Assembly (NCBI GenBank): GCA_022843855.1
Contig: JALHMV010000007.1
Span: 1-40,655 of the forward strand
Direction of reading: 5' to 3'
Source: Patescibacteria group bacterium
GTDB lineage: Bacteria; Patescibacteriota; UBA1384; 2-12-FULL-50-11
Length of the DNA stretch: 40,655 bases
Of this stretch, positions 1 to 40,655 are shown in pieces. Position 1 is the first letter of the stretch. Each line of letters begins with the position of its first letter. The notes under the pieces were generated by a model. The model did no database searches. It was not told where the DNA came from and saw only the letters and a list, made by a program, of their open reading frames with translations. Position numbers and translations under genes: made by a program.

Positions 1-79
1 GACCACCGCGCAGGGTGACGGACTTGCTGTGCAGGTAGTAAGTCTTACCTGACTTTTTAGAAGTTGTGCTAAATGCCAT
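1..79 (-). CDS. Partial small hypothetical protein (N-terminus MAFSTTSKKSGKTYYLHSKSVTLRGG...), runs off the window edge
   Basis: Minus-strand ATG at 79 preceded by a strong GGAGGTGAG ribosome binding site; open to the window edge. Confidence 0.7.
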   Translation of the reverse strand, partial: MAFSTTSKKSGKTYYLHSKSVTLRGG

Positions 80-274
80 TAACCACTCACCTCCTTCCCC
101 AATGTGTTTGTTCTAATCTTGTTTGACGCAGGATTTCTCCCGGTCACTAACCTGATATTCAGGTTAACGATTCTCAAAGTAAAGACACCTAATACCCCTG
201 TCAAGCGGATAGCTGCTCCCAACAGGTTGGATACAGTTTCAACAAACAGATTCACGCGTTACAATACGTCGGTG

Positions 275-2281
275 ATGAAATTCGAGCTCAACCAAGAGGT
301 TCAGCCAAAAGGCGATCAGCCTAAAGCGATCGCCTCGCTTGTCGAGGGCGTCAATCGTGGCGATCAGCACCAGATCCTCTTGGGAGTCACCGGCTCGGGA
401 AAAACCTTCACCGCCGCCAACGTCATCCAGCAAGTTCAAAAACCAACGCTCGTTATCGCTCACAACAAAACACTCGCCGCCCAGCTCACCAGCGAGTTTC
501 GCCACTTCTTTCCCAAAAACGCCGTCGAGTACTTCGTCTCGTACTACGACTACTACCAACCCGAGGCGTACATGCCCAACTCCGATACCTACATCGAGAA
601 AGAGGCCCAGATCAACGACGAAATCGACCGCTTACGTCACGCCGCCACCCAAGCCGTCTTGAGCCGCCGGGACGTAATTATTGTCGCCTCCGTCTCCTGT
701 ATCTACGGCCTCGGGTCAGCTGAGGAATATCAAAAAGCGACGCTCGTCGTCCACAAGGGCGAAACCGTTAGCCGCGATGCCGTTATCGACAAGCTCGTTT
801 TTCTACAATACCAACGTAACGACGTCGAACTAGCACGGGGTACTTTCCGCGCCCGCGGCGACACGATCGAAGTCATGCCATCGAACGCCCAGCGGATTAT
901 CCGCTTATCGCTCTTTGGCGACACGGTTGAGGAAATCGAAGAGATCGACCCCGTTACCAACGCTCCAATCCAGAACCTACGCTTTGCGGTTATCTACCCA
1001 TCCCGTCACTTTGTCACCCCGACCGACACGATAGAACGGGCAACCGCATCGATCCAGAATGAACTCGACAGCCAACTTAAGAAGCTCGAGCAGCAGGACA
1101 AATTTTTAGAAGCGGAGCGCTTGCGACGAAGAACAAATTACGACCTCGAGATGATCCGCGAGATTGGTTACTGCAACGGTATTGAGAACTACTCCCGACA
1201 CTTTGACGGTCGCGCCCCCGGCGAAACACCCAACACTCTACTCGACTACTTCCCCGACGATTACCTCACCATTATCGACGAGTCCCACGTGACAGTTTCC
1301 CAGCTAAACGGAATGTACAACGGCGACCGCGCCCGCAAAGACATTCTCGTCGAGCACGGTTTTCGCTTGCCGTCAGCTCGGGATAACCGACCACTCAGAT
1401 TTCACGAGTTTGAAGAAAAAACCAAGCAAACAATTTATACCTCGGCCACACCCGGTGCGTACGAATTGGGCAAAAGCCAAAATACCGTCGAACAAATCAT
1501 TCGTCCGACCGGCCTTCTTGATCCCGAGCTAGTTATTCAACCGCTCAAAAACCAAGTCGGTGATCTCATGGAGCGAGTAAAGGATCGGGTCGAGAAACAG
1601 GAGCGGACGCTCGTTACCACGCTGACAAAAAAGATGGCCGAGGAACTAAGCGACTACATGCAGGAACAGGGCGTCAAAGTCCGCTATCTCCACAGCGACA
1701 TCGACACGCTCGAACGAGTCGAGATTTTACGCGAGCTGCGCAAAGGAACCTTTGACGTGCTAATCGGCGTCAATCTGCTGCGCGAAGGCTTGGACCTGCC
1801 CGAGGTCTCGCTCGTCGCCATTCTTGATGCTGACAAAGAAGGCTTTTTGCGCAGCGAGCGCTCGCTCATCCAGACCATCGGTCGCGCCGCCCGAAACGTC
1901 CAGGGACAGGTCATTCTCTACGCCGACAAGATTACCGATTCGATGAAGAAGGCAATCGACGAGACGAACCGTCGTCGTGCTTTGCAAGAGAAGCACAACA
2001 CAGAGCACAATATTACGCCACAGAGCGTTTCCAAAGAAATCACTTCAATCATCGAGCGTGAACTTCAAGAGTCCGTCGGCCTAGATAAGATCGAGAAAGA
2101 ACTGGCCCGCGGCAATATCGACGCGATGATCAAAGACAAAGAACGGCAAATGAAGCTTGCCTCGAGCGAACTACAGTTTGAGCTAGCTGCCATTCTACGC
2201 GACGAGATAATTAAGCTCAAGAAAATTCAGAAAGAGAAAAAGGAGCTCCAGAGCATTGATTTCGGACACGAGGCCAAGTAA
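275..2281 (+). CDS. uvrB: Excinuclease ABC subunit B
   Basis: [19 protein letters not shown] start, [10 protein letters not shown] Walker [11 protein letters not shown] beta-hairpin, C-terminal UVR motif; the ORF's first 57 codons are not UvrB-like. Confidence 0.97.
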
Positions 2282-2302
2282 AATTGATCAGTTTAGTGCC
2301 CT

Positions 2303-2599
2303 ATGAAGTGTATCGGACCCGAAAGTTGGTGTGTTTTCATTGAAGAAAGGACTCAGGGAAAGGTGGGCCAAGACTTAGTCGTCGTTTGCCTCAACCCATC
2401 TCGACACTTGCGTCAGTACGTGAACGACCTGGCCGTTGCCGTTACAGGCGGTAAAGAGGTCATTTGCTACTCACTGACCAGCCGAGAAGATCTCGATCGT
2501 GACCCTCTGTTAGCTGAGCTGCTTCCTCGAACGCAATTCATTCAGGGACCGCAGGGCAGTGTCGTCGATTTTCTTCTCCACAGCTTGCCCCGCGTCTAG
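2303..2599 (+). CDS. Hypothetical protein, 98 aa
   Basis: ORF directly downstream of uvrB on the same strand; no family recognised. Confidence 0.5.
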   Translation: MKCIGPESWCVFIEERTQGKVGQDLVVVCLNPSRHLRQYVNDLAVAVTGGKEVICYSLTSREDLDRDPLLAELLPRTQFIQGPQGSVVDFLLHSLPRV

Positions 2600-3588
2600 C
2601 GGGGCTTAATCTTTGCCAATTCAGCGTCTTTGTTGGTGCTAGAAAGAAAAACGCCAGTATCAACCAAGGCCTTTGTCCGTTGCCACATTCTTTCAATCTC
2701 AGCTTCCTCAATATCCGGTAAAGAAAGAAGTGCCTCAGAGATTGCCATACGATTATCATAGCCCCGAGCAACCCGGTCGCGTAATTCAGGCGGTAATGGA
2801 GTACTAACGAGCTTTTTCTCAATATCGTTCCACATCATGAACTGATACGGTCCAGGCAGCTCTCTCCGACTTCCGCCCTTGACGTTATAAAACGTACTAT
2901 TGAACGCAAGTCCGTTATCAATGGCAATCAACTCAGGCGCACCGTTGGTTAGTATCGGCCGCTTCTCGGCATCGACCTTAGCCATGTAGTTATTAACATG
3001 TCGGTCACCGTTGGCAATAATCCAGTCCAGAGCTGCCATATTACGTACATCGGTGGACTCCATAAAAGACTGGCTGTCCTCATCGTCGAGCTCTAAGAGC
3101 GCTTCACTGGCTAACTTATATCTTTCATAAGGCATAAATAATTGCAGCGAGCCGATGTGGCCATTGATCGTACGAAGCGTGGTGGGTGGGACTAGGTCAA
3201 AACCAAAGTGCTCAGAGATCAAGTAGCTCGCAACCTCACGAGGATAGTCGTGGCCTAGGCCATTGGCATTGTAAAAATCCTTAGCCTCGCCGCGAACTGG
3301 CTTGAAGACTGCCTCAACATGATGCCCTGCTTCGTCGTCAATGGTTACAAACTCGGCGATATTTCGAGTCCGACCCGCCTCAATATTAACGTAGGCCATC
3401 TCGACAACGTTACGGTGCGGCGGGACATTGTAGAAATCCTCAATTCGCCCCACAACTTCTGCCGTACCCGCTTCCATAACCGAAACAATCTCCTCTTTGT
3501 TCCCGAATCTCGTTTCTTTCTCGGCAGATTCAGCAGTCTCGACACTCTGGGATTCTTCGGGATTGAATGACGGTCCTCGTTCGCTCAT
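2596..3588 (-). CDS. PI3K/PI4K-like (or HipA-like) kinase-fold protein
   Basis: VFKPVRGE (Lys loop), DWIIANGDRHVNNYM catalytic-loop-like and AIDNGLAF metal-binding-like motifs in kinase order. Confidence 0.65.
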   Translation of the reverse strand: MSERGPSFNPEESQSVETAESAEKETRFGNKEEIVSVMEAGTAEVVGRIEDFYNVPPHRNVVEMAYVNIEAGRTRNIAEFVTIDDEAGHHVEAVFKPVRGEAKDFYNANGLGHDYPREVASYLISEHFGFDLVPPTTLRTINGHIGSLQLFMPYERYKLASEALLELDDEDSQSFMESTDVRNMAALDWIIANGDRHVNNYMAKVDAEKRPILTNGAPELIAIDNGLAFNSTFYNVKGGSRRELPGPYQFMMWNDIEKKLVSTPLPPELRDRVARGYDNRMAISEALLSLPDIEEAEIERMWQRTKALVDTGVFLSSTNKDAELAKIKPR

Positions 3589-3665
3589 ATATCTATTTCT
3601 ACTTAGTTGTCGAGGAAATACAATCCCAAGAACTTTCGGTATTTGTTTGGTAGAATACGGCAGTT

Positions 3666-6524
3666 ATGCCAATCGACGACAAGATAATCATTAAGGGTGC
3701 GCGCGAACACAATCTCAAAAACGTAGATCTGGAATTGCCGCGCGAAAAATTGATCGTCTTTACCGGACTGTCTGGCTCCGGCAAATCATCTTTGGCGTTC
3801 GACACGATTTACGCCGAAGGCCAGCGCCGATACATGGAATCGCTCTCGAGCTACGCTCGACAATTCCTGGGCCAGATGGAAAAACCCGACGTTGACTACA
3901 TCGAAGGCCTCTCACCCGCTATTTCAATTGATCAAAAAACAACCAGCCACAATCCCCGCTCAACCGTCGGGACTGTCACCGAGATCTACGATTATCTTCG
4001 CCTTCTCTTTGCGCGCGTCGGCACACCGTTCTGTCCAAAATGTGGCCGACCGATCAGTCGACAGACGATCGATCAAATGGTCGACCTTGTCGCCACACTC
4101 AAAGAAGAAACACGGATTCTGGTGCTAGCCCCGGTCGTCCGTGGACGCAAAGGTGAGTATCACCAGTTACTCTACGACCTATATAAAGGAGGCTTTGCCC
4201 GAGTTCGTGTCAACGGCGAGATGTTTGCGCTGACCGACACGATTAAGCTTGATCGATACAAGGCGCACACCATCGAAGTTGTCGTCGACCGCCTCATCAT
4301 CGGCCAGTCGTCGCATCAACGCCTCACCGAAGCGGTCGAAACGGCGATCAAACTGTCGAAAGGTCTCGTTATCATCGCGCAGGAAAATAGTGACGACGAA
4401 CTAATGCTCTCGGAAGATCTCGCCTGCCCGTACGACGGTTTTAGCTTGGGTGAGATCTCGCCGCGCTCGTTTTCGTTTAATAGTCCGTATGGTGCTTGCG
4501 TCGACTGCCACGGTCTAGGCTTTAAGAAAGAAGTTTCCGAGCTGCTCGTTATCCCAGATGACAGCAAGACGATCGCCGAAGGCGGCATTATGCCGTGGAC
4601 ATTTTCCCCGACCAACTACTACGGGATCCTCATTAAAAACGCCGCTGAGCACTTCGGGCTCAATATCGACACCCCAATTAAGAATCTCGACAAACAAGAT
4701 CTCGCCAAGCTTCTTCATGGCTTAGGCGCGCCGATCAAGATGCGTTTACGCTACTTTTCCGGCGGCACCGCCCAATACTTCAACGTCTGGTTTCGTGGCA
4801 TCATCCCCCACCTCGAAGAACGCTATAAAGAGACAGAATCCGATCGTGTCCGTGAAGAAGTCGAACGGTACATGCTCTCCGCCAAATGTCAGACCTGCCA
4901 AGGCGCTCGCCTCAAACAGGACGCGCTCATTATTAAAATCAACGACAAGAACATCGCCGACCTGTCCAGCCTCACTATCGATCAAGCTCGGGAGTTCTTC
5001 CAAAAGATCAAGCTCAATACTCGCGACCAAACCATCGCCGGGAAAGTGTTGATCGAAATTCAAAGCCGCTTAGAATTCTTGAGCAAAGTTGGACTCGATT
5101 ATTTAACGCTCGATCGCTCGGCGACAACACTCGCCGGTGGCGAATCGCAGCGTATTCGTCTGGCTTCCCAAATTGGTTCGGCGTTAGTTGGTATTCTCTA
5201 CGTTTTGGACGAACCAACAATCGGCCTCCATCCAACCGACAACCTCAAACTCATTGAGACCTTGAAACGTCTGCGTGACCTCGGCAACTCGGTGATCGTT
5301 GTCGAACACGACGAAGAGACAATGCGCGCCGCCGACTACATCGTCGACATCGGTCCCGGCGCCGGCGAGCACGGCGGTCAGATCGTCGCCGCTGGCACTC
5401 CGGATCAAGTGTTGGCTGACCCCAACTCCATTACCGCCCCTTACTTAACGGGCGCTAAGACAATCGCCGTGCCGGAGAGGCGTCCAATTGAAAAAGGCCA
5501 GCCGTACATTATCGTTCACGGCGCTACCGAAAATAATCTTAAGAATGTTTCCGCCTCGTTCCCGATCGGCCGTTTGACGGTTGTTACCGGCGTCTCCGGA
5601 TCGGGCAAATCAACGCTCGTCACCGAAATCCTATCGAAGGGTATTCATACCAAACTTGGCCTGCGCGGCGATCTGCCAGGCAAGCACGAGTCGATCACCG
5701 GTACGGACAAGATCGACAAAATCATCGAGATCGACCAATCGCCGATCGGCCGGACTCCGCGCAGTAACCCGGCAACCTACACTAAGGCCTTCGATCCGAT
5801 TCGCCAGCTTTTTGCTGCCACGCCGGCCGCCCGAAGTCGTGGTTACCAGCCGGGGCGGTTTAGCTTCAATGTCCAAGGAGGCCGCTGCGAAAACTGCCAG
5901 GGCGACGGCATGATCAAAATTGAGATGAACTTCTTAGCAGACGTCTACATAACCTGTGATATCTGCAAAGGAACCCGCTACAACCGCGAGACACTCGAAG
6001 TCACGTGGAAGGGTAAGAATATCTCGCAAGTTCTCAACATGACAGTCGATGAAGCGGTCGAGTTTTTCGAAAACATCGGCACTATTTCGGACAAGTTTCG
6101 CACGTTGCAGCAGGTTGGACTCGGCTACATTCGGCTTGGACAACCAGCAACGACACTGTCCGGCGGTGAGGCGCAGCGGATAAAATTGGCCGCCGAGCTG
6201 ACTCGCCGTGACACCGGCAAAACTCTCTACATCCTCGACGAACCAACCACCGGTCTCCATTTCGCTGATGTTGAGCGCCTCCTCAGCGTTCTGCAAAAGT
6301 TGGTTGATCGCGGTAACACGATCATTGTGATCGAACACAATATTGATGTTATAAAATCAGCCGACTGGATTATTGATCTCGGACCGGGCGGCGGATCAAA
6401 AGGCGGCACGATCGTCGCCAAAGGTACGCCCGAAGAAGTCGCCCTCAACAAAGAGTCGTTGACCGGGCAAGTTTTGGAACCGGTATTATTTGGCAGGAAG
6501 AAGCCCGCCAGAGTTGGCGGATAA
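3666..6524 (+). CDS. uvrA: Excinuclease ABC subunit A
   Basis: Two ABC modules ([27 protein letters not shown]), zinc-binding cysteines CPKCGRP and [20 protein letters not shown]. Confidence 0.98.
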
Positions 6525-6525
6525 C

Positions 6526-6556
6526 AAAAACGCCGGATTATTTCACCGGCGTTTTT
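6526..6556. terminator. Bidirectional rho-independent terminator
   Basis: AAAAACGCCGG - 9 nt loop - CCGGCGTTTTT directly after the uvrA stop. Confidence 0.85.
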
Positions 6557-6609
6557 CAGTTGGTGAGCGGGACGAGCTCGTAGCGGCCCAGTCTTCCCTC
6601 GCCCGGACA

Positions 6610-6780
6610 TCAATCAAACGAGTCCCCCTCGCCATAAATGAGGCAGATCAGGACACATCCAACCAAGACCACTACGCCCGTGTCCATGAGGCACCGCCCC
6701 TTTTCCGACCCCATCTCAAAGCCGAACAGGAAGAGGCTAAGGCCCACCATTATTCCGATGATCGGAAGATACTTTCTCAT
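6610..6780 (-). CDS. Small membrane protein, 56 aa
   Basis: ATG at 6780 with AGAGG upstream; MRKYLPIIGIMVGLSLFLFGFEMGSEKGRCLMDTGVVVLVGCVLICLIYGEGDSFD has two hydrophobic segments. Confidence 0.5.
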   Translation of the reverse strand: MRKYLPIIGIMVGLSLFLFGFEMGSEKGRCLMDTGVVVLVGCVLICLIYGEGDSFD

Positions 6781-6917
6781 TTTCCTCTTCAGAAAGCTCA
6801 GTCTGACGTAAGCCTTCAGTCGAGTGGGCGAACAGCGTTTTGCTTGCCGTTCGCCCGGTTGTCCGAGCCCCCTCGGGGCTGGCGGGGGGTGGATGGCGGG
6901 GCCGTTGCCCCCCAATT

Positions 6918-7054
6918 TGGTGGAGGCGCCGGGAATTGAACCCGGTTCCAAGGCTGCAGATCCTCGCACAACACGGTCTTTGTTGTAGGCATTTTCCGTG
7001 TCGGGCACCACCCCGCGTACGAGCTATACAGCCCTGTCGAACCCGTTCGCCCCC
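6918..7054 (-). ncRNA. ssrA-like: tmRNA-like RNA, 137 nt, internally minimal (no tag ORF with stop)
   Basis: 5' GGGGGCGAACGGGTTCGACAGGG and 3' CCGGGTTCAATTCCCGG-CGCCTCC-A-CCA. Acceptor stem pairs 7/7 with a G3-U70 wobble. P2-like helix GGCUGUA/UGCAGCC plus CUCGUAC/GUGCGAG. Confidence 0.75.
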
Positions 7055-7060
7055 GTTGCC

Positions 7061-7080
7061 TTATTACATATATGTAATAA
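7061..7080. repeat. 20-bp perfect palindrome TTATTACATATATGTAATAA, copy 1
   Basis: Read directly; identical to 7739-7758; sits just upstream of the tmRNA-like gene. Confidence 0.95.
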
Positions 7081-7172
7081 CGAAGCGAGAGCGAACAAAG
7101 TTGCTTATCTTCTCAGCGCTTTCGACCCGTTCGCTCGTAAGCGATACAGAAATTCAAAAGCGCAGTTGAAGG

Positions 7173-7200
7173 GGCGGAGAGGGTTTTAGTCCTCTCCGCC
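7173..7200. terminator. Strong hairpin, possible terminator of the 154-aa gene
   Basis: GGCGGAGAGG-GTTTTAGT-CCTCTCCGCC, 10-bp stem, 10 nt beyond the minus-strand stop; no clear T-tract. Confidence 0.6.
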
Positions 7201-7209
7201 GGACTGTCA

Positions 7210-7674
7210 CTATTCGTAGTTGCCCGAGACCGGATCAATTTCCTCGCCGCGAAGCAACGCGGCGAGTACTTTTGGGCCGACTCTGTCGACCCAATCCCAG
7301 CCCTCCGGCTCCCCTCCCTCTGGCACGGGCTCTTTGTAACGGAGACCTTTGATCCCCGCGTGGTAGAGAAAACCACGGTTGGCCCAACCGTCCCGCTTGA
7401 TCCAGCGGGACGTTCCGGTCTGGAAAAGACCTAGTTCGTCCGACTCGACTTCCCACAGCCTTGAGCCGTGGAGGGCCACGTGGAGAACGACCCCGGCTGG
7501 GGTCACAAGGGTCGCGTGTCCCTCGTAGGGTTCCAGCCGCTCCCCCACCTCCTGAATCTCAATCCTATCCGGCAACTGAGCGCCAACCGCATTAGCGATT
7601 AGCCGCAGTCGCTGGTCCGTTGCCCTGACTTGCCGGGTTGGCCCAGCAAGCTCTCCGAATGTGAGTATTCTCAT
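7210..7674 (-). CDS. Orphan protein, 154 aa (MRILTFGELAGPTRQVRATDQ...)
   Basis: ORF with ATG at 7674, followed by hairpin; no family recognised; lies between the two 20-bp palindromes. Confidence 0.6.
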   Translation of the reverse strand: MRILTFGELAGPTRQVRATDQRLRLIANAVGAQLPDRIEIQEVGERLEPYEGHATLVTPAGVVLHVALHGSRLWEVESDELGLFQTGTSRWIKRDGWANRGFLYHAGIKGLRYKEPVPEGGEPEGWDWVDRVGPKVLAALLRGEEIDPVSGNYE

Positions 7675-7738
7675 TTCTTTTTGGTCTGCGCACGACGATG
7701 TTCGTACACTCCTCGCCAACCAAATCCAAAGAACAACG

Positions 7739-7758
7739 TTATTACATATATGTAATAA
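7739..7758. repeat. 20-bp perfect palindrome TTATTACATATATGTAATAA, copy 2
   Basis: Read directly; identical to 7061-7080. Confidence 0.95.
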
Positions 7759-8376
7759 GGAACGGATGTGGGCAGTGAGGAAACTAGATTGTTAAATTTC
7801 GGCCGCTCTCACCCCCGGCTCGTTAGGCCAGCGGTTCACGGCGCGTGCCCGTCAGGGCAAAGCACACTGTATTACAGTCTACCAGCGCAGTGCCGTTGGC
7901 GATTGCGTCGTTGGATACGTGCCCAGCGGGCTCGCAACGTCGCAGTCGATGTTCCAATCAGGCCGATACGCTCGTAGTTAAGAAAGAAGTCGTAGCGGCC
8001 GATCGGCCAACCACTTTTTCCTATCTTTTTGGTGTACGCACGACGAAAATCTATGCAATTTCTCCGTGACGCGCCGATGATACCACGGATCGAGCGAATT
8101 GTCAATAACTTTAGGCGCATTTCTTGATATTAAGCATATGCTAATTCTTGAACTATTTTTTCCATGCGCTCGCGGGAGCTGTGATGGTATATGGATGTGG
8201 ACAGCCCAGGAACTCTACTCTCTTCAAATTGTAGAGAATATTCTCTTACAGATTAGGATCGAGATATATTGCCACTATCGGCCCTAAAATAGTAGCCAGC
8301 TCACTGGCGTGAATATTCCGAACCTGTTACCCATCCACTGACAGAGAAGGTGATTTCTGATACCATAACTGCGCTT

Positions 8377-10011
8377 ATGAAAGATAGTCGCAAACGCCTT
8401 TGGCAAAATCTCCCTCAGAAACCCGGCGTTTACTTGTTTAAAAACGCGAACGGAACCATTTTATACGTTGGGAAAGCGACCAACCTTCGTTCCCGAGTGA
8501 GTAGCTACTTCCTCGGAAAGAATACTGATCGGCCGTGGATCGTGATAATGGCCAACAGTATCAACTCAGTAGAGACAATCGTGGTCGATACCGAGGTCGA
8601 GGCGCTGATGCTCGAAGCAACCCTAATTAAACAGCATATGCCTCACTTCAATATTAAGCTGACGGACGATAAGGCCTACCCGTATATCAAAGTTGCACTG
8701 AACGAACTGATCCCTCGTTTTCTCGTGACGCGACGTCAAATCGACGACAAGGCTCTCTACTTTGGGCCATACCTTTCCGCCCGATCGGCAACATATGCTT
8801 TAGAATTCTTACGAAAACTATATGGAATTCATATCAGCACGCGTCCGCTTCGATCGACCCGCGATCGAGCCTGCCTGAGCTGTCAGTTAGGATCATTCAG
8901 TTGTCCGCTTGCCGGTGAGATTGACGAAGACGCGTATCGCAAGCGGGTTGAAAACGCTCTTGACTTCTTACGAGGAAAGCGTCGCCGAGTTTTGGCCGAT
9001 CTTCGTTTGGCTATGGAAGACGCAGCCAGAGAGGAAGATTTTGAGCGGGCGGCACAATTACGTGATCGAATTGAGGCTATTGAGCACGTCCTGACACGGC
9101 AAGCGGTAATCTCGACAACTCAGGACGACTACGACGTCGTCCATGCCTATAAGACCCAGCACTCTGCAGCTGTGGTTACACTCAGAATTCAGGAAGGTCG
9201 AATTACCGGACAGAAAACATTTCGCTTTGACCTTCGTGGCGACGAGGATATCGCTGACATTGTCCGAAACTTTCTCATTAGCATCTACCTCCACTACTCC
9301 GACATTCCTGGACTCGTCGTCGTAGCTCAGAAGCTCGAAGATACGGACGCGCTTGAACAGCTGATCGGCCAGTCTAGCGGTCGAGCGACTACACTCCGCG
9401 TTGCCGAGCGAGGTGAGAAGAAGAATATGCTTGCCATCGCTGAGAAAAACGCTCGAGCAAAGCTAGAATCACTGCTACTAAAATCAGACCAAGCGTTTAT
9501 CGCCTTGATTGCGCTTCAAGAGTTGCTCAAGCTACCGGAGTTACCGTATCGAATTGAGGCAGTCGACATCTCTAACCTCGGCAGCAGTGAGCCGGTCTCG
9601 GCAACAGTATGTTTCATTGATGGCAAACCGGATAAGAACGAGTATCGTCGCTACAATATTAAAACCGTCTCTGGTCAGAACGACTTCGCGATGATCAGAG
9701 AGGTTGTTCACCGTCGATTCGCCGACACTACCCGACCAACTCCCGATCTGTTTGTTGTCGACGGCGGCCCAGACCAGCTCAAGTTTGCACTTGAGGGTCT
9801 TGCAGATGCGCCGGTTCTACCCAAAACAATTGTCGCTCTCGCTAAAAAACCGGATCGAATCTTTTTGCCGGGGCGTAAACTGCCGATCGCTGTGTCCCGA
9901 GGAAATAAAGGCCTACTCCTCCTTAGTCGGATCCGCGACGAAGTACATCGTTTCGCAATTGGGTTTCAACGGCAGAGGCAGCGCAAACGATCGCTTAGAG
10001 TAGAAGACTAA
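8377..10011 (+). CDS. uvrC: Excinuclease ABC subunit C, C-terminally short
   Basis: GIY-YIG domain (LPQKPGVYLFKNANGTILYVGKATNLRSRVSSYF), UVR motif, RNase H-like domain (AVDISN, FVVDGGPDQ); ends KRSLRVED. Confidence 0.95.
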   Translation: MKDSRKRLWQNLPQKPGVYLFKNANGTILYVGKATNLRSRVSSYFLGKNTDRPWIVIMANSINSVETIVVDTEVEALMLEATLIKQHMPHFNIKLTDDKAYPYIKVALNELIPRFLVTRRQIDDKALYFGPYLSARSATYALEFLRKLYGIHISTRPLRSTRDRACLSCQLGSFSCPLAGEIDEDAYRKRVENALDFLRGKRRRVLADLRLAMEDAAREEDFERAAQLRDRIEAIEHVLTRQAVISTTQDDYDVVHAYKTQHSAAVVTLRIQEGRITGQKTFRFDLRGDEDIADIVRNFLISIYLHYSDIPGLVVVAQKLEDTDALEQLIGQSSGRATTLRVAERGEKKNMLAIAEKNARAKLESLLLKSDQAFIALIALQELLKLPELPYRIEAVDISNLGSSEPVSATVCFIDGKPDKNEYRRYNIKTVSGQNDFAMIREVVHRRFADTTRPTPDLFVVDGGPDQLKFALEGLADAPVLPKTIVALAKKPDRIFLPGRKLPIAVSRGNKGLLLLSRIRDEVHRFAIGFQRQRQRKRSLRVED

Positions 10012-10187
10012 ATATAGCCACGGCCAATACCGCAACCGCCGGTAAGCCGCAGCCGCCGTGGACGGTTTTTTCAACCACGTCCTCAGCGGGTATCGCTCTT
10101 GAGCGAATAGTCATAACGCCGCCATTTTAATCAGAGTCACCAAAAGGAACAATGGTTGATCACCCTAATTTCGGCGTAAAATCCCTT

Positions 10188-10440
10188 GCGCCCTCACAGC
10201 TATCCTGCCATCATGGTGTCACATTTTTGTTCCGACCCCAGCATCGCAGAAACCGAGCAAGGAGAGCGCCTGCCCCACTGGGGCTGTAAGGTCTGAAGGG
10301 CGCGACTGGCGTGAGGAGCCCTGCCCTTTAGGATGGGAAAGCAACGACCAGGCTGGGTTAGTGGAAGGGTACTTGGTTCATCTGTACCCGCAGACCACAC
10401 CCCAGCGAACCCGGCCCCGACTTAGTCGGGGCCACTTCTT
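10188..10440 (+). ncRNA. Candidate structured noncoding RNA of about 245 nt ending in a hairpin
   Basis: No convincing ORF. Upstream TTGATC-N15-TAAAAT, internal paired elements (CCTTGC/GCAAGG, GCCCC/GGGGC, GCTGGG..GTGG..GGGTAC/GTACCC..CCAC..CCCAGC), then GGCCCCGAC-TTA-GTCGGGGCC. Confidence 0.4.
10413..10433. terminator. Strong hairpin, probable terminator
   Basis: GGCCCCGAC-TTA-GTCGGGGCC, 9-bp stem, followed by ACTTCTT on the plus strand. Confidence 0.6.
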
Positions 10441-11182
10441 ACCCCTCCGCTTGGCGACGATACCTACTGTACTGACAGTACTCACACTCGGGACTTGAGT
10501 CGGGCAACGTATCGCTTTCGAGCAGTTTTTTTATCCGTACCAACGCCCCTTCGACCCAATCGGCGCTGCCTTGATACGGCAGAAGATGAACGTCAAACTC
10601 CAGCTTACCGTCAAACGCCTGCTTGTCTTTGCGTCCATTGACGTACACGAAATATGCGGTGTCGGAAACAGAGTGACCATTCTGACGCAACAGCCACTGA
10701 TAAATCTCAACTTGTCGTTTGTAACCGATCTGCCAATCAGCATCGAGGCTGATCTCTGAGTCCTTCGCCGTTGCTTTGTAATCAACCACGTGCAACTCAC
10801 CTCCAGTATTCTGCCAGACGTCATCAACGGCACCGAACACAATGAAGTTGGTTGGGCGATGGTGAGTGCGGACGCCCTCAAAGTTCTCCCGCCACGAACC
10901 AATATCCTTATGGTCATACGGAACAGCATCTATGTTGTAGTGTTCTTGGAGTGGGTGGCGAGTGGCAGCGGCTCGGTGTGCGTCAAACTCCTTTTTGAGT
11001 AACCCGTCGACGGCCGAGTTTAATGTGTATGGAGCAGGGGGCGGCTGACCGATACCGTAACGACGGTCTAAATAAAAACACCGCGGACATCGCTCGAATA
11101 GCTCAATCTTTGAGCGAGAAAGTTTAAACGGGGTGACCGAGCCCGGTGTGTAAGTATTCTTTGAGCGTTGATAGCCAAACAT
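10439..11182 (-). CDS. PD-(D/E)XK nuclease superfamily protein with terminal cysteine pairs
   Basis: LSRSKIELFERCPRCFYLDRRYGI, FGAVDDVW...LHVVDYKAT active-site pattern, QVEIYQWLL, C-terminal CEYCQYSRYRR. Confidence 0.8.
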   Translation of the reverse strand: MFGYQRSKNTYTPGSVTPFKLSRSKIELFERCPRCFYLDRRYGIGQPPPAPYTLNSAVDGLLKKEFDAHRAAATRHPLQEHYNIDAVPYDHKDIGSWRENFEGVRTHHRPTNFIVFGAVDDVWQNTGGELHVVDYKATAKDSEISLDADWQIGYKRQVEIYQWLLRQNGHSVSDTAYFVYVNGRKDKQAFDGKLEFDVHLLPYQGSADWVEGALVRIKKLLESDTLPDSSPECEYCQYSRYRRQAEG

Positions 11183-11232
11183 CTTGAGTAGTATACCCCA
11201 GAAAGGACGATCTGAATTGGGTAAGCAGAAGC

Positions 11233-12828
11233 ATGGGGTTTGCTGCTACGACTAGGATGGGGAGATTTTTACGACACCGCATGGTACATACTATATGTAT
11301 GCTTCACTCGATAAACCGATTCCTATCAGGAATGACGATGTACCAGGCGGTGATGCGTTTTTTGATTGGAACAGCAGTCCTGGCCGTAATCTTGTCGATT
11401 GCCGATCGTATCCCGTTCAATCCGGGGGATCTTATCGCTACTCTTGCCGTCGCGATCGGCGCCTCCGGGCTAACTCAGGCACTTATTACTCGGGTCTTCA
11501 AACGAACGCCCAATAGAGAGTCGTGGCTGATCACCGCGCTTATCCTTGGGCTAATCGTTGGGCCAAGCCCGCTCCCAGACATCTGGCTACCGCTCAGTCT
11601 GGCTTCGGCTGCAGCGATCGCCTCAAAATTTTTCCTCACCTGGAACAAGCGTCATATTTTTAATCCGGCCGCGCTCGGGGTAGTCTGCATGACAATCGTT
11701 CTTGGTAGCGGATCCAGCTGGTGGGTAGGAAGCCTACCGTTTACCGCTCTGACCGCCATCGGCGGGCTGCTCATCGCCCATAAAATTCGTCGCGTCAAAA
11801 GCGTCCTCATTTTTGTCGTTGTGTATCTGACTGGCTTGACGCTTAGCAACGGTAGCGTGCTGGGCGTCGAGGCAAGCATCGGACTACTTAAATCGTTGCT
11901 CTTTAATTCGCCGCTGCTCTTCTTCGCGACGGTGATGCTCATCGAACCAGCAACCTCACCAACAGGTCAGCGGCTGCGACAATATTACGCCGGTTTGGTT
12001 GGGCTGGGAGCGCTCACCATCCAGACACTCTGGCCAGCTATCCCGTATTCTCTCGAGCTAGCACTTCTCACTGGGAACATCCTCACCCGAATCGTTGAAC
12101 GTTCGACGACACTCTCACTGACGCTTGTCAGGAGAGAAAAGCTCAGCGACAGTATCGAGAGTTTTTTCTTCGAATCTGCGCCACAGTTCCGTTTCCTACC
12201 CGGACAGTTTTTAGAGTGGAGTTTGAACCACCTCAATCCCGATAGTCGAGGAACCAGGCGTTGGTTCACGATCGCGTCATCACCACAAGAACCGTTGATT
12301 CAGTTGACAACCCGTTTCGCTGAACAGTCGAGCAGTTTCAAACGCGCCTTACGGAACCTGACGATCGGTCAGACGATCAGCGCGCACGGCCTCGAGGGTG
12401 ATTTTGTACTCCCGAGTGACAAGACGAAAGCGCTGGTTTTTATCGCTGGTGGAATTGGCATCACGCCCTTCCGCAGTATGATTCAATACCTCCTCGAGAG
12501 CGGAGAGCCGCGGGACATCACTCTTTTCTATGCCGTCCAGAAAGAAACCGATCTCATCTTTGAGAGCGTGCTCTTCTCCGCCAAAGAAGCGTTCGGCCTA
12601 AAGTACGTTCCGGTCGTCAGCCAGGCCAGTCCAACGTGGTCCGGACTCAAGGGCAGGATTGATAGTTCGACGCTCAAACGGGAGTGTCCAGACATAACTG
12701 AGGCGATCGTGTTTGTTTCTGGACCGGAACCGATGGTTGAAGATCTAAGCGTCATCCTACGAAGTATTGGTGTCCCAAATGCTTCAATCCGTCAGGACTT
12801 CTTTCCGGGTTATTCGCCGCTTACTTAA
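11233..12828 (+). CDS. NqrB/RnfD-like membrane domain fused to a ferredoxin-NADP reductase-type FAD/NAD(P) domain
   Basis: N-terminal multi-TM region with RHIFNPAALG and MLIEPATSPTGQ; C-terminal RRWFTIASSP, GGIGITPFRSM and VSGPEPMV. Confidence 0.85.
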   Translation: MGFAATTRMGRFLRHRMVHTICMLHSINRFLSGMTMYQAVMRFLIGTAVLAVILSIADRIPFNPGDLIATLAVAIGASGLTQALITRVFKRTPNRESWLITALILGLIVGPSPLPDIWLPLSLASAAAIASKFFLTWNKRHIFNPAALGVVCMTIVLGSGSSWWVGSLPFTALTAIGGLLIAHKIRRVKSVLIFVVVYLTGLTLSNGSVLGVEASIGLLKSLLFNSPLLFFATVMLIEPATSPTGQRLRQYYAGLVGLGALTIQTLWPAIPYSLELALLTGNILTRIVERSTTLSLTLVRREKLSDSIESFFFESAPQFRFLPGQFLEWSLNHLNPDSRGTRRWFTIASSPQEPLIQLTTRFAEQSSSFKRALRNLTIGQTISAHGLEGDFVLPSDKTKALVFIAGGIGITPFRSMIQYLLESGEPRDITLFYAVQKETDLIFESVLFSAKEAFGLKYVPVVSQASPTWSGLKGRIDSSTLKRECPDITEAIVFVSGPEPMVEDLSVILRSIGVPNASIRQDFFPGYSPLT

Positions 12829-13258
12829 CCGTCACGCTGCCGCGCTTACTCGCATCAAGGTGATCGTGATACCCCCACGTCCCCGCTCGGGTAAAGGTAT
12901 ACGTGTAGCTCTGGCCAGTAGCGATCGCTCGATCGGCATCAAAATCAGGTAGTACGGTGTGTGTTGGGTGTGGATCACTCGCTGGCCAGAACGAGCCGGA
13001 ACTTTTATTTGTAAATACAACGCTATCACCAAGATTGATTGTTATATCAGCCGGTGAAAAACCCGTGTCAGTAAACGTTACGGTCACCGACTTCGCCTCG
13101 GCTTCGGTTTCGTCAGCTGCTGGTGACTCTATCGACGAGTCGGTTGATGTTTCTGTGGTCGTATCCGTAGTAGCGGTATTGTTTGAGCCTTTTGACATCA
13201 GCCAAAACGCTCCGCCAGCAAGCACAACGATTAACGCAACGATAAACCCAATCTTCAT
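12821..13258 (-). CDS. Membrane-anchored cupredoxin-like protein
   Basis: N-terminal TM, Thr/Ser/Glu linker, cupredoxin pattern VTVTFTDTGFSPADITINLGDSVVFTNKS...PHPTHT...YTFTRAGTWGYHDHLDASKRGSVTV. Confidence 0.85.
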   Translation of the reverse strand: MKIGFIVALIVVLAGGAFWLMSKGSNNTATTDTTTETSTDSSIESPAADETEAEAKSVTVTFTDTGFSPADITINLGDSVVFTNKSSGSFWPASDPHPTHTVLPDFDADRAIATGQSYTYTFTRAGTWGYHDHLDASKRGSVTVK

Positions 13259-13268
13259 TTTTCCTCCT

Positions 13269-14102
13269 TTAGCCTGTACGCAGACTTTTTAATATTGTTA
13301 CGTTCTCAAGGTCCGGTCCTGTATCTTTCAAGCCCGGGACTTCTAAATAGCCTGCCGCACTCTTCCAACGCCTGTCATTGAGCAGGAAGCCAAACGCTGC
13401 CTTGCCGAGTTCGCCGTGACCGATATTTTCATGCCGATCGCGCTTTGCACCTAAGCCAAATTTTGAATCGTTTAAGTGCCAACAAAAAACGTTTTCTAAA
13501 CCAATAAGTCGTTCTACTTCGGCGATATAGTTATGGTAACCATCCTCACTAGAGATGTCGTAACCTGCGGCAAACGCGTGACACGTGTCCAAACACACCC
13601 CAACTCGTGAGCGGTCGCTTGAGTTCTCAAGCAGCCACACTAAATCCTCCAGCTTACCTCCAATCGTTGAACCCGCCGAGTTCTCGTAGATTAGCTTCGA
13701 CTCTTTTGGAGTATTGTCCAAGACGGTTTTGATCACGTCCCTAATCTGCTCGGCGTTGGACTCAATTCCACCGTTATATGTACCAGGATGAAAGACGGTT
13801 CCTACCACCCCAATCTTCGGCGCCAACGTCAGCGTTTCGATGAGAGCGGTTTTTGTTTTAACAACATTGTCCGCCGAAGCACCAGCAAGATTGGTTAGGT
13901 AGATGCCGTGAAAAACAACTTGCTTAAACTCGCTCGGCCACGTTGACAAGAATTCAGCGCAGGCTTCGTCACTCCACCCACGGATCTTCCACTGCAGCGG
14001 TGCCGACGGAAAAATTTGGAGTGCTTCCGCCTCGATCTCGCGCCCGACCTTGAGAGCTGTTTGTAGCCCGCCGCTCGTTGGAACATGGGCGCCAATTATC
14101 AT
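13269..14102 (-). CDS. nfo: Endonuclease IV (AP endonuclease family 2)
   Basis: MIIGAHVPTSGGLQTAL, VGVCLDTCHAFAAGYD, CWHLNDSKFGLGAKRDRHENIGHGELG. Confidence 0.93.
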   Translation of the reverse strand: MIIGAHVPTSGGLQTALKVGREIEAEALQIFPSAPLQWKIRGWSDEACAEFLSTWPSEFKQVVFHGIYLTNLAGASADNVVKTKTALIETLTLAPKIGVVGTVFHPGTYNGGIESNAEQIRDVIKTVLDNTPKESKLIYENSAGSTIGGKLEDLVWLLENSSDRSRVGVCLDTCHAFAAGYDISSEDGYHNYIAEVERLIGLENVFCWHLNDSKFGLGAKRDRHENIGHGELGKAAFGFLLNDRRWKSAAGYLEVPGLKDTGPDLENVTILKSLRTG

Positions 14103-14683
14103 GAGGAAAGCGCTTCGAAGCTTTTCGCTGCTACAGACCAGTCAATATTGTTGAAGAACGATTCGATGTAGGCAGCTCGCGCAGCGCCGTAATCGATGAA
14201 GTAGGCGTGCTCATAAACGTCGAGAGCGACGAGCGGTGCGGCGTTCCAGTTAAGGTAGGTATTCTGGGTATCTCCGACGATGACGAGGAGACGCTGTAAG
14301 TCTCGGTCCCAGACTAACCATGCCCAACCTCGAGCGCTCATTCCGGCGGCACTAAGTATTTTTTTAAGCTGGTCGAACGAACCAAAATCTGTATCAATTT
14401 GCCCAGCAAACGAACCGGTCGGTGGCGCACCGTCGCCGCCGAGATGACCAAAGTATACTTCGTGATTTTTAATACCGGATAGGGCAAAACTCATTTCAAC
14501 TGAGAGCGCACGGAAATCCGAATAAACCTGATTCGCTGCGGACATATCAGCAGCCTTGAGTTTGTCGACAATCTCGTTCCATTTTTTAACGTATCCTTGG
14601 TAGAGCGTGTAGTGCTCGGTCATTGTTCGCTTGCTGATACCGTTGAGTTCGCGGATGCTACCAAAGTTCTTTGCCTTGTACAT
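14099..14683 (-). CDS. sod: Fe/Mn superoxide dismutase
   Basis: LSGIKNHEVYFGHLGG, GWAWLVWDRD, LVALDVYEHAYFIDYGAARAAYIESFFNNIDW. Confidence 0.9.
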   Translation of the reverse strand: MYKAKNFGSIRELNGISKRTMTEHYTLYQGYVKKWNEIVDKLKAADMSAANQVYSDFRALSVEMSFALSGIKNHEVYFGHLGGDGAPPTGSFAGQIDTDFGSFDQLKKILSAAGMSARGWAWLVWDRDLQRLLVIVGDTQNTYLNWNAAPLVALDVYEHAYFIDYGAARAAYIESFFNNIDWSVAAKSFEALSS

Positions 14684-14763
14684 TTACGACTCCTTCTGAA
14701 TTGATTATTTGATCTCACCATATTATAATTACCGGGCTTCGTGCAAACATCTGGAGTGCCTAA

Positions 14764-14928
14764 GTGAGAAAACCGGATCCTGAAAACCAAGACTACCCGG
14801 CAATAGAAGACGTCGATCTCGACCTCTCAGGAGTAGTAACCGCCCTGATCGGCCTTGCCGGTTTAGTCGTCGCTGTCCTGATTGTGTTGATCCTGGAGAG
14901 ACATGGGATCAGAGTTCAGCCCGGTTGA
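14764..14928 (+). CDS. Small single-TM protein, 54 aa, GTG start
   Basis: GTG with GGAG upstream; MRKPDPENQDYPAIEDVDLDLSGVVTALIGLAGLVVAVLIVLILERHGIRVQPG; absent from the supplied ORF track. Confidence 0.45.
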   Translation: MRKPDPENQDYPAIEDVDLDLSGVVTALIGLAGLVVAVLIVLILERHGIRVQPG

Positions 14929-14936
14929 ACGTGTCC

Positions 14937-14962
14937 GTGGCGGGAGCAGCTGCTCCCGCCAC
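14937..14962. terminator. 26-bp perfect palindrome hairpin between convergent genes
   Basis: GTGGCGGGAGCAGCTGCTCCCGCCAC, 3 bp from the iscS stop. Confidence 0.65.
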
Positions 14963-14964
14963 CC

Positions 14965-16077
14965 TCATATCCGCCCAACCAGCTGGGCGATCACTTCCGT
15001 TTCTTTCTTTGTCGTCTGCCGACCAAGCGAGATGCGAATTGTTCGATTGATTTGACTAGAATTAAAGCCGAGCGCAACTAAGACGTGTGATTCGGTTTGT
15101 GACCTTGAGCTACAGGCCGAACCCGACGAAACCGCAATGCCGCGTCGATTGAGCGCGTCAACGATGTTGGCTTTGCCTGTTGGGATGGTAACCGAAAGGT
15201 GATTAGGCAGTCGAGTGGTTGATGCACAGTTTACCTGACAACCAATTGACTGAAGCGTCGCTTGGAGCTGGTCGCGCAGGCGACTGATGCGTCGTGCGTC
15301 CGATACTCGCTCGGCAGCAGCGATCCGACAGGCCTCGGCTAACCCGACAACGCCGGAAAGGTTCTCGCTACCGCTGCGGAGCGACTGTTCTTGTCCGCCT
15401 CCATATAACAGCGGGAAGATTGATACGCTCTCACGAACGTAGAGAGCTGCTACGCCGCGTGGACCGTATAACTTACTACCGTTAAAGCTTAACGCATCCA
15501 CTCCGAGGGACTTTATATTGAGCTCCGCGAAGGCTGCTGCCTGACAGGCGTCAGTATGAATGGGGATTGCGTGCGCTCGGGCTACTTCGCTCAGCTCCGC
15601 TATGGGTTGAATGACACCAATCTCGGAGTTTGCAAGATGGATCGATGCCAGAATTGTTTGTGGGGTGATTGCAGCGGTGAAATCGTGCAGAGCCACCCGC
15701 CCCTCGTGATCGACGGGGAGATACGTCACGATAAACCCGTCACGCTCCAGAGCACGGCAGGCGTTGAGCACGCTCGGATGCTCGATCGAGGTAGTGATAA
15801 TATGGTTCCCCCGCTCACGATTTGCCTTGGCGATTCCGATTAACGCAAGGTTATTTGATTCTGTGCCGCTTGAGGTGAAGTAGACTTCATCGCTTGCAGC
15901 GTTCAAGAAAGAGGCGACACTCTCACGAGCAGTTGTTAGCACGTCGGCCGCCTCCTGACCAAACGAATGTAGACTAGAAGGATTGCCAGAATATTGTCTT
16001 GCCGTATCGGTCACAACTTTAAGAACCCGATCATCGATCGGGGTAGCAGCGGCATAGTCTGCGTATACACGCTTCAT
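14965..16077 (-). CDS. iscS: Cysteine desulfurase (NifS/IscS family)
   Basis: YADYAAATPID, FTSSGTESNNLAL, HTDACQAA, SFNGSKLYGPRGVAALYV, SSGSACSS. Confidence 0.95.
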   Translation of the reverse strand: MKRVYADYAAATPIDDRVLKVVTDTARQYSGNPSSLHSFGQEAADVLTTARESVASFLNAASDEVYFTSSGTESNNLALIGIAKANRERGNHIITTSIEHPSVLNACRALERDGFIVTYLPVDHEGRVALHDFTAAITPQTILASIHLANSEIGVIQPIAELSEVARAHAIPIHTDACQAAAFAELNIKSLGVDALSFNGSKLYGPRGVAALYVRESVSIFPLLYGGGQEQSLRSGSENLSGVVGLAEACRIAAAERVSDARRISRLRDQLQATLQSIGCQVNCASTTRLPNHLSVTIPTGKANIVDALNRRGIAVSSGSACSSRSQTESHVLVALGFNSSQINRTIRISLGRQTTKKETEVIAQLVGRI

Positions 16078-16117
16078 TGCTTGCAAATTGTAGCGAAAAA
16101 CAGGCTACCTGTCAGGT

Positions 16118-16798
16118 CTACGGATAGCTTTCGGTTGAGAGTACCATGACCTTCATCTTGTCACGCATCAAATTCTGAAATCGATGCGCTTCCGAAACCG
16201 AGCCAAGCAATTTGCCGAAATGCATCGGTATGACCACGTCAGGATCCAAGGTTTCAGCGGCCTTCATCGCTTCTTCGAGCGTCATAACAAACGTTCCGGA
16301 AATTGGTAAGAAAGCGGCGTCGATCTTTTTGAGCGCTTCCATCTCGGGAGTTACATCAGTGTCACCGGCGTGATAGTAGCGCGTCGACCCGACCTCGACG
16401 ATCCATCCGACGTATCCCTTCTCCTGAGGGTGAAAAACTTCGTTCGGTGTCCGAAACTTGTCGATGTTATACGCTGGGACCGTCCAGTATTTAAAGAATT
16501 TTGATTCGCGTTTGTTTTTGTCGTTAACAAGCTCAACCGCTTCACCGAATTCCTCCAGTTCTTTTTGGCAAGCGGAGGGAGCGATGATTTTTGTCTTTGG
16601 CTTGAGCAGTTTGCGAATCGACGACGGATCGCAATGATCGAAGTGCGGGTGTGAAATGAAAATAAAATCGACTAGTTCGACGTCGTCGATATCGTACGGA
16701 TCAAATGCGAAGCTAAAACCCTTCTCCGGATATTCAACTCGAAAGCCAGCGTGTCCCAGTGCTGTAATTGTCGCTCCGTCGTACGAACCGCTGCGCAT
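16118..16798 (-). CDS. Metallo-beta-lactamase-fold hydrolase
   Basis: GHAGFRVE, ISHPHFDHCDPSSI, YHAGDTDVTPEM, IPMHFG. Confidence 0.88.
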   Translation of the reverse strand: MRSGSYDGATITALGHAGFRVEYPEKGFSFAFDPYDIDDVELVDFIFISHPHFDHCDPSSIRKLLKPKTKIIAPSACQKELEEFGEAVELVNDKNKRESKFFKYWTVPAYNIDKFRTPNEVFHPQEKGYVGWIVEVGSTRYYHAGDTDVTPEMEALKKIDAAFLPISGTFVMTLEEAMKAAETLDPDVVIPMHFGKLLGSVSEAHRFQNLMRDKMKVMVLSTESYP

Positions 16799-17796
16799 TA
16801 CTTCGCCCCCACTTTAAGCGCCATCTCTACTAAACGAGACGAGTACCCAAACTCGTTATCGTACCAAGCAACTACCTTGACCATGTCACCGTCAACGACT
16901 TGGGTCAGCCCAAGGTCGACTATTGCCGAGGCGGGATGACCAATTAGATCAGTGGACACAACGGGGTCGGTCGTAACTTCCAGGATGCCGCGATAGCGTG
17001 CTTGACTCGCAACATCAGTCAGAACGTGATTAATCTCTTCGACTGTTGTCTTCTTCTTTAAGAGGAAGGTGAAGTCAGACAACGAAACAACTGGCGTTGG
17101 TACCCGTATCGCCAAACCGTCAAACAAACCCTTGAGCTCTGGGATGACTTCGGTTGTTGCCTTAGCTGCACCAGTCGTGGTCGGAACGATATTCTGCGCT
17201 GCGGCCCGTGCTCGGCGAAGATCTTTATGCGGACCATCCTGGAGATTTTGATCTTGGGTATACGAATGAATCGTCGTCATCATCGCTTTTTGAACACCAA
17301 AATGGGCGTGCATCACGGCTGCTACCGGGGAGATGCAGTTGGTCGTACAGGATGCGTTGTTGATCACCTCACTCTCGTGCGCCGACTCGTCGTTGACACC
17401 GAGAACGTGGGTCGGAGCATTATCAGCCGGCGCCGAAATCACCACCCGACGAGCGCCAGCCTTCGTGTGAGCGGCCGCTTCTTTTCCGTCGGTAAATCGC
17501 CCGGTACACTCTAGAACAACGTCAATACTAAGCTCGTCCCACGGCAACTTGGCCGGATCCTTCTCGGAAAATACTCTGACCACACGATCGCCAATAACAA
17601 TTGCACCATCTTTCGATGCAGCTTTCTTAGAGAATTGCCGGTAGTTAGAGTCGTATGTAAAAAGATGAGCGAGCGTTGTCGGGTCGGTGAGGTCGTTGAT
17701 CGCAACGAGCTCAGCCGTATCGCTGTATTTACCGATAAGTATCCTGGCAGCGGTTCGGCCGATTCGCCCAAAACCATTAATCGCAATTTTTATCAT
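16798..17796 (-). CDS. gap: Glyceraldehyde-3-phosphate dehydrogenase
   Basis: IKIAINGFGRIGR, NNASCTTNCISPV, WYDNEFGYS. Confidence 0.98.
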   Translation of the reverse strand: MIKIAINGFGRIGRTAARILIGKYSDTAELVAINDLTDPTTLAHLFTYDSNYRQFSKKAASKDGAIVIGDRVVRVFSEKDPAKLPWDELSIDVVLECTGRFTDGKEAAAHTKAGARRVVISAPADNAPTHVLGVNDESAHESEVINNASCTTNCISPVAAVMHAHFGVQKAMMTTIHSYTQDQNLQDGPHKDLRRARAAAQNIVPTTTGAAKATTEVIPELKGLFDGLAIRVPTPVVSLSDFTFLLKKKTTVEEINHVLTDVASQARYRGILEVTTDPVVSTDLIGHPASAIVDLGLTQVVDGDMVKVVAWYDNEFGYSSRLVEMALKVGAK

Positions 17797-17814
17797 AATC
17801 CTCCCCCTCTATTA

Positions 17815-18660
17815 TTACCGGGCCTGTGCGCTACTGCCAAATAGGCGCATCTTCTCACGGACTACAGATTCGACAGATGCAATCGTTGGCCGCAGCTCAT
17901 CTCGTGGGTCATACACGTCCTCTTGCTTCAGAGTCTCGCGGAGCTGCTTGGTGAAGGCGAGGCGTAAATCGGTATCGATGTTTATCTTGCGAATACCGCG
18001 AGCGATCGCTTCTCGGATTACCTCATCCGGCGTTGACGAAGCACCGTGCAAAACGAGCGGCACCGTAACAGTCCGATCAATCTCACAGAGTAGGTCGAGG
18101 TCAAGCTTCTCATTGGGCAGCGGCTTGCCGTGGGCCTCGCCGATCGAGACTGCAAAACAATCACAACCGGTCTCTCTTACAAACACAGCTGCACGTGCCG
18201 GGTCAGTGAAGTGTCCCGCCTCTCCCCGAACGTAATCCTCGCGACCACCGATAACGTCTTCCTCAACCTCGACCGTAATTCCTAATCGGTGAGCCCTCGT
18301 CGTAAAGCCTTTAACGAACGGGATTCGCTCGTTTTTTGGCATCTGCGAAACATCGAGCATTATTGAAGTAAAGCCAGCCTTTAGGGTCTGTTCACAAAGC
18401 TCGAAGTTTTTACCGTGATCAAGATGAACAGCAACCGGAACGGTCACCCGATTAGCCAACGTTTGGGCGATCGCCACCGCGACATCAAGCCCCATGTAAT
18501 CAATTGTCTTTTCTGAGATCTGCAGAATAACCGGCGACTGTTCGGCTTCGGCGGCAGCCACGATGCCAAGCGCTGTTTCAAGACTGGTGATATTAAACCC
18601 GCCGACCGCGTACTTCCCTCGGTCCGCCGCAGCGAGCATCGCCGAAAGATTAACGAGCAT
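17815..18660 (-). CDS. fba: Class II fructose-bisphosphate aldolase
   Basis: AVGGFNITSLETALGIV, HLDHGKNFE, VEEDVIGGRED, VLHGASSTPDE, KINIDTDLRLAF. Confidence 0.95.
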   Translation of the reverse strand: MLVNLSAMLAAADRGKYAVGGFNITSLETALGIVAAAEAEQSPVILQISEKTIDYMGLDVAVAIAQTLANRVTVPVAVHLDHGKNFELCEQTLKAGFTSIMLDVSQMPKNERIPFVKGFTTRAHRLGITVEVEEDVIGGREDYVRGEAGHFTDPARAAVFVRETGCDCFAVSIGEAHGKPLPNEKLDLDLLCEIDRTVTVPLVLHGASSTPDEVIREAIARGIRKINIDTDLRLAFTKQLRETLKQEDVYDPRDELRPTIASVESVVREKMRLFGSSAQAR

Positions 18661-19624
18661 CTCGCATCTCCATCGCTTGCGTAATGGCCGCAACAATTGC
18701 GTCGCTCGTCAGGCCAAACCGTTCCATTAGCTGGTCAACAGTGCCCGACTCTCCGTACTGATCTTTAACCCCTACGGGAATAACGGGCACGGGGTGGTGG
18801 GCGCTTACAAACTCCGCCACCGCTGACCCAAGCCCACCCGCAACTTGATGATCCTCGGCGGTAACGATTGCGCCAGTTTCTTTGGCGGCAGCCAGTAGAG
18901 TCTGGTAGTCGAGAGGTTTCACGGTGTGAAAGTTTATCACCCTGACTGAGATTGTTTTTGATAGTTCGTGCGCGGCTTTGAGCGCCCAAAAAACGAGCGG
19001 ACCGTTAGCAATCACAGTTACATCCGTTCCATGTGTGAGTGTGAGTGCTTTACCGACCTCAAACGGAGTTTGCTTTGTCGTAAGCGTCGGGACCTTCTCT
19101 CGGCCGAGTCGGAGGTAAGCCGGTCCGTGATGAGCTGCGAGGGAGAGCGTGGCCTTTCGCGCTTCTTCGGCATCACAGGGCACAACGACTACCATGCCGG
19201 GCAGTGTACGCATGATCGCGATATCTTCGAGCGCCTGGTGCGTCGCCCCGTCGGGACCGACTGATAGTCCAGCATGACATCCAACGATTTTTACATTGTT
19301 CTTTGAATACGTCACCGACAAACGAATTTGGTCGAGCGTCCGCCCCGGGGAAAAAACAGCGTAGGATGCTGCAAACGGAATGTAACCCTCGTGGGCCAAC
19401 CCCGCAGCGATACCGATCATATTCTGCTCCGCCACCCCGACCTGAAAGAATCGCTCCGGAAACACTTCAGCAAACGCGTCCACCCGGGTACTCTCCGTTA
19501 AGTCTGCCGATAGGGCGACAACTTTCTGATTGTCTTGTGCTGCTTCGAGTAAGCCGTCACCAAACCCGTCGCGAATTGCACGTACTTCCAGCGGTCCGTA
19601 GGCAGCGTGATGTAGTAGCTTCAT
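18650..19624 (-). CDS. Transketolase C-terminal subunit
   Basis: ALSADLTESTRVDAFAEVFPERFFQVGVAEQNMIGIAAGLA, TAEDHQVAGGLGSAVAE. Confidence 0.95.
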   Translation of the reverse strand: MKLLHHAAYGPLEVRAIRDGFGDGLLEAAQDNQKVVALSADLTESTRVDAFAEVFPERFFQVGVAEQNMIGIAAGLAHEGYIPFAASYAVFSPGRTLDQIRLSVTYSKNNVKIVGCHAGLSVGPDGATHQALEDIAIMRTLPGMVVVVPCDAEEARKATLSLAAHHGPAYLRLGREKVPTLTTKQTPFEVGKALTLTHGTDVTVIANGPLVFWALKAAHELSKTISVRVINFHTVKPLDYQTLLAAAKETGAIVTAEDHQVAGGLGSAVAEFVSAHHPVPVIPVGVKDQYGESGTVDQLMERFGLTSDAIVAAITQAMEMRDAR

Positions 19625-19637
19625 GACGCACACCTAC

Positions 19638-20477
19638 TCATTCGTGCTCCGCCCGAATCTTACCGCGCAACGAACGCAACTCCGCCAGTGCTTGCTTGGC
19701 CTGTTTTTTGTCAGGGGGCGTTCCGTGCCACTTATAATCCCCCTCCATAAAATCAACACCTCGCCCAGGAATAGTGTGAAAAATCACGACGGTTGGTTTT
19801 TCAAACACCGCTCGCGCGTGTCGCAAGGACGCAAGGATCTCAGCCATGTCGTGGCCGTTTGCTTCCAAGACGTGCCAACCGAATGCCCGGTACTTGTCAG
19901 CAAGAGGCTCCAGCGGCATAACGTCCTCGGTATACCCATCAATCTGGATATTATTCCGATCAACGAGTGCCGTCAGGTTGTGAAGGCGTCGAGCACCGGC
20001 GTAGAGGATCGCTTCCCAGGTCTGACCTTCGTTGTGCTCCCCGTCGCTTAGAGCGACGTACACGCGCCACCGCCCATCCTGCAACCCCGCGGCCTCGGCC
20101 ATACCGATGGCCTGGCTCAAGCCCTGGCCGAGTGGGCCGGATGATGTTTCCACCCCTGGCAGCGCACCGCGATGGGGGTGTCCTTGAAGTGGGCTACCGA
20201 GCTTTCGTAAGCTGTTCAGTTCGCTTCGCGGAAAGAAGCCACGATGTGATAGAGTCGCATACAACGCTGGACATATGTGCCCACATGATAAAACAAACCG
20301 ATCCCTATCCTTCCATTCTGGTTTATGCGGATCGATGGTGAGAATTTCAAAGTAGAGCGCAGTCAAAACATCAGTAAAGCCGAGTGGTCCAGCGGAGTGA
20401 CCGGACCCTGCCTCTAGAAGCATTTCAATAATCGACGAGCGAATCTCGTTGGCCTTGAGCTCTAGCTGCTTGATCAT
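19638..20477 (-). CDS. Transketolase N-terminal (TPP-binding) subunit
   Basis: AGSGHSAGPLGFTDVLTALYF, SSGPLGQGLSQAIGMAEA, LSDGEHNEGQTWEA. Confidence 0.95.
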   Translation of the reverse strand: MIKQLELKANEIRSSIIEMLLEAGSGHSAGPLGFTDVLTALYFEILTIDPHKPEWKDRDRFVLSCGHICPALYATLSHRGFFPRSELNSLRKLGSPLQGHPHRGALPGVETSSGPLGQGLSQAIGMAEAAGLQDGRWRVYVALSDGEHNEGQTWEAILYAGARRLHNLTALVDRNNIQIDGYTEDVMPLEPLADKYRAFGWHVLEANGHDMAEILASLRHARAVFEKPTVVIFHTIPGRGVDFMEGDYKWHGTPPDKKQAKQALAELRSLRGKIRAEHE

Positions 20478-21124
20478 TGCAAACCCTCCACCTGACTGAC
20501 TAACTTCTGGTAGTTGCCTTTCCAGTCGCCCTCATCGTAAATTGCCGACGACGCAACAACGTAGTTTGCTCCAACTCGAAAAAGATTCTCAATTGTCTGA
20601 GGATGAACGCCACCATCAACCGTAATTGTGAGTCGGCGGTGAGGAACTCGACGAAGGTACGAGACTGTTGCGGGCGTTTGACCCAGCATCGTTTGGCCAG
20701 TTGCGCCGGGCTGAATACCCATTACTTGTATGTAGTTACTAAGCTCAAAAAACGAGCGGAGGTGGTCGAGGTCGGTGTCGGGGTTGATGGCAAACCCTAG
20801 CAGCATGTCGATTTCACGCGCGTGGTTAACCAGCTCTTCGGGATCGAAAAACGACTCAATATGAACAATCGAGCGAGTCACTCCTATCTTCTTGAGCTTC
20901 TCCAGAAGCGGGATCGGATTGCGAACCATGAGGTGCGCCTCTGCGTAGCCGATAGAAAGCGGCGGCCACTCCTCGATCGGGAACGTCTGTGCAGCGACAA
21001 ACTGTCCATCAGCGACATCGATGTGGATCGCGTCAGCTTCGTCTCTGGCAAAATTCAAACGCTTTACAAACTCTGTTTGTGTTGTCGTGAGATCCCCAGG
21101 AATAACGGGTAACCGCGCCTTCAT
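20474..21124 (-). CDS. rpe: Ribulose-phosphate 3-epimerase family protein
   Basis: IHIDVADGQFV, EAHLMVRNP, GIQPGATGQ, TVDGGVHPQTI. Confidence 0.85.
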   Translation of the reverse strand: MKARLPVIPGDLTTTQTEFVKRLNFARDEADAIHIDVADGQFVAAQTFPIEEWPPLSIGYAEAHLMVRNPIPLLEKLKKIGVTRSIVHIESFFDPEELVNHAREIDMLLGFAINPDTDLDHLRSFFELSNYIQVMGIQPGATGQTMLGQTPATVSYLRRVPHRRLTITVDGGVHPQTIENLFRVGANYVVASSAIYDEGDWKGNYQKLVSQVEGLQ

Positions 21125-21558
21125 GACCCGCTCTCGTCGATTTGCTGTAGGCGACGTCGGTGACGCTCTTCGTGGCTAAACGATGAGGCGAGGAACGTCC
21201 GAACAATCTCCCAGCACTCTTCACGCGAAACGAAACGAGCAGGGATTGAAAGAATGTTCGCGTCGTTATCCTGGCGTGCTTCTCGAGCCACCGCTGGTTG
21301 CCAGGCTACAACTGCACGAATGTGCTTCTGCCGGTTAGCCACAATTGCCATCCCTTCCCCCGACCCACAAAACAGTAGACCTCGTCCCTTTTCTTTGGCC
21401 ACCGCCTTAGCCACCCGCTTAGCAAAAATTGGGTAGTCGTCGCGAGGTTCGTTGCTAAATGCACCAAAGTCTTCAAAGGCAATGCCATCAGCAGCGAGCT
21501 TATGGGCAACGAATTCCTTATACTCATAGCCAGCATGATCAGCAGCGAGGTAGAGCAT
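21121..21558 (-). CDS. rpiB: Ribose-5-phosphate isomerase B
   Basis: AADHAGYEYKE, DDYPIFAKRVAKAVA, GLLFCGSGEGMAIVANRQKHIRAV. Confidence 0.95.
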   Translation of the reverse strand: MLYLAADHAGYEYKEFVAHKLAADGIAFEDFGAFSNEPRDDYPIFAKRVAKAVAKEKGRGLLFCGSGEGMAIVANRQKHIRAVVAWQPAVAREARQDNDANILSIPARFVSREECWEIVRTFLASSFSHEERHRRRLQQIDESGS

Positions 21559-21625
21559 TAACCATACCTCGCTTCAGAGTTCTCAATCGACACTACTCGT
21601 TCGAAATAAGCGCCAAGAAAAAGCA

Positions 21626-22633
21626 TCACGGGACAACATTCACTGGATCCGACTCCAGCAAGCCTTGAATATTTTTTACGGTCGTTTCGAGAATGTTTTG
21701 CAGCGCTTCCTTGCTATTAAAGGCGTTGTGCGGCGTGACAATTACGTTGGGGTGACGCATGATCGCGTGATCAGCGAGCGCTGTTTGATAATCTTTGAGC
21801 TGGAAGTACGGCGAGAGAGACTCGTGATCTTCTTGCAGCATCTCTTCGTCTTCAAGTACATCGATACCAGCGGCTGCGACACGTCCGTCGTCAAGTGCTT
21901 CGATCAGAGCGCCGGTATCCACTAAACCGCCTCGGGCAGTATTAATAAGGACAGCGCCGTGCTTCATTTCCTTAAATTGATCACGACCGAGTAGGTGCTT
22001 ATTAGCATCGACAAGTGGGCAGTGAAGCGTCACGACGTCGCTGGCGTGCAGGAGCTGCGGCAACGACAGGTATTCGACGGCGTACTTTTCGGTCAGGTCT
22101 GAGCTTGGCCTTTGATCGTTAGCAACGATTCTCATGCCAAAACCATGAGCAATCCTAACGACATGGGCACCGATTTTTCCCGTCCCAACAACACCGATGG
22201 TTCTACCCATCAGGTCCCAACCGGTCAGGCCTCGATAATCGAAATTACCGGCCTTGGTTCGTTCCACCGACGGCACAATTTTGCGCGAGAGAGCGAGAAG
22301 GAGTGCAAAGGTATGTTCGGCAACTGTGTTGGGGCCGTAGGCAGGAACGTTGCAAACCGTAATACCGCGTTCGCGTGCCACTGCCATATCGATGTGATTT
22401 GTCCCGACCGACATAGTGGCGATTCCCTTGAGATCACGCAGTCCGTCGAGCGTTCGGGAATGAAGATCGGAGTAGATAAAGCTGACAAGAATATTTGCTC
22501 CGTCAGCGTCTGGAAGCGTGGTTGGTGTTAGCCGATGAGGGTGGAACACGAGCTCAACACCATGGAGGTGGTCGCGAAAATATTCTTGCTCCCACTTCTC
22601 CACCTCAAAGAATACAACTCGCCGTCCCTCCAT
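21626..22633 (-). CDS. D-isomer-specific 2-hydroxyacid (D-lactate-type) dehydrogenase
   Basis: NVPAYGPNTVAEHTFALLLALSR, GVVGTGKIGAHVVRIAHGFGM, LINTARGGLVDT, NVIVTPHNAF. Confidence 0.93.
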   Translation of the reverse strand: MEGRRVVFFEVEKWEQEYFRDHLHGVELVFHPHRLTPTTLPDADGANILVSFIYSDLHSRTLDGLRDLKGIATMSVGTNHIDMAVARERGITVCNVPAYGPNTVAEHTFALLLALSRKIVPSVERTKAGNFDYRGLTGWDLMGRTIGVVGTGKIGAHVVRIAHGFGMRIVANDQRPSSDLTEKYAVEYLSLPQLLHASDVVTLHCPLVDANKHLLGRDQFKEMKHGAVLINTARGGLVDTGALIEALDDGRVAAAGIDVLEDEEMLQEDHESLSPYFQLKDYQTALADHAIMRHPNVIVTPHNAFNSKEALQNILETTVKNIQGLLESDPVNVVP

Positions 22634-22681
22634 ATCTTTACTGTACCACACGCCATCAGGTAAGCTAACCCTGTTAATCAC

Positions 22682-22756
22682 GCGGGAGTAGTTCAGTGGT
22701 AGAATGCTTCCTTCCCAAGGAAGAGGTCGCGGGTTCGAACCCCGTCTCCCGCTCCA
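22682..22756 (+). tRNA. tRNA-Gly(CCC), CCA encoded
   Basis: Cloverleaf GCGGGAG...CTTCC-TTCCCAA-GGAAG...GGGTTCGAACCCC...CTCCCGC-T-CCA. Confidence 0.95.
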
Positions 22757-23044
22757 CTAGCAAAAATCCGCCGAGTGGCGGACATTTGCCGAGTCGAGGT
22801 GACTAAATGTTGCGAACATACACCGTCAGACCGGGTGGTCGTCGCGGTGCTTCTCGTAATCGGTAGAGGGTGTTACCAACTCGAGCTGTCGCATGTTCCG
22901 ACAATACGCTTAGCGACTCCGCACAGCACTGTTAATAGTTACAAGATTTTTGCGTACTAAGCCGGCTGTCCTTGGATAATGTTCCGATCGGGATGTAAAG
23001 CACCCTTTACAATCAGTTTTCGCGTCGTCATACTGACAGAACAT

Positions 23045-23845
23045 ATGGCGAAAGCTACTAAAAACATTATTGAAGTACGCAACCTCACTAAGACCTACCC
23101 TGGCAATGTCCACGCTGTTTCTGGCGTAACATTCGACGTGAAAGAAGGTGGGTTTTTCGGCTTCCTTGGACCGAACGGAGCCGGCAAATCAACAACCATG
23201 AACATGCTCGTCAACCTCGTGAAAAAGACGAGCGGGAGCGTTAAAATCGACGGCTTTGAAGTGACCGAGAATTCTGACGAGGTCCATAAACGCGTTGGGT
23301 TTGCGATGCAGGAAGTTGGTTTAGACGAAGTGGCAACCGCCCGCGAAATGATGGAGCTGCACGGCCGGCTCTACCATCTGCCACCAACAGTGATTCAAGA
23401 ACGGATCGCCTACCTATTAAAACTGGTCGAACTGGAAAAAGTCGCCGACAAATTTACCTCAACCTACTCCGGTGGTATGCGCCGCCGCTTCGACTTGGCC
23501 TTATCGCTCATCCATCAGCCGAAAATCTTATTCTTAGACGAACCGACACAAGGCCTCGACCCGCACGCCCGCCAGCTCATTTGGGGACACATTCGAGAAC
23601 TCAATGAGCAAGGGATGACAATCTTTCTGACAACTCACTTCATGGAAGAAGCCGAAGCGCTGTGCGAACGGATTGCGATTATGGACAGAGGCCAGATCGT
23701 CACCAGCGGGTCGCCCGCCGAGTTAATGAAGAAACACGCCGCTAAGAACCTGGAGGAGGTCTTCCTCAAGACGACCGGAAGCAATCTGGCCAACGAAGAA
23801 GTCAACCTCAAAGCAACTGACCCGTACGCTCGAGCGAGGATGTAA
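23045..23845 (+). CDS. ABC transporter ATP-binding protein (ABC-2 type)
   Basis: FLGPNGAGKSTTMNMLV, YSGGMRRRFDLALSLIHQPKILFLDEPTQGLDP. Confidence 0.95.
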   Translation: MAKATKNIIEVRNLTKTYPGNVHAVSGVTFDVKEGGFFGFLGPNGAGKSTTMNMLVNLVKKTSGSVKIDGFEVTENSDEVHKRVGFAMQEVGLDEVATAREMMELHGRLYHLPPTVIQERIAYLLKLVELEKVADKFTSTYSGGMRRRFDLALSLIHQPKILFLDEPTQGLDPHARQLIWGHIRELNEQGMTIFLTTHFMEEAEALCERIAIMDRGQIVTSGSPAELMKKHAAKNLEEVFLKTTGSNLANEEVNLKATDPYARARM

Positions 23846-23846
23846 G

Positions 23847-24614
23847 ATGCAGACATTCATCTCCGATTGGTGGTATCTTTCGATCCGTAACGTCAAGCTG
23901 ATCTGGCGACCGTTGTTGGCGCTGTTGCCTGCGTTGTTTATGCCGATCTTCTTTTTTGTCGTCAACTCACTATCGCTCCAATCGTTTGCCAAAGTACCCG
24001 GCTTTCCAGATGTTTCATACAAGGACTTTATCGCCCCCGTCGCGATTTTTACCGCCATCTTTTTCTCGGCGGGCAACGCGGGAATCGAGCTCGTCCAGGA
24101 TATCACGAGCGGCTATCTCAAGAAGTTGATTATCATGCCAATCAACAAACTCGCAATCGTCCTAGCCAAGCTAACCGAAGTTGCGGTTCAATCGATTATC
24201 CAAGGAGTGATAATGTTGACACTCCTTCTTGTTTGGGGCGTCGAGATCAAATCAGGATTACTGGGCGTGCTGGCGATGTTTGCGATGCTGGTTGTGTTTG
24301 CAATGGCCTGGAGCTGTATCAGCATGATTAGCGCTCTTCGAACGCAGAATGCGCGACTCGTTCAATCGTTATTTATTCTGGTTTTTCCGCTCCTCTATCT
24401 CACCACCTCGCAAGCACCGAAAGAGTTACTGCCAGAAACGTTTGCAACTCTGGCGAGCTATAACCCCGTCACCTACATCATCGAGGGTATCCGCGCCCTG
24501 GTACTGACGGGCTTCGGCGACCCATCGATCGGTTATGGGTTTGCTGCAGCGAGCGGGATGTTTGTGGTTTTTGTAACGCTGACCGTTCTCTCGTTCCGCA
24601 AAGCGCTTAAATAG
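23847..24614 (+). CDS. ABC-2 type permease
   Basis: Six hydrophobic segments, ABC-2 layout, coupled one base after the ATPase stop. Confidence 0.92.
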   Translation: MQTFISDWWYLSIRNVKLIWRPLLALLPALFMPIFFFVVNSLSLQSFAKVPGFPDVSYKDFIAPVAIFTAIFFSAGNAGIELVQDITSGYLKKLIIMPINKLAIVLAKLTEVAVQSIIQGVIMLTLLLVWGVEIKSGLLGVLAMFAMLVVFAMAWSCISMISALRTQNARLVQSLFILVFPLLYLTTSQAPKELLPETFATLASYNPVTYIIEGIRALVLTGFGDPSIGYGFAAASGMFVVFVTLTVLSFRKALK

Positions 24615-24626
24615 CCTGGCCAAGTC

Positions 24627-24655
24627 TTGACAGGTCGGTGACCTTAAAGTAAGAT
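24627..24655 (+). promoter_or_regulatory. Sigma70-type promoter TTGACA-N17-TAAGAT
   Basis: -35 at 24627-24632, 17-nt spacer, -10 at 24650-24655. Confidence 0.75.
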
Positions 24656-24727
24656 GTCCTTGTCGCGAGATGTCAGTCGCCTGAGATTAGATCAGGCCTT
24701 CACCGATTCACGTTCACGGTTCACTCC

Positions 24728-24749
24728 GGCCCTCTCGTTTGAGAGGGCC
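24728..24749. terminator. Strong hairpin downstream of the 24627 promoter
   Basis: GGCCCTCTC-GTTT-GAGAGGGCC, 9-bp stem; no clear T-tract. Confidence 0.5.
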
Positions 24750-24793
24750 TCTGCGTATCCATCAACCATACTTTTTAGTAAAATAACCGAGTT

Positions 24794-24866
24794 GCCACCT
24801 TAGCTCAGTCGGCAGAGCACATCTTTCGTAAAGATGGGGTCCGGGGTTCGAATCCCCGAGGTGGCT
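24794..24866 (+). tRNA. tRNA-Thr(CGT)
   Basis: Cloverleaf GCCACCT...CATCT-TTCGTAA-AGATG...GGGGTTCGAATCCCC...AGGTGGC-T. Confidence 0.95.
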
Positions 24867-24970
24867 CAGAAGAGACAGTGAGGGGAAAATACAGACGCGG
24901 TATATCCCCGAGGTGGCTCGATAGAGGCATCGAGGGGAAGAAACAGATCCGGTCTATCCCCGAGATAGCC
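24867..24970 (+). repeat. Two diverged 52-bp tandem units, first ending in a copy of the tRNA-Thr 3' end
   Basis: 24867-24918 and 24919-24970 align without gaps at roughly 70% identity; ATCCCCGAGGTGGCTC of the tRNA end recurs at 52-bp spacing. Confidence 0.75.
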
Positions 24971-25066
24971 GAGCTCGATTATTTCTGGGCGGCCGGCAAA
25001 GCTACGACGCTGTCAAACCGATGCCCGGATCGGAGCCTCTTAGGCTAGATATTTTGATGGAGAAAT

Positions 25067-25095
25067 AAAAAAACCCCGCGGTGCACCGCGGGGCC
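25067..25095 (-). terminator. Rho-independent terminator, minus strand
   Basis: CCCCGCGG-TGCA-CCGCGGGG followed on the minus strand by TTTTTTTATTT. Confidence 0.95.
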
Positions 25096-25313
25096 AGAAC
25101 TCTGTCGTCTCTTTGATCGGATGAGTCTATCTGACTCGCCCTTCCCCTACTGAGACGCCTTGGGGCGAGGCCGTGTGTGCTTACTTTGTATGTTCCCCCG
25201 AATTTTTTATTTTTTCGGTTTTTTGGGTGAGGGGGTGTTCAGCGACAACGCGGACACTCGTCATCGGAATCATCACGATCCCGATACGATCGACAGAGAT
25301 CGTGTAAGAATGC
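25068..25313 (-). ncRNA. Candidate structured noncoding RNA of about 245 nt with own promoter and terminator
   Basis: Near-consensus promoter, canonical terminator, internal stems CACGATC/GATCGTG, CTCGCCC/GGGCGAG, GAGTC-AGATA-GACTC; no strong ORF. Confidence 0.55.
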
Positions 25314-25319
25314 CAAAAC

Positions 25320-25348
25320 ACTATAGCAGAATAGCACCGGGCAGTCAA
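25320..25348 (-). promoter_or_regulatory. Sigma70-type promoter TTGACT-N17-TATAGT
   Basis: -35 at 25343-25348, 17-nt spacer, -10 at 25320-25325 (minus strand). Confidence 0.8.
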
Positions 25349-25413
25349 GGAGTTATAGATATATTTTTGGCGAACCGACCGGAGATGTGTTCGGGAGCGG
25401 GTACGGAAAAAAC

Positions 25414-26118
25414 TTAGGCAGCGGCGTCTTGATCAGCCGGCTTGTCACCTTCAGCCGATTCCTCGCCTTCAGCTGCTGGTTCGGCACCGAGCTCAGCGAC
25501 GGCGGCTTCCTCGGCGGCAGCGTCTTCAGTTAATTCCGCCTCAAGCTCTTCTTCGCTAATTGGTGCGGAGACGAGACAGACAACGTCTTCAGGGTCGTCC
25601 ATAATCTCGATGGTTTCAGGTACCGCGATGTCCTTAATCCGAATCGTGTCGTCGAACGTGGCCAGCACCGAGATATCAACCTCAACAGCCGGAATGAGGT
25701 CGCCAGGGAAACACTTAATGTTGAGTTCGTCCTTATTAGCAACAAAGTTACCTTCCATATCCTCAACCGCAGCAGAGGTACCGACAAAGTGGATTGGGAT
25801 AGCGGTTTCGATCTTTTCGGTCATTTTAACGGCGTAAAAGTCCACATGAATTGGGTCAGCCTTTAAGTAGTGTGCTTGAGGTTCGTGAATCAAAACCTTG
25901 ATTGGCTTCCTATCGTCAATCGCCAGATCAACAAGCGCACTGGTGCCGGCTTGGGCAAAAACGTGATTAAACTCTTTTAAGTCAACGGAGATCACCCCGT
26001 CTTCGACACCGTGTCCGTAGACGACGGCCGGAAGAACCGCGCGGTGGCGCAGTCTTTTAACTTTTTTGCCTTTCAGCTCGCGGCTGGTGGCGTGAAGAGT
26101 AATTGTTTTAGCAACCAT
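25414..26118 (-). CDS. rplY: 50S ribosomal protein L25/CTC form
   Basis: RELKGKKVKRLRHRAVLPAVVYGHGVEDG, VDFYAVKMTEKIETAIPIHFVG, acidic C-terminal tail. Confidence 0.95.
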   Translation of the reverse strand: MVAKTITLHATSRELKGKKVKRLRHRAVLPAVVYGHGVEDGVISVDLKEFNHVFAQAGTSALVDLAIDDRKPIKVLIHEPQAHYLKADPIHVDFYAVKMTEKIETAIPIHFVGTSAAVEDMEGNFVANKDELNIKCFPGDLIPAVEVDISVLATFDDTIRIKDIAVPETIEIMDDPEDVVCLVSAPISEEELEAELTEDAAAEEAAVAELGAEPAAEGEESAEGDKPADQDAAA

Positions 26119-26405
26119 TATGAATTTAGAAATTTTTCAAACGAATCAGGTAACTGCTCGAGCGTTGCGCATGCGCGCTTGAGCTCTTTCTTTGTGATCG
26201 GACCGGCCTTAGCGACTTCTTTGAGATCGACAGGCACAAGTAGAATCACAGGGAAATGGCCCCGGTTACAGACGACAGAGAGCTCAACGCTGGCATTGTC
26301 TTCGAACGCTTTTAGTTGAATATCTCGCAGCGAAAACGTCCGACTGCAAATGGGGCAGCTGAGCTCTCGCTGTATTTCTGCAATCTCGTCTTGTAGGGAG
26401 CGCAT
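26118..26405 (-). CDS. Hypothetical protein with putative zinc-binding cysteines
   Basis: CPICSRTFSLRD...CNRGHFPV; start overlaps the rplY operon context. Confidence 0.6.
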   Translation of the reverse strand: MRSLQDEIAEIQRELSCPICSRTFSLRDIQLKAFEDNASVELSVVCNRGHFPVILLVPVDLKEVAKAGPITKKELKRACATLEQLPDSFEKFLNS

Positions 26406-26441
26406 ATCAATGGCAATAATACCCGTTTTGAACCAGTTCCG

Positions 26442-27089
26442 TCAACGGTTGGACGCGCTCCGACGCTTTGAGAGGCGCCACTTAGCGATTTCGGCGTGAT
26501 GGCCAGTCAGAAGAATGTCTGGTATTCCCTTACCTTTATAGATATTTGGTCGAGTGTACTGCGGATACTCGGTTAAATCAGTTTCAAATGTTTCTTCGGC
26601 GAGCGACGCAACGTTACCGAGTACGCCAGGAATAAGCCGGAGGATCGAGTCAATAATAACTAATGTCGGTAGCTCCCCGCCGCTTAAAACGTACGGCCCA
26701 ATTGAAACTTTTTGGTCGACGTACTCTTCAATGCGGGCGTCAAAACCTTCGTATCGGCCGCAGAGAAATACAAGGGCTTCTTTTTTACTAAACTCCTCAG
26801 CCATCTTCTGATCAAACTGATCCCCGTCTGGTGAGAGCATGACTCGGTGGGCCGTATGGCCGTGGTCAACCGCTTCGAGCGCAGCGTCGGCCACATCAAC
26901 ACGTAGAATCATGCCCGGCCCGCCGCCGTACGGTGTGTCGTCGACGTTGCCATGCTTATCAATCGCCCAGTGCCGCAACTGGTGAGCCTTGACTGACGCA
27001 TGGCCCTTTTCCTGAGCCCGATTTGGTATGGAATACGACAAGGCCTGGTCAATCATTTCTGGGAAAAGCGTTAGTACGTCTATTTTCAT
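26442..27089 (-). CDS. trmD: tRNA (guanine-N1)-methyltransferase
   Basis: MKIDVLTLFPEMID, DDTPYGGGPGMILR, FLCGRYEGFDARIEEY, IGPYVLSGGELP, LTGHHAEIAKWR. Confidence 0.97.
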   Translation of the reverse strand: MKIDVLTLFPEMIDQALSYSIPNRAQEKGHASVKAHQLRHWAIDKHGNVDDTPYGGGPGMILRVDVADAALEAVDHGHTAHRVMLSPDGDQFDQKMAEEFSKKEALVFLCGRYEGFDARIEEYVDQKVSIGPYVLSGGELPTLVIIDSILRLIPGVLGNVASLAEETFETDLTEYPQYTRPNIYKGKGIPDILLTGHHAEIAKWRLSKRRSASNR

Positions 27090-27170
27090 ATTTGGCCAGT
27101 GGGGCGTGTTGATAAAGAATAAGGGCGGGCTAACCAGTATGCGTTCATAGATTCATTATTTCACAGGTAT

Positions 27171-27202
27171 GAAAAAGCGACCACTGATGCGATCGCTTTT
27201 TC
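27171..27202. terminator. Bidirectional hairpin terminator between the KH gene and trmD
   Basis: GAAAAAGCGA-12 nt-TCGCTTTTTC. Confidence 0.65.
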
Positions 27203-27210
27203 AACAATAC

Positions 27211-27552
27211 TCACAGAACGCTTGTCGCTTTTTCTTCGTTACTGGTTACCGGTCGATCTTCAGAGCTTGGGCTCGCATCGCTACCCATCACTACTTCGCC
27301 ACCGTCCGGTTCAACAATCTTCAGGTTAATACGCGCGTTTTGTTTCGATCCGAACACACGCAAGAGAGAACGGATGGATTTTGCCGTACGGCCGTCACGA
27401 CCGATGACCTTACCCATATCGTTTCGGTTGAGCGTGAGCTGAATCAACACACCCATTTCATCGACCGTTCGACTCGTGACGACTTCGTCAGGATTCTCGA
27501 CCAACGGCTTCACGATGCTTTCAACGTATTCTTGATCTGTAATTTCTGCCAT
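27211..27552 (-). CDS. khpA: KH-domain RNA-binding protein (KhpA-like) with C-terminal extension
   Basis: VESIVKPLVENPDEV, GKVIGRDGRTAKSIRSLLRV. Confidence 0.88.
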   Translation of the reverse strand: MAEITDQEYVESIVKPLVENPDEVVTSRTVDEMGVLIQLTLNRNDMGKVIGRDGRTAKSIRSLLRVFGSKQNARINLKIVEPDGGEVVMGSDASPSSEDRPVTSNEEKATSVL

Positions 27553-27643
27553 GAGGTCCTTTCTGTTGAGGATTTCAGAGACTATAGGCTCGACCTGCTC
27601 GTCCTACGCTTAGTCAAATTTGTAACCGAACCGCTCTCACTTG

Positions 27644-30043
27644 TCAAAGCGAATCGATCACCAGCGTACTGCCCGGAGCGGGTTTTTCGGCGATTATTTG
27701 TCGGGCGATAGCGGTTTCGAGATCGTTTTTCATCACCCGTTGGAGCGCCCGAGCGCCGAAGACCGGATCGTATCCGCGCTTAGCTAACTCGTTGACAACC
27801 TTTTGACTCAGGGAAAGCTCGATGCCCTTTTGCTCTCGGACGAGTTGCTGCAGAGCGACAACCTGAAGCGCCACAACTTGCTGGATCTCAGCAAGGGTTA
27901 GCGGTAGGTAGACCACAACACCATCGAATCGGTTCAGATACTCCGGCGGGAAGGTTCGCTCAGTGATCAGCCGGTCAATAAGCTGCTTCTCTAGCGCGGC
28001 TGCGCTTACCTTTTTTTCCACCTGTTCTTTAATGTAATCAGACCCCGCGTTACTGGTGGCTATTACGATCGAATTAGTGAAGTCCAGAACCTTCCCGAAA
28101 TTTGTCGTCAAACGACCCTCGTCCAACAGCTGCAGCATCAAATTACGTACAACCGAATTCGCCTTTTCTATCTCGTCAAAGAGCACGACGGCCGACGGGT
28201 GCTGCTGGATAGCAACAGTCAGCGCGCCTGGCTGCGTTGTCGGGTGGGTACCGAGTAATTTTTCCAACCCATCTTCGGTTGCGTATTCGCTCATGTCGAG
28301 CCGTATCATCTGGTCCTCGGAACCAAAATATATGTGAGCCAACGCCTTGGCGGTCTCGGTCTTACCGACTCCTGTTGGCCCCAGAAAGAGAAAAGTGCCA
28401 ATCGGTTTTGAACCTTTTGACAGCCCTGCCCGCGCTCGAAGCAACGCATCACTCAACAGCTTAATGGCCCGATTCTGACCAATAACCCGCTGGTGAAGCT
28501 CTGCTTCTAGGTTAAGTAGCGCTTCCTGTTCGTTTTCGTCAACTCGGATCCTCACTTGTGCACGCTCTTCAACAACCGTTGCCATTTCACCAGCAGCGAT
28601 GACTCGATTTCCAGCCGTAGCTTTTGCGGCCGCTTCTTCGATTAGACGCATTTCACGAGTGGGTGACGCTTCGTCTTTGATATATCGATCCGCCAGCTCG
28701 ATGGCGTGAGTCAGGGCATCGATCAAAAAGAAAACCTGGTAGCGCGCCTCGACGCTCCAGGCCTTGATGAGAAGGATTTGTAACAGGTCGTTACCAACCG
28801 GCGCCGCAACGCGAACCACCCCAAACTTCTCCGAAACGGCCGGTTGTGAACGAACAAACGTCACGTGATCTACCGAACTAATAGAACCAACGATATGAAC
28901 CCGCGGATCACCCAGATATTGGGCAAGAAGGTTGCCCGCCGCAGCGCTACCCGCCCCTTCGTTACTGAGAAGTAACTCGATACGAGGGATGAAGAGAATA
29001 ACATTGCCGGCGCCGACGATATCGGCAAAGAGCGCTTGAAACATCGGCCCGAGCTTTTCAGGGCTGGGCGCCGCCGAAAGAACTGCCGTCACGTCCAGAA
29101 CACGAACCTGCATACCATCAAATGGCGTCTCGGTTTTGTGGAGCGCAACTCGACTCGCCAGCTCGTACAAAACTTCACTTCGTCCCACTCCTGGATCACC
29201 AACTAGTAGGACGTTTTGACCGTTTTGCTTCCGAAGCTCGACCAACAACGATTCGACAGCTTCATTACGACCGATTAACGGCGCGACCGAAGCGCGACCG
29301 GCCGCCCACGCGGAATCGAGAACGTATGTGAAACGGTCGAGCAAGACTGTGTAGCTAGTCGACCACAGCTTGGCGAACCCGCCATCGTTGCGAGTCCAAG
29401 CCGTCCAAAAGCGCAACTTTTTTGCCGCCCGGTATCGAGCGCCGTAGAAATTGAGCGTTGCCTCAATGCTCTCGATTGGAATATGTGACCGCTGCCAATA
29501 GTTAGTAATTGTCGGGTCGGCAAGCGCTACCGCCACAACTTCAAATACGTCAATCTGGGTCGAGCGGTGTGCGCGCTCGCAAATCGCCGCGACCAATCCT
29601 TCTGCCCCGTTGTCTGGAGAGGGGTACAGCGCCTTCAGAGTTTGTTGCGGTAAGCGCAATCGAAAGAGAAGACCTTCAACCGCCGGATTTTTTATCAACT
29701 CCAACCAGAGAGCGTAACGATTTCCAGACTTCTTGTAAGCAAGCAACGCCCGAACACTTTCGTGATCAAATCGATCAAGTGGTTGCGAACCGCCCCGACC
29801 ACCTTCGGCAGTGATACCGATGATATAGACATGAAATGAGCAGATGGCGAGCGCGGGCCCAAGAAGAATCAGCGCGTAGCCTTGCAGCGTCGAAGGGAAA
29901 AAGTCAGTAACCGCTGATGCAGCAAGAACGATCAGTGAGATCAGCAGCGTTACAAGCGCGAAAAGTCGTATCGCCGCAAAAACGAGGCCGCGATAGATGA
30001 GCAGAAATTGTACCTCCTCGGTTCGTTGGCCGCCCCACTTCAT
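27644..30043 (-). CDS. Membrane-anchored Clp-type AAA+ ATPase, two AAA modules
   Basis: N-terminal TM segments, AAA1 VGDPGVGRSEV, AAA2 GPTGVGKTETAKALA and VVLFDEIEKAN, C-terminal YDPVFGARALQRVM. Confidence 0.92.
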   Translation of the reverse strand: MKWGGQRTEEVQFLLIYRGLVFAAIRLFALVTLLISLIVLAASAVTDFFPSTLQGYALILLGPALAICSFHVYIIGITAEGGRGGSQPLDRFDHESVRALLAYKKSGNRYALWLELIKNPAVEGLLFRLRLPQQTLKALYPSPDNGAEGLVAAICERAHRSTQIDVFEVVAVALADPTITNYWQRSHIPIESIEATLNFYGARYRAAKKLRFWTAWTRNDGGFAKLWSTSYTVLLDRFTYVLDSAWAAGRASVAPLIGRNEAVESLLVELRKQNGQNVLLVGDPGVGRSEVLYELASRVALHKTETPFDGMQVRVLDVTAVLSAAPSPEKLGPMFQALFADIVGAGNVILFIPRIELLLSNEGAGSAAAGNLLAQYLGDPRVHIVGSISSVDHVTFVRSQPAVSEKFGVVRVAAPVGNDLLQILLIKAWSVEARYQVFFLIDALTHAIELADRYIKDEASPTREMRLIEEAAAKATAGNRVIAAGEMATVVEERAQVRIRVDENEQEALLNLEAELHQRVIGQNRAIKLLSDALLRARAGLSKGSKPIGTFLFLGPTGVGKTETAKALAHIYFGSEDQMIRLDMSEYATEDGLEKLLGTHPTTQPGALTVAIQQHPSAVVLFDEIEKANSVVRNLMLQLLDEGRLTTNFGKVLDFTNSIVIATSNAGSDYIKEQVEKKVSAAALEKQLIDRLITERTFPPEYLNRFDGVVVYLPLTLAEIQQVVALQVVALQQLVREQKGIELSLSQKVVNELAKRGYDPVFGARALQRVMKNDLETAIARQIIAEKPAPGSTLVIDSL

Positions 30044-30429
30044 ACGAATAACCTCGTTACACCGATCAGCGGCAATACGAGTGCCAATAACGGCGTCGCA
30101 ATCCAGATGAGCAAAATAACGGCCGAGAGAAGAATGAGGAGAACCAGGACGAACAACGCTGCTAGAATCACGAGAGACCTGACCAAAAAACCCACAATCC
30201 GACTGGCGAGATTAAGCTGCCACACCTTGAGCTGATCGGCTAATGAGAGGTTGTGGGCTCGGATGACGTCATTCTTCCACGGATCAAACAACGTCTTACC
30301 GAGTTGACTTACGGAAAAAAGGTAAACTATGCGAGTCATGGCCGCCATTGCAGCAGCGTATGCCTCTGTTAGTCCGGTTCCGTACCACCAGACGAAATAG
30401 CCACTAATCATTCCCCTCCATCTCTTCAT
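30040..30429 (-). CDS. Membrane protein, 129 aa, translationally coupled to the Clp gene
   Basis: Hydrophobic ORF overlapping the Clp start by 4 nt. Confidence 0.7.
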   Translation of the reverse strand: MKRWRGMISGYFVWWYGTGLTEAYAAAMAAMTRIVYLFSVSQLGKTLFDPWKNDVIRAHNLSLADQLKVWQLNLASRIVGFLVRSLVILAALFVLVLLILLSAVILLIWIATPLLALVLPLIGVTRLFV

Positions 30430-30478
30430 CAGTATACCTGAGCGCGACAGAACCCGCAGAGGCGGGTTCGATCAGTAG

Positions 30479-30676
30479 CTAATCGCCGTTACGAGCGGCC
30501 TGGTCCGCCAGAATAAGGACGCATAGCGAGAAGACAAAGCACGAAACCGCCCACGAAAACCATCCGTCACACCGGTAGTTGTAGTCTCGGGACAACTTCC
30601 AGCCCCGCCATCCCAGCAGGATCGAAACGACGATTGATATGAAGAAAAGGACAAAGAGCTTCGCTGAAGTACCCAC
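30479..30676 (-). CDS. Small two-TM protein, 65 aa
   Basis: MGTSAKLFVLFFISIVVSILLGWRGW... hydrophobic; AGGAGG upstream of the ATG. Confidence 0.55.
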   Translation of the reverse strand: MGTSAKLFVLFFISIVVSILLGWRGWKLSRDYNYRCDGWFSWAVSCFVFSLCVLILADQAARNGD

Positions 30677-30711
30677 GCAATCAACCTCCTTGAGCGGTAG
30701 TGTAAAGAAAG

Positions 30712-31113
30712 TTAGTTCGCTTCGCCAGCGGGAGCGTCGGTCGGCTCTTCGGTAGCTGGTTCCACGGTCGACGCTTCGGGCGCTTCTTCGGTAGCGGGCT
30801 CGGCCGGCGCAGCGGCTGCCGGCTTTTCAGTTTTTTCGTTCTTTGGCTTACGATTACGTTTTTCAAAAACGATCGAAGCGTGCTTCACCTTTTCCTTAAG
30901 AAGGAGGCGAGCAACCGTATTGGAAGGCTTCGCGCCCTTCGACAGCCAGAGCTTTATCTCTTCGATCTTGAGGCCGATCGACTTAGAATGCGGATTATAA
31001 AAACCAAGGTCGGCAGTGAACTTGCCGTTGACAGGATACGAGTGTTCGGCAAGAACGACCCGATAGGTCGGCTTGTTCTTCTTTCCAACTCGGCGTAATC
31101 GAATAACTAACAT
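30712..31113 (-). CDS. rpsP: 30S ribosomal protein S16 with Ala/Pro/Glu-rich tail
   Basis: MLVIRLRRVGKKNKPTYRVVLAEHSYPVNGKF...LGFYNP. Confidence 0.97.
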   Translation of the reverse strand: MLVIRLRRVGKKNKPTYRVVLAEHSYPVNGKFTADLGFYNPHSKSIGLKIEEIKLWLSKGAKPSNTVARLLLKEKVKHASIVFEKRNRKPKNEKTEKPAAAAPAEPATEEAPEASTVEPATEEPTDAPAGEAN

Positions 31114-32469
31114 CTAGGCAATTTTAGCGTACCAGTCGGTTTTCTTCAAGGCGCTCTGATAGCCCCGAACGAAGTCGGGCCATGCGGTAGGTGTCTTACC
31201 TTCAAGCTGAACGTTAAGCAACTCCACCCTATCGCCCTTCATTTGGGAAGCGAGGATCTTAAGACGCTTTCCTTCAAGGTAGGTAAACGCGCCCGGCCAC
31301 GGCTGCAGCGCACGGATCTGTCGATCAACCAGGTGGGGCGGCTGCGTCCAATCAATTTGGGCCATTTCTTTCGAGAGCTTCGTAGTTGTCGTCACCTTCG
31401 CTTCGTCCTGAGCTTCAAGGTTGGCCTGACCGGCAAGGTACGGAGGAAGCGCCCGGAGAAGTAGTGCGGCGCCACGCTTGGCCAGCTTTTCCCTGAGCGT
31501 CACGCTAGTGTCATGCGCCGTGATCGGCGCGGTTTCTTGGAGAACGATCCGTCCCGCATCCACGGCCGCTGCCATCGTCATTATCGTTACGCCCGTCTCT
31601 TCTTCACCGGATAGAATGGCGGATTGGATCGGGGTGGCACCGCGGTACTTTGGTAAGAGCGATGGATGTACGTTGAGCGAGCCGTAGAGCGGCACCGCCA
31701 GGGCTTCGGCAGGCAAAATCTTGCCGTACGATGCAAGGACAACCAAATCCGGTTCGAGCTGCTCGAGAAGGGCCGTAATCTCGCTTTTTGTTTCAGGCTG
31801 AAAAACCGCAACACCACGTTTAATTGCCGCTTGCTTCATGATCGGGCTTTGGAGCTTTTGGCCGCGACCGGCGGGTTTGTCAGTTTCCACAACCGCCGCG
31901 AGAACATGGAGTCCAGCATCGACAAGAGCGGTGAAGACAGGGAGGGAGAAACTGTCGGAACCGAAGAAGACGATCCGCGCGTACGAATAGTCAGTAAGCT
32001 TTCCGAGGTTTTTAGCCCGATCAGTAAATAAAACACCGTCGAGATGGTCGATCTCATGCTGCAGAATGCGAGCAACAATGCCCTTCGCTTTGATCGTGAC
32101 TGGTTTCCCATCAAGATCGTTCGCCTCGACTACTACGCCTGAGCTTCTTTCAACAGGAAGCTCGAGGCCAGGAAGCGACAGGCAGCCTTCGGGCATCGTA
32201 TCCTTTTCTTGACTAAACTTGGCTACTCGAGGATTGGCTAAATACATGAAAGGAATCCTCGGTAATTCATCGTCCGGTCCGGTCGGTTCGTAGCCGTAGA
32301 CGATTAAGCGTTCGTCGTTACCCACTTGGGGCGCCGCTAGACCAAGACCGCTATGAGCTTTCATGACCGGCACCATCGCTTCGGCCCGCTTTTTGAGCGC
32401 AGCGTCAAAAACCTCAACAGGACGAGCTTTTTGGCGAAGAACCGGATCGTAAATATAACGGAGCTCCAT
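31114..32469 (-). CDS. def-fmt: Fused peptide deformylase / methionyl-tRNA formyltransferase
   Basis: Def motifs GLGLAAPQVG, EGCLSLPG, QHEIDHLDGVLF, followed in frame by Fmt motifs VFFGSDSFSLPVF, LNVHPSLLPKYRGATPIQSAI, PWPGAF. Confidence 0.95.
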   Translation of the reverse strand: MELRYIYDPVLRQKARPVEVFDAALKKRAEAMVPVMKAHSGLGLAAPQVGNDERLIVYGYEPTGPDDELPRIPFMYLANPRVAKFSQEKDTMPEGCLSLPGLELPVERSSGVVVEANDLDGKPVTIKAKGIVARILQHEIDHLDGVLFTDRAKNLGKLTDYSYARIVFFGSDSFSLPVFTALVDAGLHVLAAVVETDKPAGRGQKLQSPIMKQAAIKRGVAVFQPETKSEITALLEQLEPDLVVLASYGKILPAEALAVPLYGSLNVHPSLLPKYRGATPIQSAILSGEEETGVTIMTMAAAVDAGRIVLQETAPITAHDTSVTLREKLAKRGAALLLRALPPYLAGQANLEAQDEAKVTTTTKLSKEMAQIDWTQPPHLVDRQIRALQPWPGAFTYLEGKRLKILASQMKGDRVELLNVQLEGKTPTAWPDFVRGYQSALKKTDWYAKIA

Positions 32470-32501
32470 CGTAGCTATTGTACGCTAACAGGTTTGGAAT
32501 G

Positions 32502-34250
32502 TCACTGACTTGCTTCGATGTCCCAGTGCCACGCTGGCGGCAGACCGTCGGCAACTCGTCGCTTCGTCTCACGTGAGAGTCGCAAACACAGCACCTTGAT
32601 TACTGCCTGGTGTTCGCCCCGACCGATGGGACGGAAGATCGTTTCGGCTAGTTGGGCTCCGGGAATCGCCTCGGCAAGTAACTGTCGGACGTGATCTACC
32701 TGTTTAGAGAGCGTAACTTCGGCGCCGCTGCCAACAACAGCGGCCGAGACAGTAAACGGCGGCACCTTCGAGCGTTTTCGGTCGGTTAGCTCTTGGGTAA
32801 AAAACGATCGTACATTGCCAGCCATCGCTGACCAGACCAGATCGTCAGGAAAAAACGTTTGAACGATGAGCTTGGTTTCTCTTCCGGTTTGCGAGCGGAC
32901 CAACCGCAGTAGCGACCAGCGGTCATCGGGTTCGAGGCCTGTAATCAACCGGTCAACGCTCGCGCACGCAACAACATCAAAGCTCTGAGGAGGAAGAGCG
33001 GTAATTTTTTCGGTAGCAACAACAATTTCGGAGGGTGTAAACTCGGGTTGATCACTGCTGAAGACCGTGACGCTCTTTTCCGGCACACCGCGTCGCAGCT
33101 CGGACGCGACGCGCGCTACACCTTCTCCGACCAAAACAAGATTACTACTTCGGCACGCTGCACAGTGCGCTGGACGAGAAACCGCATATCCGCACCGACG
33201 ACAATTGACCGCACCCACTTCAACAAGGAGTGTTGCGCGGCACTCGGGACAACGAACAAGCGTAGCGCAGTTACGGCAGAAGAGAGCTGTTGCCCACCCG
33301 CGAGCCAACGCGATAACAAGCACCCGTCGCCCTTGCGAAGCTGCGGCACTAATCTCAGAGACAAAGCTTGGGACGAGCACGGCTGGATTACCAGTTCGAC
33401 TGATTAGAGTTACCGGTTGTCGGGGCGGGTCAAACGTAGCATTTAACGCTATTTCCTTGCGCTGAATGGATATGACATCTCTCATACCTGGAATCGCATC
33501 AGCCAGCACGAGGGAAAGATGCTCGTAACGAGCACGAATGCGAGCGACGGTCGCACTCGTCAAAAACGGACGCGTGCGCTGCTTGTGTGCAAAATGGGAC
33601 GCGTCGTCGACAACAATCACGTCAGCCGCTCGAAGCGGGAAGAATAGCCCGGCAGGAGTGGTGATTATCACGACTGGACCGAGCGCCACCACCTCACTGA
33701 AACGTCGACGGAAGCGAACAGTGTCGTCGTGAAGCAGCGTCGAAGCACCCGCTTTCTTAAAATAGTGATGCACCGCCCGCGCAAAAGCCTGCTGGCTACA
33801 CACGATCAACATCACCTGGCCAGCCGTAAGCTTCTTGAAGATCTCACTGTACGCACGTAGCCGGTGGTGAAGTGGTGCTTGGACAAACACCGGTCGTTCA
33901 CCCTGTTGCCTGCTTGTTTGTGGACGCTCTATGGGGAGGAGACGAAGGGCGTGAAACGCTACCTCAGCCATACTCGCACCGTAGTGAGCCGCTATTTCTC
34001 GCATCACCGTAATTTCTTCTTCGGTAAGGTGCCGGTCACGCTCGATGGTCGCAATCTCCCGTATCTTCCCTTTTAGTTCAGAACGAACTGCCCGCTTTAA
34101 ACCAACCACCGTTGCTCGCACAATGCGCCGGCGAAGCGGGACGGTGACTAGACTTCCACTCCTGATATACGGTACGATTGCCGCAGGAACAGCGTACGTC
34201 AACTCTTCGACATTCGTTCGTTGCTTAACGATGACGTCCGCGTAGAGCAT
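32502..34250 (-). CDS. priA: PriA-like primosomal protein, helicase motifs degenerate
   Basis: PriA zinc cysteines CRNC/CPEC/CRRCGY/CAAC, N-terminal 3'BD-like start, no Walker A, DDAS at the DEEH position. Confidence 0.85.
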   Translation of the reverse strand: MLYADVIVKQRTNVEELTYAVPAAIVPYIRSGSLVTVPLRRRIVRATVVGLKRAVRSELKGKIREIATIERDRHLTEEEITVMREIAAHYGASMAEVAFHALRLLPIERPQTSRQQGERPVFVQAPLHHRLRAYSEIFKKLTAGQVMLIVCSQQAFARAVHHYFKKAGASTLLHDDTVRFRRRFSEVVALGPVVIITTPAGLFFPLRAADVIVVDDASHFAHKQRTRPFLTSATVARIRARYEHLSLVLADAIPGMRDVISIQRKEIALNATFDPPRQPVTLISRTGNPAVLVPSFVSEISAAASQGRRVLVIALARGWATALFCRNCATLVRCPECRATLLVEVGAVNCRRCGYAVSRPAHCAACRSSNLVLVGEGVARVASELRRGVPEKSVTVFSSDQPEFTPSEIVVATEKITALPPQSFDVVACASVDRLITGLEPDDRWSLLRLVRSQTGRETKLIVQTFFPDDLVWSAMAGNVRSFFTQELTDRKRSKVPPFTVSAAVVGSGAEVTLSKQVDHVRQLLAEAIPGAQLAETIFRPIGRGEHQAVIKVLCLRLSRETKRRVADGLPPAWHWDIEASQ

Positions 34251-34265
34251 TGTTGCCTCATCATA

Positions 34266-35375
34266 ATGATTACCACCTCCAACACAACCTCCAGTACCGG
34301 TTTGCCGCTTGTGGCGTTAATCGGACCAACCAACGCCGGGAAATCGACGCTTTTTAACAGACTTACCGGCTCGTGGCAGGCCGTGACCGCCAAAGAAGTC
34401 TCCACGACCCGAGACCGGATCTACGGTGAAGTTGAGTGGCAGGGGAACCGGTTTTCACTTGTGGACTGCGGCGGGTTAGCCGCTGACGACAGCGAACTGT
34501 ATCAACAAATACACGCCCAAATGCTTCGAGCAGTCGAGGAAGCGGACATCGTTCTCTTTGTCTTTGACGCCACTCTCGGTCTTGAGCCGCACGATCTTCA
34601 ATTTGTTAATCGACTCCGCGCTAAAAAGACTGTCTGGCTCATTGCCAATAAAGTCGACTCGCAAAAACGATTTGACACACTTTCGACCTATGACTACCTC
34701 AAACTGCCAAGCTACCCTGTCTCAGCCTCCACCGGTAAGGGTGTCGGCGACATGCTCGAAGCGCTAACCGAAGCGCTCCCGCCATCATCGGTCGAGAAGT
34801 CAACAACCCCGATCATTGCTCTAGTTGGTCGCCCAAACGTTGGTAAGTCAACGCTTCTCAATGCCCTCACAAAAACAACTAGGGCGGTGGTCAGCCCCGT
34901 TGCCGGCACCACACGTGACATCGTCACTGGCTCGATTACTATCGACGGCGCCGAGTACTTACTCGCCGATACTGCCGGCGTACGACGTCGGGGCCGCATC
35001 GAGCTGGGGCCAGAGTCGTTCAGCGTTAAACGAACGCTCGCCGCTATTTCGCAAGCAAGTATCGTACTCGTTCTGTTGGACGCGACCGAAGGGACGACAC
35101 GCGGTGATCTTCACTTGATTTACTACGCCAAAGCACTCGAAAAACCGATCCTCCTGGTTCTCAATAAGATCGATCTTGTTCCTGCTAAGCAGGTTCCTTT
35201 CTACCGCTATCTCAACAAGTTTCCGCACGTCGCAATTTCAGCTAAGGAAAGTACCCACATTACCGATATTCTTGACTGGATCCGCGAGACCGCGCCCGGC
35301 TTGTCTAATACGTCGGCGAAGCAATTGCCCGGAAGCTCGACTGCGGGTACAGAACGAGCGCCGAGCGGCCAATAA
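34266..35375 (+). CDS. der: GTPase Der (EngA), lacking C-terminal KH-like domain
   Basis: Two G domains: GPTNAGKSTLFNRL and GRPNVGKSTLLNAL, DTAGVRRRGRIE, NKVD and NKIDLV. Confidence 0.92.
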   Translation: MITTSNTTSSTGLPLVALIGPTNAGKSTLFNRLTGSWQAVTAKEVSTTRDRIYGEVEWQGNRFSLVDCGGLAADDSELYQQIHAQMLRAVEEADIVLFVFDATLGLEPHDLQFVNRLRAKKTVWLIANKVDSQKRFDTLSTYDYLKLPSYPVSASTGKGVGDMLEALTEALPPSSVEKSTTPIIALVGRPNVGKSTLLNALTKTTRAVVSPVAGTTRDIVTGSITIDGAEYLLADTAGVRRRGRIELGPESFSVKRTLAAISQASIVLVLLDATEGTTRGDLHLIYYAKALEKPILLVLNKIDLVPAKQVPFYRYLNKFPHVAISAKESTHITDILDWIRETAPGLSNTSAKQLPGSSTAGTERAPSGQ

Positions 35376-35862
35376 TAAAGCGTCGATCGAGCGGGCCCCA
35401 TTCACGGGAGTCCGAAGAATGTGCCCGGTTGTCGCCTAAAACAAAGTACTGATGGTCTGTAAGAGTAATACTGTAGTTCAACTCAGGCTTCCCGTCGACG
35501 TAGGTCTTCGCTCCTGTTGCAACGTAGTCTTCTTTGAGGACCTTACCGTCGATTGAAACAACGCCGTCTTTAATCTCAACTTGCTCACCCGGCAAACCAA
35601 CGACACGCTTAATGTAGTTGTACCGGACATCACGAGGGTAGCGAAAGACAACAACGTCGCCGCGCTCCGGCGACTTTAATTTGTAGCTTACTTTTTCGAT
35701 AAACAAATATTCGCCGTTGTGAAAATTACTCTCCATACTTGAGCCCTCAACAACGAATGGCTGAAAAACGAATGTGCGGATAATGATGGCGGAAAGAAAG
35801 ACAATCGCCACCACTTTTACAACCTCAATAAGACCGGCAAAGCGTTTCATTACTCTAGGCAT
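35305..35862 (-). CDS. lepB: Signal peptidase I
   Basis: VEGSSMESNFHNGEYLFIEK, RGDVVVFRYPRD, YIKRVVGLPGEQ, VLGDNRAHSSDSREWG; alternative start at 35943. Confidence 0.94.
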   Translation of the reverse strand: MPRVMKRFAGLIEVVKVVAIVFLSAIIIRTFVFQPFVVEGSSMESNFHNGEYLFIEKVSYKLKSPERGDVVVFRYPRDVRYNYIKRVVGLPGEQVEIKDGVVSIDGKVLKEDYVATGAKTYVDGKPELNYSITLTDHQYFVLGDNRAHSSDSREWGPLDRRFIIGRSALVLYPQSSFRAIASPTY

Positions 35863-35960
35863 TGTAGATAATTGTTTACCGACAAGAAATAGTGTGGTTG
35901 CTACTGGACGCGGTTTAAACCGCACACTCTCCTTCATTAGCAAGATGGGGAGAGTTTTTA

Positions 35961-36146
35961 ATGAGCACTAGGGTTCTGGGAAGCAACGAACTTCTGTCAG
36001 GAGCAGATGCTGATGAGCAGCTGCTCGCGGCCGTCACAGAACTCTTGTACGCCCACAATATCACAACGGTCGAACAAATAAATGAAATATCTCACGTCAT
36101 TAGTAGCGCAGGTTTTCCTCGACGTTCAGCAGCGCGGCGACAATAA
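35961..36146 (+). CDS. Small hypothetical protein, 61 aa
   Basis: GGGGAGAG 5' of the ATG; MSTRVLGSNELLSGADADEQLLAAVTELLYAHNITTVEQINEISHVISSAG. Confidence 0.4.
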   Translation: MSTRVLGSNELLSGADADEQLLAAVTELLYAHNITTVEQINEISHVISSAGFPRRSAARRQ

Positions 36147-36880
36147 TTTGTTGTCTCGCTGTGGGTCGTTGAGTCCCTTTACATGTAGGTAGATAAAAGA
36201 AATCACCCCCGCACTGCCTCTGCGAGGGATCATCCTATCTGATTGCCAGAATCGGCCTCTAGCTCATCAAGTTTGCGGCCTTCAGAGCCCGATTGTGCAA
36301 ACCGGTTTGTCGGACCGGAGCGGTATTTGCCCCAGATGAGGCTACGGACCCCTTAGCACACCGCTCTACTCACCGTCTCACGACACCCAAGGGATAGTTG
36401 GACGTTTCGCTGATATGCCTATCAACGCTTCGCTAATTTGACACTAGGGGTACTCAAAAATTGGGACAAGTAGGTCACTTAGTCTCCTTTCCTCTTACAC
36501 CCCCTAATACAGGGTCTTGCCGTCAGCATACGCTGTCGTTATGAGAAATCAATAATCTGCCTACACTTATAAGGGCTGAACGGCCAAGTACATTCGTATC
36601 CGTGAGGGTTTTAAGGCGTTCCACTTACAAAACGTCTTCCAAGCGTTCACTGCCGCCACCTTGGTGGTGATTGCCTACCAGGCAAACAAATCCAGGCTCT
36701 GGCCAACAGGCCCACGAAGTGACGTAGCTACTGAGCTGAGAGAATAACCGCTCTGCAGTTTTGGTTCTTATCAGTAGTTAATAACGATTACGGATACGAC
36801 CGGAGGTAATCACCTTAAAGGGGCCTGGTTCTCTATGGAGCGGGAGGGATTTATAACCCCGAACTAAAAGCGAACCAAAA
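36147..36880. other. Large noncoding region with hairpins, upstream of the Fic gene
   Basis: No plausible ORF; inverted repeats AATCGG..CCGATT, GAGCGGT..ACCGCTC, CCACCTTGGTGG. Confidence 0.5.
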
Positions 36881-36885
36881 AGTGC

Positions 36886-36947
36886 ATCGTGTCGTGTTTG
36901 ACACGATATTTGACAATCGTGTCACAAATTGAGATAAATGACACGAT
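36886..36947. promoter_or_regulatory. Four TGACACGAT/ATCGTGTCA half-sites upstream of and over the Fic start codon
   Basis: Half-sites at 36886-36894 (8/9), 36899-36907, 36916-36924, 36939-36947. Confidence 0.8.
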
Positions 36948-38037
36948 GTCAATATTAAAGCATACGTTCCCCCCAGATATATCTAGCCTTTTTGATCAAG
37001 AGCTTGCAAACCAGCTGGCGGAGGCCCAAGGGGCTATTAGTAGTCTCAATCAGCTCATACTGTTACTGCCTAACCCCCGGCTGTTGATGAGGCCGATATT
37101 AGCAAAGGAGGCTGAGGCCAGCTCGCAGTTAGAGGGAACACAAGCGTCCCTTGAGGATGCGTATAAAATTGATCTCGCCGACCAAAGTCCCGAAAAGAGA
37201 AATGACGCAATTGAATTAAGAAATTATGAGCAGGCCATGCTTCTCGGCTTAGATCTCGTTGAAAAAAACACGCTAAATAACTCTACAATAAAGCACATCC
37301 ATAAAAGGCTACTTCAGGACGTGCGAGGTAAGAAGAAAGATCCGGGAAAGTATAGGGATGACGATGTGTGGATCGGTGCAGAAGGTACATCGAAGGGTGA
37401 AGCCAGATACTGCCCCCCGGATCCTACTCACGTTCCAGCATTAATGGATGAATTGGAGAGATTTTATAAAGGGCGCGGACCCCTCAATCCTATTATTGCT
37501 TCCGGTATCATTCATCACCGTTTTGAGGCGATTCACCCTTTCAAGGATGGCAATGGTCGCACGGGACGGTTAATTATCCCACTCTATCTGGTTGACCAAA
37601 AGCTGCTTAAACTCCCTGTTTTTTACATAAGTGGCTACTTCGACAAAGATAAAGCCACTTATATGGATAAACTGTCGGGAGTTGATCAGAACGAAGACTG
37701 GTACTCCTGGCTACTTTATTACCTAAAAGGGATAGAGGTACAGGCGAAGCAAACATTGGAAGTTGGTATTAAAATCAAGGAACTCTTTGACGAATGTAGG
37801 AGCAAGATAGGGAATGAGCGGGCGCATTTAGGCTTAGTCAAGGTTCTTGAATATGCATTTACTAAACTCATGGTTACTGCGCCAATGATTGTAAGAGACC
37901 TAGAGTTGGATAAGAAAACCGCTCACCGCTACTTAACCATTCTCGTAAAGCACGAGGTGTTAGATCGGGCAGGAATCTATAAGAAACAGCGACTTTTCAT
38001 CAATGGGAAGCTATTAAGCGTCCTAAGGAGTATTTAA
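36946..38037 (+). CDS. Fic-domain protein with N-terminal inhibitory-helix motif and C-terminal winged helix
   Basis: HPFKDGNGRTGR Fic motif, SSQLEGT inhibitory motif, C-terminal DLELDKKTAHRYLTILVKHEVLDRAG wHTH. Confidence 0.93.
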   Translation: MSILKHTFPPDISSLFDQELANQLAEAQGAISSLNQLILLLPNPRLLMRPILAKEAEASSQLEGTQASLEDAYKIDLADQSPEKRNDAIELRNYEQAMLLGLDLVEKNTLNNSTIKHIHKRLLQDVRGKKKDPGKYRDDDVWIGAEGTSKGEARYCPPDPTHVPALMDELERFYKGRGPLNPIIASGIIHHRFEAIHPFKDGNGRTGRLIIPLYLVDQKLLKLPVFYISGYFDKDKATYMDKLSGVDQNEDWYSWLLYYLKGIEVQAKQTLEVGIKIKELFDECRSKIGNERAHLGLVKVLEYAFTKLMVTAPMIVRDLELDKKTAHRYLTILVKHEVLDRAGIYKKQRLFINGKLLSVLRSI

Positions 38038-38142
38038 CTCTAAAGAGCCTTGTTTCTCTTTATGCGTTCAAATGAAAGCGTATTTATACATAGATCGTAC
38101 AATCCCCAAAAACCCGGTAGGTGTATACTAAGGTCGAATCAA

Positions 38143-38412
38143 CTAACGACCTGTGATCAGGTCATTCAGAGACTCTACTCCTCTTTCGGCGAGGAGGGTG
38201 TCAAGATGCATATCGGAACGGACATTGAAATCTATTCCGTATTGCTTCTCAACGGTACCGACGTGCGTATCTCCGCGCTTCTCACGAAGCGGGCCGGTTT
38301 CGTTACGGGAACGATAACCACGCATGCCGGGTGCATCATTATGATGGGACATAAGATGTACCTCATGCTTACGAAGAGACCGACATATCTCCCGGTTGCT
38401 CAAAGCAACCAA
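38143..38412 (-). CDS. Small hypothetical protein, 89 aa (TTG start)
   Basis: C-terminal GTVEKQYGIDFNVRSDMHLDTLLAERGVESLNDLI looks protein-like; no clear RBS. Confidence 0.5.
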   Translation of the reverse strand: MVALSNREICRSLRKHEVHLMSHHNDAPGMRGYRSRNETGPLREKRGDTHVGTVEKQYGIDFNVRSDMHLDTLLAERGVESLNDLITGR

Positions 38413-38537
38413 TGAGACTTACTAGCGGGATAATATGCTTGCCTCAGTGCACCTACCGGGTTTTTAAGGATCGCATCCGCACACATCAAAAGTTCGAACT
38501 GGTTGGGATATGGTCAACCCAAATCCACTACTGGGAG

Positions 38538-38610
38538 TGGTCGCTAGTGGACTTGAACCACTGACCCCTACAGTGTGAATGTAGTGCTCTACCAGCTGAG
38601 CTAAGCGACC
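38538..38610 (-). tRNA. tRNA-Val(CAC)
   Basis: Cloverleaf GGTCGCTTAGCTCAGCTGGTAGAGC ACTACA-TTCACAC-TGTAGG ... AGTGGTTCAAGTCCACT AGCGACCA. Confidence 0.95.
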
Positions 38611-38702
38611 TTATCAGGTATTGTACCGTCCGTAGCCACAGAAGTCACCAGGTTCGATTGACCTCTGATCGGATCCGTGCGATAGTTGAAGCCGAAATTG
38701 GG

Positions 38703-39461
38703 ATGTACCCAGTATTATTTTCGATCGGAAAATTTAAGCTCTACTCGTTCGGCGCTTTTATCGCGCTCGGAACGCTTTTTTCTGGACTGTTTCTGTACTG
38801 GGCCGCGAGAGTTCGTCGACTACCAACCGCACCGCTCTTCGATCTCGTTCTCTATACGCTGCTCGGAGGACTTGTCGGCGCCCGGATCGGCTACTACTTC
38901 CTCTATCACGAACAGTTTCAGAGCTTCTGGCAAATCTTCTACTTTTGGCAGGGCGGCCTAACCGCGCTACCCGGCATCCTGACCGGATTTGCCGTTTTCC
39001 TTTTCAGCCTTAAACGAGAAAATCTCCCCGTCTGGCCGCTTGTCGATATCGGCGCTATCGGCTTCCTGATCGGTTGGGCTGTCGGCAAGTTTGGCTGTCA
39101 GCTCTCGCTCTGCACACCAGGGCAGACCGGATCATTCCTAACGATTAACGGCACCTATCCAGTCGACCTTTTGAGCGGAGTTGTCGGATTAATTATTGCG
39201 GGCGTCTGTTTTTACATCTGGCAGAATAAAAAACTTCGAGACGGTGTTGTGTTCTTTTTGGCCACCGAGGCGCTCTTCCTCAGCGAACTGCTACTGAAGA
39301 CGCTCAAAGCGGATTTTGGCGAAAGCTACACCCGACTCGAAGCCGTATCTCATTTACTGATCGTCGTTGGAACTTACGTTGTTTTCCTGAGACTTCACGG
39401 ACCAGCTCTTCGGGAAGGCGAGGTCCTCAACCGATTGAAGCGGCTCATTCGCCGCTCCTAA
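38703..39461 (+). CDS. lgt: Prolipoprotein diacylglyceryl transferase
   Basis: LYSFGAFIALGTL, GGLVGARIGYYFLYH, WQGGLTALPGIL, GWAVGKFGCQLS; start MYPVLFSIG. Confidence 0.88.
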   Translation: MYPVLFSIGKFKLYSFGAFIALGTLFSGLFLYWAARVRRLPTAPLFDLVLYTLLGGLVGARIGYYFLYHEQFQSFWQIFYFWQGGLTALPGILTGFAVFLFSLKRENLPVWPLVDIGAIGFLIGWAVGKFGCQLSLCTPGQTGSFLTINGTYPVDLLSGVVGLIIAGVCFYIWQNKKLRDGVVFFLATEALFLSELLLKTLKADFGESYTRLEAVSHLLIVVGTYVVFLRLHGPALREGEVLNRLKRLIRRS

Positions 39462-39490
39462 ATCGGTTTTTTCAGTTGTAGGTAAAATCT

Positions 39491-39856
39491 TTACTTTGTT
39501 TTTTCGAGGGCGGCCTTAACCTGGTTCACAACCGAGGCAAACTGCTCCGGCGCTTTGGCAGACATCTCGGAAAGAACTTTTCGGTTGAGATTTAGTCCGG
39601 ACTTATCAAGACCGTTGATGAAGACGCTGTAACTAAGATCGTGAGCACGAACAGCGGCGTTAAGCTGAACAATCCACAGACGACGAAAGTCGCGCTTTTT
39701 GTTACGACGATCTCGATACGCGAACTGACCAGCTTTAATCACGGCCTGTTTGGCGTGTCGGAAAATGTTTTTTCGACCGAGCTTGTAGCCTTTCGCTAGC
39801 CCAAAAATCTTCTTATGTCGTTTGCGAGCCTGAAGGCCGCGTTTTACTCGTGCCAT
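39491..39856 (-). CDS. rplT: 50S ribosomal protein L20
   Basis: [39 protein letters not shown]. Confidence 0.98.
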
Positions 39857-40048
39857 TTAGATAAACCTCTTAATCTTTTTAGCGATCGTTCGGGTCGTTG
39901 TCTGGCTTTGTGCGGAGTTTTGTAGGCTGCGCGTCGATTTGAACCGAGCACGATGCTGGTTGGACTGTTTGCGCAGACGGAGCAGTTTGTCGGCGGTGAG
40001 ACCGATGACGCGCTTGCGAATTGTTTTACGGGTTTTAATTTTTGGCAT
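39857..40048 (-). CDS. rpmI: 50S ribosomal protein L35
   Basis: MPKIKTRKTIRKR... between infC and rplT. Confidence 0.93.
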   Translation of the reverse strand: MPKIKTRKTIRKRVIGLTADKLLRLRKQSNQHRARFKSTRSLQNSAQSQTTTRTIAKKIKRFI

Positions 40049-40049
40049 C

Positions 40050-40580
40050 TTATTTTTTTGCTTTTAGAATAACGTGGACTCTGTTACCGAGATGGACGAC
40101 CGGCTGCTCAACGACTGCATCAGTAGCGATGCGAAACTCTTCGAGAATTTGCTTTGCCTTATCGGGAAAAACGTTCTCTCGGCCGCGCAGGACGATCATA
40201 ACCTTGATGAAGTGACCTTCATCCATAAACTCACGAGCACGCTTAGCCTTGGTTTCGATATCGTGTGAACCAATCCGAAAACTTAACCGCACTTCTTTCA
40301 GTTGTGGGTTTTTAGCGGATTTGGCCGATTGACGCGCTTTCTTTTCCTGCTCGTAGCGAAACTTGTTGTAATCAAGCAACTTCGCTACTGGCGGAACAGC
40401 CTTTGGCGCGATCTCGACAAGATCAAATCCCGACTCGCGCGCCATACGGAGCGCTTCTTGAGTCGAAACTGTTCCCTGCGATTCGCCATCGTTTAAGATG
40501 AGGTGAACCTGTGGAACGCGAATTTCGTGGTTGATACGGTGCTCTCGGTCGTTCAGGTTAGGCTCCTGCCTCAAAAGCAC
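40050..40580 (-). CDS. infC: Translation initiation factor IF-3
   Basis: INHEIRVPQVHLI, LVEIAPKAVPPVAKLLDYNKFRYEQEKKAR, EVRLSFRIGSHDIETK. Confidence 0.96.
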   Translation of the reverse strand: MLLRQEPNLNDREHRINHEIRVPQVHLILNDGESQGTVSTQEALRMARESGFDLVEIAPKAVPPVAKLLDYNKFRYEQEKKARQSAKSAKNPQLKEVRLSFRIGSHDIETKAKRAREFMDEGHFIKVMIVLRGRENVFPDKAKQILEEFRIATDAVVEQPVVHLGNRVHVILKAKK

Positions 40581-40655
40581 CGAAACAATTTCGGTTAACG
40601 TACATTCCCAAACTGAGTCTGTTTTTGACCCATCGTTATCTAGGAAACTGTACCA

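Follow-up and report, generated by a model that had tools for sequence, protein, structure and literature searches.

A tag-less tmRNA-like gene conserved beside complete ssrA in Berkelbacteria-type bacteria, with structurally related candidates in viral contigs

The tag-less tmRNA is, as a kind, already known from organelles and from one named phage, and any further member has to be read against the way in which the complete molecule works, in which SmpB attaches to the tRNA-like domain and the two together work as a tRNA in the A site (PMC3985003, review). DS6A, the only phage named for a domain-only form in the literature searched (Mao et al., 2009, cited in PMC4131195 and PMC11915505), has an acceptor, a T-arm and a D-loop analogue and no tag message, and an RNA of this type is reported to inhibit endogenous tmRNA strongly, chargeable or not, perhaps by titration of SmpB. 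The mitochondrial tmRNAs of jakobids and oomycetes (RF02544) also have no tag frame, keep the tRNA-like domain and have SmpB as a partner, and the short plastid tmRNAs of Mallomonadaceae (~65 bp; PMC11915505) are without a coding sequence. The same paper finds, in a database of 97,179 tmRNAs, nine standard-form sequences without a coding region, and gives one sentence to bacterial groups possibly without a tag frame, Nasuia and 9FT-COMBO-53-11 sp001772805.

The gene described here, a mini-tmRNA of 137 nt, lies in a window (the whole stretch of 40,655 nucleotides that was analysed) from a Patescibacteria genome. It resembles the phage and organellar forms in having no tag message, and has in common with the standard one-piece tmRNA (RF00023) the tRNA-like domain and P2, but it has no tag, and no pseudoknots were found in it. 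Unlike the DS6A type, a phage form with little beyond the tRNA-like domain and known here by description, it has a long P2 that leads to a conserved three-way junction bearing a 19-nt loop, is chromosomal, is flanked by uvrA and uvrC, and coexists with ssrA. Whereas the mitochondrial tmRNA is the sole tmRNA of its organelle and is usually permuted, the mini-tmRNA is one-piece, bacterial and additional to a complete ssrA; the plastid RNAs are without the distal domain, and no full copy is mentioned beside them in the available part of PMC11915505. If 9FT-COMBO-53-11 is the family of the window, the absence of the tag had been noticed before, but not, in that part of the paper, its conservation, its covariation or the link with phages.

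What appears to be new is a conserved chromosomal bacterial paralogue with a distal domain of its own, structurally related to phage forms; no prior description of the paralogue, of the distal domain or of the phage resemblance was found in the literature searched, which lay mostly outside subscription journals. Its carriers, few in number, are tiny Berkelbacteria-type bacteria that have not been cultured and that retain a normal tmRNA. The stripped tmRNA is here a covarying, clearly selected gene, with related forms in viral contigs, and the role of a message-less tmRNA becomes testable in a bacterial setting. Phages and bacteria alike, the finding suggests, may use a small RNA to regulate ribosome rescue; the finding also supplies sequences that annotation has overlooked, ARAGORN skipping the copy in the window.

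Anatomy of the 137-nt gene

In a scan of the window against all of Rfam, the best family at this locus was RF00023, with 72.7 bits (E 1.5e-26) against a gathering score of 47 bits, and its model aligns end to end on the gene, with a large central deletion and with the 5′ and 3′ parts in standard order. The original prediction of a tmRNA-like gene on the minus strand at these positions, with the sequence that it quoted, was thus borne out, and the other four copies found (see below) score 61.7–75.2 bits with the same family, all above the gathering threshold. ARAGORN, run on the window, reported neither a tmRNA nor a tRNA at this place. Other identities were rejected: (i) a permuted or mitochondrial tmRNA (RF04321, RF02544), because the gene is not circularly permuted and RF00023 scores best; (ii) a tRNA, because the D-stem and the anticodon arm are absent, ARAGORN gives no tRNA and Rfam scores a tmRNA; (iii) and finally, a chance match, because a covariance model built only from three relatives (model R1) finds the window copy with 109.7 bits (E 5e-23 genome-wide). 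The fold of the 137-mer alone is 2.95 standard deviations better than those of shuffled sequences, but the stronger evidence against chance is the comparative one, from the independent model.

Table 1. Parts of the mini-tmRNA, by position in the window
Feature	Position	Strand	Basis
Mini-tmRNA gene, whole, 137 nt	6918..7054	-	RF00023 72.7 bits; model R1 109.7 bits
Acceptor stem 5′ strand GGGGGCG, with G3	7048..7054	-	G3-U70 in 5/5; two stem pairs covary
Acceptor stem 3′ strand CGCCUCC, with U70	6922..6928	-	Five-sequence alignment
A73 and encoded CCA	6918..6921	-	Sequence and RF00023 alignment
D-loop analogue GGGUUCGAC	7036..7044	-	GGGUUCGACAG identical in 5/5
P2a 5′ strand, pairs with 6949-6958	7027..7036	-	Fold and five-sequence alignment
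P2a 3′ strand	6949..6958	-	Fold and five-sequence alignment
P2b 5′ strand, pairs with 6963-6970	7016..7023	-	Both-side changes in 8/8 pairs among five sequences
P2b 3′ strand	6963..6970	-	Five-sequence alignment
Hairpin CGGG-GUGGUG-CCCG	7002..7015	-	Loop GUGGUR in 5/5
P3 5′ strand ACACGG, pairs with 6971-6976	6996..7001	-	Fold and five-sequence alignment
P3 3′ strand CCGUGU	6971..6976	-	Fold and five-sequence alignment
19-nt P3 loop AAAAUGCCUACAACAAAGA	6977..6995	-	Length 19 in 5/5; viral relatives with similar loops, AANGCCYACARCAAA and variants
T-arm CCGGG-UUCAAUU-CCCGG	6929..6945	-	RF00023 alignment and five-sequence alignment

The tRNA-like domain is complete in all five copies (7-bp acceptor with G3-U70, T-arm, D-loop analogue without a D-stem, CCA), and the acceptor, the 5-bp T-stem and the encoded CCA that had been predicted for the window copy are all there, together with A73. 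The D-loop analogue is the region of contact with SmpB in tmRNA. The P2-like helix of the original prediction is also present, but it had been drawn too short: it has 10 + 8 bp around a 3/4 internal loop and encloses 45 nt, not about 47. In the five sequences some 45–50 nt are left inside P2, and these form two hairpins in the fold and in the alignment. Both the CGGG-GUGGUG-CCCG hairpin and the ACACGG/CCGUGU helix were recovered, but no support was found for reading the hairpin as a PK1 pseudoknot. The distal end of P2 is a conserved three-way junction, with the GUGGUR hairpin on one side and, on the other, the helix that carries the A-rich 19-nt loop. This loop, on which no stress had been laid, is the inner element with the highest sequence conservation, close to RAAAAUGCCUAYAACAAA in four of the five copies, that of G002 deviating (AAAAACGGCUCAAGAAAGA). 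Inspection by eye allows GGUR and UGCC to meet in a loop-loop contact in four of the five mini-tmRNAs, not in G002 and not clearly in the viral forms, and as a pseudoknot this contact was rejected because it is not kept there.

A resume codon and a stop-terminated tag frame are absent from the mini-tmRNA: after the inner hairpin there is no stop codon in any of the three frames, as had been noted, the copy of G007 is likewise free of stops in every frame, and in that of G003 the letters are GCC-UAA.

Conservation, covariation and genome setting

In the family of the window, which has eight genomes, three others carry a copy of 136–138 nt together with a full ssrA, a patchy presence (4/8), and a fifth copy, found in a sister family, scores 88.3 bits with the covariance model from three relatives. 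The five copies, taken from draft genomes, represent two families of one class, and no other gene of ~137 nt in the 56 genomes of that class passes the tmRNA threshold. A sample of 389 genomes of the phylum gave no further mini-tmRNA outside the family, by model or by pattern, the two extra matches of model R1 being full-length ssrA. An exact-pattern scan of 85,488 species, in which presence was judged from one genome each, returned as relatives two Candidatus Berkelbacteria and Patescibacteria BroJett034.

When the helices were placed by hand on the five copies, 178 of 180 base-pair cells were standard and 23 of the 36 pairs had changed on both sides, counts that lean towards the structure since the alignment was fitted to it, which is addressed by a swap control and by the independent model search. 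Exchange of the 3′ strands between species lowered the paired cells of P2a, P2b and P3 from 98 of 100 to a mean of 63 (maximum 67). A separate count on three sequences gave 98.1% paired with 14 double-changed pairs, a level reached by none of 500 shuffles, and slid versions all stayed under 49%. The alignment of homologous loci has thus brought out the compensatory changes that the original prediction had proposed to look for, and its preference for a maintained, compact, tag-less RNA is upheld by the four additional genomes and the strong covariation. It had also reserved the name of pseudogene for a copy in random decay beside an intact ssrA; the intact ssrA is present, but the helices covary, and decay is refuted as far as sequence can do so, since it would not have left 178 of 180 pairs standing.

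In the tRNA-like domain the identity between one mini-tmRNA and another is 0.78–0.91, and that between a mini-tmRNA and the ssrA of the same genome 0.67–0.79, the copy of G007 being about as near to its own ssrA as to some other mini-tmRNAs. In almost every comparison a copy is nearer to the other mini-tmRNAs than to the ssrA of its own genome, and one old origin fits this better than repeated decay; the view of the gene as a decayed ssrA copy is rejected on this similarity and on the covariation. The RNA is very probably a selected tmRNA-like gene; probably it is functional, with a modulating effect on ribosome rescue, and not a broken gene.

The source genome is an 855-kb draft in 39 contigs, of which the window is one, and both of the genes that the original prediction had suggested might be found elsewhere are in it, a full-length ssrA of 429 nt, with the tag frame ANAFETAKARVANLFATPAFATAVA followed by a stop, and smpB. 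The mini-tmRNA is therefore a second, tag-less tmRNA-like gene and not a replacement. A full-length ssrA, its tag frame open to the stop, is found in all five carriers, ~250–290 nt longer than the mini-tmRNA of the same genome, and smpB was detected in four of the five (the source genome, G002, G003 and G008) and not found in G007, a fragmented draft.

The surroundings are those of an ordinary chromosome, with uvrB and uvrA before the gene and uvrC after it (names from translations), UvrA being conserved across the family. The place differs between genomes: between uvrA and uvrC in the source, at the cysS side in G003, and near a TrmB-type regulator in G002, G007 and G008. That regulator is unconvincing as a shared neighbour of the three copies, since G008 alone has three members of its family in 16 kb, and no shared neighbourhood or regulator that would explain when the mini-tmRNA acts was found among the carrier genomes. 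RqcH, sought by its NFACT-R_1 domain, was found in none of the 56 genomes of the class, although 10 of 14 control genomes yielded it by the same means; an RqcH-type RQC is therefore not there to finish a tag-less peptidyl-RNA, and coupling of the mini-tmRNA to RQC through RqcH was rejected.

Some minor features were seen in the same regions. In the window, positions 2596-3588 (minus strand), between uvrB and uvrA, encode a protein of 330 aa with a weak match to the PI3/PI4-kinase domain. In G008 a strong promoter-like site (TTGACA-17-TATAGT, extended -10; locus L042, 1381-1409) lies 91 bases upstream of the fifth mini-tmRNA, and no comparable site was found upstream of the copy in the window. 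In G003 (L022, ~1441-1458), 18 bases of the 3′ end of the mini-tmRNA (ATTCCCGGCGCCTCCACC) are repeated ~45 bases downstream, as would be seen if an element had integrated at the 3′ end of a tmRNA.

Viral relatives

IMG/VR was searched by patterns for short tmRNA-like genes, a later pattern including the loop motif. The wider patterns gave at least 96 distinct candidates with a paired acceptor and T-stem, and at least about 80 of these, of 62–91 nt, are essentially a tRNA-like domain with a short P2. Several candidates of 105–122 nt are neighbouring tRNA genes whose fit to the pattern is accidental, and the last, loose pattern added only false positives. Among the matches listed, many of the viral 80-mers have a common inner element, AARRCC-loop-GGNA (L099-L218 and others).

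The loop-motif pattern returned L349, L350 and L351 (140 nt), L352 and L353 (138 nt), L270 (116 nt) and L300 (112 nt). As single sequences, L350, L352 and L270 fold into P2, a hairpin and, after it, a helix closing an A-rich loop; L351 folds differently. The P3-type loops are ACAAUGCCUACAGCAAAUAC in L352 and AAAAAGCCCACAGCAAAUAC in L350, against AAAAUGCCUACAACAAAGA in the window. With the bacterial model the viral set scores 46–75 bits, to which the tRNA-like domain common to both contributes a part. The genes around L352 (DNA polymerase, DnaB-like helicase, Mu Gam-like protein, sigma factor) mark it as a phage, and tail or terminase genes lie on L270, L081 and L083. A common descent of the viral forms and the bacterial mini-tmRNAs, judged on these resemblances, is likely, not proven.

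BLAST against named phages and plasmids matched only 20–26% of the query, in the T-arm and the 3′ end, and two matches that were examined are permuted full tmRNAs. Those in Mycobacterium phage Wee and Halomonas phage H4907 cover the 3′ end only, the former ~110 bases from an integrase gene; an attP-type integration remnant was rejected as an account of the mini-tmRNA, which has both acceptor strands and P2. Permuted tmRNAs unannotated in their records were seen in Acinetobacter phage BUCT628 (L410, 39401-39705; RF04321 123.9 bits) and in Caulobacter phage CcrColossus (L413; RF04321 83.8 bits).

Possible roles

The best single reading, which we hold tentatively, is that the mini-tmRNA would be an alanylated, SmpB-binding decoy that dampens trans-translation. 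To judge by its anatomy, it would be transcribed, matured and charged with alanine, SmpB and EF-Tu would bind it as they bind tmRNA, and it would rival the full tmRNA, both for SmpB and at stalled ribosomes whose A site is empty. As it contains no message, such competition should make it a brake on trans-translation, as a domain-only RNA like that of DS6A is when expressed. The P3 loop, the length and most of the sequence of which are kept, would probably be a second site of contact, with the ribosome or with a protein. It counts in favour of the decoy that viral contigs with phage replication genes have the same architecture; it counts against it that a pure decoy would not need a conserved distal loop, the viral domain-only forms of 62–80 nt being without one, and that a bacterium would be keeping an inhibitor of its own rescue system.

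It is possible, if doubtful, that these RNAs form a distinct bacterial and phage class, common to Berkelbacteria-type bacteria and phages, for message-free, tag-less rescue or for a programmed block, in which the apical loop (AANGCCYACARCAAA and variants) would be the working part in place of the tag message, alongside the full tmRNA.

The main rival to the decoy, in itself rather unlikely, is a tag-less rescue in which the alanyl-mini-tmRNA with SmpB would accept the nascent chain and the SmpB tail would clear the truncated mRNA, the ribosome being freed untagged by drop-off or by a release-factor-like hydrolase. A similar role has been suggested for mitochondrial tmRNAs, which without a tag are conserved alongside SmpB (PMC11915505); on the ribosome the tRNA-like domain, together with SmpB, imitates an entire tRNA (PMC3985003, review), and this domain is preserved in all its features, among them charging elements not strictly required of a decoy. 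However, the complete ssrA in every carrier means that the cell does not depend on the mini-tmRNA, RqcH, a potential processor of such products, is absent from the class, and no release factor partner came to light in searches that covered SmpB and RqcH.

That the P3 loop could be a reduced resume site (AAAU-GCC...), to which the ribosome would switch to add a few residues, meeting a stop in some members and in the stop-free ones running to the 3′ end of the RNA and stalling again as in a trap, is unlikely. The loop is indeed like canonical resume regions, being A-rich with an A at -4 and a first codon GCC in four copies and GGC in one, and by eye G003 reads GCC-UAA directly and the viral L352/L353 have 13 codons from GCC followed by UAG. 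However, by eye the source genome, G002, G007 and G008 have no in-frame stop after the putative resume codon, the second codon (UAC, UAU, UAA or UCA) varies in a way that is not coding-like, and the loop is closed by a helix, in contrast to the open resume region of tmRNA.

An anti-rescue RNA of phage origin, captured by the bacteria and retained either as a relic or as an element that is selfish or connected with superinfection, is a quite improbable source: structurally related genes lie beside phage replication genes in viral contigs, presence in the family is patchy (4/8), and the genomic place differs between the source, G003 and the other carriers, but the tested bacterial neighbours are not recognisably phage, uvrA and uvrC standing in the window, and the strong covariation among the bacterial copies speaks of continued selection. 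Finally, that the gene is a decayed copy of ssrA or an artefact of assembly or binning, for which one could cite the complete ssrA elsewhere in the genome and the failure of standard gene finders to report the gene, can hardly be credited when five independent assemblies share the covarying helices and the conserved loop, the copies are mostly nearer to one another than to the resident ssrA, and the UvrA of the window is 84% identical to that of a same-genus genome.

Some irregularities of ssrA itself were also seen. G001, of the same genus and in one contig of 768,550 bases (L370-L409), has smpB, and neither ssrA nor a mini-tmRNA was found in it by the Rfam model, ARAGORN or model R1, so that either the assembly has a gap or this is a rare case of tmRNA lost and smpB retained. 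In G009 two full-length ssrA-type genes (G009:C152:301-652 and 3101-3492) stand 2.5 kb apart in opposite orientation, and G022 has two as well, on C10 and C5.
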